Assembly: GCA_949297765.1 (NCBI GenBank)
Contig: CASFTV010000006.1
Coordinates: 62,001-126,000, forward strand
DNA: 64,000 bases
Source: an uncultured bacterium
Lineage (GTDB): Bacteria; Verrucomicrobiota; Lentisphaeria; Victivallales; UBA1829
Direction: 5' to 3'
In this document: positions 1-64,000 of the stretch, one piece after another
Numbering within the stretch: the stretch's first letter is position 1
How the letters are laid out: each line of letters opens with the position of its first letter
Position numbers and translations under genes: made by a program
Notes under the pieces: generated by a model
Told to the model about the DNA's origin: nothing
Seen by the model: only the letters and a program-made list of their open reading frames with translations
The model's database searches: none

Positions 1-361
1 CGATCCAGCTCTGGAAGTGTTCCGGTTCGATTTTATTCCGTTCCACCGGTCTGGCCGCGTCAAGATAGATCGCGTGAAGGTTCAAACGTTTCTTTCCGGG
101 AATCAGCGAAAACGCCTTCGCCAGATCTCCGCGAAGCTCCTGCGGCGTCCGCGCGCGGCCCGGATAGTTCCCCGTGGAAAGAATTCCTCCCGACGCCCCT
201 CCCGCATCCGGTTCAAAGCCGCCGACATCATCCCCCTGCCAGCAGTGAAGGGAGATCGGGATCTGCGCCAGCTGTTCCAGTGCCGCGTCGGTATCCACTC
301 CGAACGCCCCGTAATACTCTTTTGCCGCCTGATAATTCCGTTCAATGTTCCGCTGCGTCAT
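1..361 (-). CDS. rhaA: L-rhamnose isomerase, N-terminal part (gene runs off left edge)
   Basis: Reading leftward from an ATG at 361, the frame stays open to the window edge and gives about 120 residues. It contains the family signatures [28 protein letters not shown] and [11 protein letters not shown], which match the start of RhaA, the cytoplasmic enzyme converting L-rhamnose to L-rhamnulose. The start is preceded by an AAAGGGGTG-like ribosome site. It is divergent from an AraC-type regulator gene at 469, the usual rhamnose arrangement. The metal-binding and catalytic C-terminal part lies outside the window. Confidence 0.9.
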
Positions 362-392
362 AGCAACACCCCTTTCGCTTGGTTTCAGAAGA

Positions 393-398
393 AATTTA
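393..398 (-). promoter_or_regulatory. Candidate -10 box for rhaA
   Basis: On the minus strand TAAATT lies about 32 bp before the rhaA start. No good -35 hexamer is found at 16-18 bp, as expected for a promoter that depends on an AraC-family activator. This is inference from position and sequence only. Confidence 0.35.
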
Positions 399-419
399 GC
401 ATTTCCAAATCAAAAAACC

Positions 420-448
420 TTGACAAACGGGCCGTTTTATAGTACAAT
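420..448 (+). promoter_or_regulatory. Sigma-70 promoter of the AraC-type regulator
   Basis: TTGACA (420-425), a 17-bp spacer and TACAAT (443-448) form a near-consensus promoter 20 bp upstream of the regulator ATG. The ribosome site AAGGAG (458-463) follows. Confidence 0.75.
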
Positions 449-468
449 AAAGCCAAAAAGGAGATTTC

Positions 469-1320
469 ATGTCCATTTTATCCCGGTCGGATTTCCTGGC
501 GAACAAGACTCTTCCTCTGAAGCTGATCCGGCGCGATCCGCAGGAGTCGTACGGACTGCACAGCCACGAATTTTCGGAACTTGTGATCGTTTACCGGGGA
601 TCCGGGGAACATCTGATCCACGGAGAACGCCGCACGGTTTCCGCCGGCGATATTTTCCTCATCAAGGAACAGACGCGGCACGGCTATGAAAATCTCCGGG
701 ATCTGGCGCTCTGCAATCTGCTGTTCGATCTTCACGAGGTCGGCAGTCCGCTGTTTGCGCTGGGCTGCTATCCGCTTCTGCGCCGTCTCTCCCTTCTGGA
801 ACCCGGACGCATCTCCGGGCGCGGCGTTCACCTTTCCGGCGGGGAACTGGAGCAGATTCTTGATCTTCTGAACGCCATTGAGGAGGAACAGAACAGCCGG
901 AAAGAGGATTACGCCTCCGCGATGTCGGCGCTGTTTGTTCTTCTGATCGTCCGTCTCTCCCGTCTGCGGGGGACGGAAGCGGCGGGGCCGGAAGAGGGGC
1001 CTCTGGAACTCTTCCGGCTGCTCAACGCCCTTTCGGACCGTTCCGCAGAATCCTGGAGCCGATCCCGGATGGCGAAACTCGCCGGGATGTCGATCCGGAC
1101 TCTGACGCGGCAGTTCCGGAACGCGACCGGTTATCCCCCGAAGGAATATCTGCTCCGCCTGCGTTTGAAAAAAAGCGTCATGCTGCTGCTCAATCCGGAG
1201 ATGCCGATCTCCGAAATCGCCGAACGGACCGGCTTTTCCGACAGCAACTATTTCTGCCGGCAGTTCCGGAAACATTACGGACTCTCTCCGCAGAAATATC
1301 GGAAAAAACGCGAAACGTAA
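469..1320 (+). CDS. AraC family transcriptional regulator, probably of rhamnose genes
   Basis: A 283-residue protein with an N-terminal cupin-like sensing domain (about residues 10-120, with HSHEFSELVIVYRGSGEH) and a C-terminal AraC double helix-turn-helix (about residues 200-280). The latter carries LAGMSIRTLTRQFRNATG and the second-helix signature ISEIAERTGFSDSNYFCRQF. The layout is that of RhaS/RhaR. It is divergent from rhaA with only about 107 bp between them, so it most likely activates rhaA in response to rhamnose. The ATG at 469 has AAGGAG five bases upstream. The ligand is inferred from the neighbour, not from binding residues. Confidence 0.85.
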   Translation: MSILSRSDFLANKTLPLKLIRRDPQESYGLHSHEFSELVIVYRGSGEHLIHGERRTVSAGDIFLIKEQTRHGYENLRDLALCNLLFDLHEVGSPLFALGCYPLLRRLSLLEPGRISGRGVHLSGGELEQILDLLNAIEEEQNSRKEDYASAMSALFVLLIVRLSRLRGTEAAGPEEGPLELFRLLNALSDRSAESWSRSRMAKLAGMSIRTLTRQFRNATGYPPKEYLLRLRLKKSVMLLLNPEMPISEIAERTGFSDSNYFCRQFRKHYGLSPQKYRKKRET

Positions 1321-1342
1321 TGCCGTCCTTTTCCGGAGGAGA

Positions 1343-2446
1343 TCAGACCCCGCGGGCGGAGAGAATTTCGTCAATCGCCCGCCGGGACTCCACTTCCAGC
1401 ACAGGATCGAGAATCAGGTCCAGATTCCCCTCCATCAGCGACGGCAGATCGTATGCCGACACGCCATACCGGTGGTCCGTAATGCGGTTCTGGGGAAAAT
1501 TATAGGTGCGGATCCGCTCGCTGCGGTCGCCGGTCCCCACCTGGAGTCGCTTGGACGCCGCATGCCGCGCCGCCTCTTCACTCCGCCGGATCTCCAGCAG
1601 CTTCGCCTTCAGGATGCGCAGAGCAATCTCGCGGTTGCGAATCTGCGACCGCTCCTGCTGACTGGCAACCACCAGTCCGCTCGGTTTATGCAGGATCCGG
1701 ACCGCCGAATCGGTCCGGTTCACATTCTGTCCTCCCGGACCCGACGAGCGGAACGTGGAAATTTCCAGATCCTCGTGCCGGATTTCGATCTCGTCGGTTT
1801 CGTCGGCTTCGGGAAGCACAGAGACCGTCACCGTCGAGGTATGAATCCGTCCGCCGGACTCCGTCGAAGGCACGCGCTGGACGCGGTGAACGCCGCTCTC
1901 GAATTTCATCAGAGAAAACACATCCGTTCCGGAGAGGGAAAACACCGCCTCCCGGACGCCGCCGAGATCGCTGTCGGTCTGGTCCAGCACCTCGCTGTGC
2001 CACCCCTTCTTCTCGGCAAATTTCAGGTACGCCCGGAACAGTTCCGCGGCAAACAGCGCCGCCTCTTCGCCTCCCGCCGCCGGACGGATTTCCACGATCG
2101 TGTCTCTCGCATCGGCCGCATCGCGCGGAATCAGAGCGATGGTGAGCTTCTGTTCCACTTCAGCGGATTTCCGCTCCAGCTCCTTCAGATCGCTCTCCAG
2201 AAGCGCGAGAAATTCCGGATCCTTCTCCTTCTGCAGCAGTTCCCGGTTCTCCCGGATTTCCGACAGAATCCGGTTCCACTGCTCATAGGCTTCAAAAATT
2301 CCGGCAAGACACTGCCGCTCCCGGGAAAGAGCCTTGCATTCGGCCGGTCTTGCATACACATCCGGCGAAGCCAGTCTCTTTTCCAGTTCCGCGAAACGCT
2401 CCTTCATGGAGTCGATATGAACGGCGATATCCTGCGGCTGCATCAT
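1343..2446 (-). CDS. prfA: Peptide chain release factor 1
   Basis: A 367-residue class I release factor that ends translation at UAA and UAG. The peptidyl-hydrolysis motif GGQ is present in SSGPGGQNVNRTDSAVR. The codon-reading tripeptide is PST in HRVQRVPSTESGGRIHTS, the RF1 form (P-x-T) rather than the SPF of RF2. Length is normal for the family. Two ATGs (2446 and 2443) are possible starts and neither has a strong ribosome site. rpmE lies 79 bp upstream on the same strand, so the two are probably transcribed together. Confidence 0.95.
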   Translation of the reverse strand: MMQPQDIAVHIDSMKERFAELEKRLASPDVYARPAECKALSRERQCLAGIFEAYEQWNRILSEIRENRELLQKEKDPEFLALLESDLKELERKSAEVEQKLTIALIPRDAADARDTIVEIRPAAGGEEAALFAAELFRAYLKFAEKKGWHSEVLDQTDSDLGGVREAVFSLSGTDVFSLMKFESGVHRVQRVPSTESGGRIHTSTVTVSVLPEADETDEIEIRHEDLEISTFRSSGPGGQNVNRTDSAVRILHKPSGLVVASQQERSQIRNREIALRILKAKLLEIRRSEEAARHAASKRLQVGTGDRSERIRTYNFPQNRITDHRYGVSAYDLPSLMEGNLDLILDPVLEVESRRAIDEILSARGV

Positions 2447-2525
2447 CAGTACACGAAAAACCCGTCACAGGCCGGAAAAGGAAAACAAATCCGCGGCCGG
2501 ACGGGTCTTCTGAACGGAAAAAGAC

Positions 2526-2729
2526 TTACGCCTTCTTTCCATAACGCTTGTTGAATTTGTCAACGCGGCCGGCGATGTCCACCAGTTTCTGTTTGCCGGT
2601 GAAGAACGGATGGCACTCCGCGCAGATACCGACACGCTGTTCTTTTCTCGTGGAATTGATCTCCCAGACCTTCCCGCAGGCGCAGATCACCTTCGCAGGA
2701 CCATAATTCGGATGGATTCCTTCTTTCAT
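2526..2729 (-). CDS. rpmE: 50S ribosomal protein bL31, zinc-binding type
   Basis: A 67-residue protein starting [19 protein letters not shown], the classic L31 opening. It has the CxC...CxxC zinc ligands (ICAC and ICAEC) and a basic tail FNKRYGKKA. Zinc-ligand L31 is often replaced by a cysteine-free paralogue under zinc starvation; none is seen here. An upstream in-frame TTG at 2738 exists, but ATG 2729 gives the conserved N-terminus and has GAGG about 10 bases ahead. It is first in a small operon with prfA. Confidence 0.95.
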
Positions 2730-2813
2730 CTTGTGCAAACCTCGTTCTATGGGTTATATTTCATTCTGGAACTTTTCCGTCGCGCGGCCATTCCATGCAG
2801 CCGCAAAGAAGTC

Positions 2814-2841
2814 AATATAGCACGACTTTCTCAAAAATCAA
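2814..2841 (-). promoter_or_regulatory. Promoter of rpmE-prfA
   Basis: On the minus strand TTGATT, 16 bp, TATATT (the -10 is the complement of 2814-2819), about 85 bp before the rpmE start. The spacing and the -10 match other promoters in this window. Confidence 0.55.
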
Positions 2842-2938
2842 ACAGCCGGAACAATTTTATCTCCGGATTCCCGCGCTTCTCCGCCGCGGCGGCCGGAGCA
2901 GATCCTTCCCTCCGAACGCCGGGCCGGAAAAAAGACGA

Positions 2939-4045
2939 TCAGGGAACGACTTCGGGATTCTCCCGCCTGTAGTAGGCGGTAATCATCTTCCGGAGGAAAT
3001 TGATATCCAGCTTCCAGTCGAGAGCCGCATCTCCGAGAGCCTTTCGCACATTGGTCTGATCGAAGATGATCTCCGACTCGAAGTAGGGCATCAGATCCCC
3101 GATCATCTTCTGAACGAGGATCTCCTGCTTGGAGGGATTGTCGACCTTCTCCTGCACCGAAAGACCATGCGACTGAAGCACTTCGCAGACCGCTTTCTCA
3201 ATATCGTAACGGCTCACCGGACTGTCCCCGGTGATATGATAGGTCTTGTTCTCAACAGGGAACATGAACAGCTTGGAAATCGCCTCCTGGACGTAGTCGA
3301 TCGGGACGAAATACACCTTGTCCGTCGCGCCGGCCTGAATCCGGAGAGTGGTTGTGAACGGTCCCTTCGAAGAGATTCCCGCCTTCGCGCAGGAGAGACG
3401 CTTCACCTGGCCGAGAAACTCAAGGAGCCGATAGAATGCCAGCGGTTTGCGGACCACGCCGTCGGACCGTCTTCCGACCACGATCGCGGGCCGGTAAATC
3501 GTATATGCGAAACCGGATTCCCGCACGAGTTTTTCCGCATCGAATTTGCTTCGTTCATAAGAGTTGTTGAAGTCCACCGCGGGCATTTCGTCCTCCATGA
3601 CGCGCCCGACGGTTTTTCCGGCGACGTAGGCGGTGCTCACATAATGGAATGTCGGAACATTGACGGATTTTGCCAGAGCCAGAGCCGCCTGCGTTCCGCC
3701 AAAATTGGTTGCGTAGGTTTTGCCTTCGGGATCTTTGCCGAGGTTCACATCGGCCGCGCAGTGGAAGAAGGTGTCGAACGGTCCCTCCTTGGCCATTGCC
3801 TCCGCGGGAAGATTCCCCAGTGTCCCCTCAACGATCGTAACACGGGAAAGGATGTCATCCGCCGTTTCCGGCTTTCCGTCAAATTCGCACTGCATCCGCA
3901 GAATTTTTTCCGCGCGGGACTGCCCGGACTCTCCGCAGAATCCCCGGCAGAGGGATACCACCCGGAAAGACGGATGTTCCCGCAGTAATGCTGTTGTGAA
4001 GGCGGCGCCGACCAACCCTGTAATTCCGGTCATCAGAATTTTCAA
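2939..4045 (-). CDS. SDR-family NAD(P)-dependent reductase (thioester-reductase/NAD_binding_4-like)
   Basis: A 368-residue extended short-chain dehydrogenase. The Rossmann motif TGITGLVG lies at the very N-terminus, VSTAY supplies the catalytic Ser region, and YERSK is the YxxxK catalytic pair. The later sequence (YRPAIVVGRRSDG) is typical of the NAD_binding_4 group that reduces carrier- or CoA-bound acyl thioesters; the substrate cannot be told. I place the start at TTG 4045, behind GGAGAG, because the longer frame back to ATG 4117 begins upstream of the -10 box at 4108-4113. It forms a single-gene unit. Confidence 0.75.
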   Translation of the reverse strand: MKILMTGITGLVGAAFTTALLREHPSFRVVSLCRGFCGESGQSRAEKILRMQCEFDGKPETADDILSRVTIVEGTLGNLPAEAMAKEGPFDTFFHCAADVNLGKDPEGKTYATNFGGTQAALALAKSVNVPTFHYVSTAYVAGKTVGRVMEDEMPAVDFNNSYERSKFDAEKLVRESGFAYTIYRPAIVVGRRSDGVVRKPLAFYRLLEFLGQVKRLSCAKAGISSKGPFTTTLRIQAGATDKVYFVPIDYVQEAISKLFMFPVENKTYHITGDSPVSRYDIEKAVCEVLQSHGLSVQEKVDNPSKQEILVQKMIGDLMPYFESEIIFDQTNVRKALGDAALDWKLDINFLRKMITAYYRRENPEVVP

Positions 4046-4107
4046 TGTTCTCTCCAAATTGTCGTTTGCTATTTTAAATGTATTTATCTTAAAATCAGGA
4101 TTCCTGT

Positions 4108-4136
4108 AATATAGCATGTCTTTGCTGTTAAAGCAA
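4108..4136 (-). promoter_or_regulatory. Promoter of the SDR reductase gene; fixes its start codon
   Basis: On the minus strand TTGCTT (4136-4131), a 17-bp spacer and TATATT (4113-4108). The -10 lies inside the codons after the upstream ATG at 4117. A transcript from here cannot contain that ATG, which supports TTG 4045 as the start. Confidence 0.6.
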
Positions 4137-4167
4137 ATAGAAAGATAAAAAAAGAGTTTTCACACTC

Positions 4168-4202
4168 AAAAAAACCGTCCGTTCCGCTGCAGGGCGGAAG
4201 GG
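4168..4202 (-). terminator. Probable rho-independent terminator after the ABC ATPase gene
   Basis: On the minus strand CCTTCCGC and GCGGAACGG form a hairpin with one bulge, followed by ACGG and seven T. It lies about 48 bp past the stop of the ATPase gene, the last gene of the pheA unit. Confidence 0.45.
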
Positions 4203-4249
4203 ATCCGCGTCTTTCCCGCTTTCCCGGAAGAGGCTTCCGAGTTTCCGGA

Positions 4250-5056
4250 TCAGCGGAGAACCGGCCAGATCCGGCCGTTCGACGACTGCTCCAGTTTCAG
4301 CGGCATCCCGAATGTCTCCTCCAGATTGTGTTCCGTCAGGATTTCATCGCGGGATCCCTGGGTGAAGATGCGTCCGTCTTTCAGGATCATTCCGCGGTTG
4401 AAGTTCTTTGTGATCTCCTCGATCCGCTGGGTGATGAAGACCATCGTCGGCGCATTCGGGCGGCTTGCGAGATCGTCGATTGCCTTCAGAAGAATCTCGC
4501 GGCTTGTAAGATCCAGATAGACGCATGTTTCGTCGAGGATCACCAGTTCCGGATCGGAAATCAGCGCCCGGGCGATAAGCGCCTTGACCTGCTCTCCCGA
4601 AGAGAGACGGTCGAAATACCGGTCCGCGATCGCGCCGCCCTGAATCATTTCCAGCGCGGCGTCCGCCCGCTTGATCTCATCCGGCGAAGCGTCCCGGAAA
4701 AAGCCGACCGTGGAGTCGATCCCGGACAGGACGATTTCCCGCGCGGTCCAGCGCCGGTAGCTTCCGTCCGCCGCCCAGGTGTTCAGAAACGGACTCGCCC
4801 ACGCGACCCGCTTGCGGATCTCATAAAGATCACAGGAACCGTAGCGGTTCCCGAGGACAGAGACCGTCGCCCCGTAGAGCGGCCAGACCATTCCGAGCAT
4901 CAGTTTGACCAGCGTCGTCTTTCCCGCGCCGTTCGGCCCGAGAACAAACCAGCGTTCGCCCCGGCGGACCGACCATGAAAAATCGTGAAGAGCTTCGAAT
5001 CCTTCCAGTTTCACGGTCGCATTTCTGATTTCAATTGCAAGTTCCTCCTGCATCAT
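4250..5056 (-). CDS. ABC transporter ATP-binding protein (orphan ATPase)
   Basis: A 268-residue single nucleotide-binding domain. Walker A is GPNGAGKTT, the ABC signature is LSSGEQ and Walker B is LVILDE; the late H-loop position reads TMVFITQRIEEI, with Q where His is usual. The sequence resembles stand-alone ATPases of the YlmA/ModF type. No permease or binding protein is adjacent, so the substrate is unknown. ATG 5056 (MMQEEL) is chosen because AGGAG at 5061-5065 precedes it; it follows the pheA stop by eight bases, so it is co-transcribed and probably translationally coupled with pheA. Confidence 0.8.
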   Translation of the reverse strand: MMQEELAIEIRNATVKLEGFEALHDFSWSVRRGERWFVLGPNGAGKTTLVKLMLGMVWPLYGATVSVLGNRYGSCDLYEIRKRVAWASPFLNTWAADGSYRRWTAREIVLSGIDSTVGFFRDASPDEIKRADAALEMIQGGAIADRYFDRLSSGEQVKALIARALISDPELVILDETCVYLDLTSREILLKAIDDLASRPNAPTMVFITQRIEEITKNFNRGMILKDGRIFTQGSRDEILTEHNLEETFGMPLKLEQSSNGRIWPVLR

Positions 5057-5064
5057 TTCTCTCC

Positions 5065-6138
5065 TCAGTTCAAAGGAAGCGCGCACGGGTAACTTCCCAG
5101 GATTTTGACAGAGTGCGCCAGCGTGTTCAGTTCTTCTATGGCCCCGGCGATTTTCGGATCGCTGACGTGACCGAGCATGTCGACAAAGAAAAGATATTCC
5201 CAGTTCCGCCGTTTCGACGGACGGCTTTCAATCATCGAAAGCGTCACGCCCGCCCGTTTGAACGGAAGAAGGCAGTCGTACAGCGCGCCGACCCGGTCCT
5301 TGATCGCAAAGCAGAGGGAGGTCTTATCCTCTCCGGACGGCTTCACATCCTGTGTCCCGACGATCAGAAAGCGCGTAGTGTTGTTCGGGTTGTCCTGAAT
5401 CCCCCGCTCCAGCAGTTTGAGCTTATAGACCTCCGCCGCCAGTTCGCTGCCGATGGCGGCGGCCCCATCTTCGCGGGCGGCGAGTTCCGCCGCGCGGGCG
5501 TTGCTCGAAACGGCGATCTGATCCGCATCCGGCAGATTCCCGGTCAGCCACTGACGGCACTGGCCGAGCGACTGCGCATGACTGTACACCACCCGGATCT
5601 GTGATTTGTCACACCGCGCCAGGAGACACTGTTCCACGCGCATATTGATCTCCGCGCAGATCTTCAGCGGAGAATCGACCAGCATATCGAGCGTGTGATT
5701 CACCACCCCTTCCGTGGAATTTTCAACAGGAACACATCCGTAGTTGCTCCGTCCGGCTTCGACGTCGTGGAACACATCGCCGATTCCCGGTTTCGGAACG
5801 TAGTCGATGGCGTGACCGAACTTCAGCTTGGCGGCAAGATGCGTAAACGTGGCTTCCGGACCGAAAAACGCGACCTTCAGCGGACTTTCCAGCCGCAGTG
5901 CGCCGGACATGATCTCCCGGTAGACCGCGCGGAGTGTCGAAGCGGGCATCGGTCCGTTGTTGATGGACTCCAGTTTCTCCAGCAGGGCCTTTTCCCGTTC
6001 GGGGACATACAGCGGCTGCCCCCGTTCGCGTTTCCACTCGCCCACCTCTTTGACGACCTTGTACCGTTCGTTCAGCAGGCGGACAATCTGCCGGTCGATC
6101 GCGTCAATCCGCACTCTCAAATCCTGAAGATCCATCAT
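5065..6138 (-). CDS. pheA: Bifunctional chorismate mutase/prephenate dehydratase (P-protein)
   Basis: A 357-residue enzyme of phenylalanine synthesis. The N-terminal chorismate mutase domain (about 1-90) has LRVRIDAIDRQIVRLLNERY. The prephenate dehydratase domain (about 90-265) has FFGPEATFTHLAA, VPVENSTEGVVNHTLD and the NTTRFLIVG catalytic Thr-Arg-Phe. The C-terminal ACT domain (about 275-355) has SLCFAIKDRVGAL and the ESRPSK feedback-binding motif. The product, phenylpyruvate, is made in the cytoplasm. The start is ATG 6138 (or 6135) with AAGGA upstream. It is the first gene of a unit with the ABC ATPase. Confidence 0.95.
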   Translation of the reverse strand: MMDLQDLRVRIDAIDRQIVRLLNERYKVVKEVGEWKRERGQPLYVPEREKALLEKLESINNGPMPASTLRAVYREIMSGALRLESPLKVAFFGPEATFTHLAAKLKFGHAIDYVPKPGIGDVFHDVEAGRSNYGCVPVENSTEGVVNHTLDMLVDSPLKICAEINMRVEQCLLARCDKSQIRVVYSHAQSLGQCRQWLTGNLPDADQIAVSSNARAAELAAREDGAAAIGSELAAEVYKLKLLERGIQDNPNNTTRFLIVGTQDVKPSGEDKTSLCFAIKDRVGALYDCLLPFKRAGVTLSMIESRPSKRRNWEYLFFVDMLGHVSDPKIAGAIEELNTLAHSVKILGSYPCALPLN

Positions 6139-6171
6139 CCGTCAAATCCTTCCGAAAAGTTTTGAATTTAA

Positions 6172-6200
6172 AATTTACAGTATCTCTTCATTGAATTCAA
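6172..6200 (-). promoter_or_regulatory. Promoter of pheA
   Basis: On the minus strand TTGAAT, 17 bp, TAAATT. No leader peptide rich in Phe codons or attenuator hairpin is visible between it and the pheA start, so attenuation is not indicated. Confidence 0.5.
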
Positions 6201-6224
6201 GTATCGGACTGGATTTTTTTCCAT

Positions 6225-6230
6225 TATAAT
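6225..6230 (+). promoter_or_regulatory. Candidate -10 box for thiG
   Basis: A perfect TATAAT about 94 bp before the thiG start, with no convincing -35 at 16-18 bp. It faces away from the pheA promoter. The untranslated leader of about 85 nt lacks the conserved CUGAGA-type core of a TPP riboswitch. Confidence 0.45.
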
Positions 6231-6323
6231 GCTACATTGACGATGTCGTGACGGCCGGCCGGCGCGGAAGGGATCCATTCTGCCGCACGGAACGCCGTCC
6301 CATCAACAAGCAGGAGATATATC

Positions 6324-7097
6324 ATGCAGAAAGAACTCGTCATCGCGGGACGCACGTTCCGCAGCCGCCTGTTCCTCGGAACAGGAAAATATCCGACAAC
6401 CCAGTCCCTCTCCGATTCCATCCGGGCATCCGGATGTGAACTTGTCACCGTCGCTCTCCGCCGGGTCGATGTCGGAAACGCCGAAGATGACATCCTCTCC
6501 GGAATTGATCGCGCTCAAGTGGAAGTCATGCTCAACACCAGCGGCGCACGCACCGCCGAGGAAGCGGTCCGCATCGCGGAATTCGGCGAACGCGCCGGAT
6601 TCAAATGGATCAAGCTGGAGATTCATCCCGATCCGAACTATCTGCTTCCCGATCCGGTCGAAACGCTGAAAGCGGCGGAAATCCTTGTGGAAAAGGGATT
6701 CATCGTCCTCCCCTACATCAATGCCGATCCCGTTCTCGCAAAACGCCTGGAGGATGCAGGGGTTCACGCCGTGATGCCGCTCGCCGCACCCATCGGGAGC
6801 GGACAGGGACTCCGCACCCGTCCCATGCTGGAAATCATCATCGAACAGTCGAACGTCCCCGTCGTGATCGACGCCGGACTCGGAATGCCTTCCCATGCCG
6901 CAGAAGCGATTGAAATGGGGGCGGATGCGGTCCTTGTCAATACCGCCGTCGCCGCCGCAAAGGATCCGGTCAGAATGGCCACCGCCTTCGCGCGCGCCAT
7001 CGAAGCCGCGGAGCTTGCTCTTGCCGCAGAACCGCCCGCTCCGGTCTCCCGCGCCGTTGCAAGTTCCCCTGCCGACCTCTTCTCTTCTCCCATCTGA
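6324..7097 (+). CDS. thiG: Thiazole synthase ThiG
   Basis: A 257-residue TIM-barrel enzyme that builds the thiazole phosphate moiety of thiamine from deoxyxylulose phosphate, dehydroglycine and the ThiS thiocarboxylate. Family motifs are [13 protein letters not shown], the Schiff-base lysine region [39 protein letters not shown] and [25 protein letters not shown] ribosome site precedes ATG 6324. It is an orphan: thiS, thiF and thiH are not adjacent, and thiC is 27 kb away on the other strand. The C-terminal tail is Ala/Ser/Pro rich. Confidence 0.95.
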
Positions 7098-7489
7098 TTC
7101 CGGAAAAACCGGAACTCCGGAAAAAAAGGTGCCCCGTACCGAGAGGGGTCGGTACGGGGCTGCAACAAAGGAGAGAGTATAGCAGGTGATACTTGTCGGA
7201 ATATCGCCCGCTATATTGCTTTTGACCATGTAATATAACAAATGTTCCAAAAAAAACAATAGATTTTTTATTTTTTTCTATTCTGTGATTCTGTTCACAA
7301 TATAAAATTGAGTCTGGATTGCGGGGAAAAAATTTTTTTAATTTTTTTTGTCTTAACCGGGAAATCCGATCTCCGTGAAAAAAAACGGGGACGCCGGAGA
7401 AGGATCGGGACATTTTTTCTGTGTTCTTCCGGACTGCCGGAGGGACTGAAGCAGATCTTCTCCGGCCGGCAGAAGAGAGTTTTCCTGTT
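7098..7489. other. Gene-free AT-rich intergenic stretch (392 bp)
   Basis: No credible coding frame. From 5' to 3' it holds a short CCGG-AAAAA-CCGG hairpin near 7107, a perfect 12-bp stem at 7129-7158, a markedly AT-rich block at about 7190-7370 with several runs of T or A, and a second inverted repeat CTGCCGG/CCGGCAG at 7434-7472 just past the O-antigen ligase stop. It sits between the tails of two convergent genes. I see no recognisable structured RNA. Confidence 0.6.
7119..7158 (-). terminator. Strong hairpin, probable terminator of the purD-to-O-antigen-ligase operon
   Basis: GCCCCGTACCGA and TCGGTACGGGGC form a perfect 12-bp stem with a six-base loop (7129-7158). Read on the minus strand it is followed by ACC and seven T. 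It lies about 330 bp past the minus-strand stop at 7490. On the plus strand it follows thiG by 31 bp but has no T run after it. Confidence 0.6.
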
Positions 7490-9208
7490 TCAGCGGGAAT
7501 TCGGTTTATCCCGTTCCGGATCCTGCATGATGCGGAGGAGGTCGGCACGGGAAAGTCCCCGGAACTTCATAATCTCGGAAAGACGCTTCTCCACTGCAGG
7601 GATCTCCTGCGTGCGGCCGAGACGGCCCAGACAGCCGATCTGCCCCACATACGGCAGCAGAAGATACGGATGACAGGCGGAATCCAGCCGGTATTCTTCC
7701 AGAGCCTCGGCATCGCGTCCGAGCATTGCGAGGGCAAGCGCCTTCAATCCGTGAATCCGGCCGATGTTCCGATATGGCGTTTTCCGGAAGAATTCGGCGA
7801 GATCGAGCGCATGACGGGCATCCTTCCGGTTCAGGAGTGCGCTCTCCACCGCCCGGTAGAGAGCATCCGGAAACGCCGTCGAGAGTTTTGCCGCCTGAAG
7901 TTCCCGCATTCCCGGAGCCGATCCGAACGACGGATGCCGTGCCGACTCGTAAAGACGTGTCGCGCCGAAGTTCACTCCCGCGCTCAGCAAAACGCCGCAG
8001 AGCGCGACAATTCCGGCAATCCGGGGAATCGCATGGAACTTCACCTCGTTTTCCGCACACCGCATCAGCGGAGGCCAGAAGAATCCGGTGAACAGCAGCG
8101 CGAACACCTCCAGCGGCCATGCGACGAACGCCAGATCCAGCATTCCGTGGATCAGCAGAACGGAAAATCCGAACAGGATCAGCTTCTCCTCCGCACGGGT
8201 CCGCCGGAAGCGGAGCAGAAAAAGTCCGACACCTTTGAAGGTCAGAAAACACCACGCGAGCAGAGCGGGAATCCCCAGACATGCGGCGATGTTCAGAAAT
8301 TCGTTGTGCGGATGAAGAGTCCGCCACGCCGCGTGACGGTGAAAGAAATATTCCGCAGTTTTATACGGAATATAGGCGTCCTCGAACGACTCCGCACCGA
8401 CCCCCAGCGGATGATCCGCGATCATTGCGACGGTCGATTCCCAGATCGCGGGACGGATCTCATCCCGCAGAAACGCATCGATCCTCGAAGAAGCGGAAAA
8501 TGTCAGGACCGCCGTTCCCGCCAGCAGAGCTCCCAGCAGGCTGAACAGCAGAATCCGCCGTTCCCTCCCCCCGAGAAAAGAGAACAGCATAAGACCGCCC
8601 GCTCCCGCCAGCGCCAGAAACGACGCGCGCGATCCGGACCGCGCAAACAGATATGCGGAAAGCAGTCCGATTCCCAGACCCGCGACCCATCCCGTCCTGC
8701 GCCCCGGCATTTTCCGGAAAATCAGAAGCAGGGCAAACGGCGTCGAAAGCAGAAGCAGTGTCGCATTCCAGTTCCAGTTTCCTGCGATTCCGGTCAGGGG
8801 TTTTCCGGCGATATGCTGCACGAGGGTCACGGCAAGGTCGAGCAGCCAGACCGCGCTCAGAACCGGCGTCGCCGCACGACGGAGATCGTTCCGGTTCAGC
8901 GCCGCAAACAGCGGAAGCGTCAGAAACGCCAGATTCAGCCCCAGACTCTCAAGACTCCAGTACCCGTTGACGAAAAAATGACCGAGCGCGGAAAGAAGCA
9001 GGATCAGCAGAGCGGCCGCAGACCATCGCGACATGCTTTTCAGAAGACCGATCAGCCGTTCCCACTGCAGCAGAATCAGCGCCGCCGCCAGAAGCGCCAG
9101 CTCCCAGCGGGGAAACAGCATGGTCAGATCCGAATACTCTCCCGCCAGCATCGCCGGACGGTACAGCAGAAGCGCCGCGGCAAGAAACCAGAACATTGCA
9201 ATCCGCAT
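7490..9208 (-). CDS. O-antigen ligase/polymerase family membrane protein (Wzy_C)
   Basis: A 572-residue multi-pass inner-membrane protein with about ten hydrophobic segments over residues 1-400. The long periplasmic loop carries LHPHNEFLNIAACLGIP, the HxHNxxL hallmark of the Wzy_C family that joins or polymerises glycan repeats. The C-terminal region after about residue 420 is soluble and Ala/Leu rich with helical TPR-like character (LALAMLGRDAEALEEYRL). It is last in the purD-glycosyltransferase-larE operon, 21 bp after larE, with AAGGAG before ATG 9208. The acceptor (lipid A core or another glycan) is unknown. Confidence 0.8.
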   Translation of the reverse strand: MRIAMFWFLAAALLLYRPAMLAGEYSDLTMLFPRWELALLAAALILLQWERLIGLLKSMSRWSAAALLILLLSALGHFFVNGYWSLESLGLNLAFLTLPLFAALNRNDLRRAATPVLSAVWLLDLAVTLVQHIAGKPLTGIAGNWNWNATLLLLSTPFALLLIFRKMPGRRTGWVAGLGIGLLSAYLFARSGSRASFLALAGAGGLMLFSFLGGRERRILLFSLLGALLAGTAVLTFSASSRIDAFLRDEIRPAIWESTVAMIADHPLGVGAESFEDAYIPYKTAEYFFHRHAAWRTLHPHNEFLNIAACLGIPALLAWCFLTFKGVGLFLLRFRRTRAEEKLILFGFSVLLIHGMLDLAFVAWPLEVFALLFTGFFWPPLMRCAENEVKFHAIPRIAGIVALCGVLLSAGVNFGATRLYESARHPSFGSAPGMRELQAAKLSTAFPDALYRAVESALLNRKDARHALDLAEFFRKTPYRNIGRIHGLKALALAMLGRDAEALEEYRLDSACHPYLLLPYVGQIGCLGRLGRTQEIPAVEKRLSEIMKFRGLSRADLLRIMQDPERDKPNSR

Positions 9209-9229
9209 TCCGTCGTCTCCTTATCCTTA

Positions 9230-10051
9230 TTATAAAAGATTCATGGCCCCCTGCCGGTAGCCGGCGGGGTTGACTGCCACGCGGGAAAATCCGAGCGGGC
9301 GAAGCGCCTCCCGGATCGTTTTCTCCATGCGGATCGCACGGCCGAGCGCCGGACCGCGGAACTCCAGCGAGGCGGAGGAATCGGCAAGAATGCGGACGCG
9401 CAGACCGGAAAAGCCGAGAGCCATCAGGATCTCTTCCGCCGCGGCGCATTTCCGGAGCGCGTCCTCCGTCAGCGGCACCCCGGTCGGAATGCGCGATGCA
9501 AGACAGGCCGCCGCGGGAAGGTTCCAGACCGGCAGTCCCGCACGCCGCGCCAGCAGACGGATTCTCCGTTTGCCGATCCCGCATTCGCAGAAGGGATGCA
9601 GAACGCCCAGTTCATCCGCCGCGGCAATGCCGGGCCGCCAGTCGCTGCGGTCGTCGGGATTGGTGCCGTCGGCAAGACGGGGAAATCCCCGCGCGGCCGC
9701 CGCTTCGAGAATCGCAGAAAAGATCCGTTTCTTGCAGTGATAGCAGCGCCACTTGTCGTTCCGGGCGATCCGGGAATCCTCCAGTACCGGAAGCGTCAGC
9801 TCCAGAAACGGAAGGTTCCGGCGGTGCGCAAATGTCCGGGCGGACTCATCCTCGCGGGAAAAGGTCAGCGGAGTGTTTCCATGGACCAGCAGAAGGTTTT
9901 CCGTTCCGAGCACCCGCGCGGCGAAATCGGCGAGCAGGACGCTGTCGCATCCGCCGGAGAACGCGACTGCGAGTTTCCCGACCCCCCGGAGGAATTCCGC
10001 AAGCCGGATCTCCTCCGGAAGAGGTGTCAGTTTTTTTTCTCCGCGAGACAT
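9230..10051 (-). CDS. larE: ATP-dependent sacrificial sulfur transferase LarE
   Basis: A 273-residue PP-loop ATPase. The adenylation loop AFSGGCDSVLL places SGGCDS at residues 32-37, and ACLASRIPTG places the sacrificial cysteine at about residue 184. In characterised LarE this Cys gives its sulfur to the pyridinium dithio precursor of the nickel-pincer cofactor of lactate racemase. Further cysteines (CYHC near 104, CEC near 156) are also present. No larB or larC is nearby. ATG 10051 overlaps the upstream glycosyltransferase by 25 bp. The frame runs far upstream across that gene, but only this part is coding. Confidence 0.85.
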   Translation of the reverse strand: MSRGEKKLTPLPEEIRLAEFLRGVGKLAVAFSGGCDSVLLADFAARVLGTENLLLVHGNTPLTFSREDESARTFAHRRNLPFLELTLPVLEDSRIARNDKWRCYHCKKRIFSAILEAAAARGFPRLADGTNPDDRSDWRPGIAAADELGVLHPFCECGIGKRRIRLLARRAGLPVWNLPAAACLASRIPTGVPLTEDALRKCAAAEEILMALGFSGLRVRILADSSASLEFRGPALGRAIRMEKTIREALRPLGFSRVAVNPAGYRQGAMNLL

Positions 10052-11193
10052 TCCGCGTAGTCCTTCAGAAGAGTGACCGACATGGTTTTCCATCCGAAAC
10101 GGGACGCGACCAGCGCGCGGCCGTTCGCGCCGAGTTCGGCGGCAAGCGCGGGATTCGAAACCAGTTCCCGGATCGCCGTTTCCGCGCCGGCGCGGTCGCC
10201 GGGGGAAAGCAGGTATCCGGTTTTTCCGGGAATCACGACCTCGGGCGTCCCGTCGAGCGCATAGGCAACCACCGGTTTTCCCGAAGCGAGCGCCTGCACC
10301 GCCGCACGCGGCAGCCCCTCCCTCAGCGAAAAATGCACAAGGACCGATGAAAGAGCAAGATATTTCCACACCTCTCCCGGCGGCACCAGTCCGGCAAAGG
10401 AGAAGCGGGATTCGAGTCCCTCCGCCCGGATCTCCGCACGGATTTCCTCCATCATGGTTCCGTTTCCGATAATCAGGCAGTGGATCTGCGGCAGTTCCTT
10501 TGCCAGTTTGACGGCCAGCGGAATGAACTGTTCGTATCCCTTCAGCGGAAAAAGACGGGCCAGCGTCGCCAGCACAACCGCGTTCTCCGGGATTCCGAGT
10601 TTCGCCCGCAGTTCCGGAATCGGTTCTGCATTCAGGAATCCCTCCAGCTCCATTCCGCTGTACACGACCTTGTACTGTTCCGGCTTTCCGACTCCAGCGG
10701 CAAGACTCTGCTCGATCATCGCCTGAGCGACCGCGTAGATCCGTTTTCCGCACGGCGCCGCCGCGCGCTCGCACGCAATATAAAGAAGATTCTTCCAGAA
10801 CGTTTCATAGCGGTGGAACGCCAGTCCGTGAATCGTGTGGGCGACCAGAGGGACCTTTGCGGCCTTTGCGGCGAACCGTCCGACGATCCCCGCCTTCGAA
10901 CTGTGCGTGTGGACCACGTCATACCGTTCCGCGCGGAAGAGCTTTTTCAAATGGAAATACGCCTTGAGATCGGTCAGCGGCGCGATCTCCCGCACAAGCC
11001 ATGGACACTCCACGATCTTCAGTCCGGGACACGAGACACGTTTCAGGAGCTCCCCTTCCGGCCCCGGGGAAGGACCGGTGACCAGCGTGACATCATGTCC
11101 CGCCTCGACGGCCCCGCGGCAGGAGAGCAGTGTGTTCTCCTGCGCCCCTCCGACGATCATCCGGGTGATGACATGGCAGATCTTCATCGGCAT
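10027..11193 (-). CDS. GT4-family glycosyltransferase
   Basis: A 388-residue GT-B glycosyltransferase. The N-terminal acceptor domain begins MKICHVITRMIVGGAQENTL and includes DVVHTHSSKAGIVGR. The C-terminal donor domain has LARLFPLKGYEQFI and the GT4 E-x7-E region SLREGLPRAAVQALASGKPV. It probably adds a sugar to an envelope polysaccharide on the cytoplasmic face; donor and acceptor cannot be told. ATG 11193 overlaps the purD stop by one base (TGATG), indicating translational coupling; ATG 11187 is the alternative. Its operon with an O-antigen ligase fits glycan assembly. Confidence 0.85.
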   Translation of the reverse strand: MPMKICHVITRMIVGGAQENTLLSCRGAVEAGHDVTLVTGPSPGPEGELLKRVSCPGLKIVECPWLVREIAPLTDLKAYFHLKKLFRAERYDVVHTHSSKAGIVGRFAAKAAKVPLVAHTIHGLAFHRYETFWKNLLYIACERAAAPCGKRIYAVAQAMIEQSLAAGVGKPEQYKVVYSGMELEGFLNAEPIPELRAKLGIPENAVVLATLARLFPLKGYEQFIPLAVKLAKELPQIHCLIIGNGTMMEEIRAEIRAEGLESRFSFAGLVPPGEVWKYLALSSVLVHFSLREGLPRAAVQALASGKPVVAYALDGTPEVVIPGKTGYLLSPGDRAGAETAIRELVSNPALAAELGANGRALVASRFGWKTMSVTLLKDYAECLAEKKN

Positions 11194-12464
11194 CACCGGT
11201 TGAATGCGCGCCGGGCGATGTCTTTCCGGTACTGCATGCCGGTCCACGAGATTTTCGAGACCGCCTCGTACGCCTTCCTCACCGCTTCCCGGAGATCCGA
11301 TCCGCGCGCGGTGACGCCGAGGACCCGTCCGCCGGAGTTGACCAGTTTTCCATCCTTGAGCGCAGTTCCGGCGTGATAGACGATCGCGCCATCCCGTTCG
11401 GCCGCTTCGATTCCGGAGATCTCATGCCCCTTGTCAACCGATGCGGGATATCCGCCCGAAGCCAGAACAATGCAGACCGCCGGCTCCGGCGACCAGATCA
11501 GATCCGCCTTCTCCAGCTCGCAGTTCGCAGTTTTGAGCAGGGTGTCGGCCAGATCGCCGTCGAAGCGGGTCAGGACCGCCTGCGTTTCGGGATCGCCGAA
11601 GCGGACGTTGAATTCCAGAACCTTCGGTCCGTTTTTCGTAACCATGATTCCGGCATAGATGATGCCGCGGTAATCCAGTTTTTCCTCCCGGATTCCGCGC
11701 AGGAAATTGTCGAGCACGGAGCGCCGGACCTCCTCCATCAGCGCGGGCGTGACAACCGGTGCGGGCGAATAGGCGCCCATGCCGCCGGTGTTCGGGCCGC
11801 GGTCGCCGTCCAGCTGGCGTTTATGATCCTGCGAACTGACCAGAGGAACAATCGTTTTTCCGTCGGTCAGAGCGAGAATGGAAGCCTCCTCCCCTTCGAG
11901 CAGTTCTTCGATCACCACGCGGTATCCGGCCTTGCCGAAAGCTCCGGCAAAACATTCACGCACACCGTTCAGCGCCTCCTCCGGAGAGGATGCGACAATC
12001 ACGCCTTTTCCCGCGGCGAGACCATCCGCCTTCACCACGACGCCGCGCCCCGCGGCATATTCGGAGCGGATATACGCCTCCGCCTTCTCCGGATCCGTGA
12101 AGGTTGCATAGGCGGCGGTCGGGATTCCGTATTTCACCATAAACGCCTTGGAGAAATCCTTGCTTCCCTCCAGGCGGGCGGCGGCGCCGGAAGGACCGAA
12201 AACCGGTATTCCCTTCGCGCGGACCGCATCGGCCACCCCTTCGCAGAGCGGAGCTTCCGGGCCGACCACAACCAGTCCGATTCCGTTTTTCTCCGCGAAT
12301 TCGGCGACGGCGTCGTTTCCGGGCGGCAGGGTGACGCATTCCGCGATCTGCGCCATGCCGGGATTTCCGGGTGCGCAGTAAATTTTGCCGACCTGAGCGC
12401 TTTTTCTGAGACCGCGGCAGATCGCATGTTCGCGCCCGCCGCTACCGATGAGCAGAATATCCAT
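11193..12464 (-). CDS. purD: Phosphoribosylamine-glycine ligase (GAR synthetase)
   Basis: A 423-residue ATP-grasp enzyme catalysing the second step of purine synthesis. It opens MDILLIGSGGREHAI and contains YCAPGNPGMAQIA, VVVGPEAPLCEGVAD, KADGLAAGKGVIVA, DHKRQLDGDRGPNTGGMGAY and LEFNVRFGDPETQAVL, all diagnostic of PurD. Length is normal. AAGGAG lies a few bases before ATG 12464. It is the first gene of a four-gene unit with a glycosyltransferase, larE and an O-antigen ligase, an unusual setting for a purine gene. Confidence 0.97.
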   Translation of the reverse strand: MDILLIGSGGREHAICRGLRKSAQVGKIYCAPGNPGMAQIAECVTLPPGNDAVAEFAEKNGIGLVVVGPEAPLCEGVADAVRAKGIPVFGPSGAAARLEGSKDFSKAFMVKYGIPTAAYATFTDPEKAEAYIRSEYAAGRGVVVKADGLAAGKGVIVASSPEEALNGVRECFAGAFGKAGYRVVIEELLEGEEASILALTDGKTIVPLVSSQDHKRQLDGDRGPNTGGMGAYSPAPVVTPALMEEVRRSVLDNFLRGIREEKLDYRGIIYAGIMVTKNGPKVLEFNVRFGDPETQAVLTRFDGDLADTLLKTANCELEKADLIWSPEPAVCIVLASGGYPASVDKGHEISGIEAAERDGAIVYHAGTALKDGKLVNSGGRVLGVTARGSDLREAVRKAYEAVSKISWTGMQYRKDIARRAFNR

Positions 12465-12497
12465 GAAAAACTCCTTGGTTTACGAGTGTTTTCCCGT

Positions 12498-12526
12498 AAT
12501 ATAATTTCGCCGGAGAACTTTTTCAA
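12498..12526 (-). promoter_or_regulatory. Promoter of the purD operon
   Basis: On the minus strand TTGAAA (12526-12521), 17 bp, TATATT (12503-12498), 34 bp before the purD start. No purine riboswitch-like structure fits in this short leader. Confidence 0.65.
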
Positions 12527-12576
12527 TCCGGAAGAAGAAGGGAGACGGGAGAATTCGGGAAAATCGGAAATCACAG

Positions 12577-12605
12577 TTGCATATTCAGGGAAAAGACGGT
12601 ATATT
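12577..12605 (+). promoter_or_regulatory. Promoter of the aldolase-pyrophosphatase-permease operon
   Basis: TTGCAT (12577-12582), 17 bp, TATATT (12600-12605), followed by GAGGAG and ATG at 12660. Confidence 0.6.
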
Positions 12606-12659
12606 TCCCCTGTACCTGACATTCAGAAAAAACAAACCGGAATTTTGAGGAGAATCACG

Positions 12660-13937
12660 ATGATGTCCAGCAATTATGTCCATCCGCGCAACCTGCTCGT
12701 TGCCAATCTTCAGCGTCTGTACGACTACGGAATGACCACCACATCGGGCGGCAACATCTCCATCAAGGACGGCGAGGGCAACATCTGGATCACGCCGAGC
12801 GGAATCGACAAGGGAACTCTGCGCCCCGATGACATCATGATGGTCAAACCCTCGGGGGAAATCATCGGGAGACACCGTCCGAGCGTGGAGCTGCCGTTCC
12901 ACAGCGCGGTCTACAATCTGCGTCCGGATGCGGGCGCCGTCCTTCACGCGCATTCGCCCGCACTGGTGGCATTCAGCCTCGTCGGAAAGTGTCCGGACGC
13001 GAATCTGATCCCGGGCTGCGCGGAAATCTGCGGAAAAATCGCGTTCTCGCGCTACGACATCCCCGGCAGCAAAACCCTCGGAGAGATCATCTCCGCCGAA
13101 TTTGCCAAAGGCGCCGACTGCGTGATGATGGAAAACCACGGCGCGGTCGTCTGCGGCGCAACCGTCGAACAGGCGTTCGCACGGTTTGAAACACTGGATT
13201 ATCTTGCCCGCATCCAGATTCAGGCGGCGGGAATGAAACCGTTCCTCTCCGTGAACGGCGCGGAAGGGTCGAAGACGTCGTGGGGAACGCTCCCCGAAAG
13301 CCGTCCGACACCGCAGGAATGCGAACTGCGCGACAGCATCGTGAAGTTCGCCGCCCGGCTCTACCGCCAGAGACTGGTCTTTACCGGAAGCCTGCTTCTC
13401 TCCGCCCGGCTCGGCGACGAAGACCTTCTGATCACTCCTCCGGGATTCGATCCGCTCGCACTCCGGATTGAAGATATCGTCCGGGTCGCGGACGGGAAAT
13501 GCGAAGCGGGGAAAACCCCTGCCTGCCAGACCGCCCTCTGCCGGGAGATCTACCGGAAAAACAGCTGGGCAAACGCGGTCATCATGACCCGCTCCCCGAA
13601 CGTGATGGCATTTGCCTGCACCGGAACTCCGCTCGACAGCCGGACCATTCCGGAAAGCTACATCCAGCTCCGCGACATTCCGATGATCGGAAGCCGGGAG
13701 TTTGAACAGAATCCGCTGTGCGCGGCGGAACGGATCACACCGTCGACGCCGGTGGTCATCGTGGAAAACTACGGCGTCATCACGGCGGGAAAACATCTGA
13801 CGGAGGCGTTCGACCGTCTGGAGGTGGCGGACTTCACCGCCAACTGCATCCGTCTGGCGGCGCGGATCGGCGACTTCAAGCCGATCACCGAACAGCAGGT
13901 GCAGGACATCATCAAGGCCTTCCAGCTTCCGGAGTGA
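12660..13937 (+). CDS. Class II aldolase/adducin protein with two tandem domains, the second degenerate
   Basis: A 425-residue protein made of two copies of the about 200-residue class II aldolase fold. The first copy keeps the zinc ligands (HAH at residues 96-98, H160 in MMENHGAVVCG) and the catalytic Glu 77 in VELPFHSAVY. In the second copy the gap-free equivalents are M309, R311, Y371 (VENYG) and Q290, so it should bind no zinc. Members act on fuculose/rhamnulose phosphates or related sugars; the substrate is not evident. A far longer frame reaches back to 11373 but covers purD antisense; ATG 12660 (or 12663) has GAGGAG upstream. First gene of its operon. Confidence 0.8.
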   Translation: MMSSNYVHPRNLLVANLQRLYDYGMTTTSGGNISIKDGEGNIWITPSGIDKGTLRPDDIMMVKPSGEIIGRHRPSVELPFHSAVYNLRPDAGAVLHAHSPALVAFSLVGKCPDANLIPGCAEICGKIAFSRYDIPGSKTLGEIISAEFAKGADCVMMENHGAVVCGATVEQAFARFETLDYLARIQIQAAGMKPFLSVNGAEGSKTSWGTLPESRPTPQECELRDSIVKFAARLYRQRLVFTGSLLLSARLGDEDLLITPPGFDPLALRIEDIVRVADGKCEAGKTPACQTALCREIYRKNSWANAVIMTRSPNVMAFACTGTPLDSRTIPESYIQLRDIPMIGSREFEQNPLCAAERITPSTPVVIVENYGVITAGKHLTEAFDRLEVADFTANCIRLAARIGDFKPITEQQVQDIIKAFQLPE

Positions 13938-13949
13938 GAGAACCTGTCC

Positions 13950-15653
13950 ATGGAACAGTCACCGATTCCGCACGACAGCCGCCCGGTGTTCATTTCGGGG
14001 CACCGGAATCCGGATCTGGACAGCATCATGTCGGCCTACGCGCTGGCGGCGCTGAAGCGGGCGCTCGGGTACGGGAACGTCACGCCGATCTGCCCGGGAA
14101 TTCTTCCGGAGCGCGCGGCGTGGGCGTTCCGTCATTTCGGCCTGACGCCGCCGCAGACACGAAACGACGTCTATCTGCGGATGACGGACATTATGAATCC
14201 GGAATTCCCGCGTGTTTTATCTTCGCTTTCGCTGTTTGACGCGGTCCGCGTGCTGAAGGACTCCGCTGTGCCGGCGATTCCGGCGGTGGATGAGAAAGGG
14301 ATCTACCGGGGAATGCTCAGTCCGCTGTTCCTGCTTTCCGACCTGCTGAACATCGGTTCGGACGAGGGGGAAAGCCTGACCGGACGGACAATAGCATCCT
14401 CCATCTCGATGATCCGGAACGTTCTGGACGCGGAAAATCTGACTCCGGCGGCGGGAACGGACGATACGCTGCGGACCTTTGATGTGTTTGTTGCCGCGAT
14501 GAGTCCGGAGTTCTTCGACCGCCATCTGGATTCGTCGATGAAACAGGAACCGGCGATTATCGTGGGCGACCGTCCGGAGATTCACCTCCGGGTGCTCCAG
14601 CGTCCGATCCGTCTTCTGATTATTACGGGGAACTGCCCGGTGGAGTCGTCGGTCATCGAGCTTGCGGCGTTCAGGAAAATCACCATTCTGCGGACGAAAT
14701 GCGATTCGGCGACCGTGATCCGGCGTCTGAAGTTCAGCACTCCGGTTTCGACGGTGTCGCTGAACCGCGGCGTTCCGGTCTTTGCGCCGGACGACATGGT
14801 GCGGGAGACCCGGAATCAGGCGCTGACCTCCGCGGACAACGTCTTCCCGGTCTGCGATCACGACGGACGTCTGCTCGGTGTCGTTCCGAAGACAGCCTTT
14901 ACCGCGCCGCCGCCTTACTCGATGATTCTTGTGGACCACAATGAGATCTCGCAGGGGATTCCCGGTCTGGAGGAGATCCCGGTCATTGAGGTTGTCGATC
15001 ACCACCGGATCGGCATGAAGCCGACGATGGAACCGATCAAATTCACGGCGGATGCGGTCGGCAGCACCTGCACGCTGGTGGCGGGAATGTACCGGTCCGC
15101 GGGACTGCGGCCGACCCGGGAGATCGCGGGACTGCTGCTCTGCGGACTGGTGACCGACACGCTGCTCTACCAGTCGCCGACGACCACGCCCCAGGACCGG
15201 ACCACCGGCGCATGGCTCGAAAAAATCGCCGGCTGCACCGGAGAATCGCTGATGCACGAACTTATGCGGATTGACTCGCCCCTCGCAGTCAAATCCTCGC
15301 CGGAGGTCATCAACGCGGACCGGAAGAACTACGAGGAGAACTCCTACCGTTTCGCGCTCTCGCAGGTGGAGGAGAACAATCTCGAACTTCTGCACCGCCG
15401 CCGCGAAGAACTGCTGCGCGACATGAACGGCATTCTGACAAAAGAGAATCTCGATTTTATCGCTCTTCTTGTCACCGATCCGGTGCGCGGGAACTCGGAA
15501 CTTCTGATTACGGGATCGGCCCCGGTCATCCGCGCGCTCCCGTTCGGAAAGCGGCCGGACGGCATATTCCGTCTTCCCGGGGTTCTGAGCCGGAAAAAAC
15601 AGCTTCTTCCGCAGATTCTTTCGATCACAGCGGCCGTTCCGCGGACCGCATAA
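13950..15653 (+). CDS. ppaC: Family II manganese-dependent inorganic pyrophosphatase with CBS and DRTGG insert
   Basis: A 567-residue protein with the DHH/DHHA2 fold of family II pyrophosphatases, which hydrolyse PPi to phosphate in the cytoplasm. The metal motifs are GHRNPDLDS (near residue 17), LVDHNE and VVDHHR. Between the first motif and the DHH motif sit CBS sequence (VLKDSAVPAIPAVDEKGIYRG ... VFPVCDHDGRLLGVVPK) and a DRTGG-like domain. This is the adenine-nucleotide-regulated CBS-PPase type, longer than plain family II enzymes (about 310 residues). ATG 13950 follows the aldolase stop by 12 bp, so they are co-transcribed. Confidence 0.88.
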   Translation: MEQSPIPHDSRPVFISGHRNPDLDSIMSAYALAALKRALGYGNVTPICPGILPERAAWAFRHFGLTPPQTRNDVYLRMTDIMNPEFPRVLSSLSLFDAVRVLKDSAVPAIPAVDEKGIYRGMLSPLFLLSDLLNIGSDEGESLTGRTIASSISMIRNVLDAENLTPAAGTDDTLRTFDVFVAAMSPEFFDRHLDSSMKQEPAIIVGDRPEIHLRVLQRPIRLLIITGNCPVESSVIELAAFRKITILRTKCDSATVIRRLKFSTPVSTVSLNRGVPVFAPDDMVRETRNQALTSADNVFPVCDHDGRLLGVVPKTAFTAPPPYSMILVDHNEISQGIPGLEEIPVIEVVDHHRIGMKPTMEPIKFTADAVGSTCTLVAGMYRSAGLRPTREIAGLLLCGLVTDTLLYQSPTTTPQDRTTGAWLEKIAGCTGESLMHELMRIDSPLAVKSSPEVINADRKNYEENSYRFALSQVEENNLELLHRRREELLRDMNGILTKENLDFIALLVTDPVRGNSELLITGSAPVIRALPFGKRPDGIFRLPGVLSRKKQLLPQILSITAAVPRTA

Positions 15654-15677
15654 CGTATTCAACCGTCAGGAGAGACC

Positions 15678-17036
15678 ATGCCATCCGAAAAAAGATCCGG
15701 ACCGTTCCGCTCCGGCGCGGGAGTCATTGCCGCGCTGGTCATCATCACGCTCTTTGTTCTGACGGCGATGTATCTGAAATCGCTGGTGTTCGGCCTTATC
15801 GCCGCATACTTTTTTCTTCCGCTGGAGAAATTTTTCGAGCAGAAGGTGTTCCGGACGGCCGCGGCCAGCCGGCTGGATTCGTTTTTCCGCAAGCTCACAT
15901 CACCGCTTCGAACGTTCCGGGACCGGCTCAGTCATGCACCCGTCCCGACGGAGGAGGAGCAGAAAAAAGCGAAGCGGGATTCTCTGGTTCTCAAATCCAC
16001 GGCAGCCATGTTTGTAACGCTTGCCGCGGCGCTGGTTCTTCTGATCTTTCTTTCCGTACAGCTGATTCTTCCTGCGGCGATCAATGCGGGACGGGCGGTC
16101 AATGCATGGGCGTCGGAAAGCGAGACTCTGAAAGAGGCGGAACAGCGCTTCTCCGGGTGGATGGAGGAACGGACCACACATCCGCCGGCAGCGGCTGCGG
16201 CCGGGAAGGAAACCGCACCGTCCGCGCAGACCGCCGAAACGGAAGACGGAGATTTTCTGCGCGATTTTCTGATCCGTCTCCGTCCGCTGATCCGGGCGTA
16301 TGTTGCGGAAAACCGTTCGGACATCGCGCTGTTTGCCTTTACAAAGGGGAAAGGCATTCTCGGGACGGCGCTGGATGCGGCTTCCCGGATCGGAGCGTTC
16401 ACGTTTGATCTGCTGCTGTTTGTATTTTTCTTTTTCTTTTTCGTTCTGAAGATGGCATCGTTCGGTCCGGAGGAAGGGAAGTCCGATCCGGGGGAGTGGT
16501 GTGTTCAGGCGATTTTCAGTACGCCCTGGATGCCGGAGACATCCGAGCGTTCCCGGAAAGAGGCGTCGGAGATCATCAATTCGATCAGCCTGATGTTCAA
16601 CCGGTGGGTGCGCGGCTACATTTCGATCATTCTGATTGAGACGGCGATTTACACGCTGCTGTTTTCAGTCTTTTCGGTTCCGTACGCGATCCCGCTGGGA
16701 ATTCTGGCGGGCCTGACAATCCTTCTTCCGTTCATCGGCCCGCTCGCGAGTTACGCGGTGACGTTCACGATCTGCCTGACCTTCTGTGAAGGGCATCTTC
16801 TGATGACGCTGATCGGAGTGACAGGGACCTATCTTCTCATCAACGGCATTCTGGAACAGCTGTTTCTCTATCCGACGCTGGTGGGAGGGGCGATCGGTCT
16901 GACGACACTGGAAACGATCATTGTCGTTCTGCTCGGCGGACTGATCGGCGGAATCACCGGAATGATTCTTGCGGTTCCCGCAACGGCGATTCTGAAGTAT
17001 CTGATCCCGAAAATCTACCGCATCCGCTTCTCCTGA
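15678..17036 (+). CDS. AI-2E family transporter (PerM/YdiK-like)
   Basis: A 452-residue membrane protein. Hydrophobic segments occur near residues 15-45 and 110-140 and again over about 240-440. The C-terminal half matches the AI-2E transporter family (IINSISLMFNRWVRGYISIILIE, GGLIGGITGMILAVPATAILK). A soluble Ala/Glu-rich stretch at about 150-215 separates the two parts. Members export small molecules or act as Na/H antiporters; the substrate here is unknown. AGGAGAG precedes ATG 15678, and it is the last gene of the aldolase-pyrophosphatase unit. Confidence 0.8.
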   Translation: MPSEKRSGPFRSGAGVIAALVIITLFVLTAMYLKSLVFGLIAAYFFLPLEKFFEQKVFRTAAASRLDSFFRKLTSPLRTFRDRLSHAPVPTEEEQKKAKRDSLVLKSTAAMFVTLAAALVLLIFLSVQLILPAAINAGRAVNAWASESETLKEAEQRFSGWMEERTTHPPAAAAAGKETAPSAQTAETEDGDFLRDFLIRLRPLIRAYVAENRSDIALFAFTKGKGILGTALDAASRIGAFTFDLLLFVFFFFFFVLKMASFGPEEGKSDPGEWCVQAIFSTPWMPETSERSRKEASEIINSISLMFNRWVRGYISIILIETAIYTLLFSVFSVPYAIPLGILAGLTILLPFIGPLASYAVTFTICLTFCEGHLLMTLIGVTGTYLLINGILEQLFLYPTLVGGAIGLTTLETIIVVLLGGLIGGITGMILAVPATAILKYLIPKIYRIRFS

Positions 17037-17041
17037 TCTCT

Positions 17042-17073
17042 CCCGGACGATCCGGAGGAAAATTCTTTTTTTT
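17042..17073 (+). terminator. Weak terminator-like hairpin after the AI-2E transporter gene
   Basis: CCGGA and TCCGG form a five-base stem with a three-base loop, followed after ten bases by eight T. The stem is short and the gap to the T run is long, so confidence is low. Confidence 0.3.
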
Positions 17074-17096
17074 CTCGGAAAAACTCTTTTCCTCTC

Positions 17097-17125
17097 TTGA
17101 CATTTCCGCGGAAATGTTGTATAAT
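17097..17125 (+). promoter_or_regulatory. Full-consensus promoter of the GntR regulator locus
   Basis: TTGACA (17097-17102), 17 bp, TATAAT (17120-17125): both hexamers and the spacing are ideal. An 18-bp perfect palindrome overlaps the -35 and fills most of the spacer, so a bound protein would exclude RNA polymerase. Confidence 0.85.
17100..17117 (+). promoter_or_regulatory. Palindromic operator, probably autoregulatory
   Basis: ACATTTCCGCGGAAATGT is a perfect 18-bp inverted repeat located between the -35 and -10 hexamers of the strong promoter ahead of a GntR-type regulator gene. Position and symmetry are those of a repressor site; the protein that binds it is inferred to be the adjacent regulator. 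Confidence 0.7.
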
Positions 17126-17174
17126 TAAAACCAGATTTGTTCATATTTGTACACTTTCTGGAAGCGGGGAATTG

Positions 17175-18212
17175 ATGGAAGAAGCGCGGACATCGGATTT
17201 TCAGCCGGTCTATCACCGGATCCGCCATCATGTTTATCTGATGATTTCCAGCAGCATGCCGGGGGATGAACAGCGGCCTCTGACAACGGAAAAGGAACTT
17301 TGCGAACTGTTTCACGCATCACGCGGAACGGTCCGCAAAGCACTCCGCAAACTCTGCGATGAAGGTCTTCTGATCAGCCGTCCGCACTATGGGACATTTC
17401 TCAATCCGCTTGTGCTGCAGCGAACCATTCAGAAACCGGTTCTGGGAATTCTGGTGGGAAACGGGGATTATACATTTTTTGATGAACACATTCAGCGGAC
17501 TCTCTGCGGAGTTTACCGCTGCGCCAGCCGGAACGGCTACATTGTTCATCCGATCCGGTTTGCGGACGGAGCGGACTATCTCCTTTCGGCAGAGCTGAAA
17601 AGCGGGCTTTCCGGAGTTCTCTGGATCTGGACCCCTCCTTCCGCGGAACGGGTGATGAACCTGCTGGAAGAACAGAACATTCCGCAGGTTCACATCATCC
17701 CGCTTGTGGAAAAGGTCCGGGGCGGCCTGGTCATGATTGACGGAGAGGATTACGGGTACCAGACCGCCCGCCGCGCAATCGCCGCCGGATATCCCGACAC
17801 CCTCTATCTGGAGGATCCGCTCTCGGTGTTCTCCGGGGAACGCCTGAAAGGAATCCGGCGGGCTTTCCGGGAAGCCGGAATCCCCTGGAAAAAGAGCTGT
17901 TTTCTCAAGGCTTCCATTGAAACGATCTGGAAAATTGCGGAACAGAGAATTGCTTCGGGAAATCACCGGGCCGTCTGCTGTTCCGGACGGCAGGCTTCCC
18001 TGATCCGCAAATTCCCGGGTCTGAAAGTGATTTCCCCGGTCTGCGGAACGGATGCACTCCGGGGAAAGGAGTCCGGAATCCCCGTTCAGCCGATCCTCCC
18101 CGCAGAGGAGAGCGGACGGATCGGGACGGAAATGCTGATCGCGCACTCCGGAAAACCGGCGGCGGAACTCCGGGAAAAGATTGTCCTGAAAATGGAATTC
18201 CTGAATTCATAA
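17175..18212 (+). CDS. GntR-type regulator with LacI-like ligand domain
   Basis: A 345-residue regulator. The N-terminal winged helix of the GntR family (about residues 12-80) has TEKELCELFHASRGTVRKALRKL and GLLISRPHYGTFL. The rest resembles the periplasmic-binding-protein-like sensor of LacI/AraR proteins (GILVGNGDYTFFDEH, GLVMIDGEDYGYQTARRAI). This GntR-LacI hybrid commonly controls sugar-use genes. The true start is ATG 17175 with GGGGA upstream: the longer frame back to 17097 would begin in the -35 box. It leads a gene set with a pseudopilin, a glycosidase and an MFS carrier, its likely targets. Confidence 0.85.
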   Translation: MEEARTSDFQPVYHRIRHHVYLMISSSMPGDEQRPLTTEKELCELFHASRGTVRKALRKLCDEGLLISRPHYGTFLNPLVLQRTIQKPVLGILVGNGDYTFFDEHIQRTLCGVYRCASRNGYIVHPIRFADGADYLLSAELKSGLSGVLWIWTPPSAERVMNLLEEQNIPQVHIIPLVEKVRGGLVMIDGEDYGYQTARRAIAAGYPDTLYLEDPLSVFSGERLKGIRRAFREAGIPWKKSCFLKASIETIWKIAEQRIASGNHRAVCCSGRQASLIRKFPGLKVISPVCGTDALRGKESGIPVQPILPAEESGRIGTEMLIAHSGKPAAELREKIVLKMEFLNS

Positions 18213-18232
18213 AACAGGGAGAAGATGCGGAG

Positions 18233-19015
18233 ATGAACAGAAAAACATATTTTACTTTGATAGAACTTCTAATTGTAATTTCTATTCTTGCGATTCTATT
18301 TTCACTTCTTCTCCCCTCCCTGCAAAGCGCACTGGAGCAGGCGCGGAGCCTGAACTGCCGGAGCAATCAGCGTCAGCTCGGGTTCGGGTATTTCAGCTAC
18401 ACGGCGGACGAAAATGGGACGGTACCGACCGTCGGAGACAATCTGCGCAGCGGAGCGGAGAATTTCTGGGACTATCTTCTGATCCGGAGGAACTATGCGA
18501 CGAAGGCCCTGTTCCGCTGTCCGTCGCGCACACGGACACTCGCCGGCGGGAACACCTATTACGACAGTTTCTGGAAGACTCCGGAAACCGGTCTGACAGA
18601 TCCGATGCATGTGGGGTGGGTGGCCTCGGATTACGGGATCAACCTCCAGGCGGCCTCGTCGGTGAACGAGGAGGTCCGGCTGAACTCCTTCACCCGTCCG
18701 TCGCGGACCGTTCTCTTTGTGGATTCTGCGCGGGCAAACGCGGAACGGATCAATACACCGGAATATGTTCTGGGCTATTTTTTTGTCTCGAATGTCTACG
18801 GAACCTATTCCCAGAACAATATTCTGTGGGTTCCGCACCAGAAACGGCAGGAGGTCAACGGCGTTTTCGCGGATGGACACGGCGCCTCGCAGCGCGGTCT
18901 CGGACAATACGAAAGCGCCGCGCAGCATATTTATGAAAATCCTTCCAGCCGGTTCTATGGAAGAGGCGGATCGTTCGCCAACGCCGGAGTCTGGCTGCGC
19001 CAAAACAAACCCTAG
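18233..19015 (+). CDS. Type II pseudopilin-like protein with prepilin N-terminal cleavage signal
   Basis: A 260-residue protein. The N-terminus FTLIELLIVISILAILFSLL is a class III (prepilin) signal: cleavage and methylation are expected just before Phe 7 or its equivalent, followed by the hydrophobic pilin helix and the conserved Glu five residues later. Then NCRSNQRQLGFGYFSY and the C-terminal VNGVFADGHGASQ match the H-x9-DG pseudopilin group that is greatly expanded in Planctomycetes, Verrucomicrobia and Lentisphaerota. It lies 20 bp after the GntR gene and 41 bp before a secreted glycosidase, so it may help secrete or display that enzyme; its role is unproven. Confidence 0.85.
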   Translation: MNRKTYFTLIELLIVISILAILFSLLLPSLQSALEQARSLNCRSNQRQLGFGYFSYTADENGTVPTVGDNLRSGAENFWDYLLIRRNYATKALFRCPSRTRTLAGGNTYYDSFWKTPETGLTDPMHVGWVASDYGINLQAASSVNEEVRLNSFTRPSRTVLFVDSARANAERINTPEYVLGYFFVSNVYGTYSQNNILWVPHQKRQEVNGVFADGHGASQRGLGQYESAAQHIYENPSSRFYGRGGSFANAGVWLRQNKP

Positions 19016-19056
19016 AACGCATCGCAATGACCGGAAGAAATCCGGAAAGGAGTCCC

Positions 19057-20829
19057 ATGAAAGCACCGATTTTATTTCTGTTTCTTGCAGGAGCGCTTTG
19101 CCTCGGCGCACAAACCTATGAGAATTCGGGGGGACAGCGTTTTTATCCTGCATCCGGCGTGATCCATCCTTCCGGGGGGACGGTGCAGATCACGCTGACG
19201 CCGAATGTTGATCTGAAGGATCTGCGCGACGGCTGGCCGTTCGCGTTCTGCCTGCGCGGAGCGGAAGACTCTCCCGCGACCCGGACCTCCCTCGGGATCT
19301 ATTCTTATCCCGGAAAGGGGAAAGGTCCTGCCGCGATGATCCGGACGGTCGGGAAAAAAGCCCATGGAGCCATCCAGCGCAATTCGCCCGTCAAGGCCGG
19401 AGAATCGGTCAACATGGCGGTAACCTGGGGTCCGGACGGATTCTATTTCTATCAGAACGGGCGTTTGATCGGGAACACGCGAAAACCGGTCACGCTTCTG
19501 CCGTTCTGTCCGTCTTTTTCGGTGGGACGTCTTGCGCCGTTTTTTGTTTCCCGCATCATGGTCAGCACACGGCAGCTTCCGCAGAAGGAGCTTCAGGCCG
19601 ACCCGTCGCAGCCGTTCCGCGCCGATCCCGACTGCTCTCTCCTGGGGAACGATCCCGAACATCCGGAATTTTTTGCCGCGCCGAAACTGCGGAAAGAGGG
19701 ATTTTACTCTCTGGAGCCGTTCGATTTCGTCTTCGGACGGATCCGCTATGAAAACGAAGAACAGTTTCTCCGTTTTTCGGCGAACAATTTCACGGACCGC
19801 CCGATTGCCGTTCCTGTCACGATCCGCATTTCCCGGGACGGCGGCGCGGAACAGGAGCTCTCCCGGACTCTCACGCTTCCCGCCGGAACGATTCAGAAGG
19901 AACTGCATCTTCCGCTTCCGCGGCTTTCCGCCGGTTTTTACCGGATTCAGGTGCAGAGGGAAAACCAGTCCCCGGTTTCGTTCACGCTCTCCATTCAACC
20001 GGAGATTGCGGGAAAAGAGGGGAAAATGGCAGAATATCTGGGAACGGCGGCCGTTGCGGAACCGGAAATTCTGAAGCGGCTCGGCATCCGCTGGGCGCGT
20101 TCCTGGGGACGGCCGGATCTGGTCTGGCATCTGGTGGAACCGCAGAAAGGGAAATTCGACTTCCGCACTGCCGACCGGATGGTGGACGGACTCCGGAAAA
20201 ACGGAGTTCATGTTCTCGGAGTCCTCGGATACCCGCCGCTCTGGGCGGCGGAACCGCCGCCGGATACAAAGGGAAAGATCCGGTATTCCGAATCGCCGGG
20301 ACGCTGGAAACCGCGCTCCGGAAAAGAGTGGTCGGACTATGTGCGGAAGGTGGCGGAGCATTTCAAAGGACGCGTCTCCCACTATGAAATCTACAATGAA
20401 TGCGATTTCAAAACACCGGGCCATCCCGCCTCTTTCAGCGGAAGCACGGAAGAGTATTTTGAACTGCTGCAACGGGCGGCGAAAGAGATTCGGAGCGCCG
20501 ATCCGAGGTCAAAGGTTCTTGTCACGGGGTTCAGCATGATCGCGGGAGCAGTGGACTCCGCCATGCCGGAAGATCTTCTCCGGCTCGGAGCGGCCGATGT
20601 GGTTGACATCTGGAATCTGCACTCGTATCAGGCGCTTCTGAACGTCCCGGAGATGAAGGCGATGGTGCATGCAACCGGAAATGCCGTTCTGGCAGACCGA
20701 GCACATGTGGCATCTGCTGAAGGATCCGGACCGGATCCGCTATCTGAGCGCTGCGATCAACTTCTGGTTTCTGCAGGAGGGATTCGAGAAATTCTTCACA
20801 TTCGGCTGGAACTCATACCTGACAAATGA
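19057..20829 (+). pseudogene. Secreted GH-A clan glycosidase, 5' part of a frameshifted gene
   Basis: The frame from ATG 19057 (AAAGGAG upstream) gives a signal peptide (APILFLFLAGALCLGAQ), a concanavalin-like region (about 25-190), a beta-sandwich linker, and then the first six strands of a GH-A (GH39/GH5-like) barrel. The barrel part has IRWARSWGRPDLVWHLVEP and the acid/base Glu in HYEIYNECDF. It stays in the family frame to HSYQALLNVPEMKAMVHATG, after which residues no longer fit and the frame ends at 20829. The continuation (WQTEH nucleophile) is in the next frame from about 20681. One extra A in GGAAATG at 20679-20681 explains the break. Confidence 0.75.
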
Positions 20830-22234
20830 ACACACGCAGTCGCCGCGGCTTCCGCTGCATGTATTCGGAGTCTGTCAGCAGCACCTGCGCACCTGTGAGG
20901 AATATATCGGGACGCATCCGCAGCTGCCGAAGGAGGATTTCGACGTCCGGCATGTGCTGAAGCGGACAGACGGAAGTTATCTGACCGTTCTCGGCAGCAG
21001 TGTCGGCAACTACCGTCTGACATTCGCAAATCCGGATCTTGCCGTCCGGAATGAAAGCGGAGCGAGTGTTGCGCTCCGGAAGGGCGTTCTGGAAACCGGG
21101 AACCGCCTGTACTATCTGCAAAGCGCCGGACCGCTGAAGATTCTCTCTCAGGAACTGATTGAAAGCGAAGAACTTCTCTCCAATCCGGGCTTCGAAGAGC
21201 TGAGCGGAGACGCCGCCGGCGGAATCGAACACTGCACTCCGATCGGCTGGATCATCCGGACCGTGCATGAACCCGGGGGATCGGTCACCGTCAACGCAGA
21301 GGATGGAAACGGAACGTATGCGCTGAATCTGACGGCGACCGGAAAAGGAAGAGGGGTTTATGTGTTTGAATATCTGAACCTGACAGCTCCGGGTGCATAC
21401 CGCATCTCCGCGCGCTTCCGGACTCTTTCGGGATCAGCCCGTCCCTACCTGCATGTCTACGGGACCGATGAAAAAAAACGGATCAGCGTCCGGAAAAATT
21501 TCGATCCGCCCGTTCCGGGAAAATGGGAAACGCTCTCCATGGATCTTGAGCTTCCGGAAGTTCCCCGGAAAGCAGTCGCGGTCATCTTCGGTGCATACGG
21601 GGGAGCGGGAACACTCCTGCTGGACGATGTCCGCATGCACCGCCTGCCGGCCGCAGAACGGATTCGAAAAGAGGACGCACTCCTCCTGGATCTTTCCGGA
21701 ATACCTCTTTCAAGCGTATGCCGGAGAGAGGGCGGAGGAGAAATCCGTCTCTCCTTCCTGAAAAACGCGTACGGAAACCGGAGAACTGTCGGGGGGATTC
21801 CCTTCTCCATCGGAGAGAACGCTCTGGCCGCAAGGGGAAAGAAGTGGGAAAACGCCGGACAATCATTCATGGATCTTCCGGATCCTGCGGGAATCGCGAT
21901 CAAGCGGATTTTCCTTCTCGGGAGTGCAATGTACTGCACCGGAGAAAAAAAAGGCACCCCCCTGGCGGAGATGGTTCTGGAATATGCGGACTCCTCCTCC
22001 GCGCGCATCCCGCTCCGGAAAGGAATCGAACTGGACGACTGGTACAATCCTGGCCGCCCGCCCATTCCCGCCGAACACCGTTTCCGCGCGCCGGATTTCA
22101 AAGAATATTCGCTGTTTTTCCTGGAATGGGAAAACCCGCACCCGGAACGGAAAGTCAAACGCATTGGACTGGTCCCGGTATCGGCTTCTTCCATGGTGGT
22201 CCTTCCCGCCGTCACGCTGGAACGCAGAAGATAA
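20669..22234 (+). pseudogene. Secreted GH-A clan glycosidase, 3' part of the frameshifted gene
   Basis: In the +1 frame from about 20681, MPFWQTEHMWHLL supplies the strand-7 nucleophile Glu of the GH-A barrel, and NFWFLQEGFEKFFTFGWNSY completes the barrel. Next come a beta-rich domain and a carbohydrate-binding-like domain opening SNPGFEELSGDAAGG (about 21180-21640). A second beta-sandwich region follows to the stop at 22234. No ribosome site precedes the ATG at 20669, so independent translation is unlikely. With the 5' part, the intact protein would have about 1,058 residues. Confidence 0.75.
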
Positions 22235-22249
22235 GCGGGGAAGAAAAGG

Positions 22250-22274
22250 CCCGTCCCCGCGCCGGAGGACGGGG
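22250..22274 (+). other. GC-rich hairpin between the glycosidase and MFS genes
   Basis: CCCGTCC (22250-22256) and GGACGGG (22267-22273) can pair around a ten-base loop. There is no T run right after it. It may end or attenuate the upstream transcript, and a separate promoter for the MFS gene follows. Confidence 0.3.
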
Positions 22275-22309
22275 AAATGATCCTCCACCGATTTTTTCAT
22301 TCTCCTCTC

Positions 22310-22337
22310 TTGCTTTTCGCGGGCCGAATGCTATTGT
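22310..22337 (+). promoter_or_regulatory. Candidate promoter of the MFS carrier gene
   Basis: TTGCTT (22310-22315), 16 bp, TATTGT (22332-22337). The same GTATC-flanked TATTGT -10 occurs before the phosphohexomutase gene at 58105, which supports its use in this genome. Confidence 0.45.
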
Positions 22338-22373
22338 ATCTGTTCAATTCAGCGATTGAGGACTGGAAGAGAC

Positions 22374-23570
22374 ATGAAAAAACACAGTATCATCCCCGCC
22401 TCTCTGCACAATCCGGGGACTCAGATTCTGACGCTTTCAGCAGCACATTTCATGGTGGATCTGCTCGGCGGAACCCTCCCCGGAGTTCTTCCGGAAGCGC
22501 TCCGCCATTTCAATATCAATCTCGGCCTCGGAGTCGTAATCCTGACCAGCATGAGCATCGGATGCAACATCATGCAGATCCCGGCAGCCATGCTCGACCG
22601 CAACAACCGGACTCCGCGTCTGCTGGCCCTCGGACTGGCGATGGCGGGAATGATCGTTCTGCTGGCGGCAATGCCGGAAACAACTCCATTTTTCCTGATT
22701 TGTCTTCTGATGCTGTTTGTCGGGGCGGGAATCGCGATCGTGCATCCGCTCGGCCTGCGGGGAACCCAGCACATCACACGGATCGCTCCGAGCATCAGCA
22801 CGCCGACCTTCATGACAAGCGGATTCCTCGGCAGCGCGATCGGACCATGGATCAGCGCAGTCCTTGTCAGCGGATGGGGGTTGAAAGGTCTTTACTTCCT
22901 GCTGATTCCCGTGGTTCTCCTGATCGTTGCTCTGCGGTTCACAAATGTCAAGCTGGCGCCGGACCGGAGTGTTTCAAGCCATCCGGCTCCCGCAGCAGCG
23001 GATCGACGGAGCGAGGAACTTCCGCCGTGGAACTTCCGCTCGCTGATGCTGATCGCCTTTCTGCTGAACACGGGAACGATCATCGTGCAGAATCTCCTGC
23101 CGACGTGGCTGGTGAACGATCTCGGACTGGGACTGCCGTTCGGAGGAATGAGCGCCATGCTGTTCGGCGCCGGATCGGCCGCGGGATCGCTTTCGATCGG
23201 CGTTCTGATCCGCAAACGTCCGGCTCGACCGTTCATTCTCGGAGGACTGATGCTCGGGATTCCGGTTTTGATCTGCTATCTGCTGCTGGCGCAGTACCGG
23301 TTTGCCGCGATTCTGATCTGTCTGGCGGGAATGCTCGCCAGTTCGGGCTATCCGATTCTTGTGGCGATGGCCCGCAATGCCGACGGAGGACCCGGACTGA
23401 GCGCCCGGATGGCGCTGATCGTCGGCGGAACATGGGGATTCGCCGGAATCATGCTTCTTCCGATCGGCCAGCTGGCCTGCCGGATCGGACTGGCGCCCGT
23501 CATGCACCTCTCCTGGATTTTTTATCTGCTCTCCCTGACAGCGGCTCTCCTGACGCTCAAACGCCGCTGA
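22374..23570 (+). CDS. MFS transporter, fosmidomycin-resistance (Fsr)-like
   Basis: A 398-residue inner-membrane carrier with about 12 hydrophobic segments in two halves. The linker near residues 195-225 is hydrophilic (SHPAPAAADRRSEELPPW). The opening AAHFMVDLLGGTLPGVLPEAL resembles the Fsr subgroup of the major facilitator superfamily. The substrate is unknown: efflux of a drug or sugar uptake are both possible given the glycosidase locus upstream. ATG 22374 has GGAAGAG just before it; an in-frame TTG at 22356 is less likely. Confidence 0.8.
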   Translation: MKKHSIIPASLHNPGTQILTLSAAHFMVDLLGGTLPGVLPEALRHFNINLGLGVVILTSMSIGCNIMQIPAAMLDRNNRTPRLLALGLAMAGMIVLLAAMPETTPFFLICLLMLFVGAGIAIVHPLGLRGTQHITRIAPSISTPTFMTSGFLGSAIGPWISAVLVSGWGLKGLYFLLIPVVLLIVALRFTNVKLAPDRSVSSHPAPAAADRRSEELPPWNFRSLMLIAFLLNTGTIIVQNLLPTWLVNDLGLGLPFGGMSAMLFGAGSAAGSLSIGVLIRKRPARPFILGGLMLGIPVLICYLLLAQYRFAAILICLAGMLASSGYPILVAMARNADGGPGLSARMALIVGGTWGFAGIMLLPIGQLACRIGLAPVMHLSWIFYLLSLTAALLTLKRR

Positions 23571-23649
23571 ACGGAAACGGCAAAATACTCCGGAACAAAA
23601 ATACAGAAAAACCTCTCTGCGGAAACCCCGGGAAAAGCGGAAGGGAAAA

Positions 23650-23723
23650 TGGCTGCCCAATAAGGATTCGAACCTCAACAAACTGAACCAGAATCAGTTG
23701 TGCTACCGTTACACCATTGGGCA
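23650..23723 (-). tRNA. tRNA-Gln (anticodon CUG), CCA encoded
   Basis: The minus strand folds as a cloverleaf. The acceptor arms TGCCCAA and TTGGGCA are followed by discriminator G and genomic CCA. The anticodon stem ACTGA/TCAGT encloses TTCTGGT with anticodon CTG, which reads CAG. The T arm has GAGG-TTCGAAT-CCTT and the D loop contains GGTAG. No neighbouring tRNA is seen. Confidence 0.95.
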
Positions 23724-23742
23724 GAGACGGTCAACGGGATTT

Positions 23743-23770
23743 AATGTATCATGTTTTTTGAAAAATGCAA
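23743..23770 (-). promoter_or_regulatory. Promoter of tRNA-Gln
   Basis: On the minus strand TTGCAT, 16 bp, TACATT, ending about 20 bp before the mature 5' end of the tRNA. Confidence 0.55.
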
Positions 23771-23825
23771 GAGGAATTTGCGAAAAAAAACAGAAAAGCG
23801 TATCTGTTTTTCCGGAAGAGGGGTG

Positions 23826-23856
23826 TTCTCCCGCGGAAAAGAGGTCCGCGGGAGAA
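23826..23856 (-). terminator. Hairpin after the SGNH hydrolase gene
   Basis: TTCTCCCGCGGA and TCCGCGGGAGAA form a perfect 12-bp stem with a seven-base loop, ten bases past the SGNH hydrolase stop. The minus strand is pyrimidine-rich immediately after it, and a long T run follows about 30 bases later. Confidence 0.6.
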
Positions 23857-23865
23857 GAGAGCGGA

Positions 23866-25074
23866 TTACTTTGCTTTGAAGTATTCCAGCAGTGTGCGTC
23901 CGATGACCTGCTTCCCCTTTTCACCGGAATGGACGTTGTCCCGGGAAAAGAACTCAAACGGCTGGCCGGAACTCCAGAGCCAGGAGTAGGTCGGGGTGGA
24001 CATATCCCAGCAGGCGACCTGATTGCGTTTTGCCATTGCCGCAAGGCCGGTCCGGTCCCAGCAGCGCTGGAGATGAGCGTCGCGGTCATAGGACCAGCTC
24101 TGTTTCGGGATCGGAGCGGAGGGATTCTTCGCGTCACGGGGACGCGTGTCCACCGAGAGAGCCGCAGAAAGAAGAAGCACTTCGCAGTTGAGATATTCCT
24201 TCGCCGCGCGGACAACGATTTCCATCGCTTCGGTTCCGGTCGGAGAGTATTTCCGGTTGTAATTGGAGATTCCGCCGATGATCAGCAGATCCGGCTTCCG
24301 GTCCAGAACATAGTGTTTGAACTGATCCGCCTGGCAGTAAAGCCAGCACCCCGTTCCGCCCCGCATGGAGATGTTCCAGGTGAAATTCGAGTTCGGGAAC
24401 TCCCGTTTGAACAATGCGTGGAACTGGGAGTGGAAGGTGTCCTGCATGATGCTGTCTCCCAGCAGGACCACGTTCCAGGGGGTTCCGTTTTCCATTGCCG
24501 CGCGGGTTTTCGGCAGAAGTTTCATGGCGTCGGCGGGGGCTTTGAAGTCCAGACGGGGAAGCGTGGAATAGACCCGGTCGCAGTAGGCGGCTCCTTCCGC
24601 GGCATCGACCCGTTCCACCCGCAGATTCCACGCCTCGACGCCGCGGGTCGACTGGAAGAACACCTCCATGCTGTCCACGGAGGGCATCGCATAGACCACG
24701 CGGTCATAGGACTGTTTTTCTCCGGGATAAACCACATCGTAGCAGTCGGGCAGGAGATTTCCCGCGGCGTCAAAGAAATCGACTCCCTGATATGCGCGTT
24801 CCGGCGCCCGGGCGTCAAAGCGGATCCGGTAATAGGCGCTCTCCCCGGGCTTCTTGTCGAGGCGGATTCGGTTTGAACTCAATTTCCCTCCCTTGTCGGG
24901 GTAGTATCCTTCAAACGGATTGTAGGTCATGCCGTTTTTCGGATTGGACGCCTTGAATTTCCAGCCCGGGAGTTTGTCGGTCAGAGCGCCGTCAAAGCGG
25001 ACAAGCGGAGCGGCGGCCGAGAGCAGTCCGGACGCCATCATGAATGCGGCAAAGCAGAGTTTTCTTTTCATCAT
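23866..25074 (-). CDS. Secreted SGNH/GDSL-type hydrolase
   Basis: A 402-residue exported protein with a signal peptide (KLCFAAFMMASGLLSAAA). A beta-rich N-terminal part (about 25-165) is followed by an SGNH hydrolase domain. Block I is VVLLGDSIMQDTF with the nucleophile Ser, the GxN block is IIGGISNYN, and the catalytic Asp-His is in RDNVHSGEKGK. Such enzymes often deacetylate carbohydrates or cleave esters outside the cell; the substrate is not shown. It is a single-gene unit with its own promoter. ATG 25074 or 25071 follows a GAGG ribosome site. Confidence 0.8.
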   Translation of the reverse strand: MMKRKLCFAAFMMASGLLSAAAPLVRFDGALTDKLPGWKFKASNPKNGMTYNPFEGYYPDKGGKLSSNRIRLDKKPGESAYYRIRFDARAPERAYQGVDFFDAAGNLLPDCYDVVYPGEKQSYDRVVYAMPSVDSMEVFFQSTRGVEAWNLRVERVDAAEGAAYCDRVYSTLPRLDFKAPADAMKLLPKTRAAMENGTPWNVVLLGDSIMQDTFHSQFHALFKREFPNSNFTWNISMRGGTGCWLYCQADQFKHYVLDRKPDLLIIGGISNYNRKYSPTGTEAMEIVVRAAKEYLNCEVLLLSAALSVDTRPRDAKNPSAPIPKQSWSYDRDAHLQRCWDRTGLAAMAKRNQVACWDMSTPTYSWLWSSGQPFEFFSRDNVHSGEKGKQVIGRTLLEYFKAK

Positions 25075-25117
25075 ACAGCAACCTCGTCAATCGTTGATTG
25101 GAAGAACAATGGTTTTT

Positions 25118-25145
25118 ATTATACACCCTCTTCCCTCTTTTTCAA
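25118..25145 (-). promoter_or_regulatory. Promoter of the SGNH hydrolase gene
   Basis: On the minus strand TTGAAA (25145-25140), 16 bp, TATAAT (25123-25118). A small inverted repeat CAATC-GTT-GATTG (25088-25100) lies in the leader and could be a regulator site. Confidence 0.6.
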
Positions 25146-25255
25146 ATTCATTCCCTCTTTCATTCCCTCCCGGCGGCAGAGGGCGGAAGGGAAAATTCTC
25201 CGGAAGAATTTTCCGGAAAGAGAGCGGAAAAGCGGAAATGCTCACGGATTTCGTC

Positions 25256-25283
25256 TGTACTTTTCCGAAAAAAGTGATATATT
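25256..25283 (+). promoter_or_regulatory. Candidate promoter of recQ
   Basis: TGTACT, 16 bp, TATATT (25278-25283), 26 bp before the recQ start. The -35 is poor. Confidence 0.4.
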
Positions 25284-25308
25284 TCCGTTTTAACAATCAG
25301 GGGAGATC

Positions 25309-27690
25309 ATGAACCGCCTTCTTCACGAGACACTGAAACGCTATTTCGGATTCGACACCTTCCTCGACAACCAGGAATCCATCGTGGAGGAGATCCGTTC
25401 CGGGAAAGATCTCTGTGTCATCATGCCGACCGGCGCAGGCAAATCGCTCTGCTATCAGCTGCCGATTCTGATGAAAGAGAGCTATGGGATCGTTGTATCG
25501 CCGCTGATCTCGCTGATGAAGGATCAGGTGGACTCCCTTCACGGGAAAGGCATTCCCGCCGCCTGCATCAATACGACCGTTCCGCCGGCGGAACAGTATG
25601 CGATTCTGCGCGATGTGGAAGCGGGTGCGCTTAAACTGCTCTATGTGGCGCCCGAACGGTTTCAGGCGGACTCCTTCCGCAGCTTTCTCCGCGGAAATCC
25701 GCCGGAAATCATGGTGGTGGACGAGGCACACTGCATCAGCCAGTGGGGACATGATTTCCGGCCCGCCTATGCACGGCTCGGGGAAATCGTGGAACAGTTT
25801 TCAATCCGGCAGGTCTGCGCATTCACCGCAACGGCGACCGCGCAGGTCTGTGAAGATATTCTCCGGCAGCTCCGCCGTCCGGAAATGGAACTCCGGGTTG
25901 CCGGATTCAAGCGGCCGAATCTCTCCTTTTCGGTAATCCGCTGTTCCGGCGCGGAAGACAAAAACCGGGCGCTGAAAAATCTTCTGCGCAAAAAGGTCCC
26001 GACCATCATCTACGCCTCCACCCGGAAAGCCGTGGAACAGCTCCATTCCGAGTTCGGTTTTCTCCCCTATCATGCGGGGATGAGCGACGAAAAACGGACC
26101 GAAGTCCAGAACCGCTTCATGACCGATCCCTGTCCGGTTCTCGCGGCGACAAACGCATTCGGAATGGGAATCGACCGTCCGGACGTCCGCCTTGTCATCC
26201 ACTACAACATCACAGCCTCCCTGGAGGCCTACTATCAGGAAGCCGGACGCGCAGGACGGGATGGAGAACCCGCCGAATGCGTCCTTCTCTTCTCCTACAG
26301 CGACCGTTTCATTCAGGAGTTCATGCTCGACATGAGCAATCCCTCCGAACAGCGGATCCGCGAGATCTACGATCTTCTCCTTGCGATGGCTCTGGAGCAG
26401 AAAAGTCCGACCATTGAATTCACGCCGGAGGAGCTCCTCGCCCGTCTGGACTCCGACGCGAAAGAGGGGCAGATCGCCCCCGCGCTCGCCGTTCTCGAAA
26501 AAAACGGCTGCATCGAACGCGGATACCGTCAGCAGGGCAGCGGTGTTCTTGTCATTCCCGGCGATCCGGCAGCACTTCTCGCGGCGCACGAATCGCAATC
26601 CACCCAGCGTTCGCGGTTTCTCTACCGGGTGGTCCGGACCTTCGGGGAGCGTCTGCGGGAAGGAATCTCCTGTTCCTGTGAACAGCTCGCCCGCATCGCC
26701 GGACTCTCTCCGGAGCAGATCCGGCGGGTCCTGAGCAATCTCGCTCAGACAAATCTCCTGATCTGGACTCCGCCGTTCGCAGGAAACACGGTCACTCTTC
26801 TCCATCCCGACGCGGAGGAACCGGAGATCGACTTCTCCGCTCTCATGCTCAAGCGGGAGATGGAATTCCGCCGTCTGGAAGAGGTGATCGAATACACGCG
26901 GACCACACGCTGCCGTCAGGCGTTCCTGATCTCTTATTTCGGAGAAAATGTCGACTCCTGGAGCTGCCGCTCCTGCGACAACTGCGGCGGGGCCGGAAGT
27001 GCCGCCGCCCTCCTCCGCGATCTCTCGGAAACGGAAGAAGAGGCCGTCCGCGCGATTCTCCATGCCGCAGACGCATTTTCCGGACGCATCGGACGGGGAA
27101 AACTCAGCCTGATCCTCGCAGGATCGCGGCGCCCGGAAATCGTCGAACGCGGACTCGACAGATCCCCCTTCTTCGGACGATTGAAAAAACTCCGGCAGAA
27201 TAATATTCTGATGTTTTTGAAAGCTCTGGAAGATGCGGGATGTCTGGAACGAACCGGAAATCCGGAATATCCCTGTCTCGGATTAACCTGCTTCGGAGAA
27301 AATGTAATGGCGGGCGTTGAAAAGATTCGTCTGTTCCTTCCGGAAACCGACCTTCCGTCATCCCCGTCTTCTTCCGGAAAACGCGGAGGAAAAACCGTCC
27401 GCCCGGAAAAGATTCTAAGCTCCTCCGTCATCGGATCCAGAAGCGGAGAAGGAGAACTTTATGACCGTCTCCGTCAGCTCCGCGTGAAAATTGCGGACAA
27501 GCGTCATGTCCCTGTTTACTGCATTCTTTCCAACGACGCTCTCGCCGGTCTTGCGGAAGCAAAACCGGAAACGCCCGACGAAGCGCTCGAAGTCCGCGGA
27601 ATCGGTGTCGCCAAGCTGACCACGATCGTCCCTCAATTTCTCCGGGAAATCGCCCGATGGAAGGCGGAAGAAAGGTCTGGTGAAGCATGA
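25309..27690 (+). CDS. recQ: ATP-dependent DNA helicase RecQ
   Basis: A 793-residue 3'-5' DNA helicase of recombination and repair. Walker A is MPTGAGKS (near residue 40), the DEAH box is VVDEAHCISQWGHDFRP (near 138), and motif VI is QEAGRAGRDGEPAEC. The zinc-binding module has CRQAFL and CRSCDNC. The winged-helix region follows, and a C-terminal HRDC domain (about 715-790) has LRVKIADKRHVPVYCILSN. The protein is longer than E. coli RecQ (about 610) because of a spacer between the zinc module and HRDC. A GGGGAG site precedes ATG 25309. Confidence 0.95.
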   Translation: MNRLLHETLKRYFGFDTFLDNQESIVEEIRSGKDLCVIMPTGAGKSLCYQLPILMKESYGIVVSPLISLMKDQVDSLHGKGIPAACINTTVPPAEQYAILRDVEAGALKLLYVAPERFQADSFRSFLRGNPPEIMVVDEAHCISQWGHDFRPAYARLGEIVEQFSIRQVCAFTATATAQVCEDILRQLRRPEMELRVAGFKRPNLSFSVIRCSGAEDKNRALKNLLRKKVPTIIYASTRKAVEQLHSEFGFLPYHAGMSDEKRTEVQNRFMTDPCPVLAATNAFGMGIDRPDVRLVIHYNITASLEAYYQEAGRAGRDGEPAECVLLFSYSDRFIQEFMLDMSNPSEQRIREIYDLLLAMALEQKSPTIEFTPEELLARLDSDAKEGQIAPALAVLEKNGCIERGYRQQGSGVLVIPGDPAALLAAHESQSTQRSRFLYRVVRTFGERLREGISCSCEQLARIAGLSPEQIRRVLSNLAQTNLLIWTPPFAGNTVTLLHPDAEEPEIDFSALMLKREMEFRRLEEVIEYTRTTRCRQAFLISYFGENVDSWSCRSCDNCGGAGSAAALLRDLSETEEEAVRAILHAADAFSGRIGRGKLSLILAGSRRPEIVERGLDRSPFFGRLKKLRQNNILMFLKALEDAGCLERTGNPEYPCLGLTCFGENVMAGVEKIRLFLPETDLPSSPSSSGKRGGKTVRPEKILSSSVIGSRSGEGELYDRLRQLRVKIADKRHVPVYCILSNDALAGLAEAKPETPDEALEVRGIGVAKLTTIVPQFLREIARWKAEERSGEA

Positions 27691-27714
27691 GATATGTGAG
27701 ATATGTGAGATATG
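27688..27714 (+). repeat. 9-bp tandem repeat, three copies, at the recQ stop
   Basis: TGAGATATG is repeated three times without gaps, starting on the recQ stop codon. Each copy carries an in-frame TGA, so slippage would not lengthen RecQ. Confidence 0.8.
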
Positions 27715-27731
27715 CAGGGAGAAGACGGCAG

Positions 27732-27811
27732 ATGGCAAATATGCGAGAAGGAAAAACCTTTTGAGGAAAGGTTCTTTCCTTCTCGCGCTCTTCCTTTTCC
27801 AAACCTTTTCG
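27732..27811 (+). repeat. 80-bp dispersed hairpin repeat, copy 1
   Basis: It matches 28588-28667 over 80 bp with two mismatches, and the last 73 bp are identical. The core (27743-27786) is a hairpin: GCGAGAAGGAAA plus AACCTTT pairs with AAAGGTT plus TTTCCTTCTCGC, giving 19 pairs with one bulged C and the loop TGAGG. A pyrimidine-rich tail (GCTCTTCCTTTTCC) follows. It lies between recQ and the acetyltransferase gene in direct orientation to copy 2, and may terminate recQ. Confidence 0.85.
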
Positions 27812-27935
27812 TTTTCCGGATTGTTCGGTCTGTCTTCTCCCCGTCTCTCCGGGAAATTTGCAAAACAGGATTTCCGGTAGTAGATTAAAGGGAGTACTGT
27901 TCTCGTTCAGCGAAAAAATCCTGGTGAGGAGGAAT

Positions 27936-28565
27936 ATGGAGCCTTTTTTCATTCGATTGCTTGCAAATGTGCTCTATTTTTACAGTGCCCGGAAACGCCG
28001 GGATTTCCGGCGGCGGTATTCCCGGAGCAGCCGCCTGAGCAGAAAATTGTTTCAGCAGGGAATCATCGGGGAATATACCTATGTGGGAGGGAAATGTGCC
28101 ATTGTGGACTCCCGTTCCAGGATAGGGAAGTTTTGTTCTATCGCAAAAAATGTCTCCATCGGAACGACGATGCACCCGATCCACACGCTGACAACGCATC
28201 CGGTCTCTTATCTCGGGTCATGGGGAACACTGAAGATTCTTCCGGAAAACCGGATCGAATTTCAGAACAAACGCCCGGTCCGGATCGGAAACGACGTCTG
28301 GATCGGATTCAACGCAGTTCTTATGGATGGGATAACCGTTGGTGACGGAGCCGTTATCGGCGCGGGAGCAGTTGTGACAAAGGATATTCCGCCTTATGCG
28401 GTTGCCGTGGGAGTTCCCGCCCGCGTCATCAAATACCGCTTCGATGCTGAAACCATTCAACGGCTTCTCAAAGCCCGCTGGTGGGATCGGCCGCCGGAAA
28501 TCATTGCAAAACTGCCTCAGGGAGATATTTCCGCCGCGCTGGAAATACTGGAAAAAAACTCCTGA
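27936..28565 (+). CDS. CatB-related O-acetyltransferase (left-handed beta-helix)
   Basis: A 209-residue hexapeptide-repeat acetyltransferase of the xenobiotic/CatB group. The core has IGKFCSIAKNVSIG, the catalytic-His segment TMHPIHTLTTHP, and the closing coils RIGNDVWIGFNAVLMDG, VGDGAVIGAGAVVTKDIPPY and GVPARVIKYRF. Such proteins acetylate hydroxyls of sugars, nodulation-type glycans or chloramphenicol-like drugs; in this context an envelope sugar is at least as likely as a drug. ATG 27936 has GAGGAGG before it. Directly repeated hairpin elements flank it on both sides, which hints at transfer as a cassette. Confidence 0.85.
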   Translation: MEPFFIRLLANVLYFYSARKRRDFRRRYSRSSRLSRKLFQQGIIGEYTYVGGKCAIVDSRSRIGKFCSIAKNVSIGTTMHPIHTLTTHPVSYLGSWGTLKILPENRIEFQNKRPVRIGNDVWIGFNAVLMDGITVGDGAVIGAGAVVTKDIPPYAVAVGVPARVIKYRFDAETIQRLLKARWWDRPPEIIAKLPQGDISAALEILEKNS

Positions 28566-28587
28566 GGGTTCTCCGCCGGAGGGCGAA

Positions 28588-28667
28588 ATGGCGGATATGC
28601 GAGAAGGAAAAACCTTTTGAGGAAAGGTTCTTTCCTTCTCGCGCTCTTCCTTTTCCAAACCTTTTCG
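28588..28667 (+). repeat. 80-bp dispersed hairpin repeat, copy 2
   Basis: Second copy of the element at 27732, starting 22 bp after the acetyltransferase stop and ending 6 bp before the queA stop on the opposite strand. The hairpin core is 28599-28642. It separates two convergent genes, so a terminator role in one or both directions is plausible. Confidence 0.85.
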
Positions 28668-28673
28668 GGAACT

Positions 28674-29720
28674 TTATTTCAGGATCAGCATGCAGTCGCC
28701 GTAACTGAAGAAGCGCATCCGTTCCCGCACCGCGGCACGATAGGCGTTCATCGTATGTTCGTAGCCGGCAAACGCGCAGACCAGCATCAGAAGTGTGCTT
28801 TTGGGAAGGTGGAAGTTGGTCAGAAGGATGTCGGCCGAAAGAACCGGTTTCGGCGGATGGAGGAAGATATCGGTGCTGCCGGTATGGGCCTGGAACAGGC
28901 GGTCCGGTGTCACGCAGGATTCCAGAACCCGCAGAGTCGTGGTGCCGACCGCAGCGATCCGGTGACCGTTCCGCCGGGTTTCATTCAGGAGCGCGGCGGC
29001 CGACTCGGAAAAGGTGTATTCCTCCGAGTGCATTTTATGATCGGTGATCTCGTCCTCCGTCACCGGTTTGAATGTCCCTGCGCCGACGTGCAGAGTCAGT
29101 TCCGCCCGGCGGACGCCTTTTTCCTCCAGGCCGGCAAGGATCTCTTTTGTGAAATGGAGTCCGGCGGTCGGCGCCGCCACCGCACCGGGCGTTTCCGCGT
29201 AGACCGTCTGATAGCGTTCCGCATCCGGCGGAAGGCTTTGACGTTTGATGTAAGGCGGAAGCGGAACATGTCCGCACTCCTCCAGGATCCGGTCGGCCGA
29301 TGCGCCCGAGAACGAAACCGTGCAGACCCCTGAAGGATCTTTGGCAAGTACGGTCAGGCGGTACGGAGAAGGAGTTCCGTCCTGCCGTAGAATGGAAAGG
29401 ACCGTTCCTTCCGGCGCCCGTTTCCCCGGCTTGAGGAAACAACTCCAGCACAACGGATCCGATTCGGGGCGGAGAAGCATGATCTCCAGCCGTGCGCCCG
29501 TCTCCTTGAGGGCGAACAAACGGGCGCGGATCACGCGGGTGTTGTTGACCGTCAGGCAGTCGCCGCTTTGAAGGAAGTCGCCGATGCGGCGGAACGGAAG
29601 GATTTCCCATGCGCCGTCCGCCGCGCGGAGAACCATCATCCGGGAGTCGCCCCGCTGTTCCGGAGGATTCTGGGCGATCAGTTCCTCCGGGAGGGAATAA
29701 TCGAAATCAGCGGTGCGCAT
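28674..29720 (-). CDS. queA: S-adenosylmethionine:tRNA ribosyltransferase-isomerase
   Basis: A 348-residue enzyme that transfers the ribosyl part of SAM to 7-aminomethyl-7-deazaguanine in tRNA, making epoxyqueuosine. Signatures are DFDYSLPEELIAQNP, VNNTRVIRARLF, YQTVYAETPGAVAAPTAGLHF, LHVGAGTFKPV and HKMHSEEY. Length is normal. The start overlaps the glgA stop by 14 bp, so it is the third gene of the rhomboid-glgA-queA unit. Other queuosine genes are not in the window. Confidence 0.96.
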   Translation of the reverse strand: MRTADFDYSLPEELIAQNPPEQRGDSRMMVLRAADGAWEILPFRRIGDFLQSGDCLTVNNTRVIRARLFALKETGARLEIMLLRPESDPLCWSCFLKPGKRAPEGTVLSILRQDGTPSPYRLTVLAKDPSGVCTVSFSGASADRILEECGHVPLPPYIKRQSLPPDAERYQTVYAETPGAVAAPTAGLHFTKEILAGLEEKGVRRAELTLHVGAGTFKPVTEDEITDHKMHSEEYTFSESAAALLNETRRNGHRIAAVGTTTLRVLESCVTPDRLFQAHTGSTDIFLHPPKPVLSADILLTNFHLPKSTLLMLVCAFAGYEHTMNAYRAAVRERMRFFSYGDCMLILK

Positions 29721-31176
29721 CGTCGTACATTGTCTCGTATTGGGAGGCGGTATGGTTCCAGGAGAAATCCGCGGTCATTCCGTTGCGGCGCATCCGGGCG
29801 ATGTCATCCGGGCGGTTCGCCCAGACATCGGCGGCCCAGCGGATCGTGGCATTCAGGGAGGCCGCGTTGAGATCCCAGAGGACAAAACCTGTCGAGCGGT
29901 CCAGCGTCGCCGGATCGTAATTGAAGACGGTGTCCGCAAGGCCGCCGGTATGACGGACGACCGGGAGCGTTCCGTACGCCATGGAATACATCTGGTTGAG
30001 TCCGCAGGGTTCGTAGCGCGACGGCATGATGAACAGATCGGCCCCGGCCTCGACAAGGTGGGCCGCCGGTTCCCCTGCGTACCCAAGATACAGACCGAAT
30101 TTACCGGGATATTTTCCCGCCAGATAGTTCAGATAGCCTTCAATGTTCCGGTCGCCGGAGGTGACAACCACGAACTGATAGTCGCACTCCCGCAGCAGTT
30201 CTTCCAGCCCGAACGCGAACACATCGAGTCCTTTCTGGTAGGCAAGCCGGGAAATGACCGCAAAGATCGGCACATCGGACCGCTGTTCCAGACCGTATTT
30301 TTTCTGAAGAGCGCGGCGGCATTCCGCTTTTCCTGCCATGTCGTCGGCGGAGAAGACCGCGGGAAGATACGGATCGCGTGACGGATTCCAGACCTCCGTA
30401 TCAATCCCGTTGAGGATTCCGCGCAGCCGTCCGGCGGATGCCCGGGAGCGGAGAGCCCCGTCCAGTCCGAATCCGTATTCGGGCGAGAGGATCTCCTCCG
30501 CGTAGGTCGGACTGACCGTCGAAACCATGTCCGCACACATGATGCCGCCCTTGAGGAAATTCAGCCGGTCGTAGAATTCCAGGCAGAGATAGTTGAAATA
30601 CTCCCATCCGAGACCGGTCCAGTAGAGATTTCCCTTGTCGAAGTTGCCCTGATACCCGATGTTGTGGATTGTCAGAACCGAACGCGTGTTCCGGAACTGT
30701 TCATTTCCGGAATAGAGAGCGCTCCGGAGATAGACGCAGCAGAGAGCCGCGTGCCAGTCGTTTGCATGGAGGATATCCGGAGCAAGGCGGAAGTTCACTG
30801 CAAGTTCCATCGCCGCCCGGCAGAGGAAACTGTAGCGCTGGGCGTTGTCGGCATATTCCTGTCCGTTCCAGTCGTAGAGGTTCGGGCGGTCGAAGAACCG
30901 GTGGTATTCGATGAAATACCATGTCAGATTCTCATGGGGGCGCAGAACGTTGACTTTCGCCCATTCGCATCCGTCGCCGAACGGGATGCGCAGGAGATCG
31001 TGAACCTCGTCGAACTTGAGATTCAGCTTTCCCATGAGCTGGGGATAAAACGGCATGACGACGGATACCTTGTGTCCGCGGGCGGCAAGCGCGGAGGGAA
31101 GCGCCGAGGAGACATCGGCGAGTCCCCCGGTTTTTGCAAACGGCACCGCTTCGCTGGTGACCCAGAGAATGTTCAT
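29707..31176 (-). CDS. glgA: Glycogen (starch) synthase, GT5 family
   Basis: A 489-residue enzyme that elongates alpha-1,4-glucan from ADP-glucose. The N-terminal nucleotide-sugar loop is KTGGLADVSSALP (K15), followed by HANDWHAALCCVYL and TIHNIGYQGNF. The C-terminal domain has FAVISRLAYQKGLD and MPSRYEPCGLNQMYSMAYGTLPVVRHTGGL, trimmed here to family motifs. Length and motifs indicate a functional protein and the ability to store glycogen. It sits 16 bp after the rhomboid gene in a minus-strand operon. Confidence 0.96.
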   Translation of the reverse strand: MNILWVTSEAVPFAKTGGLADVSSALPSALAARGHKVSVVMPFYPQLMGKLNLKFDEVHDLLRIPFGDGCEWAKVNVLRPHENLTWYFIEYHRFFDRPNLYDWNGQEYADNAQRYSFLCRAAMELAVNFRLAPDILHANDWHAALCCVYLRSALYSGNEQFRNTRSVLTIHNIGYQGNFDKGNLYWTGLGWEYFNYLCLEFYDRLNFLKGGIMCADMVSTVSPTYAEEILSPEYGFGLDGALRSRASAGRLRGILNGIDTEVWNPSRDPYLPAVFSADDMAGKAECRRALQKKYGLEQRSDVPIFAVISRLAYQKGLDVFAFGLEELLRECDYQFVVVTSGDRNIEGYLNYLAGKYPGKFGLYLGYAGEPAAHLVEAGADLFIMPSRYEPCGLNQMYSMAYGTLPVVRHTGGLADTVFNYDPATLDRSTGFVLWDLNAASLNATIRWAADVWANRPDDIARMRRNGMTADFSWNHTASQYETMYDDAHR

Positions 31177-31192
31177 GGCAGACTCCTTTCTC

Positions 31193-32056
31193 TTATTTCG
31201 GAGATTTCATCTGTTCCCGAGCCTTCCGCAGCGTTTCCATCTCCTCTTCGGAGAGGCTGTTCACGCCGGTTCTGGAAAGTTTATCGAGAATGCGGTCGAT
31301 CTCCTCCGACGGGATCGGACCGTTGTTGAAACTGCGTTCTCCGGAAGACACGCTCCATCCCCGTCCCCGCGGGTTTCGGAATTCCCGCATCCGGGGAGAC
31401 TGCCTCCGTCCTTTCCCGAACAGCAGATCCAGCGGACTCCACACAATCTCCTGCCGCAGAAACAGCTCCATGAACAGGAATCCCGCCAGAAATCCCCCGA
31501 TATGGGCTAGATAGGCAACATTCGAATGAACATTCAGTCCCTGCTGAAGCACTTCCAGAATAATGTAAACCACCGCCATCGTCTTCAGTTTGACCGGGAC
31601 AGGGAAAAAGAGCAGCAGAACGCGGATGTCGGGCATCATCATCGCGGTTGCCATAATCACGCCGACCACCGCGCCCGACGCCCCCAGCAGCACCGCCGGA
31701 AGATGATGGTTGAACACATACCACAGCACATTGCCCGCCACTCCCGACACCAGATAAAGATTCAGAAAATTCTTCCAGCCGAGAACCGGCGCGGAAAGCG
31801 ACCCGAACATCCACAACCCGAACATGTTGAAAAACAGATGCCAGAAATCGACATGCGTGAACGCCGCCGTCAGGAACCGCCACAGCTCCATCCGGTGGAC
31901 CGCTCCCGGCGCCAGCACAAGACGGTCTGCAAGGGAGCCGCCCAGCATCCAGATCACCACATTGACTGCGATCAGAAGAAACAGGCACATGGATCCGGAA
32001 GCCGCTGTCTTTTCCGGCTCCTGCATGCGCCGCATATAATCCCGTTCACCCAACAT
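31193..32056 (-). CDS. Rhomboid family intramembrane serine protease
   Basis: A 287-residue membrane protein with six predicted helices. Rhomboid motifs are present: HLFFNMFGLWMFG (helix 2), GASGAVVGVI with the catalytic Ser, and YLAHIGGFLAGF with the catalytic His. The C-terminal soluble tail ends IDRILDKLSRTGVNSLSEEE, a short motif seen in many rhomboids of Bacteroidetes and PVC bacteria. It cleaves membrane proteins within the bilayer; the substrate is unknown. GGAGG precedes ATG 32056, and a promoter lies just upstream, inside the end of ctp. Confidence 0.92.
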   Translation of the reverse strand: MLGERDYMRRMQEPEKTAASGSMCLFLLIAVNVVIWMLGGSLADRLVLAPGAVHRMELWRFLTAAFTHVDFWHLFFNMFGLWMFGSLSAPVLGWKNFLNLYLVSGVAGNVLWYVFNHHLPAVLLGASGAVVGVIMATAMMMPDIRVLLLFFPVPVKLKTMAVVYIILEVLQQGLNVHSNVAYLAHIGGFLAGFLFMELFLRQEIVWSPLDLLFGKGRRQSPRMREFRNPRGRGWSVSSGERSFNNGPIPSEEIDRILDKLSRTGVNSLSEEEMETLRKAREQMKSPK

Positions 32057-32074
32057 AAGAACCTCCGTTCCGAT

Positions 32075-32103
32075 AATATACTTCCCGAATGGCGGATAGT
32101 CAA
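32075..32103 (-). promoter_or_regulatory. Promoter of rhomboid-glgA-queA
   Basis: On the minus strand TTGACT, 17 bp, TATATT. The -35 overlaps the stop region of the upstream protease gene. Confidence 0.65.
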
Positions 32104-33353
32104 TTTTTTTCCGCTTTCCGGAAGATGTTGATCCCTTTCAGGATCTCGATTGCCCGGGCGAGCTGGGGATCCCGGTACTTCCCGGACTGCAGAAGCGGCG
32201 GCTGTTCCCCCCGCGTGACAAGATGCCGTGCAATGGCGGCGCTCTGGGCCGGACTGGTGTTCACTTCGATATCGGGCCGCACGCCGTTTCCATGAATCAG
32301 ACGGCGGCTCGGCGTATAATATTTTGCGGTCGTGATCCGGAGTGCGCCCCCGTCGGAGAGCGGAATGATCACCTGCACCGATCCCTTCCCGAAGGTCCGC
32401 GATCCGACAAGGACCGCCCGTTTGTAATCCTGCAGGCAGGCCGCAAGGATTTCCGCCGCGCTTGCGGAGTTCTCGTTGACCAGCACCGCAAGCGGAAGAT
32501 CCGGATCTTTCCAGCAGTCGACCGAGTTGTGCCGGACCGTTTTTTCCGCCCGTCCCTCCACCGAAACGACGAGTTTGTCCGCAGGGATGAAGCGGCTGAT
32601 CGTCTCCACGGCGGAGTTCAGCAGACCGCCCGGATTGTTCCGAAGATCAATAATCAGTCCTTCCGCCCCGTCCTTCTTCAGTTTCTTCAGCGCCTTTTCA
32701 ACATCCGCCGCCGTGGTTGCGGAAAACTGCGAAATGCGAAGGTAGGCAATCCTGTCCGCGATCAGCGAAGGCGCCTTGACCGAACTGACCGCGATTTCCG
32801 CTCGCGTAACTGTGATCTCTCTGGTCTGATCCCCTTCCGGGCGGTAGATCTTCAGTTTCAGGACTGTTCCCGGCGGACCCTTCATCCGCCGGACACACTC
32901 CGTCAGCGAAAGCGGCCGAGCGTCCTTTCCGTCGATTTCCATGACGATATCTCCGGCCTGCAGACCGGCTTTCATCGCGGGGGACCCTTCCATGACGGAA
33001 ACAATTTCCAGCGCATTGTTCTTCGAGGTTACCACCACGCCGATCCCCGGGAATTTCCCGCGCGTGTCCTCCACGGTCGACCGGAAACGGTCCGGCTCCT
33101 CGTAGGTGCTGAACGGATCCAGTTCCTGGAGCATCCCCCGCATGGCGGCGCGGAGAAGATTCTCATAAGAGATCTTTCCCGGATCCACATATTTCTCCCG
33201 GAGAAGCTCCAGCGACTCCATGAAAATGGAAAGATTTTTATAAGGAAGATCGGTTTTCTTTTCCGGTTTCTCCTTTTCCGTCTCCGCGGGAGCCGCCGCG
33301 AGCGGCCCGAATACGGCAAACGCAAGGATCAGAATCCATATTTTCTTCATCAT
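32100..33353 (-). CDS. ctpA: S41 family C-terminal processing peptidase
   Basis: A 417-residue exported protease. It has a signal peptide (KKIWILILAFAVFGPLAAA), a tail-specific protease N-terminal part, a PDZ domain (about 100-180, with FPGIGVVVTSKNNALEIVSV) and the S41 catalytic domain. The nucleophile Ser is in LVNENSASAAEILA and the general-base Lys in SRTFGKGSVQ, with RNNPGGLLNSAVE upstream. It acts in the periplasm on protein C-termini. ATG 33353 overlaps the tadA stop, so translation is coupled to tadA. Confidence 0.93.
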   Translation of the reverse strand: MMKKIWILILAFAVFGPLAAAPAETEKEKPEKKTDLPYKNLSIFMESLELLREKYVDPGKISYENLLRAAMRGMLQELDPFSTYEEPDRFRSTVEDTRGKFPGIGVVVTSKNNALEIVSVMEGSPAMKAGLQAGDIVMEIDGKDARPLSLTECVRRMKGPPGTVLKLKIYRPEGDQTREITVTRAEIAVSSVKAPSLIADRIAYLRISQFSATTAADVEKALKKLKKDGAEGLIIDLRNNPGGLLNSAVETISRFIPADKLVVSVEGRAEKTVRHNSVDCWKDPDLPLAVLVNENSASAAEILAACLQDYKRAVLVGSRTFGKGSVQVIIPLSDGGALRITTAKYYTPSRRLIHGNGVRPDIEVNTSPAQSAAIARHLVTRGEQPPLLQSGKYRDPQLARAIEILKGINIFRKAEKN

Positions 33354-33850
33354 TTCGACTCCTCGTTATCTCTCTTTCGAACTCTTGCAAAGAATGCGCG
33401 GATCATCGTTCTGCACTCCTCTTCCAGCACGCCTCCGGTCACCTGCACACGATGGAGCATTCCCGGGAATCCGGTGATGTCCAGTGCGGAACCGGCGCAT
33501 CCGGACCGCGGATCCGCCATTCCATAGACAACGCGTTCCACCCGCGTGTTCACCAGAGCGCCCGCACACATCGCACAAGGCTCCTTTGTCACATACAGCG
33601 TCACGCCGTCGAGTCTCCAGTCTCCGAGGACGGCGGCGGCTTCCGTCATGGCGATCAGTTCCGCATGAGCGGTCGCATCCTTCCGGCGTTCGACCTGATT
33701 CCATCCGCGCGCGATGATGGTGCCGTCCTTCACCGCGACCGCGCCGATCGGGACCTCGTCCGCCGCTCCGGCGATCTCCGCCTGGCGCAGAGCGGCGCGC
33801 ATGAAAAGCTCGTCGTCCGGGTTCGTCCCGCCGGGAAGGTCGGAGTTCAT
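33350..33850 (-). CDS. tadA: tRNA-specific adenosine deaminase
   Basis: A 166-residue zinc deaminase that converts A34 to inosine in tRNA-Arg(ACG). Zinc and catalytic residues are visible in TAHAELIAM (H62, E64) and PCAMCAGALV (C92, C95). The start is ATG 33850, giving an ATGA overlap with the thiC stop; the longer frame to 33913 only extends over thiC. It overlaps ctpA by the same device. The C-terminal GGVLEEECRTMIRAFFARVR is typical of TadA. Confidence 0.93.
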   Translation of the reverse strand: MNSDLPGGTNPDDELFMRAALRQAEIAGAADEVPIGAVAVKDGTIIARGWNQVERRKDATAHAELIAMTEAAAVLGDWRLDGVTLYVTKEPCAMCAGALVNTRVERVVYGMADPRSGCAGSALDITGFPGMLHRVQVTGGVLEEECRTMIRAFFARVRKRDNEESK

Positions 33851-35148
33851 TCGTCCTTCGTCCCGCTCTTCAGTTCGGAGCTGATGCGCATGGAGCAGAA
33901 GTCCGGTCCGCACATCGTACAGAATCGGTTGCCGTGCTGCGGTTTGACCGAAGAGGCGTCGATGGCGCGTTTCCGGTATTCCCGCGCACGGTCGGGATCC
34001 AGCGCAAGGTCAAACTGTTTTTCCCAGTCGAAGAGAGCGCGGGCGCGCCCGATGGCGTTGTCCCGGTCGACAGCGCCCGGTTTTTTCAGAGCCACATCCG
34101 CCGCGTGGGCGGCGATCCGGAATGCGATCACGCCGCTGCGCACATCCTCCGCCTCCGGGAGGCCGAGGTGCTCCATCGGGGTCACATAGCAGAGCATGGC
34201 CGCACCGTAATAGGCGCCCGCGGTTCCGCCGATCGAGGCGACAATGTGATCGTATCCCGGTGCGCAGTCGATCACGACCGGTCCGAGGATGTAGAAGGGG
34301 GCGTCGCCGCAGACCTCCCGCTCGCGTTTCATGTTCATTTCGATCTCGTTGAACGGGACGTGGCCGGGTCCCTCGACCATTGCCTGAACACCGGCGGCGC
34401 GGCAGCGGCGGACCAGTTCACCGAGGGTGTCGAGTTCCGCGAACTGTGCTTCGTCGCTGGCGTCGGCGAGACATCCCGGACGGAGTCCGTCGCCGAGCGA
34501 CAGCGTCACATCGTAATCCAGGCAGATATTGAGAATATCGTCGAACCGCGTGTAGAACGGATTTTCCTGATCGTGCCGCTGCATCCAGCGGGCGATCAGC
34601 GATCCGCCGCGGCTGACGATTCCCAGCACCCGTTTCAGAGCGGCAGGCACATGACGTCGAAGCAGTCCTGCGTGGATCGTCATATAATCGACCCCCTGTT
34701 TCGCCTGAGAGAGAATCGTATTGACGATCACATCGCCGTCGAACTCCTCCGCACCGTATTTCGCCACGACCTCGTAGACGGGAACGGTCCCGACCGGAAC
34801 GGGGCTGGCGGCAATGATGGAACTCCGGATCAGGTCAATATCGCCCCCGGAACTGAGATCCATGACCGTATCCGCTCCGTAGCGGACCGCCTGTTCCAGT
34901 TTCCGCTTCTCCGCCTGCGGACAGCTCGACATCGCCGAATTGCCGATGTTTGCATTGATCTTGGTCAGCAGTTCCCGTCCGATTCCCATCGGAACGAGAT
35001 TTTTGTGGTTGATATTCGCGGGAATCACGATGCGTCCGTCCGCAACGCGTTCGAGAATGAATTCCACCGGACGGTGCTCCTTCTCCGCGACGGTCTGTAT
35101 CTGCGGTGTTGCGATCCCTTCCCGGGCCAGCTGCATTTGTGTCTTCAA
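33847..35148 (-). CDS. thiC: Phosphomethylpyrimidine synthase ThiC
   Basis: A 433-residue radical-SAM enzyme that rearranges aminoimidazole ribotide into HMP phosphate for thiamine. The C-terminal iron-sulfur motif CTMCGPDFC (Cys about 410, 413, 418) is present, as are PANINHKNLVPMGIG, GADTVMDLSSGGDI and MVEGPGHVPFNEIEMNM. It is the short form lacking the long N-terminal extension of proteobacterial ThiC. The start appears to be TTG 35148, overlapping the waaA stop (TTGA), with GGAGAA ahead; ATG 35136 is the alternative. No TPP riboswitch is present, since it lies inside an operon. Confidence 0.95.
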   Translation of the reverse strand: MKTQMQLAREGIATPQIQTVAEKEHRPVEFILERVADGRIVIPANINHKNLVPMGIGRELLTKINANIGNSAMSSCPQAEKRKLEQAVRYGADTVMDLSSGGDIDLIRSSIIAASPVPVGTVPVYEVVAKYGAEEFDGDVIVNTILSQAKQGVDYMTIHAGLLRRHVPAALKRVLGIVSRGGSLIARWMQRHDQENPFYTRFDDILNICLDYDVTLSLGDGLRPGCLADASDEAQFAELDTLGELVRRCRAAGVQAMVEGPGHVPFNEIEMNMKREREVCGDAPFYILGPVVIDCAPGYDHIVASIGGTAGAYYGAAMLCYVTPMEHLGLPEAEDVRSGVIAFRIAAHAADVALKKPGAVDRDNAIGRARALFDWEKQFDLALDPDRAREYRKRAIDASSVKPQHGNRFCTMCGPDFCSMRISSELKSGTKDE

Positions 35149-36434
35149 AACAGTTTCTCCAGTAGTTCGATATTTTTGGCAATCGCCCCGCTGTGGGCGG
35201 TAATGGCGTCATAGGCGCGGCGGCCGAGCTTGCTGCGCAGTTCCGGATCGGAGGAGAGCATATAGAGCGCGCGGCGCAGTTCCTCCTCCGTCTCCACGGT
35301 GAGCACGGCGTCGGCCTTCCGGAGAATCTCCATGGCCTCGCGGAAGTTGCGCAGTTCCCGTCCGCAGACGATCGCCTTGCCCAGAACCGCGGGCTCGATG
35401 ATGTTCTGCCCGTCATGATTTCCCGCGAGGGTCTTGCCCATGATGACAATATCGGATACCGCAAGGAATCCCATCAGTTCCCCGGTTGTATCGGCAAGCA
35501 GACAGTCGGTTTTCCCTTCCCCGAAATGTTCTCCGGTGGAACGGCGGACAAACGAAAAGCCTTCCGATTTCAGCAGTTCGGCGAGTTCCGCTCCGCGCTC
35601 CGCATGCCGCGGAACGAGGATCAGCAGAGCCCCCCGGTACTGTTCCCGGAGTTTCCGGAAGGCGCCGACAATCATTTTCTCCTCTCCGGGATGGGTGCTG
35701 GCACCGATGATCACCGGGGATCCCCCGGACGGAAACACCTGCGACAGATCCGGAAGACGGAAATTCTCCGGCACCCGCTGGTCAAACTTGATGTTGCCGC
35801 CGACCACGATCCGGTCCGCCAGATCGGGCGCGATCATCCGATAACGATCCCGGTCCGCCTCGGTCTGAACGCAGATCGCGTCGAAACAGCGCAGGACAGG
35901 CGCGAAGAAGAAGCGGAAGCGGCGGTATCCCTTCATCGACCGGTCCGACATCCGCGCGTTGACCAGCGCCGTCGGCAGCCCCAGCTTCTTTGCCGTGCGG
36001 AGCAGATTCGGCCAGATCTCCGTCTCGAACACGATCAGTCCCGACGGCTGAATCACCCGGTACGCCTTCCGCACAAACGGAAGAAAATCAATCGGGCAGA
36101 AAATCACCTCCACCCCTTCCGGAACTTTCTGGCGTGCGATCTCCTGCGCGGTGGTGGTCGTCGTTGAAAGGACAAAGCGCCGTTGCGGATCTACTTTTCT
36201 CCACGCCTGCAGGGCGGTCAGCGCAAGATTGGTCTCGCCGACGCTCACGGCGTGCATCCAGACGGGGTGATCGAGCGCCTTCAGACGTGCCTTTTTCTCT
36301 CCGGAAAACAGCGCGAACCGCTCCGGATAGTTTTTTTTCGTTCCCGGGCGGCGGATCAGTTTGATCAGCAACCCCGGAAGGAAAAACAGAAACGCCAGCG
36401 GAAAAAAAAGATTATATAAAATGTTCAGCAGCAT
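35145..36434 (-). CDS. waaA: 3-deoxy-D-manno-octulosonic acid (Kdo) transferase
   Basis: A 429-residue GT30 enzyme that attaches Kdo to lipid IVA at the inner membrane. It has an N-terminal membrane anchor (LLNILYNLFFPLAFLFFLP), the catalytic-Glu segment WMHAVSVGETNLALT, PVIIGASTHPGEE, and the C-terminal MGKTLAGNHDGQNIIEPAVLG motif (shown in part). ATG 36434 has GGGAG before it. A reading frame continues upstream to 38351, but that part is antisense to fumC. It is the first gene of the waaA-thiC-tadA-ctpA unit and direct evidence for LPS. Confidence 0.94.
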   Translation of the reverse strand: MLLNILYNLFFPLAFLFFLPGLLIKLIRRPGTKKNYPERFALFSGEKKARLKALDHPVWMHAVSVGETNLALTALQAWRKVDPQRRFVLSTTTTTAQEIARQKVPEGVEVIFCPIDFLPFVRKAYRVIQPSGLIVFETEIWPNLLRTAKKLGLPTALVNARMSDRSMKGYRRFRFFFAPVLRCFDAICVQTEADRDRYRMIAPDLADRIVVGGNIKFDQRVPENFRLPDLSQVFPSGGSPVIIGASTHPGEEKMIVGAFRKLREQYRGALLILVPRHAERGAELAELLKSEGFSFVRRSTGEHFGEGKTDCLLADTTGELMGFLAVSDIVIMGKTLAGNHDGQNIIEPAVLGKAIVCGRELRNFREAMEILRKADAVLTVETEEELRRALYMLSSDPELRSKLGRRAYDAITAHSGAIAKNIELLEKLF

Positions 36435-36463
36435 TCTCGGCTCCCTTCTATCATCATTCAGGA

Positions 36464-36491
36464 AATGTAGCCTCTTTTTACGATTTTTCCA
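36464..36491 (-). promoter_or_regulatory. Candidate promoter of the waaA operon
   Basis: On the minus strand TGGAAA, 16 bp, TACATT, 30 bp before the waaA start. Both hexamers depart from consensus by one or two bases. Confidence 0.4.
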
Positions 36492-36570
36492 GTCGGATTT
36501 CATCCTTTTCCGGGAAATCCGTTCCGAAGGGGGCGGAGGCGGAAAATCTGCAGAACCCTTCCCGGAGTTC

Positions 36571-36599
36571 TTGTATCGGATCGGGATGGGTGGTATATT
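36571..36599 (+). promoter_or_regulatory. Promoter of fumC-hrpB
   Basis: TTGTAT (36571-36576), 17 bp, TATATT (36594-36599). The leader to the fumC start is about 80 nt. Confidence 0.6.
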
Positions 36600-36686
36600 A
36601 TCCGGAATCCGGCCGCCCGGACTGCGGATCGGGAAAACGGCCGGCAGAACAAGAGGAAACATCGGCGCTGCAAACGGAGGCAGAAA

Positions 36687-38069
36687 ATGTTCAGAATGGA
36701 AAGCGACAGCATGGGAACCATCGAGGTTCCATCCGAAAAATACTGGGGAGCACAGACACAGCGCTCTCTTCTGCACTTCAACATCGGGAACGATCTCATT
36801 CCGCTGGAGGTGATCCGGGGACTGGTGATCGTCAAAAAGGCGGCGGCGGAAACCAATCTTGAACTCGGACTTCTTCCGAAAGAACTCTGTTCCGCGATTC
36901 TCGGCGCCTGCGATGAAATCCTCAACGGCGATTACGACACCCACTTCCCCCTGAAGGTCTGGATGACCGGCAGCGGGACCCAGAGCAACATGAATGTCAA
37001 CGAGGTCATCTCCAACCGGGCGAACGAACTTCTCGGAGGGGGCAAAGGGACGAAAAAACCGGTTCATCCGAACGATCATGTGAACATGTCGCAGTCCTCC
37101 AACGACACCTTTCCCGCGGCGATGCACATTGCGGCGGCGGAAATGCTGGTCCGGCGCCTTCTCCCTGCCCTCCGCACCTTCCACACCGGACTCGAAGCAA
37201 AGCGCGATGCATTCATGCCGATTGTCAAAATCGGACGCACCCATCTGCAGGATGCCGTCCCGCTGACTCTCGGTCAGGAGTTCTCCGGCTATGCCGCGCA
37301 GATTGAAACGGCAATCCGCCGCATCGAAGGAGTTCTGCCGGAACTGTATGAACTGGCGCTCGGCGGGACCGCCGTCGGAACCGGACTCAACGCGCCGAAG
37401 GGATTCGCGGAAAAGGCCGCGGAGCGGATCGCCGCCCATACCGGACTGCCGTTCGTCACCGCGCCGAACAAGTTTGCGGTTCTCGCCGCGCACGATGCCG
37501 TGGTGGCGGCCTCGGGAGCGGTCAAGGCGTGTGCCTGTGCCATGATGAAAATCGCAAACGACATCCGCTGGCTCGCGTGCGGTCCCCGCTGCGGATTCGG
37601 CGAACTGATCCTTCCGGAAAACGAACCGGGGTCGTCGATCATGCCGGGAAAGGTCAATCCGACCCAGTGCGAGGCGATGACGATGGTCTGCGCACAGATC
37701 ATCGGGCTTGACACCGCCGTCGCCCTTGCCGGATCGCAGGGAAATTTTGAACTCAATGTCTTCAAGCCGATGATGATCTTCGATCTTCTGGAGGAAATCC
37801 GCCTCCTTTCCGATTCCGCGAACAGCTTTGCAAAATACGCGCTGGAGGGACTTCAGGCAAACACGGACCGCATCTCCGAACTGCTCGGGAAATCGCTGAT
37901 GCTGGTCACCGCGCTGAGTCCGGCGATCGGCTACGACAACGCGGCGAAAATCGCCAAACACGCGCATCAAACCGGACAGACCCTCCGCGAAGCCTGCATC
38001 GAGCTCGGTTTTCTCTCCGGCGAGGAGTTCGACCGGATCGTCCGTCCGGAACAGATGGTCAACCTTTGA
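36687..38069 (+). CDS. fumC: Class II fumarate hydratase
   Basis: A 460-residue homotetrameric enzyme interconverting fumarate and malate. Motifs are [70 protein letters not shown] with the catalytic His, and the superfamily signature [20 protein letters not shown] lies a few bases before ATG 36687. It shares four bases with the hrpB start. Confidence 0.96.
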
Positions 38070-40552
38070 TTGATCTTCCGGTCCAGTCCGTGCTTCCGCA
38101 GATTGCGGAAGCGCTGCGCACCCGCTCATCGGCGGTTCTCTGTGCCGCGCCGGGAGCGGGAAAAACCACGCTGGTTCCGCCGTATCTCCACGAGCAGTTC
38201 GGCGCCGATGGAGGAAAACTTCTGATGCTGGAGCCGCGGCGTCTCGCGGTCCGCGCATCGGCAAGGAGAATCGCGGCGCTGACGGGCACTCCGCTGGGAT
38301 CGCTGGTCGGCTACCGCACCCGCTTCGACACCCGGGTCTCCTCCGAAACAAGAATCGAGCTGCTCACCGAGGGAATTCTGACCCGGATGATTCAGAGCGA
38401 TCCGGAACTTTCCGGGGTTCACACGGTCATTTTCGATGAATTTCACGAGCGGAGCATCCATGCGGATCTTGCGCTGGCGCTGTGTCTGGATCTCCAGCAG
38501 GCGCTGCGCGGGGATCTCCGGATCCTGGTGATGTCCGCCACGCTGGATGCGGACCGGGTTTCGGCGCTGCTCGGCAACGCTCCAGTGATCCGGAGTCCGG
38601 GGAGAATGTATCCGGTCCGGACCATCCATCTGCCGCGCCGCGATCCGCGCGGCCCCGTCGAACCCGACGCGGCGCGGGCGGTCCGCATCGCGCTGGAACA
38701 GGAGAGCGAAGGCGATCTGCTGGTCTTTCTTCCGGGCGAACGGGAGATCCGCCGGACCGGGGAACTTCTGGAAAGCCCGCTCCCGCCGGGCGTCCGTGTC
38801 ACGCCGCTGTACGGGAATCTCTCCCGGGAGGAGCAGGATGCCGCGATCGACCCCGATCCGGACCACCGGAAAATCATTCTTTCCACCTCAATCGCGGAAA
38901 CAAGCCTGACGATCGAAGGAGTCCGGACCGTGGTGGACTGCGGATGGATGCGGGTTCCGAAATTTTCTCCGCGCAACGGAATGGGCCGGCTGGAAACGGT
39001 GCGGGTCTCGCTGGCTTCCGCCGATCAGCGCAGAGGCCGGGCGGGACGAACCGCGCCGGGCGCCTGTTACCGTCTCTGGACGCCGGAGGAAGAACGGCGC
39101 TTTCCGGAATTCAATACACCGGAAATTCTGGAATCGGATCTTCTTCCGCTGGTGCTGGAACTTGCCCGCTGGGGAGTCCGTCCGGAGGCAATCGCCTCGA
39201 TGCCGTGGCTGGATCCTCCGCCGGAATCCGGAATCCGGCAGGCGGCGGAGCTGCTCCGGGAACTCGGCGCTCTGGATGGAGACGGCGCCATTACAAAAGC
39301 GGGAACCGCAATGCTGACTCTTCCGGTGCATCCGCGTCTGGCGCGGTCTGTGCTGCGGTGTTCGCGGGCCGGATTCGGATACACGGCCTGCTGTCTGGCC
39401 GCGCTGCTGGAGGAGCGCGATCCGGTTCGGGATTCCGACACCGCAGACCTGCGCCGCCGTCTGAGCGCGCTGAACGGAGAAATCTCCGGCGATTCCGGGA
39501 CCCTGCGGCGGATCCGGGAAGCGGTCCGTCAGATTGCCGCCGCGGCATCGGTCCGGGACCGGGAGATCCGCACGGAAGCGGCGGGGATCGCGGTGGCGTT
39601 CGCCTATCCCGACCGGATTGCGCACGCCCGTTCGCCGAAATCGGGGGAATACGCACTCTCGAACGGGACCGGGGCAAAACTGCGGGAGAGCGATCCGCTC
39701 TGCCTGCATGAATTTCTTGCACTGGCGTCGGTCGAAGGGGAGAGCGACCGGCAGACCGTCTACTCCGCCGCGCCGCTGACGTTTCACGAGATCGAGACCC
39801 ATCTTCCGGAACAGATCACGGAAGACCTTGTCGTGCGCTGGAATCCGGAACGCAAAGCCGTGGAAGCCGAGCGGAGAACGCGGATCGGACGCATGACGGC
39901 GGAATCGCGTCCGGTCCGGAGCGGAATCCCGGCGGACCGGATTCTCGCCGCTCTGCTCGCCGGCATCCGGGAAGAAGGGATCGGCGCGCTTCCGTTTGAA
40001 GGATCGGTCTCGTCGCTGCGGGAACGGGTGGAATTTCTGCGCTGTCATCAGCCCGGGGAATGGCCGGATTTCTCCGATGCGGGAATTCTCGCATCCCTGG
40101 AGGAGTGGCTCGGGCCGTTCGCGGAGGGAATCACCGGACTCGCGCAGCTGAAGAAACTTGATCTCCGCACCGCTCTGGAAAGCCGCCTGACACCGAAACA
40201 GCGGATGGATCTTCCGCGTCTGGCTCCGGAACGGATCGAAATTCCGAGCGGATCGAAAATCCGAGTTGACTACTCCCAGCCGGACGGGATTCCGGTCATT
40301 GCGGCGAAACTGCAGGAGATGTTCGGCATGCTCGACACGCCGCGGGTTCTCAACGGGCGCATACCGGTCACGATCCAGATGCTCTCTCCGGCGATGCGTC
40401 CGGTGCAGACCACCTCCGACCTGCGGCATTTCTGGACAAACAGCTATTTTCTCGTCCGCAAAGACCTGCGCGGACGCTATCCGAAACACGACTGGCCGGA
40501 AAACCCGCTGGAGGCCGAACCCCGCCGGGGAATCCGCCGGAGGAACTCCTGA
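38066..40552 (+). CDS. hrpB: ATP-dependent helicase HrpB (DExH box)
   Basis: An 828-residue DEAH/RHA-family helicase. Walker A is APGAGKTT (residues 29-35), and the DExH box is DEFH (124-127) within [10 protein letters not shown]. Motif III is [11 protein letters not shown], and motif VI is [17 protein letters not shown]. The HrpB C-terminal domain is present and ends [17 protein letters not shown]. The start is TTG 38066, overlapping the fumC stop as TTGA, with only a weak ribosome site, so translation is probably coupled to fumC. The cellular role of HrpB is poorly known. Confidence 0.93.
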
Positions 40553-40559
40553 AGCGCGT

Positions 40560-40587
40560 TTGACTTTCCGCCGCGGACCATTACATT
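40560..40587 (+). promoter_or_regulatory. Promoter of the LacI-type regulator with a palindrome in its spacer
   Basis: TTGACT (40560-40565), 16 bp, TACATT (40582-40587). The spacer contains TCCGC-C-GCGGA (40567-40577), a perfect odd palindrome placed as an autoregulatory operator would be. Confidence 0.6.
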
Positions 40588-40618
40588 AAACGGAACAGAT
40601 CAGACACGGAGAACAGAA

Positions 40619-41605
40619 ATGAGGAAACCATCGGGAAACGGAGGAATCCGGGAGATCGCGGCGGCAACGGGATTCAACATTTCGACCGTTTCCCGCGCGC
40701 TGAACAATCATCCCGGGATCTCTCCGGCGACAGCGTCCGTCATCCTCCAGGCTGCGCGGGAGCTCGGCTACCGGAGCGGGACCACGCCGGTCTACGCCAT
40801 CCTCCTTCCGGAAACAAAGATGGGGCTGGCATGGTACTCCCTGAACATGCTCGACGCACTGCGGGAAGAGGCCGTCAACCGCGGCTGTCTTCTGGAAATC
40901 CTCTTTTCCGATCATGCGGAAATCCTGCGCGAACGGAACATCTCCGGCATTCTCTCCTTCGACTTTGCCTCGCAGGCGGTCCGGAAGCTGAAGGTGGTTC
41001 TTCCGGTGGTCTGCGTGAACGATTTTTCATGGCACATCGCGGATATTTACTCGGTCTGTTCCGACACGGGACAGGGAGTCCGGAAAGCCGTCGCCCTGCT
41101 GGCCGCCTACGGACACCGGAAAATCGGCCTGCTGATCAACGGCGACAAAAACACCGAAAGCAACCGCGAACGCATCGCCGCATTTGAAGAGAGCCGTTCC
41201 GTCTATTCGCTCGATCCGGTTTCCGCGGTCCATTTCCGGGAATACGGCACATTCGACCTTCCGATGCCGTACCTTCACGCCTCCATCCGCGCCATGGTGA
41301 AGACCGGTGTAACCGCCATCATCAACGGAGGCGAGAGTGAATCGGTCGAAGCGCTCGCCGCGATCCGGCTCTGCGGACTCCGGGTGCCGCAGGATCTTTC
41401 CCTCATCTGCTGGGAGGTTCCCCGCTTCAGCCGCTTTCTGGATCCCCCGCTGACCACCATCCAGCAGAATTTCCCGCTGCTTGCCAAACGGGCGTTCGAC
41501 ATGCTGGAAAGTCTGATCCGGAAGGAAAAGGTCTCCTCGGATGTGCGCGTCGACTGCCTGCTCCACGAGCGCGGTTCCGTCTCCGTCCCGCCAGCGGAGC
41601 ATTAA
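40619..41605 (+). CDS. LacI family transcriptional regulator
   Basis: A 328-residue regulator with the LacI helix-turn-helix and hinge at the N-terminus (GIREIAAATGFNISTVSRAL, then NNHPGISPATASVILQAA). A type I periplasmic-binding-like sensor follows (HRKIGLLINGDKNTESNRER, PLTTIQQNFPLLAKRAFDML). It lies 157 bp upstream of GH130 and GH36 genes in the same orientation and probably controls them in response to a mannose- or galactose-containing sugar. GGAG precedes ATG 40619. The sensor is slightly shorter than usual. Confidence 0.88.
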   Translation: MRKPSGNGGIREIAAATGFNISTVSRALNNHPGISPATASVILQAARELGYRSGTTPVYAILLPETKMGLAWYSLNMLDALREEAVNRGCLLEILFSDHAEILRERNISGILSFDFASQAVRKLKVVLPVVCVNDFSWHIADIYSVCSDTGQGVRKAVALLAAYGHRKIGLLINGDKNTESNRERIAAFEESRSVYSLDPVSAVHFREYGTFDLPMPYLHASIRAMVKTGVTAIINGGESESVEALAAIRLCGLRVPQDLSLICWEVPRFSRFLDPPLTTIQQNFPLLAKRAFDMLESLIRKEKVSSDVRVDCLLHERGSVSVPPAEH

Positions 41606-41612
41606 TATTTTT

Positions 41613-41646
41613 TTGCTTTCTTTGCGTATCTATTGCATTTTTTTGC
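41613..41646 (+). repeat. Four helically phased TTGC motifs upstream of the GH130 gene
   Basis: TTGC occurs at 41613, 41622, 41633 and 41643, about one helical turn apart, in a T-rich background between the LacI gene and GH130. This could be a regulator-binding array or an intrinsically curved segment. No clear -35/-10 pair was found in this intergenic region. Confidence 0.4.
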
Positions 41647-41762
41647 ATTCTGAAAATGTGTTCTTTTCTTGTTTTTTCCGATTCCGGGTTCAAATTATTC
41701 TCCGGGACAAGGAGAGTCTGCCCGAAAGGAAGAGGGCGGCAAAGCAAACAAAGGAGCAGAAC

Positions 41763-42710
41763 ATGAAATCACGATTGATGCGGTACGAAAAGAATCCGAT
41801 TCTCAAGCCGGAGGATTTTCCGTGGTGCAAAGCGGATCAGGTGTTCAATCCGGGCCAGGTGATGACACCGGACGGGAGGATTCTTCTTCTGATTTCGGTC
41901 ATTCCACGGAACGAGAAACACGCCCGGTGCCATCTGGCGGAAAGCAGCGACGGAATTCATTTCACAATCCGGAAGAAGCCGATCTTCGAAGTGGACAGAG
42001 AGCGCCGGTTCGGAGAACTTGATTTTCATCCGATCGACTGCCGGGTGACCTATTTTCCGGAGGAGAAGTGCTATTACATCATCCGTCCCGCGAATTCGGA
42101 ATGGGGCTGCTGTGCGCTGCTGTACCGGACGGAGGATTTTGAAACGGTCGAACCGCTGGAAATCATTGCGCTTCCGCACAACCGGGTTCCGTGCCTGTTT
42201 CCAGAGAAGATCGGCGGGAAATATGTGCGTCTGGACCGGCCGTACAGTCTCGGGGCGCCGTATGAGAAATCGTATGCGCACATGTGGATTTCCCGGTCGC
42301 CGGATCTGGTCCACTGGGGAGAGTACCGACCGCTGCTGAAGCGGGATTTCTCCCCTTGGAACAATCTGAAAATCGGTCCGACCGTTCCGATCAAAACGGA
42401 AAAGGGATGGCTGGAGATCATTCACGGGGTGCAGAACACGTTCTGCGGTTTCCGGTACAGCCTCGGGGCGATCCTTCTGGATCTGGAAAATCCCGAAAAA
42501 ATCATCGGCCGCATGAACGACTATCTGCTCACGCCGGAGATGGAATACGAACACAACGGAGTGATTCCGGAAGTGGTGTTCGCCACCGGAGGAGTGGTCG
42601 ACCCCGCAACCCGGAAACTGAGCATCTATTACGGAGGGGCGGATACAACCCTCAACCTCGCCACGGGAAATGTGGATGAAATCGTCGAATGGTGTCGGAA
42701 GGGAGAATAA
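41763..42710 (+). CDS. GH130 family glycoside phosphorylase (mannoside type)
   Basis: A 315-residue five-bladed beta-propeller enzyme. The family pattern is visible in RYEKNPILKPEDFPW, VFNPGQVMTPDG, FHPIDCRVTYFPEE, WISRSPDLVHWG, and WLEIIHGVQNTFCGFRYSLG near the C-terminal half. GH130 enzymes phosphorolyse beta-mannosidic bonds, releasing mannose 1-phosphate; which oligosaccharide is cut cannot be read off. The start is ATG 41763 with AAAGGAG upstream. It has no signal peptide, so it is cytoplasmic. Its stop is four bases before the GH36 start. Confidence 0.85.
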   Translation: MKSRLMRYEKNPILKPEDFPWCKADQVFNPGQVMTPDGRILLLISVIPRNEKHARCHLAESSDGIHFTIRKKPIFEVDRERRFGELDFHPIDCRVTYFPEEKCYYIIRPANSEWGCCALLYRTEDFETVEPLEIIALPHNRVPCLFPEKIGGKYVRLDRPYSLGAPYEKSYAHMWISRSPDLVHWGEYRPLLKRDFSPWNNLKIGPTVPIKTEKGWLEIIHGVQNTFCGFRYSLGAILLDLENPEKIIGRMNDYLLTPEMEYEHNGVIPEVVFATGGVVDPATRKLSIYYGGADTTLNLATGNVDEIVEWCRKGE

Positions 42711-42714
42711 GAAC

Positions 42715-44853
42715 ATGACGATCCGGACGAATCGGGATAAAACCAGCTTTCTGCTGACCAACAGCACCATGAGCTACGGACTTGCACTTGCGGAAACGGG
42801 TCTTCCCGTGAATCTCTACTGGGGCGCTCCGCTGGAGTCGCCGGACGATCTGCCGACGATCGACGAACGGCAGAAACAGCGTCAGTGGCCTGTCGACCGG
42901 ACCTCCCGGATGTTCTGCGAACTTCCGGTGTTCGGAGGAAAATTCTTCGACGAACCGGCGCTGAAAATCACCTATTCCGACGGAATCCGAGCCTCGGATT
43001 TCCGCTGCGAATCGCACGAATGCACGGAGGACACGCTGCTTCTGGCCTTCCGGGAACAGCGCCATCCGATCCTTCTGAAACTGCGCTACACGCTCCGGGA
43101 ACGTCTTCTGGAGCGTTCGTGGACGATCGTCAATGAAGGCAGGGAGGATGCGGTGCTGGAGAATTTCGCATCGGCCGCGTGGCACCTTCCCTCGGATGTC
43201 ACCGTCTGGCGGGCGACCCATCTCGGCGGACACGGACTCATGGAAGAACTTCCGGCGCGTCAGGTTCTGACCCCGGGGAAATTCGTCATAGAGAGCCGGA
43301 CCGGACTTTCCGGTCCGTTCCATGTCCCGTTTTTCGCGCTGGACGACGGGAGCGCGGACGAACTCTCCGGCCGCGTCTTCTTCGGCGCCGTTCTCTGGTC
43401 CGGCAACTGGAAAATCACCTTCGACCGCAATTGGTTCGACCAGACCGCCGTTCTCGGCGGACTCAACGAATTCGACAGCCGCATCGTTCTCCATCCCGGA
43501 GAATCCTTCACCACCCCGGTCTTCGCCGGCGGATACACCGACGAGGGCTTCAGCGGCATGAGCCGGATTCTGCACCGCTGGCAGGAGGACGATCTTCTTC
43601 CTCGCGCGATCGCCCGCCGGGAACTGCCGGTTCTGACCAACACCTGGGGCAGCCTGAATTTCTACGTCAACGAGGAGAACGTGATCCGGACCGCCGAACA
43701 GGCCGCGAAAATCGGATCGGAACTTTTTGTGATCGACGACGGCTGGCAGTCCGCCCTCGGCGACTGGTTCCCCGACCGCAAGAAATTCCCGAACGGCCTT
43801 CGTCCCGTGATCGAACGCGTGAAGCAGCTCGGCATGGACTTCGGCCTCTGGATCGAGCCGGAGTCGTTTGAGATCAAAAGCGAACTGTACAAAGCCCATC
43901 CCGAATGGGCGATGCACTATCCGGGCTGCAAACCGGAAACCCGCTACCGCGACGATGTGGACCGCACCAGCGCAATGCTGAATCTGGCCAACCGGGACGT
44001 GGCGGAATATCTCTACCATGCGATCCACACGCTGATCCGGGAAACCGGAATCCGCTATCTGAAACTGGACATGAACTGCTTCTTCTCCTCGCCCGGCGGA
44101 GCGGAACGGATCTGGATCGACTATGCGGCGAATCTTGACTGGATCTTCCAGACCCTTTCCCGTGATTTCCCCGGCCTCCTGATGGAGAACTGCGCCAGCG
44201 GGTCCGCCCGGGCAAGTCTGCAGATGACCCGCGCATTCGGACGGATGAACCGGAGCGACAATCAGGATACGCTCGACATCCTCAAACTGCACGAGGGTTT
44301 CACTTATATGAATCTTCCGCGCATGGCCGGCGGAGCCTGTCATATCAGCGACTCGAACTTCTATGTGAATCACCGTACCGTTCCGCTGAGCTATCAGGCC
44401 TGCTGCGGCATGCTGGGTTCCCTCGCCTGCGGCAAGAATCTGATGCGCTGCACCGACAAGGAGCTTGCGGAGATCCGGACCTATGTGGATCTCTACAAGA
44501 AACTGCGTCCGGTGGTCCATCTCGGCGATCTGTACCGTCTGGCGAGCGCGTTTGAGCATCCGTATGCGATCTACGAGTATGTCGCGCGGGATCGCTCGGA
44601 AGCGGTGGTCTTCCTTCTCGGGACCTCCCTTCAGTTCGCCTCCAAAATGCCGCCGGTCCTCCTCCCGGGACTGGACGGGGACGCCGTCTACGACATGGTC
44701 TGCTACGGAGGTTCCGAAAAGGTTCCGTTTGTCACGCCGGTCAAACCGGAGCGCAGCACGCTCACCGGCCGCGGCGCAGCGCAGGTCGGAGTCCAGGTTG
44801 ATCTGATCGGCGACTTCGACTGCCGGATTCTTCATCTGGTCCGCCGGAAATAA
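42715..44853 (+). CDS. GH36 alpha-galactosidase
   Basis: A 712-residue GH36 enzyme with an N-terminal beta-sandwich and a TIM barrel. The barrel has LFVIDDGWQSALGDW and FGLWIEPESF. The nucleophile Asp is in IRYLKLDMNCFF, and the acid/base Asp region is ENCASGSARASL followed by NRSDNQDTLD. It removes alpha-1,6-galactosyl groups, as on galactomannan or raffinose sugars. No signal peptide is seen, so it acts in the cytoplasm. ATG 42715 (MTIRTN) is preceded by GGGAG; the longer frame to 42670 overlaps GH130. With GH130 it suggests breakdown of imported galacto-manno-oligosaccharides. Confidence 0.9.
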   Translation: MTIRTNRDKTSFLLTNSTMSYGLALAETGLPVNLYWGAPLESPDDLPTIDERQKQRQWPVDRTSRMFCELPVFGGKFFDEPALKITYSDGIRASDFRCESHECTEDTLLLAFREQRHPILLKLRYTLRERLLERSWTIVNEGREDAVLENFASAAWHLPSDVTVWRATHLGGHGLMEELPARQVLTPGKFVIESRTGLSGPFHVPFFALDDGSADELSGRVFFGAVLWSGNWKITFDRNWFDQTAVLGGLNEFDSRIVLHPGESFTTPVFAGGYTDEGFSGMSRILHRWQEDDLLPRAIARRELPVLTNTWGSLNFYVNEENVIRTAEQAAKIGSELFVIDDGWQSALGDWFPDRKKFPNGLRPVIERVKQLGMDFGLWIEPESFEIKSELYKAHPEWAMHYPGCKPETRYRDDVDRTSAMLNLANRDVAEYLYHAIHTLIRETGIRYLKLDMNCFFSSPGGAERIWIDYAANLDWIFQTLSRDFPGLLMENCASGSARASLQMTRAFGRMNRSDNQDTLDILKLHEGFTYMNLPRMAGGACHISDSNFYVNHRTVPLSYQACCGMLGSLACGKNLMRCTDKELAEIRTYVDLYKKLRPVVHLGDLYRLASAFEHPYAIYEYVARDRSEAVVFLLGTSLQFASKMPPVLLPGLDGDAVYDMVCYGGSEKVPFVTPVKPERSTLTGRGAAQVGVQVDLIGDFDCRILHLVRRK

Positions 44854-44881
44854 CGCCGGCCATTCCGGGAGAACAGGAAAG

Positions 44882-44932
44882 CCCCCTTTGCGGAACTATC
44901 GGAAAACGCTCCGCCGCAGAGGGGGTTCTTTT
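44882..44932 (+). terminator. Rho-independent terminator after GH36
   Basis: CCCCCTTTGCGG and CCGCAGAGGGGG form a 12-bp stem with one G-U pair, followed by TTCTTTT. It sits between the convergent GH36 and mraY genes. Confidence 0.75.
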
Positions 44933-46116
44933 CAGCGCAGTTTCAGTGTCGCAAGGCCGATCAGCGCGCAGATCCCCGCAATGATCCAGAAACGGGTGAC
45001 AATCTGAGTTTCCGTCCATCCGGACTGTTCGAAATGATGATGGATCGGCGTGCATTTAAAGATCCGTCTTCCCGTGAGCTTGAACGAGGCGACCTGCAGC
45101 ATCACCGATCCGCCCTCCATCAGGAAGACGAATCCGACGATGGGCAGAAGCAGCTGCTGGCCCATCAGCACGGCGATCAGCCCGATGCATCCGCCGAGGG
45201 GAAGGCTTCCGGTATCCCCCATGAACATGGCGGCCGGCTTGCAGTTGTACCAGAGGAATCCGATGCAGGCACCCGCCATTGCCGACGCGAACACGCTGAC
45301 TTCACCAAGCTCGGGAATGTACGGAATCGAAAGATATTTTGCGAAAACGGAATGCCCGTGCATATAGGCGACCGCGGCAAGACTGAGGACGCAGAAAATG
45401 CTCGTTCCCGCCGCGAGTCCGTCCTTTCCGTCGGTCAGGTTGACCGCATTGCTGAAGAACATCACAAAGATCATGTTTGCAAGGAAGATCAGTCCGATGG
45501 CGAAAAGCCCCCACGAGGCGGCGAAGGAGAAGAGCGGATGATGGAGGATCTGCGGCGGAAGCCTGAATTCGATCATCTCTCCGGCGGGCTTCAGGCAGAT
45601 CGGTTCCCGGCAGAACGGCAGAAGCATCTTGGAGGTCATCGTATCGGGCATTTTGTAGATGCAGGCGAGCGCGGCAAGACTGACAAGCGCCTGCACAAGC
45701 AGTTTCACCTTTCCGGAGACGCCGTCGCGGACGCTCCGCTCATACTTGACCTTGATGTAATCGTCGTAGAATCCGAGCGCCGTAAGGGGGAAGAGAACCA
45801 GCAGGAAAATCAGCACCATCGGGTTGGAAAGATTTCCCCAGAAGACCGTCGAGAGCGCGATGGCGGAAACAATCAGCAGTCCGCCCATGGTGGGGGTTTT
45901 GTCCTTGGAGTGATCGACGAACTTCTCGTCAATCACGCCCGAGAGTCTGGCGGACTTCGGCACGCAGAACTGTTTGAGCTTCCGGATGGTCCACGGACCG
46001 AACAGGATCACGAGGAACATCGCGGTGAGCAGGGCGCAGCCCGAACGGAAGGTGACATATTCGAACAGACGGAGCGGTCCAAAGCAGCTCCGCAGATCGG
46101 CAAGCAGATACAGCAT
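44932..46116 (-). CDS. mraY: Phospho-N-acetylmuramoyl-pentapeptide transferase
   Basis: A 394-residue, roughly ten-helix inner-membrane enzyme that makes lipid I of peptidoglycan synthesis. Motifs are DHSKDKTPTMGGLLI, LGFYDDYIKVKY with the Asp pair, NAVNLTDGKDGLAAG, FMGDTGSLPLGG and KCTPIHHHFE. A longer periplasmic insert is present near residues 160-190. It stands apart from other mur genes, which are not in the window. Its own promoter precedes it. Confidence 0.96.
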   Translation of the reverse strand: MLYLLADLRSCFGPLRLFEYVTFRSGCALLTAMFLVILFGPWTIRKLKQFCVPKSARLSGVIDEKFVDHSKDKTPTMGGLLIVSAIALSTVFWGNLSNPMVLIFLLVLFPLTALGFYDDYIKVKYERSVRDGVSGKVKLLVQALVSLAALACIYKMPDTMTSKMLLPFCREPICLKPAGEMIEFRLPPQILHHPLFSFAASWGLFAIGLIFLANMIFVMFFSNAVNLTDGKDGLAAGTSIFCVLSLAAVAYMHGHSVFAKYLSIPYIPELGEVSVFASAMAGACIGFLWYNCKPAAMFMGDTGSLPLGGCIGLIAVLMGQQLLLPIVGFVFLMEGGSVMLQVASFKLTGRRIFKCTPIHHHFEQSGWTETQIVTRFWIIAGICALIGLATLKLR

Positions 46117-46155
46117 CTTTTCTCTCTCCTTTTTCTGACGGAAGATACATGGGGA

Positions 46156-46183
46156 AATATAAATGGGAATGTCGTTTTTTCAA
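46156..46183 (-). promoter_or_regulatory. Promoter of mraY
   Basis: On the minus strand TTGAAA (46183-46178), 16 bp, TATATT (46161-46156), 40 bp before the mraY start. Confidence 0.6.
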
Positions 46184-46328
46184 GACGGGGAAAAACGATT
46201 CGCGGCAGTTTTTCATCCGGAGGAAGGAGGTGTGAATTTACTGTTTTTCGCGATTTTTTGAACTTTTTTTTTCATCGGCTGTCTTTTCCTTTCATAACAC
46301 CACCCATTTAACAGGAAAGGAATGGACT

Positions 46329-47351
46329 ATGAGTCAGGAAGAATTACAGAAACTTCAGAGTGATATTGTGGAAGCGTCGGCGTTCATCCGTCCGCTGAAG
46401 ACGGAGATGAGCCGGATTGTCGCGGGTCAGAATGTTCTGATCGACCGTCTGATTGCGGCGATGCTTGCCGACGGGCACGTTCTTCTGGAAGGGCTCCCGG
46501 GACTGGCGAAAACCCTTGCGGTCAAAACGCTTGCGCAGAGTCTTGACGGAGCGTTCGCCCGAATTCAGTTCACGCCGGATCTTCTTCCCGCGGACGTGGT
46601 CGGGACGAGCATCTACAATCCCGCCGAACACAGTTTTTCCGTAAAGAAAGGACCTGTTTTTGCGAACATCGTCCTTGCGGACGAGATCAACCGTGCGCCG
46701 GCGAAAGTCCAGAGCGCGCTGCTGGAGTGCATGCAGGAGAAGCAGGCGACCGTTGCGGGCGAAACGTTCAAAATGCCCGATCCGTTTCTGGTTCTCGCCA
46801 CGCAGAACCCGATCGAACAGGAAGGGACCTATCCGCTTCCCGAGGCGCAGATCGACCGTTTCATCTTCAAGCTGAAGATCGACTATCCGAAACGCGAAGA
46901 GGAACGCCTTGTCGCCGAACGGATGGGACATCCGGAATGTTCGCCGCAGGCGATTCCCGTTGCAAAGCTCGCGGATATCTCCAACGCGCGGCAGTGGGTC
47001 GACAAAGTTTACATGGATGAGAAAATCCTCGACTATATTCTGGACATTGTCTGGGCGACCCGTCCGAACCGCGGCACGGAGCTTTCGCAGCGCCAGTCGG
47101 GAGCGAAACTCGGCGACATTGCTTCGATGGTCGAAGTCGGAGCCTCTCCGCGCGCCACGATTGCGCTTGTGCTGGCCTCCAAGGCGACCGCCTTCATGGA
47201 GGGACGCGCCTATGTGGTTCCGCAGGATGTCAAGAACGTCGCACATGACGTGCTCCGTCACCGGATCCTCCTCTCGTACGAGGCCGAGGCGGAAAACCGC
47301 ACGCAGGACGACATCATCTCCGGCATCCTCAACGAGCTGAAAACGCCCTGA
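46329..47351 (+). CDS. moxR: MoxR family AAA ATPase
   Basis: A 340-residue AAA_3 ATPase. Walker A is LLEGLPGLAKT (near residue 55), Walker B is IVLADEINRAPAKVQSALLE, sensor 1 is LVLATQNPIEQEGTYPLPEA, and the arginine finger region is EAQIDRFIFKL. MoxR proteins act as chaperones with VWA-domain partners, which follow here in the same operon (DUF58 at 47384, VWA at 49267). AAAGGAA lies before ATG 46329. No clear promoter was found in the 200 bp upstream, which are T-rich. Confidence 0.93.
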   Translation: MSQEELQKLQSDIVEASAFIRPLKTEMSRIVAGQNVLIDRLIAAMLADGHVLLEGLPGLAKTLAVKTLAQSLDGAFARIQFTPDLLPADVVGTSIYNPAEHSFSVKKGPVFANIVLADEINRAPAKVQSALLECMQEKQATVAGETFKMPDPFLVLATQNPIEQEGTYPLPEAQIDRFIFKLKIDYPKREEERLVAERMGHPECSPQAIPVAKLADISNARQWVDKVYMDEKILDYILDIVWATRPNRGTELSQRQSGAKLGDIASMVEVGASPRATIALVLASKATAFMEGRAYVVPQDVKNVAHDVLRHRILLSYEAEAENRTQDDIISGILNELKTP

Positions 47352-47383
47352 TCCGGAATCCGGACAAGGAAAGGAGACGGAAT

Positions 47384-48265
47384 ATGCTGCCGAGAGATCT
47401 CATCGCGAAAGTCCGTAAAATCGAAATCCGGACGCGGAAACTGGTGGAGGAACTCACCGGAGGCGCTTATCACAGCGTCTTCAAGGGACGCGGCATCGAA
47501 TTCAGCGAAGTGCGGGAGTACACGCCCGAAGACGATGTCCGCGACATCGACTGGAACGTCACGGCGCGCATGGGCACGCCCTATATCAAGAAGTATGCCG
47601 AGGAACGGGAACTGACCGTGATTATCGCGATCGACGCCTCCGCCTCGCTCTTCTTCGGTTCGGGCAGCGAAACCAAGCACGACAAAATCGCCGAAACCGC
47701 CGCCCTGCTGGCGTTCAGCGCCATCCGCAATCACGACAAGGTCGGACTTCTGGTGTTCACCGACAAAACCGAACTCTGGCTTCCGCCGCGTTCGGGACGC
47801 GCCCATGTGCTGCGTCTGATCCGCGAACTGCTCGCCTTCGAGCCGGAATCGCGCGGGACCGACATCGGAAACGCCATGAACTCCCTGATTAAAAATCTGA
47901 AAAAACGCGCCGTCGTTTTTCTCTTCAGCGATTTCATCGACCGCGCCTCCTACGAGCGCCCGATGAAGATTCTGAACCGGAAACACGATCTCATCGCCGT
48001 CCGCGTTCTGGACCGGGAGGAGCTGGAGCTTCCCCCGCTCCCGATGCTCGAACTGGAGGACGCCGAAACCGGGGAAACCCTCTTTTTCGATCCCTCCTCC
48101 GCCTCGAACCGCGAACGCTATGCGCAGGCCGCCGGAGATGAACTTGCCGGGGAGCAGGATTCCTTCCGCCGTGCGAAGGTCGATCTGGTCGACGTCCGCT
48201 GCGGCGAAGACATCCTCAAACCCCTGATGGCCTTCTTCCGCGGCCGCAGGCTGAAACACAGGTGA
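47384..48265 (+). CDS. DUF58 domain-containing protein (VWA-like), MoxR partner
   Basis: A 293-residue protein of the DUF58 family. The conserved opening is SVFKGRGIEFSEVREYTPED followed by VRDIDWNVTARMG. A VWA-like domain begins TVIIAIDASASLFFGSGSETK, a degenerate MIDAS, and later has VVFLFSDFIDR. Unlike many relatives it has no N-terminal membrane helices, so it is probably cytoplasmic. It is encoded 32 bp after moxR and precedes Bat-like genes, the standard order of these operons. The function is thought to be complex assembly or aerotolerance, unproven here. Confidence 0.85.
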   Translation: MLPRDLIAKVRKIEIRTRKLVEELTGGAYHSVFKGRGIEFSEVREYTPEDDVRDIDWNVTARMGTPYIKKYAEERELTVIIAIDASASLFFGSGSETKHDKIAETAALLAFSAIRNHDKVGLLVFTDKTELWLPPRSGRAHVLRLIRELLAFEPESRGTDIGNAMNSLIKNLKKRAVVFLFSDFIDRASYERPMKILNRKHDLIAVRVLDREELELPPLPMLELEDAETGETLFFDPSSASNRERYAQAAGDELAGEQDSFRRAKVDLVDVRCGEDILKPLMAFFRGRRLKHR

Positions 48266-48268
48266 TCT

Positions 48269-49270
48269 ATGAAAACAACTCTGACAATCCCGCAGAAAAT
48301 CATCCGCGGACTGCTGATTCTTCTGCTGATTCTTGCGGCGGGCGCGGCGGGATTCGCCACCGTGACGGTGGTGAAATACCGTCAAAGCGCCGCATCGCCG
48401 GAAAAGACGTCGATCGAACAGCCGGTCCGTCTTTCCGAAGAGCGCGACGTGCCGATCGGGCGGAACATCGAGTTTTCCGCCGGACTCCGGGTCCCATGGG
48501 GACGCACGCCGGCATCGCTCGATGTCCGCACCGGGGAAGGTTCCCAGCTCGCCGGAACACCGGAATTCCGGCGGACCCGCATCGGATGGGGATACTCTCT
48601 CTGGGAGATCCACGGAATCCTGCATGCGTACCGTCCGGGAGAAATTCCGGCCGGTTCCATTGAGACCGTGATCGAAGGCGGAGCGGAGAAAAAACAGGAT
48701 CTCACGCTCACCCTGCCCGTCTTTACGGCTCGGGCACTCCCGGTGACCGCGCAGGATCAGCTGGCAATCGCCGGACGGATCCGGACGGAGGCGGAACCGG
48801 AATACCGGAATACCGGACTCGCTGCCGTCATCGTGATTCTGCTTCTGGCTGCCGCGGGTCTCTGGATTCTTCTCCGGCGCAGGAGCCGGAAACGGGAGAT
48901 TCTCCCGCCGTGGACGCTCGCGCTGCAGTCGATCGGGGGAATCCGTTCCGATCTGCATGAGGGACGGGCCGATGCGGCCGCGGCGATCACCCGGCTGACC
49001 GACATCATCCGCAGTTATCTGGAAGTCCGCTTCCGTCTGCGGGCGGAACATCAGACAACCCGCGAATTCCTCGACGAGATCCGCTCCGGCGGCCCGCTGG
49101 AGGAGAAACAGCGGAGCTTCCTCCGGGAATTTCTGGCATCCGCCGATATGGTGAAATTCGCGAAGGCCCCCGCCGACGTCATGGCGTTCGACGAGGCTGC
49201 GCTCCGGGCGGAAACCCTTGTCCGGGAAACGGCCGTCACGGAGGGAAATGGAAAGGAGAGTGCAGCATGA
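48269..49270 (+). CDS. Membrane protein of the Bat operon (BatD/DUF4381-like)
   Basis: A 333-residue protein. One membrane helix near the N-terminus (LLILLLILAAGAAGFATVTV) is followed by a periplasmic domain (about 40-180). A second helix (AVIVILLLAAAGLWILL, about 188-206) leads to a cytoplasmic domain with DIIRSYLEVRFRLRAEHQTT and REFLDEI, as in DUF4381/BatD C-terminal regions. It lies three bases after the DUF58 gene and overlaps the VWA gene by four. The assignment rests on topology, the DIIRSYLE-type motif and operon position. Confidence 0.65.
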   Translation: MKTTLTIPQKIIRGLLILLLILAAGAAGFATVTVVKYRQSAASPEKTSIEQPVRLSEERDVPIGRNIEFSAGLRVPWGRTPASLDVRTGEGSQLAGTPEFRRTRIGWGYSLWEIHGILHAYRPGEIPAGSIETVIEGGAEKKQDLTLTLPVFTARALPVTAQDQLAIAGRIRTEAEPEYRNTGLAAVIVILLLAAAGLWILLRRRSRKREILPPWTLALQSIGGIRSDLHEGRADAAAAITRLTDIIRSYLEVRFRLRAEHQTTREFLDEIRSGGPLEEKQRSFLREFLASADMVKFAKAPADVMAFDEAALRAETLVRETAVTEGNGKESAA

Positions 49271-50304
49271 CCGCATTTTTATATCCATGGCTTCTGCTTC
49301 TGATTCTGCCGGTTCTGCTTATGGCGTTGTTCGCATGGCGCCGGAAACAGCCGTCGATCCGGGTTCCGTCGCTGAGCGCGGCGAAGACCGCCGCTCACAG
49401 ACCGGGAAGGATCAACTGGAAACGTCTGATCCCGTTTCTCTGCTACACCGGCGCGATGATTCTTCTGGTCGTTGCGCTCGCCCGCCCGAGAGAAGGACTG
49501 GAGCAGATCCGCCGGCGCGCGGAGGGAATCGACATCATCCTTGCACTGGACCTTTCCGGCAGCATGGTGGCGGTCGATGTCCCGAGGCAGATGACAAGCA
49601 TGAATCAGGTGACTTCCGCGATCGAACGGGGTACGCTGAAGAACCGCATTCAGACCGCGAAGGAGGAGATTGCGAAATTCATTCAGGCCCGGCCGAACGA
49701 CCGCATCGGACTGATCGCCTTTGCGCCGCTCCCGTACATGGCGTGTCCGCCGACCCTGGACCATGCCTGGCTTCTGGCGAATCTGGAAAATCTCGACGCG
49801 GGAATCATCGGCGACAAAACCAACATTGCCGCTCCGATCACCTCCGCGGTCCAGCGCCTGAAGGATTCGGAGGCGCGCCGGAAGATCATCGTGCTCTTCA
49901 CCGACGGCTCCAACAACGTCGAAGCCAAAGTCACGCCTCTTCAGGCGGCAAAACTGGCGAACACCTTCGACATCACGGTATATACGGTCGGCATCGGCTC
50001 CCCGGTATCGGTTGCACCCGTCGAGACCTTCGCCGGCCGCCGCTACGAGCAGATTCAGAGCGATTTCGATGAACCGCTCCTGCGCCAGATCGCCGGAGAC
50101 TCCGGCGGAAAATACTACAAGGCCGAAGACTCCGACAGCATGGCCGCCGCCATGAAGGAGATTGATTCGCTCGAAAAGACCTCCTTCGAACAGCAGACAC
50201 TCGTCAACTGGCGGGAGCTGGCTCCGGGATTTGCAGGGGCCGCACTGGTCCTCATCCTGCTGGCCTTTCTGCTGGAGAACACGGTGATGAAGCGAATCCC
50301 GTAA
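49267..50304 (+). CDS. batA: VWA domain membrane protein (BatA-like)
   Basis: A 345-residue protein with two N-terminal membrane helices (LLLLILPVLLMALFAW and LIPFLCYTGAMILLVVALA). A periplasmic or cytoplasmic-facing VWA domain follows with a complete MIDAS (DIILALDLSGSM, then IGDKTNIAAPI and VLFTDGSNN). A C-terminal membrane helix near residue 320 closes the protein. ATGA overlap with the upstream gene indicates coupling. It completes the moxR-DUF58-BatD-BatA set; no second VWA (BatB) or BatC/E follows, because a terminator comes next. Confidence 0.88.
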   Translation: MTAFLYPWLLLLILPVLLMALFAWRRKQPSIRVPSLSAAKTAAHRPGRINWKRLIPFLCYTGAMILLVVALARPREGLEQIRRRAEGIDIILALDLSGSMVAVDVPRQMTSMNQVTSAIERGTLKNRIQTAKEEIAKFIQARPNDRIGLIAFAPLPYMACPPTLDHAWLLANLENLDAGIIGDKTNIAAPITSAVQRLKDSEARRKIIVLFTDGSNNVEAKVTPLQAAKLANTFDITVYTVGIGSPVSVAPVETFAGRRYEQIQSDFDEPLLRQIAGDSGGKYYKAEDSDSMAAAMKEIDSLEKTSFEQQTLVNWRELAPGFAGAALVLILLAFLLENTVMKRIP

Positions 50305-50313
50305 CCACAATCT

Positions 50314-50367
50314 GCGGAACCGCCGCGCCATCCGGAAAACCGGAAGGCGCGGATTCCGTTTTTTTTT
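50314..50367 (+). terminator. Strong terminator of the moxR-bat operon
   Basis: CGGAA..CCGCGCC..TCCGG pairs with CCGGA..GGCGCGG..TTCCG around an AAAA loop, followed by a long run of T. It starts ten bases past the batA-like stop. Confidence 0.85.
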
Positions 50368-50394
50368 GAACGATCAATAAGCTGGGAAGTGTTC

Positions 50395-51555
50395 ATGTTT
50401 CATTTATTTTCCTGTTTTGCGCTGATTCTTTCACTGTATGTCTGTCTGAGTCTGATTCTTCCGCTGCGTCTTTCCCGGTACTGGAAAGTGCTGCTCTCGC
50501 TTCCTCTTCTGCTGGCCGCGCTGAAAAACGAGGTGCTTTCCGCCTTTGGAGGCCCGATGTTTTTCGCACCGGAACTGCCCGGATGGTTTCTGATTCTTCT
50601 TTCCGTGGCGTTCAATACGCTGCTGATGCTGTTTTTTCTGGCGCTTCTCAAGGATCTGGCGCTTTCGGGAGTGCGGATCGCCGGAGCATTCCGGGGAAAA
50701 CGAATCCGGATACGCCATGCGGGTACGATTTCCGCAACTCTTGCGGGAATTGCCGTTTTCCTCGGAATTTCAGGAACGGCCTGCGCGCTGACGGTTCCCG
50801 GCGTACGGGAGGAAACTCTCCTTGTTGAACATCTTCCCGCCGGGCTGGAAAATCTGCGCATCGCGCTCGTTGCGGATATTCACTGCAGCGCGGTGAACCG
50901 GGAACCGTATGTCCGGGCGGTCGCGGAGAAAACGAATGCGCTGAAACCGGATCTGATTTTTCTGCTCGGCGATCTGGTGGACGGAACGCCCGCACAGCGG
51001 AAGGCCGATCTGGTTCCCCTGAGCGGACTGCGCGCAAAATACGGAGTTTTCGGCATCACCGGGAACCATGAATATTTCTCCGGCTGGGAGAGCTGGCGGC
51101 CGATCTTCCGGGAATGGGGATTCCGGATGCTGGTCAACCGGGGAGAACTGCTGCGGATCAACGGGGCACCGCTCTGGATCGCCGGAGTCGCCGACCACGC
51201 AGCGGTGCGGTTCGGATTTGAGGGACCGGATCCGGAAAAGGCTCTGAATGGCTGTCCCGGGGGGACGGTCGCCCTGCTTCTGGATCACCGGCCGGGAAAT
51301 GCGGCGGAAAATGCGGAGTATCCCGTCACGGCGCAGTTCTCCGGCCACACGCACGGAGGGATGATCGCCGGACCCGGACGCGCCCTTATCGCGCATTTCA
51401 ACGGAGGATTCGCCGGCGGATGGTACCGTGTCGGGAGGAGCCGTCTCTATGTCAGCCGGGGAAGCGGACTGTGGAACGGATTCATCTTCCGGATCGGAAT
51501 TCCTTCGGAGATCACACTCCTGACGCTGAAGAGGAGTCCTTCGCAGAGCCGGTGA
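50395..51555 (+). CDS. Membrane-anchored metallophosphoesterase
   Basis: A 386-residue protein with four N-terminal membrane helices (about residues 1-135) and a calcineurin-like phosphoesterase domain. The metal motifs are ALVADIHCS (D-x-H), FLLGDLVDG (GD), GITGNHEYFSG (GNHE) and FSGHTHGGM (GHTH). The family member YkuE/YaeI type acts on lipid or nucleotide phosphoesters at the membrane; the substrate is unknown. ATG 50395 is preferred over GTG 50389 because GGGAAG sits six bases before it. The last 44 bp overlap the convergent gene ending at 51512. Confidence 0.85.
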   Translation: MFHLFSCFALILSLYVCLSLILPLRLSRYWKVLLSLPLLLAALKNEVLSAFGGPMFFAPELPGWFLILLSVAFNTLLMLFFLALLKDLALSGVRIAGAFRGKRIRIRHAGTISATLAGIAVFLGISGTACALTVPGVREETLLVEHLPAGLENLRIALVADIHCSAVNREPYVRAVAEKTNALKPDLIFLLGDLVDGTPAQRKADLVPLSGLRAKYGVFGITGNHEYFSGWESWRPIFREWGFRMLVNRGELLRINGAPLWIAGVADHAAVRFGFEGPDPEKALNGCPGGTVALLLDHRPGNAAENAEYPVTAQFSGHTHGGMIAGPGRALIAHFNGGFAGGWYRVGRSRLYVSRGSGLWNGFIFRIGIPSEITLLTLKRSPSQSR

Positions 51556-52516
51556 CGGGAACGGCGCGGATCAGGAGCAGTTTTTCCCGTTTTCTCCCGT
51601 TTTTCTCCTGTTCGAAGAGCGCCCGGTCCCCGGCATGCGGAGAGATCAGGCGGACCACCATCATCCAGCGCGGGGAGGCAGCCAGAAAGCCTTCGTAGCG
51701 GAACTCTTCCCGGACGGGGATGCCGTCCCGTTCTCCGACGGTGCGGATCTCGCTGACGGTCAGGCGGAACGAGTTTCCCGCGAGCGCACGGACGGAAGCG
51801 GATATTCCCTGGCGGTCCGACTGGAAATCGCCGCGGCCCCGGACCACCGGAATGCGGAAGGAGATCCCTTCCGGATGCGCGGCAAACGCCGTCACGGCAT
51901 CTTCCGGCGGAAGAGGATCCTCCAGAGCCGCAACCGGAATATTCTTCTTTTCGAGAAACCCTCTCAATTCCTCCGACGAAACGGAAAGCAGACGGCACTC
52001 CAGAAATTCCGGTTTGGCAACGGCCCCGTAGAACGGATAGAGCGTATCGAGCCGGAGAAGCGGAACGACCGCGCCCTCGCCCGGCATTGCGAAAAGACCT
52101 GTCGAAGCGGGTTTCGGGACCCGCAGAAGACGGCGCGACGACATGGTCACCGCGCTGTCGAAATCCTTTTCCGGCGCCCCGTTGAAAATCCCGCCTTCCG
52201 GCATCCGGTAGAAGGCCGCGTAATCAATCAGCGCGCTTTTGCGCGGGATATGGACCTCCGGAGTTGCGGAGGTTGAAAATCCGCAGAAGGCCGATCCGAA
52301 ACGATCATACAGACGGACCTCTGCACGACTTCCGGAAAGCACACTCATCAGGACCGTCATCACGCAGCGGGTGTCGGCATGGCGGATTGCCTTGTCGGGA
52401 TTGCGCTCCGCCGTTCCGGGAACGCGCATCAGATCCATCCGGAATGCGACAAACCCTTCCCGCGGAGCCGCACAGCAGCAGACAACCGTAAAAAAAAGAA
52501 GCAGCGGGAAACGCAT
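51512..52516 (-). CDS. Secreted protein of unknown function
   Basis: A 334-residue protein that I do not recognise. It begins with a short signal peptide (RFPLLLFFTVVCCCAAP); the cysteines near the cleavage region could also make it a lipoprotein. The rest is predicted mixed alpha/beta, with aromatic and Arg-rich stretches and no known motif. ATG 52516 shares a base with the stop of the upstream lipoprotein gene (TGATG). It is the last gene of the mcsA operon and overlaps the phosphoesterase gene tail to tail by 44 bp. Confidence 0.7.
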   Translation of the reverse strand: MRFPLLLFFTVVCCCAAPREGFVAFRMDLMRVPGTAERNPDKAIRHADTRCVMTVLMSVLSGSRAEVRLYDRFGSAFCGFSTSATPEVHIPRKSALIDYAAFYRMPEGGIFNGAPEKDFDSAVTMSSRRLLRVPKPASTGLFAMPGEGAVVPLLRLDTLYPFYGAVAKPEFLECRLLSVSSEELRGFLEKKNIPVAALEDPLPPEDAVTAFAAHPEGISFRIPVVRGRGDFQSDRQGISASVRALAGNSFRLTVSEIRTVGERDGIPVREEFRYEGFLAASPRWMMVVRLISPHAGDRALFEQEKNGRKREKLLLIRAVPVTGSAKDSSSASGV

Positions 52517-52935
52517 CAATCCTCAAGTCCGTATTGAGAAGGAGCGGCGGCACCGCCGCTCCGTTTTCCTGTCACCACGGTGATTTTCCAGTCGGAGGGA
52601 TTCTGCGATGTCAGCAGCGGCCCCTGGCAGAATGCCAGAAGATGCCGTTCCCGCGGAAGATCCCAGCTCATGTGCATCTTCCCTGTTTTCGGCGCGGTGT
52701 AGTGAATCCGGATGATCGGATCGGTCGATTCGATCACCTTTCGCTCGGCCGAAGTCAGTTTCAACCGTTTCGAGGAAAGGACAAATCCGCGGACATAGTC
52801 AATCAGCGCGAATTTTTCCTTGTCAACCAGCTTGTCCTCCGGTTTCGGATCGAACGACATGCGCGGAGAGGTGCATCCGGAAAACAGGCCCAGAAATACG
52901 ATTCCGGACATCAGGACAGCAGCAAAACGTTTCAT
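52516..52935 (-). CDS. Small lipoprotein of unknown function
   Basis: A 139-residue protein with a clear lipoprotein signal: MKRFAAVLMSGIVFLGLFSGC, where Cys 21 follows the lipobox LFSG (shown to 20 residues plus Cys). The mature part of about 118 residues has no motif I recognise; ADP of charged residues is balanced, and the C-terminus is Gly/Ala/Ser rich. ATG 52935 overlaps the 5'-nucleotidase stop by four bases, so the two are translated together and may work together in the envelope. Confidence 0.75.
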   Translation of the reverse strand: MKRFAAVLMSGIVFLGLFSGCTSPRMSFDPKPEDKLVDKEKFALIDYVRGFVLSSKRLKLTSAERKVIESTDPIIRIHYTAPKTGKMHMSWDLPRERHLLAFCQGPLLTSQNPSDWKITVVTGKRSGGAAAPSQYGLED

Positions 52936-54371
52936 CGGCAGTTTCTCCTCAAGTAATTTTCCAGCAAGAGACGGATCTTCAGTCCCGTATCGCGTCCGTT
53001 GACCTCCGGTCTGCGGGAGATCTCCCGCAGCACGGGAAAACGCATTCCTCCGCTCGACGCGATGAACGAATTGAATGCGACTGTTTTGCGTTCGTCCTCC
53101 TTCTCCCAGATCCGGCCGTCCGCCAGCACGAGCCGGCCGGCGTCGTCCAGACGCACTCCCGATACGAACTGCGGCATTGCGTTCGGTTTCCGGGAGTTAT
53201 GAGCTTTTCTCTGCTCTTCGATCACCGCCCGGCATTCCGACGGCGAAAGATCCATCAGCACCGCCGTGTTTTCGAACGGACAGAGATGGAAGACATCTTT
53301 TCTCGTATAGCGGCCGGCCGTTTTCGAGGCGCGGGCGAGGACTCCGTGGAAAACGATCGGCGCACCAGTTCCATCGGCCACCGCCCGGCAGAAGACCTGC
53401 GCCAGCTCTTCCGGACGTTTCCAGCTCAGCGCGGGTCCGTTCTCACAGACCTTTGCATTCAGATTTGAATGCAGATCGGCCAGACGTCGCTTCAGCTCAC
53501 CGGAAAGATCCGCTTCCGGTGCGGAAGGCGGAAACGCCACATAGGAGGAACTCAGCGAGAGACGTTTCCGCCGGGTCCGGTCATAGACGATTTCCGCCTT
53601 TGCGTATCCCCCCGCGTGTTTTCCCCCCTGAAGATACCAGCTTTTCCCGAGCGGCAACCCGGCGACCGGTTCATGAGTATGACCGCCGAAAATCAGATCA
53701 ATCTGCGGGTAGCGCCGTGCAAGATCCGCCATCTGCCATTTCGGTTGAAAACGGCTGGACTGGAAACGGCCCGCATGAACCGCCAGAACGATCAGATGCG
53801 GTTTTGCCCGCATAATCTCCGGAAAAATGCGTTCAAGGGCGGGAATCGTTTCTCCGACCGTCACGCCGGTCGCCTCCGGGCGCCAGCTCCAGGTGGCGAT
53901 AAATTCCGATGTGATGCCGATCACCGCCACTTTCAATCCCGCCCGTTCATACAGTTTCCATGCGGGAACGGGAGCGTTTCCCCGCAGAAGAAGATTTCCG
54001 CAGAGCAGATCCCCTTTGAACATCTTTCCCCGGGCAAGCAGAGTCCCGATTCCGTATTCGAAATCATGGTTTCCGGGAACCCAGACATCGTATCCGGCGG
54101 AATTGAGAAGATCAAGAACGGTTTTTCCCTGGTCGATCTGCACTTCCGCCGATCCCTGAATCAGATCGCCGCAGTCGATCACGAGAGTGTTCTCCCTTCC
54201 GGCGGCCCGGACCTCGTCCGACACGGCGCACACCAGTTTCAGCAGATTCGGCCGGTTTTCCGGAGAGAAGATATGACCATGGATATCGGTGGTCCCGATC
54301 ACGGTCAGCTTCTCCGCGGCGGCAAGCAGCAGAACGGCAAAGGTCAGCCAAAGGAACAGCAATCGTTTCAT
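52932..54371 (-). CDS. Periplasmic 5'-nucleotidase/UshA-like metallophosphatase
   Basis: A 479-residue exported enzyme with a signal peptide (KRLLFLWLTFAVLLLAAA). The N-terminal metallophosphatase domain has GTTDIHGHIF, VIDCGDLIQGS, VPGNHDFEYG, LAVHAGRF and FGGHTHEPVAG. The C-terminal 5_nucleotid_C domain supplies substrate contacts (KDVFHLCPFENT, NSFIASSGG). It should release phosphate from nucleotides in the periplasm. ATG 54371 overlaps the histidine kinase stop (ATGA). Other members of the family hydrolyse UDP-sugars or cyclic nucleotides. Confidence 0.88.
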   Translation of the reverse strand: MKRLLFLWLTFAVLLLAAAEKLTVIGTTDIHGHIFSPENRPNLLKLVCAVSDEVRAAGRENTLVIDCGDLIQGSAEVQIDQGKTVLDLLNSAGYDVWVPGNHDFEYGIGTLLARGKMFKGDLLCGNLLLRGNAPVPAWKLYERAGLKVAVIGITSEFIATWSWRPEATGVTVGETIPALERIFPEIMRAKPHLIVLAVHAGRFQSSRFQPKWQMADLARRYPQIDLIFGGHTHEPVAGLPLGKSWYLQGGKHAGGYAKAEIVYDRTRRKRLSLSSSYVAFPPSAPEADLSGELKRRLADLHSNLNAKVCENGPALSWKRPEELAQVFCRAVADGTGAPIVFHGVLARASKTAGRYTRKDVFHLCPFENTAVLMDLSPSECRAVIEEQRKAHNSRKPNAMPQFVSGVRLDDAGRLVLADGRIWEKEDERKTVAFNSFIASSGGMRFPVLREISRRPEVNGRDTGLKIRLLLENYLRRNCR

Positions 54372-56275
54372 CCGCACTCTCCCTGTTTGGAAAGAACGGG
54401 AAGGACAAGGGTGAAGGAGGCGCCCGATTCGATCCGGTCATACTGGATCCATCCGCCATGTTCCCGCGAGACGCCGTAGGACATGGAAAGCCCCATTCCG
54501 GTTCCCTTCCCGGTCGGTTTGGTGGTAAAGAAGGGTTCGAAAATCTGTTCGACGATGGATTCATCCACGCCGGGACCGGAATCCTCGATGCAGATGCAGC
54601 AGAAGGGTCCGGAGGAACGGATATCGGCAGGCGGACGCGGAGAAACCCCCATCCGGGAGCAGAGTCCGGTGCGGATGCGCAGAAGCCGGGTTCCCTCCGG
54701 AAGAGACTCCATCGCGTCCCGCGCATTGATCATCAGATTGAGAACCGCCTGCTGAAGCTGAGTCCGGTCGCCTTCCACGCGGATGGATTCGTCCGGAATG
54801 TCCAGCACGGTCTGAATCCCGGTCTGAGTGTTGGGGAGAAAGAGGTTGTACGCGCCGTCGATAATGCTTTTGAGCAGGAGTTCCTCCACCTGCCGCTTTC
54901 CTTTCCGGGCGTAGCCGAGAAGCTGGCTGGTCAGTTTTCCCGCCTGTTCGGCGATTGCGTCGATTTTTTTCAGATGAGGCAGGCTCTCCTCGGTCACTTC
55001 GCCCATGTAGATAAGATCCAGGTGACCGTGGATCGCGTGGATGTGATTGTTGAAATCGTGAGCAATTCCGCCGGCGAGACGGCCGATCGCCTCCAGCCGC
55101 TGCCGGTGAGCGCTCTCCGTGCGGAGGAGTTCGCGCTCTTTCGCGAGGCGCTCCCGTTCCGTGATGTCGCGTCCGATGAACACCAGAGCGGGTGTTCCGT
55201 CCACCGTGATCCGGCTCATGGAAAGCTCCAGTTCACGGGAGGAGTCGGGAAGGGCCAGATGCATCACGCTCTCGCCGCCGCTCATCAGACGGGAAAGCGT
55301 GTCGGGTCCGAGCAGGAAATCATCCAGATTGCAGCCGATCAGATCGAACATGGTCTTGGCGGAAAGCAGCTCCTGCGCCGCCTTGTTGGCATCCACAATG
55401 ATTCCATTCGAATCGGTCACCAGGATCATATCCGACGCATTCTGGATAATCGTCCGATACCGCTGTTCCGACTCCAGAAGGTTCTGTTCCAGAAGTTTGG
55501 TTTTGCCGTAGCTGCCGAAAAACGCCAGGACAATATCAAGCGCTCGGCGGGAATCGCCGGGAATCTCCTTGTCGATCCGGGAAAGGTACAACGCCGCGAT
55601 CACCGAAATCCAGACCGAAAGCAGAATGCGCGGCACATACTCCGCATTGAGAATCGCCATTTTCTGCGGATCGCCCCAGTAGAGAACCGCCACAAACACA
55701 AAACTGTCCAGCAGCTGCCCGAGCAGGATCGCGCCGATTGTGCAGACCGTCAGCCGGCAGCCGTAGTTCTTCATTTTCTGGAAGATCACGGGAATCAGGA
55801 AAAGGTCGAGCGTCAGGGAGACCAGCGAAGCGCCCATGTTTTTCGTCGTATTGCCCAGCAGCTTGGAAAGATAGTCCGCCAGATGCCCCTGCGACATGGT
55901 GAATCCGCCCCAGTCCGACTGCAGCTTTGTAATCCAGCTCAGATACGCGAAGATCCCGAATGTCGCCATCGCCGCGATAATCAGGCGCTGGGCGGCGAGC
56001 GTGCCGTCGGCGATATAGATCACCAGCAGGATCGCCAGCAGCGGCAGAAGAAGAATGGAGGTGGAAATGCTCAGTTCAAATCCCGAATTGCTCAGGATCA
56101 TGCGCAGCCCCGCCGCCCCCGCGATGTTCATCACCACCACCAGCGCGCCGAGAAACATGTACAGGGGCGCAGAACCGATCAGGCGCTTCAAACCGTGCAG
56201 AATCAGCAGGCCGACAAACACAAACGTCGATTCCAGCAGGGCAAGTCCGACGGTGTAAAGGGCCTCGACGCTCAT
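54368..56275 (-). CDS. Histidine kinase with VUT/queuosine-transporter-like membrane sensor
   Basis: A 635-residue kinase. Residues 1-235 form about seven membrane helices. The segment NMGASLVSLTLDLFLIPVIF...GQLLDSFVFVAVLYWG looks like the VUT/YhhQ (queuosine precursor) transporter family. A PAS domain (about 268-385) follows. The dimerisation domain has GGIAHDFNNH with phospho-acceptor H406, and the ATPase domain has N box NLMINARDAM (513-522), DSGPGVDESI, FEPFFTT and GKGTGMGLSM. No response regulator gene adjoins. It sits ten bases after mcsB and overlaps the 5'-nucleotidase start. The VUT assignment is by eye and needs a profile search. Confidence 0.8.
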   Translation of the reverse strand: MSVEALYTVGLALLESTFVFVGLLILHGLKRLIGSAPLYMFLGALVVVMNIAGAAGLRMILSNSGFELSISTSILLLPLLAILLVIYIADGTLAAQRLIIAAMATFGIFAYLSWITKLQSDWGGFTMSQGHLADYLSKLLGNTTKNMGASLVSLTLDLFLIPVIFQKMKNYGCRLTVCTIGAILLGQLLDSFVFVAVLYWGDPQKMAILNAEYVPRILLSVWISVIAALYLSRIDKEIPGDSRRALDIVLAFFGSYGKTKLLEQNLLESEQRYRTIIQNASDMILVTDSNGIIVDANKAAQELLSAKTMFDLIGCNLDDFLLGPDTLSRLMSGGESVMHLALPDSSRELELSMSRITVDGTPALVFIGRDITERERLAKERELLRTESAHRQRLEAIGRLAGGIAHDFNNHIHAIHGHLDLIYMGEVTEESLPHLKKIDAIAEQAGKLTSQLLGYARKGKRQVEELLLKSIIDGAYNLFLPNTQTGIQTVLDIPDESIRVEGDRTQLQQAVLNLMINARDAMESLPEGTRLLRIRTGLCSRMGVSPRPPADIRSSGPFCCICIEDSGPGVDESIVEQIFEPFFTTKPTGKGTGMGLSMSYGVSREHGGWIQYDRIESGASFTLVLPVLSKQGECG

Positions 56276-56284
56276 TCCGTTTCC

Positions 56285-57355
56285 TCACACCTGTCCCCGT
56301 TTGGCCTTCAGCGTCTCGCGGATCAGCGTTGCGCGTGCGGTATCGCGTTCCTCCTGGGAAAGCTCTCTGTGTTCCGCAATCTGCAGATGCGAAGGCTGAA
56401 CGTTCAGGAACAGTTCGTTCACCGTATGGATGTCCACCGAAGAGAACATCTTCATATCCACGCCGAGGCGGAGTGCCGAAAGGGAATTCAGCGCCTCCTC
56501 GCTGGAGATCATGTATCCGTGGCGCAGAATGCCGTAGGCGCGGCCCACCTGATTCAGGAGAAAGCTCTGCTTCTGATCCAGCAGGGCCTGCCGCGACTGC
56601 TTCTCGTGAATGATGATCTGCTTGACAATCGAGGAAATTCTCTCAAGAATCTGCACTTCGCTTTCTCCGAGCGTACTCTGGTTGGAGATCTGGAAGAGGT
56701 TCCCGAAGTTTTCCGATCCCTCGCCGTAAAATCCCCGGACCGCCAGTCCGAGTTTTCCGAGCGCCTGCTTGACTGCGGCGATCTGTCCGGCCATCACCAG
56801 TCCGGGAAGATGCAGCATGACCGACGCCCGCATTCCCGTCCCGAGATTCGAGGGACACGATGTGAGAAATCCGAGCCGCGAATCAAACGCATAGGGAATT
56901 CTTCCCGAAAGGACATCGTCAAAACGATTGATTCTCGTCCAGACCGATTCCAGCTGGAAGCCCGGACTGAGCGCCTGAATGCGGAGATGATCCTCCTCAT
57001 TGATCATCACAGCGAGCGATTCATCGCGGTCGGCGAGGAGGGCGGAAGCCGGATTCGGATGGAGCATGTCGCAGCTGATCAGCCGCCGTTCCAGCAGCAG
57101 ACGTTTTTCGACATCGCCGAGTGCGGGCAGATCGAACTCCATCGGTTCCACCAGCACCTCGGAGGAAAGGATTGCCTGCTCCGCAAGATCGCGGACCTGC
57201 CGGAGGGCATCCTGGTTTCCCGCGATCGGGAACGGGGTGGAGCTGAAGTTGCGGGCCAGACGGATTCGCGTGCTGATGGCGATGTCGTCATCAGGACCGC
57301 TGTCCGCCAGCCAGCTCAGCGGGTGTTTGAGCAGATCTTCCGGAGAGGTTTTCAT
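56285..57355 (-). CDS. mcsB: Protein arginine kinase McsB
   Basis: A 356-residue phosphagen-kinase-like enzyme that phosphorylates arginines on proteins and marks them for ClpCP. The nucleotide-binding region has ISTRIRLARNF, the catalytic loop is TSCPSNLGTGMRASV with the active Cys, and MINEEDHLRIQAL carries the catalytic Glu pair. The C-terminal part has GILRHGYMISSEEALNSLS. It overlaps its activator gene mcsA by four bases, the same pairing as in Firmicutes. ctsR and clpC, the usual partners there, are not in the window. Confidence 0.93.
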   Translation of the reverse strand: MKTSPEDLLKHPLSWLADSGPDDDIAISTRIRLARNFSSTPFPIAGNQDALRQVRDLAEQAILSSEVLVEPMEFDLPALGDVEKRLLLERRLISCDMLHPNPASALLADRDESLAVMINEEDHLRIQALSPGFQLESVWTRINRFDDVLSGRIPYAFDSRLGFLTSCPSNLGTGMRASVMLHLPGLVMAGQIAAVKQALGKLGLAVRGFYGEGSENFGNLFQISNQSTLGESEVQILERISSIVKQIIIHEKQSRQALLDQKQSFLLNQVGRAYGILRHGYMISSEEALNSLSALRLGVDMKMFSSVDIHTVNELFLNVQPSHLQIAEHRELSQEERDTARATLIRETLKAKRGQV

Positions 57356-57906
57356 TTGCCGTCTCCTCCGGAAAGCTGTTCCTTGAGTTCGCTGATTTTA
57401 TCGCGGAGAATGGCGGCGCGTTCGAACTCCTCGCTGGAGACGGCGAGATTGAGTGCGTTCTGCAGTTTTTCCAGTTCCTTCCGGAGGACCGCGAAATTCG
57501 GGGACTTTCCGGGAAGCGATCCGGAAAACGCCGCCGGGATTTTCCCGGTGTGTGTTGTTCCGCGATGCATAGCGCCGATGGCGCTTTTGAGGGTATCGTA
57601 AAACGCCTGATAGCAGTCGGGACAGCCGAGGCGCCCCGTCTTCCGGAAACTGGCATAGTCCCATCCGCAGGCGGCGCAGAAAATTCCGGAGTGTTCCGGA
57701 TCGGGTTTCGGCTGGGCGTTTTCCGGATTGAGCTGATTGGTGATATTGTAAATTACCTCCGCAAGATTCAGAGCCTGGAACGAAGAGTCCTCCTGGGCTT
57801 TTTTCTGAGCGCAGCTCTGGCAGAGATGGAGAGTCTTCTTCTCGCTCCCGGCGATCTCCTGAATATGGATGGTGGCCGGATTCTTTTTGCAGATGTCGCA
57901 CAACAT
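57352..57906 (-). CDS. mcsA: McsA, zinc-binding activator of McsB with UVR domain
   Basis: A 184-residue protein with two zinc modules of four cysteines: C3/C6 with C29/C32, and C77/C80 with C95/C98 (CAACGWDY, GCPDCYQAF). A C-terminal UvrB/UvrC motif (about 138-178) contains LRKELEKLQNALNLAVSSEE and FERAAILRDKISELKE. McsA binds and activates McsB and stress-related metal sensing is known for it. It is the first gene of a six-gene minus-strand unit driven from 57933-57961. Confidence 0.93.
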   Translation of the reverse strand: MLCDICKKNPATIHIQEIAGSEKKTLHLCQSCAQKKAQEDSSFQALNLAEVIYNITNQLNPENAQPKPDPEHSGIFCAACGWDYASFRKTGRLGCPDCYQAFYDTLKSAIGAMHRGTTHTGKIPAAFSGSLPGKSPNFAVLRKELEKLQNALNLAVSSEEFERAAILRDKISELKEQLSGGDGK

Positions 57907-57932
57907 GATGTACCTCGTTTCGTTACCGGGTC

Positions 57933-57961
57933 AAAATAGCACGGAGGATTCCACTTTTCAA
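57933..57961 (-). promoter_or_regulatory. Promoter of the mcsA operon
   Basis: On the minus strand TTGAAA (57961-57956), 17 bp, TATTTT (57938-57933), 27 bp before the mcsA start. No CtsR-type heptad repeat (GGTCAAA-like tandem) was found, although GGTCAAA itself occurs once on the plus strand at 57929. Confidence 0.6.
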
Positions 57962-58082
57962 GAAGTCTCCCCGGAAAATCGTTCAAAACTTCAGCGGCTT
58001 GTCCTTTGCGGGAGCGGATCGCTTCTCCGCGGAAAAATTCCGGAGGAAGCGTATTTTTCGAATCCGGGAGAGGAAAAGGAAA

Positions 58083-58110
58083 TTGAAAAAAGCGGAAGAA
58101 GTGCTATTGT
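58083..58110 (+). promoter_or_regulatory. Promoter of the phosphohexomutase gene
   Basis: TTGAAA (58083-58088), 16 bp, TATTGT (58105-58110), 30 bp before ATG 58140. Its location rules out the longer frame starting at 57999. Confidence 0.6.
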
Positions 58111-58139
58111 ATCCGGATAAACCGGAAAGGAGCCAGGAT

Positions 58140-59465
58140 ATGTCAGGAATCTTCAAAGCATATGACATCCGCGGGATTTATCCCGAACAGTTGAATGAAG
58201 AGGTTGCGGAGAAAATCGGCAGAGCGTTTGTCGAATTTCTCGGAGCCCGGAAAATCGTGATCGGACGGGATATGCGCCCCCACTCCGAACCGCTGTTCAA
58301 AGCTCTTTCCAAAGGGATCCTGGAACAGGGATGCGACGTGATTGATCTGGGACTCTGCTCCACGCCGATGACCTATCACGCCAACGGATTCCTGAAGGCC
58401 GACGGCAGCATCATGATCACCGCCTCCCATAACACGAAGGAATGGAACGGCTTCAAGCTCTGCCGCAAAGACGACGTCCCCATCAGCGGAGCAACCGGAA
58501 TCGCCGATATCCAGAAGCTCGTGGAAGAGAACCGCTTCAAGGCCGTGGAAAAACCGGGGACCCTCTCCTCCTTCAACATCGCGGACGAATACGGGAAATT
58601 CCTGCGCTCGTTCGCAAAGATGGACCGCAAGCTGAAAATCGTCGTCGACTACGCCAACGCAATGGGATCGTATGAAATCGCCGGGATCAAAGATCTCTTC
58701 GACATCATCCCGATGTACGAGGAACTCGACGGCAACTTCCCGAACCACGAAGCCAATCCGCTTCATACCGAGACCCTGGATGCGATCCGCGCAAAGGTCC
58801 GGGAAACGGGCGCGGAATTCGGAGCCGCCTTCGACGGGGATGCCGACCGCTGCGGATTCGTCGATGACAAGGGTGAGATCATCCCGATGGACATCTTCAC
58901 CGCCCTGATTGCGCAGGATATCCTCAGCGACAAGGGAAACGGAACGGCAACCATTCTCTACGATCTGCGCAGCAGCTGGTCGGTCAAGGAGTGCATCCGG
59001 GAACACGGAGGCCGTCCGCTGATGTCGCGCGTCGGGCATGCGTTCATCAAGCAGCAGATGCGGGAGAACAACGCCGTGTTCGCCGGCGAGCTTTCCGGAC
59101 ATTACTACTTTGCGGAAAACTTTGTCGCGGAGTCGCAGGGACTGGCGCTGATCAAGCTGGCGAATCTTGTCTGCAAGACCGGGAAAAAGGTCAGCGAGCT
59201 TGTCCGTCCGCTGAAAAAATATTTCTCCAGCGGCGAGATCAACTCCAAGGTGGCGGATACGAAACCGATTCTGGAAGCCATCCGTAAAAAATATTCCGAC
59301 GGCCATCAGTTTGAACTCGACGGAATTTCGACGGAATATTCCGACTGGTGGTTCAATGTCCGCTCGTCGAACACGGAACCGCTGCTCCGCCTGATTGTCG
59401 AAGCGAAGGACAAGGCCACGATGGAAGCCAAACGGGATGAACTTCTGCGCCTCATCCGCGGCTGA
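58140..59465 (+). CDS. manB: Phosphomannomutase/phosphoglucomutase
   Basis: A 441-residue alpha-D-phosphohexomutase. The phosphoserine loop is MITASHNTKEWNGFK, the metal loop is FDGDADRCGF, the sugar-binding loop is FAGELSGHYYF, and the phosphate-binding loop is RSSNTEPLLRL. The opening FKAYDIRGIYPEQLNEE is typical of the AlgC/ManB group that handles both mannose and glucose phosphates. It supplies mannose 1-phosphate or glucose 1-phosphate for envelope glycans and glycogen. AAAGGAG precedes ATG 58140. Single-gene unit. Confidence 0.93.
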   Translation: MSGIFKAYDIRGIYPEQLNEEVAEKIGRAFVEFLGARKIVIGRDMRPHSEPLFKALSKGILEQGCDVIDLGLCSTPMTYHANGFLKADGSIMITASHNTKEWNGFKLCRKDDVPISGATGIADIQKLVEENRFKAVEKPGTLSSFNIADEYGKFLRSFAKMDRKLKIVVDYANAMGSYEIAGIKDLFDIIPMYEELDGNFPNHEANPLHTETLDAIRAKVRETGAEFGAAFDGDADRCGFVDDKGEIIPMDIFTALIAQDILSDKGNGTATILYDLRSSWSVKECIREHGGRPLMSRVGHAFIKQQMRENNAVFAGELSGHYYFAENFVAESQGLALIKLANLVCKTGKKVSELVRPLKKYFSSGEINSKVADTKPILEAIRKKYSDGHQFELDGISTEYSDWWFNVRSSNTEPLLRLIVEAKDKATMEAKRDELLRLIRG

Positions 59466-59482
59466 CCGGCAGACAGGAAAAC

Positions 59483-59519
59483 TCCGGCGGACGGATCGGG
59501 AATCCCGCTCCGCCCCGGA
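59483..59519 (+). terminator. Possible terminator after the phosphohexomutase gene
   Basis: TCCGGCGGA and TCCGCCCCGGA can pair across an inner GGG/CCC helix. The nearest T run is about 30 bp further on, so this is weak. Confidence 0.3.
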
Positions 59520-59561
59520 CCCCTGCAAACGACAAAAGAACATTTTTTTCGGAACGGACGG

Positions 59562-59589
59562 TTGAAAAATCGCCGAATGCGTGTATATT
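59562..59589 (+). promoter_or_regulatory. Promoter of the 35-residue basic protein gene
   Basis: TTGAAA (59562-59567), 16 bp, TATATT (59584-59589), 43 bp before the ATG at 59633. Confidence 0.7.
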
Positions 59590-59632
59590 GATCGGGATCA
59601 GGGAAAGTCATATCAAGACGAAGGAGTTTCAA

Positions 59633-59740
59633 ATGGGACAGCAATACAATAAGGTTCAGAAACGCGCGCGCCGCAAACGCTACAACGAAAGACTCAAAGC
59701 AAGAGTCAAGGCCGCGATCAAGGCCGCGAAAAAGAAGTAA
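59633..59740 (+). CDS. 35-residue, highly basic small protein
   Basis: A short gene that is easy to miss. ATG 59633 has AAGGAG six bases upstream, and the gene has its own promoter and a near-perfect terminator. The peptide starts MGQQYNKVQKRARRKRYNER and ends in KKK; 15 of 35 residues are Lys or Arg. It should form an amphipathic helix and bind RNA or DNA. From memory, similar short MGQ-x-YNK basic proteins occur in other PVC bacteria without a known function. A small ribosome-associated protein is the most natural guess, not shown here. Confidence 0.75.
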   Translation: MGQQYNKVQKRARRKRYNERLKARVKAAIKAAKKK

Positions 59741-59744
59741 CCAT

Positions 59745-59775
59745 GAAAAGGCGGGAAATTCCCGCCTTTTTCATA
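59745..59775 (+). terminator. Terminator of the small basic protein gene
   Basis: AAAAGGCGGG (59746-59755) and CCCGCCTTTT (59761-59770) form a perfect ten-base stem with a five-base loop, running into TTTTT. It begins five bases past the stop codon. Confidence 0.9.
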
Positions 59776-59823
59776 TTGACGCCGAACAGTAAACTGCAAA
59801 TTCAAACTTTAGGACGTTTTTCC

Positions 59824-60621
59824 ATGCCGCAGATTCATCCCACCGCCGTTGTCGATCCATCCGCAAAACTTGCGGAGAATGTTGTGATCGGTCCGCACTG
59901 CGTTGTCGAACACGATGTAGAAATCGGAGCGGGCAGCCGGCTGATGGCGAACGCGTTCATCGGATGCTATACGACGATGGGGGAGAACAACGTGGTCTAT
60001 CCGTTTGCGTCGATCGGTTCCGATCCGGAGGACTACGGATTCGACGGATCCGTCTCCTACACGAAGATCGGAAACAACAACCGTTTCCGCGAAGGAGTGA
60101 CCGTGAACCGGGCGACCCACGAAGGAGCGTCCACGGTTATCGGGAACGGCTGTTTCCTGATGGCAAATGCACATGTCGGCCATAACTGCAAGGTGGGGAA
60201 CAATGTGATCCTCGTGGTGGGAGCGACGCTCGGGGGCTACGCGGAAGTCGGAGACAACGCCCTGCTTTCGGGACTGGTCGCCGTACATCAGTTCTGCCGG
60301 GTCGGACGGATGGCGGTGCTCAGCGGTGTTTCGGCCATCTCCGTGGATCTTCCCCCGTTCATGATCGGCGACGGACGCAATGGCGGAGTCCGCGGATTCA
60401 ATATTGTCGGCCTGCGGCGGAACGGGTTCCCGCCGGAAACCATCCGGGCGATCAAGAAGGTCTACGATCTCTTCTTCCGCCAGGGACTCAACACGAAAAA
60501 CGCCATGGAACGCACGCTTGCCGAAGTTCCGCAGCTCCCGGAAGTGACGGAATTTCTGGATTTCGTCCGCTCCTCCAAACGCGGAATTCTCTCCGGCGAC
60601 CGTCACGGACGGCGGGCGTAA
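59824..60621 (+). CDS. lpxA: UDP-N-acetylglucosamine acyltransferase, first step of lipid A synthesis
   Basis: A 265-residue left-handed beta-helix enzyme that transfers an acyl chain from ACP to UDP-GlcNAc. It opens MPQIHPTAVVDPSAKLAENV and has hexapeptide repeats throughout. The catalytic His lies in MANAHVGHNCKVGNN, and substrate-contact segments are GSDPEDYGF and GLVAVHQFCRVGRM. The C-terminal helical part includes GLRRNGFPPETIRAIKKVY. Length matches E. coli LpxA (262). ATG 59824 is chosen over the frame back to 59743, which would start in the preceding terminator. lpxB, lpxC and lpxD are not adjacent. Confidence 0.95.
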   Translation: MPQIHPTAVVDPSAKLAENVVIGPHCVVEHDVEIGAGSRLMANAFIGCYTTMGENNVVYPFASIGSDPEDYGFDGSVSYTKIGNNNRFREGVTVNRATHEGASTVIGNGCFLMANAHVGHNCKVGNNVILVVGATLGGYAEVGDNALLSGLVAVHQFCRVGRMAVLSGVSAISVDLPPFMIGDGRNGGVRGFNIVGLRRNGFPPETIRAIKKVYDLFFRQGLNTKNAMERTLAEVPQLPEVTEFLDFVRSSKRGILSGDRHGRRA

Positions 60622-60642
60622 GTTTTTTTCCTCTTCAAAGTT

Positions 60643-60679
60643 CCCTTTCTCCGGCCGTTGCGGGAAAGGGATTTTTTTT
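60643..60679 (+). terminator. Terminator of lpxA
   Basis: CCCTTTC and GAAAGGG pair, with CC/GG extending the stem past a bulged T, followed by A and eight T. It lies 22 bp past the lpxA stop. Confidence 0.75.
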
Positions 60680-60704
60680 ATACGGACACCTTCCTGCGTC
60701 CGAT

Positions 60705-60743
60705 TGTTAGGATTCTGTTAGAGAATCGTTTGCTTCCTGTTCC
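60705..60743 (+). promoter_or_regulatory. Pho-box-like array of 11-bp direct repeats
   Basis: TGTTAG at 60705 and 60716 is followed by degenerate copies CGTTTG (60727) and TGTTCC (60738), all exactly 11 bp apart. The array ends five bases before the -35 hexamer of a Na/Pi transporter gene. The 11-bp direct-repeat architecture and the TGTYA half-site match PhoB-type sites; binding is inferred. Confidence 0.6.
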
Positions 60744-60748
60744 TCTTC

Positions 60749-60777
60749 TTGTCCATTTGTTAAAGCGATGTTATATT
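60749..60777 (+). promoter_or_regulatory. Promoter of the Na/Pi transporter-PhoU gene
   Basis: TTGTCC (60749-60754), 17 bp, TATATT (60772-60777), 32 bp before the TTG start. The poor -35 directly beside the 11-bp repeats suits an activated promoter. Confidence 0.65.
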
Positions 60778-60809
60778 GACGGGATTTCACCCATCAAGGA
60801 GAGAAGATT

Positions 60810-63260
60810 TTGAAGCTGACCATCTGCCTTTTGTCCGCGTTTGCGGCCGTTTTTCTGTTTTGCGGCTGCGGCGAATCCGTCCCGGTGAAACTGCAGGAAC
60901 TTGCGGTGTTTCAAGGAGGCGAGCAGTGCGCGCTTCCGGGAGAGGAGTTTTCCGAACCGCTTTACATCCTTGCATCGGGGAAGGCTCCGGAAGGATTTTT
61001 TGCATCGGGGGAACGTCCGCCGGCGGCGGGACAGAAAATCCGTTTTGAACCGGCGGAAGGATCCGATCTCCGGGTGGAGCCGTCCACGGCGGAAAGCGAT
61101 GCGGGCGGACTGGTCAAGGTCTCTGTGACCGCGGGCCGGCGAACAGGGGATCAATATCTGAAGGTTATTCCGGAATCGGCCCCGGAAAAAGCGATTCTTG
61201 TGCGGTTCATTTCGGGAATCCGGATTTCCGGAGGGAATCAGGAGATTCATTCGGGGAAACGCTCCGCCGAACCGCTGACTGTCACGGCGGTGCAGGCCGA
61301 TGGGAGTCCGGCGGCGGGAGTTCCGGTGTTCTTCCGGATCGTCAACACGCCGTCGGGAGGATCGGATGCCGCGCTGAGCGCCGGGTCCGCAGTCACGGAT
61401 GCGGCGGGACGGGCCTCCGCCTCCGTCATCATGGGAACTGCGACGGGGAAGTATGAGATCAATGTGGAAGTCGCGGGACAGAACACGACACGCGGCATCA
61501 TCGTGAAGGAACTCGGCATCAACTTTGTGGATCTTCTGATGAACGTGTTCGGGGGACTGGCGGTCTTCGTGTTCGGCATGAAGCTCATGAGCGACGGACT
61601 GAACAAGGCCGCCGGCGAAAAAATGCGGACCATTCTGCATCTGTTTTCCAGCAACCGGTTTGTAGCGGTTCTGGCGGGAGCGCTGGTTACAGCGGTGATC
61701 CAGTCCTCCAGCGCGAGCACGGTGATGGTGATCGGATTTGTCAACGCGGGGCTTCTGAATCTGGCGCAGTCGATCGGGATCATCTTCGGAGCGAACATCG
61801 GCACCACGATCACGGCGCAGATCATCGCGTTCGACATTGCCTGCATCACGATGCCGGCGATCATTCTCGGGCTTCTGATGCTCTTCATTTCGTGGAAATA
61901 TCTGCGGGGATGGGGAGAGACCGTTCTCGGATTCGGGCTGCTGTTCTTCGGAATGACCCTGATGAGCGCCGAGCTGAAATCCATTGCGCAGTTTCCCACG
62001 TTCATCCGCTTCTTCAGCACCTTCGACTGTGCGCCGGTGAACGGATGGATGCCGTTCGGAGCGCTGCTCGGAGCGATCGGGATCGGACTGGCGGTCACGA
62101 TGGTCATCCAGAGCAGTTCGGCGGCGACCGGCATCATTCTGGCGCTCGGAGCCAGCGGACTGATCAACCTGTATACGGCGGTGGCGCTGGTGCTCGGTTC
62201 GAATATCGGGACGACCGTCACGGCGCAGCTGGCGGCGATTCCGACCAACCGGATTGCCAAGCAGGCGGCGCTCGCCCATACGATGTTCAACTGCATCGGC
62301 GTTCTGATTGTCGCCTCGACCTTCTACATCCGCTGGGGCGATACCGGAATCCCGGTGTTTTTCCACATCATCGACCGGATCACAGCGGGGGATGCGTTTG
62401 CCGCCGTTCCGCAGAACGTTCCCCGTCACATTGCCAACGCCCACACGCTGTTCAATGTGGCGACGACGCTGATTCTTCTTCCGTTCGTCTCCAGTCTTGC
62501 CCGGCTCTGCGAGCGATTGATTCCCGTGAAGCGGGATTCGATCCGCTACCAGCATCTGGAGCCGCATCTTCTGGACAATCCTCCGATCGCGCTGGAGCAG
62601 GCGGCCTCCTGTTACGGGAACATGCTTCGGGAATCCTGGTCGATGGTCTCCGGAGCGGTGGAGAACCACTTCATGAAAAGCGCGGTCAGCGACGGGGAAA
62701 TCGAGGAGTTCGACCGCCGCGAAAAAACCATCGACGACCTCCAGTTCGAAATCACCAGCTATCTGACGCTCATCACCCGCCGCGAACTTTCCCAGAAGCA
62801 GGCGGAGTTCATCCCCGTTCTGATGCACTGCACCAACGACGCGGAACGGATCGCCGATCACACGGAAAACATCCTCTCCCTCACCCGGCGTCTGGAAGAG
62901 ACCGGTTCCGGAATTTCCGACGCCGCCCTGAGCGATCTGGATTCGATCTACACGCTCCTCAAACTCCAGGCGGACAAGGTTCTGGAAGCGCTGAAATCCC
63001 ACGATCTCGAACTCTCCCGGAGCGCAAAGGCTCTGGAAAAAGAGATCGTAAAACTCGGTGCCGAACTGGAAAACAAACACATTGACCGTCTCCGCGAGGG
63101 CATCTGCCATGCGGCCGTCGGAGTGATCTTCATCGAACTCCTCGGAGAAATTGAGAAGGTCTCCGGGAAATTCTCCAACATTGCCAAGCGGGCCCCGCAG
63201 GTCCAGAAGTACTATCAGGACGCCGCCGCACAGAAAGCCGCGGCGGCGATCGCCGCATAA
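60810..63260 (+). CDS. Na/Pi cotransporter (NptA) fused to N-terminal Ig-like region and C-terminal PhoU
   Basis: An 816-residue protein. The N-terminus is lipoprotein-like (LSAFAAVFLFCGC), then comes an extracytoplasmic region of about 210 residues with bacterial Ig-like sequence (TVTAVQADGSPAAGVPVFFRI). The transporter core (about 235-580) has the two inverted NptA repeats with VTAVIQSSSASTVMVIG and VTMVIQSSSAATGIILA, plus GANIGTTITAQ and GSNIGTTVTAQ. A PhoU-like helical domain (about 595-800) has CTNDAERIADHTENIL. It starts at TTG 60810 behind AAGGAGAG. It likely exchanges or exports phosphate with Na+, regulated by phosphate through the upstream box. Confidence 0.9.
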   Translation: MKLTICLLSAFAAVFLFCGCGESVPVKLQELAVFQGGEQCALPGEEFSEPLYILASGKAPEGFFASGERPPAAGQKIRFEPAEGSDLRVEPSTAESDAGGLVKVSVTAGRRTGDQYLKVIPESAPEKAILVRFISGIRISGGNQEIHSGKRSAEPLTVTAVQADGSPAAGVPVFFRIVNTPSGGSDAALSAGSAVTDAAGRASASVIMGTATGKYEINVEVAGQNTTRGIIVKELGINFVDLLMNVFGGLAVFVFGMKLMSDGLNKAAGEKMRTILHLFSSNRFVAVLAGALVTAVIQSSSASTVMVIGFVNAGLLNLAQSIGIIFGANIGTTITAQIIAFDIACITMPAIILGLLMLFISWKYLRGWGETVLGFGLLFFGMTLMSAELKSIAQFPTFIRFFSTFDCAPVNGWMPFGALLGAIGIGLAVTMVIQSSSAATGIILALGASGLINLYTAVALVLGSNIGTTVTAQLAAIPTNRIAKQAALAHTMFNCIGVLIVASTFYIRWGDTGIPVFFHIIDRITAGDAFAAVPQNVPRHIANAHTLFNVATTLILLPFVSSLARLCERLIPVKRDSIRYQHLEPHLLDNPPIALEQAASCYGNMLRESWSMVSGAVENHFMKSAVSDGEIEEFDRREKTIDDLQFEITSYLTLITRRELSQKQAEFIPVLMHCTNDAERIADHTENILSLTRRLEETGSGISDAALSDLDSIYTLLKLQADKVLEALKSHDLELSRSAKALEKEIVKLGAELENKHIDRLREGICHAAVGVIFIELLGEIEKVSGKFSNIAKRAPQVQKYYQDAAAQKAAAAIAA

Positions 63261-63273
63261 CCCCGCCCGCCGG

Positions 63274-63298
63274 ATCCGCCGGATTTTTCCCGGCGGAT
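63274..63298. terminator. Hairpin between convergent genes
   Basis: ATCCGCCGG and CCGGCGGAT form a perfect nine-base stem with a seven-base loop rich in T, lying between the NptA-PhoU stop and the stop of the TusA-DsrE gene. No clean T run follows on either strand, so termination efficiency is uncertain. Confidence 0.4.
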
Positions 63299-64000
63299 TC
63301 AGATGAACAGCGTATTCCCGCTCTCCTTCGCCATTGCCGCAAAGCTGGCGACGCCGGCAATTTCGTCGACTTCGATCAGCTCCTCCGCGGAGAGCCCCAT
63401 CACGCCCATTGCCATCTCGCAGGCGATGAATCTCACGCCGAGCGCCTTCGCCTGTTTCATCAGTTCCGGGAGCGAGGCGACATTCTGACGTGCCATCACC
63501 TGCTTCATCATTGCGCTTCCGATTCCCCCCATGTTCATTTTCGAGAGGGTCAGTTTCGAGGCTCCTTTCGGCAGCATCCATCCGAACATGCGTGAAAGAA
63601 AACTCTTCGGCAGCGCGGGCGAAGGATTTCTGCGCAGCACGCTCAGCCCCCAGAATGTGAAGAAGATCCCCACCCGCATTCCGGAGGCCGCCATTCCGCA
63701 GGCGATGATCATCGCCGCCATCGCCTTGTCGAGATCGTTGCTGAACAGCACGATTGCCGCACGCCGCTCCCCGTCGGAGGACGCGGAAGGTTCCGGAAGC
63801 GCCGTCTTTTCCCTTCCGGTTTTCCGGATCAGCGCGACAAGCCCCTCTTCGCCGCGTTCCGTCCGAAGCAGTTCGTTTCCGCTGGAGCGGATCCATGCGT
63901 CCAGATCGGGGGCGAACGAACCGGCGGCAAGAAGGCGGAGCACCTCCCCTGTCCCGAGGGTTTCGAGTTCCTCTTTCAGACGCACCACCGGACCGGGACA
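63299..64000 (-). CDS. TusA-DsrE domain sulfur-relay protein, C-terminal part (cut by right edge)
   Basis: The frame is open to the window edge. Its first visible residues, CPGPVVRLKEELETLGTG, are the TusA motif with its sulfur-carrying Cys. After a linker, a DsrE/DsrF-type domain (AAIVLFSNDLDKAMAAMIIA, GMRVGIFFTFWGL, FIACEMAMGVMGL) runs to the end. This TusA-DsrE order is the C-terminal end of larger proteins that start with a CoA-disulfide-reductase-like flavoprotein and a rhodanese domain; that part would lie outside the window. The Met at 63988 is internal, not a start. It handles persulfides in the cytoplasm. Confidence 0.8.
   Translation of the reverse strand, partial: CPGPVVRLKEELETLGTGEVLRLLAAGSFAPDLDAWIRSSGNELLRTERGEEGLVALIRKTGREKTALPEPSASSDGERRAAIVLFSNDLDKAMAAMIIACGMAASGMRVGIFFTFWGLSVLRRNPSPALPKSFLSRMFGWMLPKGASKLTLSKMNMGGIGSAMMKQVMARQNVASLPELMKQAKALGVRFIACEMAMGVMGLSAEELIEVDEIAGVASFAAMAKESGNTLFI

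Follow-up and report, generated by a model that had tools for sequence, protein, structure and literature searches.

Between a phosphomannomutase-type gene and lpxA, the stretch of DNA analysed here (64,000 nucleotides from an uncultured Victivallales bacterium; referred to as the window) carries an open reading frame of 35 codons, located on the same strand as both neighbours. The locus raises the question of whether so short a frame encodes a protein and, if it does, which role such a protein could have. Its translation is MGQQYNKVQKRARRKRYNERLKARVKAAIKAAKKK, followed by a stop codon; 15 of the 35 residues (43%) are lysine or arginine, and the pI is 11.8. Basic composition alone is not proof of a real gene, and short basic frames do arise by chance: among the 191 ATG-started ORFs of 25–60 amino acids in the window, one other besides the 35-codon frame reaches at least 40% Lys/Arg (2/191).

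The frame, a promoter, the AAGGAG motif and a ten-base terminator stem had been described in the first-pass annotation, and all four proved correct to the base (Table 1). The promoter agrees with the consensus at 10 of 12 positions; by itself, however, this match is poor evidence, since a scan of 14 kb returned 8 promoter-like sites where 3.0 were expected. A TATATT or TATTTT box is similarly placed 5' of the small gene in sister species and in genus g3, and (A)AGGAG-type sites precede the start codon in nearly all Lentisphaerae relatives. The arms of the terminator, AAAAGGCGGG (59746–59755) and CCCGCCTTTT (59761–59770), form a perfect ten-base stem around an AAATT loop; the hairpin begins five bases past the TAA of the small gene and folds as RNA with –19.1 kcal/mol (z = –5.5). 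The hairpin is absent from the list returned by an automated terminator scan, we think because its T-run sits within the stem. GC-rich hairpins with a T-run occupy the equivalent position in g1, g3, g4, g8 and g9. The mechanical ORF call for lpxA starts at 59743, ahead of the terminator of the small gene, which is not credible; the credible start is the ATG at 59824.

Table 1. Features of the small-gene locus in the window, and two separate small-protein loci of the same genome
Feature	Location	Strand	Basis or remark
Sigma-70-type promoter	59562..59589	+	TTGAAA (59562-59567), 16-nt spacer, TATATT (59584-59589)
Shine-Dalgarno sequence AAGGAG	59621..59626	+	6 nt ahead of ATG
CDS, 35-aa basic protein (MGQQ family)	59633..59740	+	translation, homologues, dN/dS, codon-position bias
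Intrinsic terminator hairpin	59746..59770	+	10-bp arms, 5-nt loop, U-run within and just past the 3' arm
Upstream neighbour, phosphomannomutase/phosphoglucomutase family	58140..59465	+	start MSGIFKAYD inferred from domain limits; context only
Downstream neighbour lpxA	59824..60621	+	context only
bS22 ortholog (L244)	G000:C63:3392-3478	-	PDB-derived bS22 profile
TIGR04137 protein (L085)	G000:C21:36347-36496	+	above model cut-off

What places the 35-codon frame beyond chance is its conservation. Of 61 near relatives, 52 encode the peptide, with the reading frame and the ATG start preserved. dN/dS, calculated over the 30 codons after the start within unsaturated genera or clades, is 0.05–0.18, and it is zero in two groups that show synonymous changes only. 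When one pair per genus is compared, the differences at codon positions 1, 2 and 3 amount to 16, 16 and 74, respectively (third-position bias, binomial p = 2e-14). A control profile in which these columns had been shuffled, moreover, matched 0 of 115 genomes. The frame is a real protein gene, as had been proposed; the findings that the first-pass annotation had named as speaking against a protein, namely lack of conservation or conservation of an RNA only, were looked for and did not turn up. The probability of a chance ORF, or of an RNA gene whose conservation only passes through the frame, is virtually nil, given the dN/dS values, the codon-position bias, the phylum-wide preservation of start and frame, and an Rfam search without credible match.

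The protein is encoded by a single-copy gene in most Verrucomicrobiota genomes. A first profile detected it in 266 of 388 genomes, and a widened profile in 303 of 384 genomes and 157 of 192 genera of the phylum (Lentisphaerae and Verrucomicrobia); the latter profile includes some of the sequences it recovers, so that the count holds partly by construction, but most of the matched genomes contributed none. Apart from two genomes of one genus, there was one match per genome. About a fifth of the genomes lack a copy detectable with the widened profile, including the complete 0.9-Mb family f31, and f19. A pattern scan of 84,980 species yielded 282 relatives, the best 80 of which all belong to Verrucomicrobiota or Lentisphaerae; named relatives are found in Opitutaceae, Prosthecobacter, Brevifollis gellanilyticus NBRC 108608, Luteolibacter, Pedosphaera, Chthoniobacteraceae and Lentisphaerae GWF2_49_21. 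No relative was found on viral contigs.

Members of the family share the core M-G-Q-Q-x-[N/R]-K-x-x-K-R-x-R-R-x-x-Y-x-x-R-x-K, the N-terminal motif being the most conserved part and kept phylum-wide. Most families have proteins of 30–35 residues, while those of Verrucomicrobiales carry an added Ala/Lys/Pro tail of 30–150 residues that is often acidic at its end. A long AKKAPAKKAA tail follows the core in members from Akkermansiaceae and Verrucomicrobiaceae (L089–L170), and its length varies strongly among close relatives. The AlphaFold model of the protein consists of a single helix (residues 7–34, pLDDT 93). Foldseek returned no matches with this model as query; a lone helix gives little to match. 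The predicted single basic helix resembles the form of several short proteins buried in rRNA.

Searches of Pfam, NCBIfam, PHROG and Rfam gave no credible match, a single weak Cecropin match (E 0.0055) being below the model cut-off, and a search of PDB sequences with the threshold relaxed to E = 10 gave a single chance hit and no other chain. In the literature searched, which is largely open-access, we found no paper naming the family; it may stand as an unnamed entry in a small-ORF catalogue. The family is phylum-wide and apparently unnamed, and the lack of a family model is probably due to the length of only 30–35 residues in most families. The proposal that the protein is lineage-specific and skipped by standard family models is borne out, the lineage being the phylum.

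Four known small proteins, bL34, bS21, bS22 and the TIGR04137 protein, were each located separately from the small protein in the window's genome. Among the closest in kind is bS22 (COX24/AURKAIP1-type, the analogue of mS38), known from Flavobacterium johnsoniae (7JIL), Borrelia burgdorferi (8FMW) and mycobacteria. Like the small protein, bS22 comprises about 30 residues, is extremely basic and helical, has been missed by annotation and is lineage-restricted; the Borrelia protein, with 61% Lys/Arg, was unannotated and found only by cryo-EM (PMC10618245). However, the bS22 motif (KRRxKxxKHKxxKxxxxxRHK) differs, the small protein matched neither this motif nor the bS22 profile, and profile comparison revealed no similarity. 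Since a separate bS22 gene is present in the same genome, an assignment as bS22/COX24 was rejected. A bS22 profile built from three PDB sequences, two of them from F. johnsoniae and B. burgdorferi, recovered a single short ORF from each of 87 Verrucomicrobiota genomes out of 115 (loci L228–L235, L236–L243 and L244 among them). The bS22 of a sister species, MGNLRKKRRRKIAQHKRKKMLKAMRHKNK, scores 14 bits as compared to a cut-off of 34 for the NCBIfam model ribo_bS22, and PF08213 misses the true bS22 of the window's genome. Thus, bS22 is likewise widespread in Verrucomicrobiota, in at least 87 of 115 genomes, and is easily missed by existing models.

The small-subunit protein bS21 is also basic and helical, with a Lys/Arg-rich C-terminal helix, but it is encoded by a separate gene in 113 of 115 genomes and shows no profile similarity to the small protein, which does not match PF01165; it is therefore neither bS21 nor a truncated form of it. 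The short, basic bL34 (44–45 amino acids) is very similar to it in Arg, Gln and Ile codon usage, but the two share no motif and bL34 is located separately in 60 of 61 relatives. The TIGR04137 protein (Chlam_Ver_rRNA, NCBIfam), which we take to be a small basic protein restricted to Chlamydiae and Verrucomicrobia, is another small protein of the window's genome; membership in this family was rejected, as the NCBIfam model is not matched and the loci are separate.

The genomic neighbourhood differs between lineages, and the translation-gene neighbours below are given as raw counts rather than relative to a genome-wide background. Family f29 shows the order rpsB-tsf-small gene on one strand, with gaps of 26–72 nt between tsf and the small gene (L080, L264, L265, L266). 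EF-Ts and uS2 of this operon were confirmed by HMM; tsf was identified by motif and position, since, in loci of high GC content, the largest neighbouring ORF is frequently a spurious antisense frame. The small gene is followed by a terminator-like hairpin in L080 and by prfB (RF2) in L266, and the order tsf-small gene recurs in L176. Directly downstream of the small gene, rimO, coding for the S12 methylthiotransferase, is present in 15 Opitutae loci; a gene for an RlmI-type 23S rRNA methyltransferase is divergently oriented in 18 Akkermansiaceae-type loci, and leuS (LeuRS) lies upstream in six f3-type loci. Members of f22, f24, f27 and f73 (L249, L268, L175, L179, L075) have a gene for a YacP NYN endonuclease directly downstream, followed in f24 by trpS (TrpRS). 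The YacP adjacency may point to a long-standing link of the small protein with mRNA decay that depends on the ribosome. Ribosomal or other translation genes thus accompany the small gene in f29 and several other groups and not in Victivallaceae, whose downstream neighbour is lpxA rather than a translation gene. The description of the small gene as a monocistronic, well-bounded unit applies to the window's genome but not throughout the phylum, since one family has it at the end of the rpsB-tsf operon, and in a sister genus, g6, lpxA comes next without an obvious terminator between. As a separate observation, translated frames upstream of L250 (G070:C219) contain repeated GFNPRPRVGGD and SIRAPAWGAT peptides, suggestive of a CRISPR repeat array translated as though it were an ORF.

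Pooled over Victivallaceae, the codon usage of the small gene is that of a highly expressed gene and resembles the bL34 signature: AGA and CGC account for 89% of the arginine codons (background, 39%), CGA, CGG and AGG are nearly absent, and CAG and ATC reach 99% and 96%, respectively. Most genera exceed an amino-acid-matched null in codon bias. Judging from codon usage, the protein may be abundant, as the first-pass annotation had suggested, but this applies to the pooled family; taken singly, the window's own copy (0.14) does not reach significance, nor do L005, L012 and L014.

Taken together, the rpsB-tsf operon, the translation neighbours, the bL34-like codon usage and the single basic helix lead us to consider it fairly probable that the protein is a lineage-specific, rRNA-binding ribosomal protein of Verrucomicrobiota, including Lentisphaerae. 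The gene is single-copy and lineage-wide, is under purifying selection at the protein level and, in pooled Victivallaceae, has the codon usage of highly expressed genes. The protein would be a short, very basic alpha-helix that binds rRNA and resides stably on the ribosome, its conserved N-terminal 22 residues (MGQQ-N/R-K--KR-RR--Y--R-K) occupying a fixed rRNA pocket, and its Lys-rich C-terminal part, which is longer in Verrucomicrobiales, remaining free or on the surface. As to the subunit, proximity to rpsB and to RimO/S12 would point to the small one, and proximity to RlmI to the large one. The Borrelia bS22, which annotation had likewise overlooked, provides a precedent. Since about one fifth of the genomes lack a copy, a ribosomal protein of this type would have to be dispensable or divergent there. 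Also weighing against this reading are the change of neighbours from lineage to lineage, with lpxA in Victivallaceae, and the non-significant codon signal of the window's own copy.

That the protein is a translation-associated RNA-binding factor rather than a stable subunit component, such as an assembly or hibernation factor or the partner of a YacP/Rae1-type ribosome-dependent endonuclease, appears rather unlikely. The YacP NYN gene adjoining downstream in members of four families, the modification enzymes RimO and RlmI encoded nearby, and the lack of the small protein in some complete genomes would suit a transient factor, but a stoichiometric component would account better for the rpsB-tsf operon and the strong codon bias, and a single helix of 30–35 residues leaves little room for anything beyond an RNA-binding element.

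The first-pass annotation had considered a ribosomal or a nucleoid protein, of which the operon and the neighbours favour the former. A small, histone H1-like protein that binds DNA via its basic charge is improbable: a Lys/Arg content of 43% and the AKKAPAKKAA tails in Verrucomicrobiales members are compatible with it, and K/A/P-rich tails, which would fit a DNA-binding protein too, count against a ribosomal role; however, it is a specific N-terminal motif that is kept phylum-wide, not mere composition, as indicated by the scrambled control. Besides, the Lys-rich tail is limited to some families and frequently ends acidic, several neighbours are translation genes, and no DNA-packaging gene was seen among them.

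A leader peptide or attenuator for lpxA, as the direct succession of the two genes in Victivallaceae and the lack of an obvious intervening terminator in g6 could suggest, is very improbable and already contradicted by conservation where lpxA is absent: a terminator separates the genes in the window, other lineages have rimO, yacP or a glycosyltransferase gene downstream instead, and amino acids, not nucleotides, are conserved. Equally remote is a secreted or cytotoxic cationic peptide (antimicrobial or toxin), for which small size, charge and the sub-threshold Cecropin match might speak, against a single-copy, phylum-wide spread without viral-contig relatives, the translation operon of one family, and no immunity or export neighbour seen.

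The small protein is near-universal in a phylum known from gut, soil and water, without Pfam, NCBIfam or PHROG model and without PDB match. If it is ribosomal, the reading we prefer, the ribosomes of Verrucomicrobiota would contain at least one unmodelled component. More tentatively, it is possible that most ribosomes of the phylum hold an undescribed structural protein beyond bS21, bS22 and the TIGR04137 protein, in an rRNA pocket which in other bacteria is, as far as known, protein-free. The profile obtained in the present work makes the ribosomal reading directly testable; if it holds, it would matter for structural work, for comparisons of antibiotic sites and for phylogenomic marker sets.
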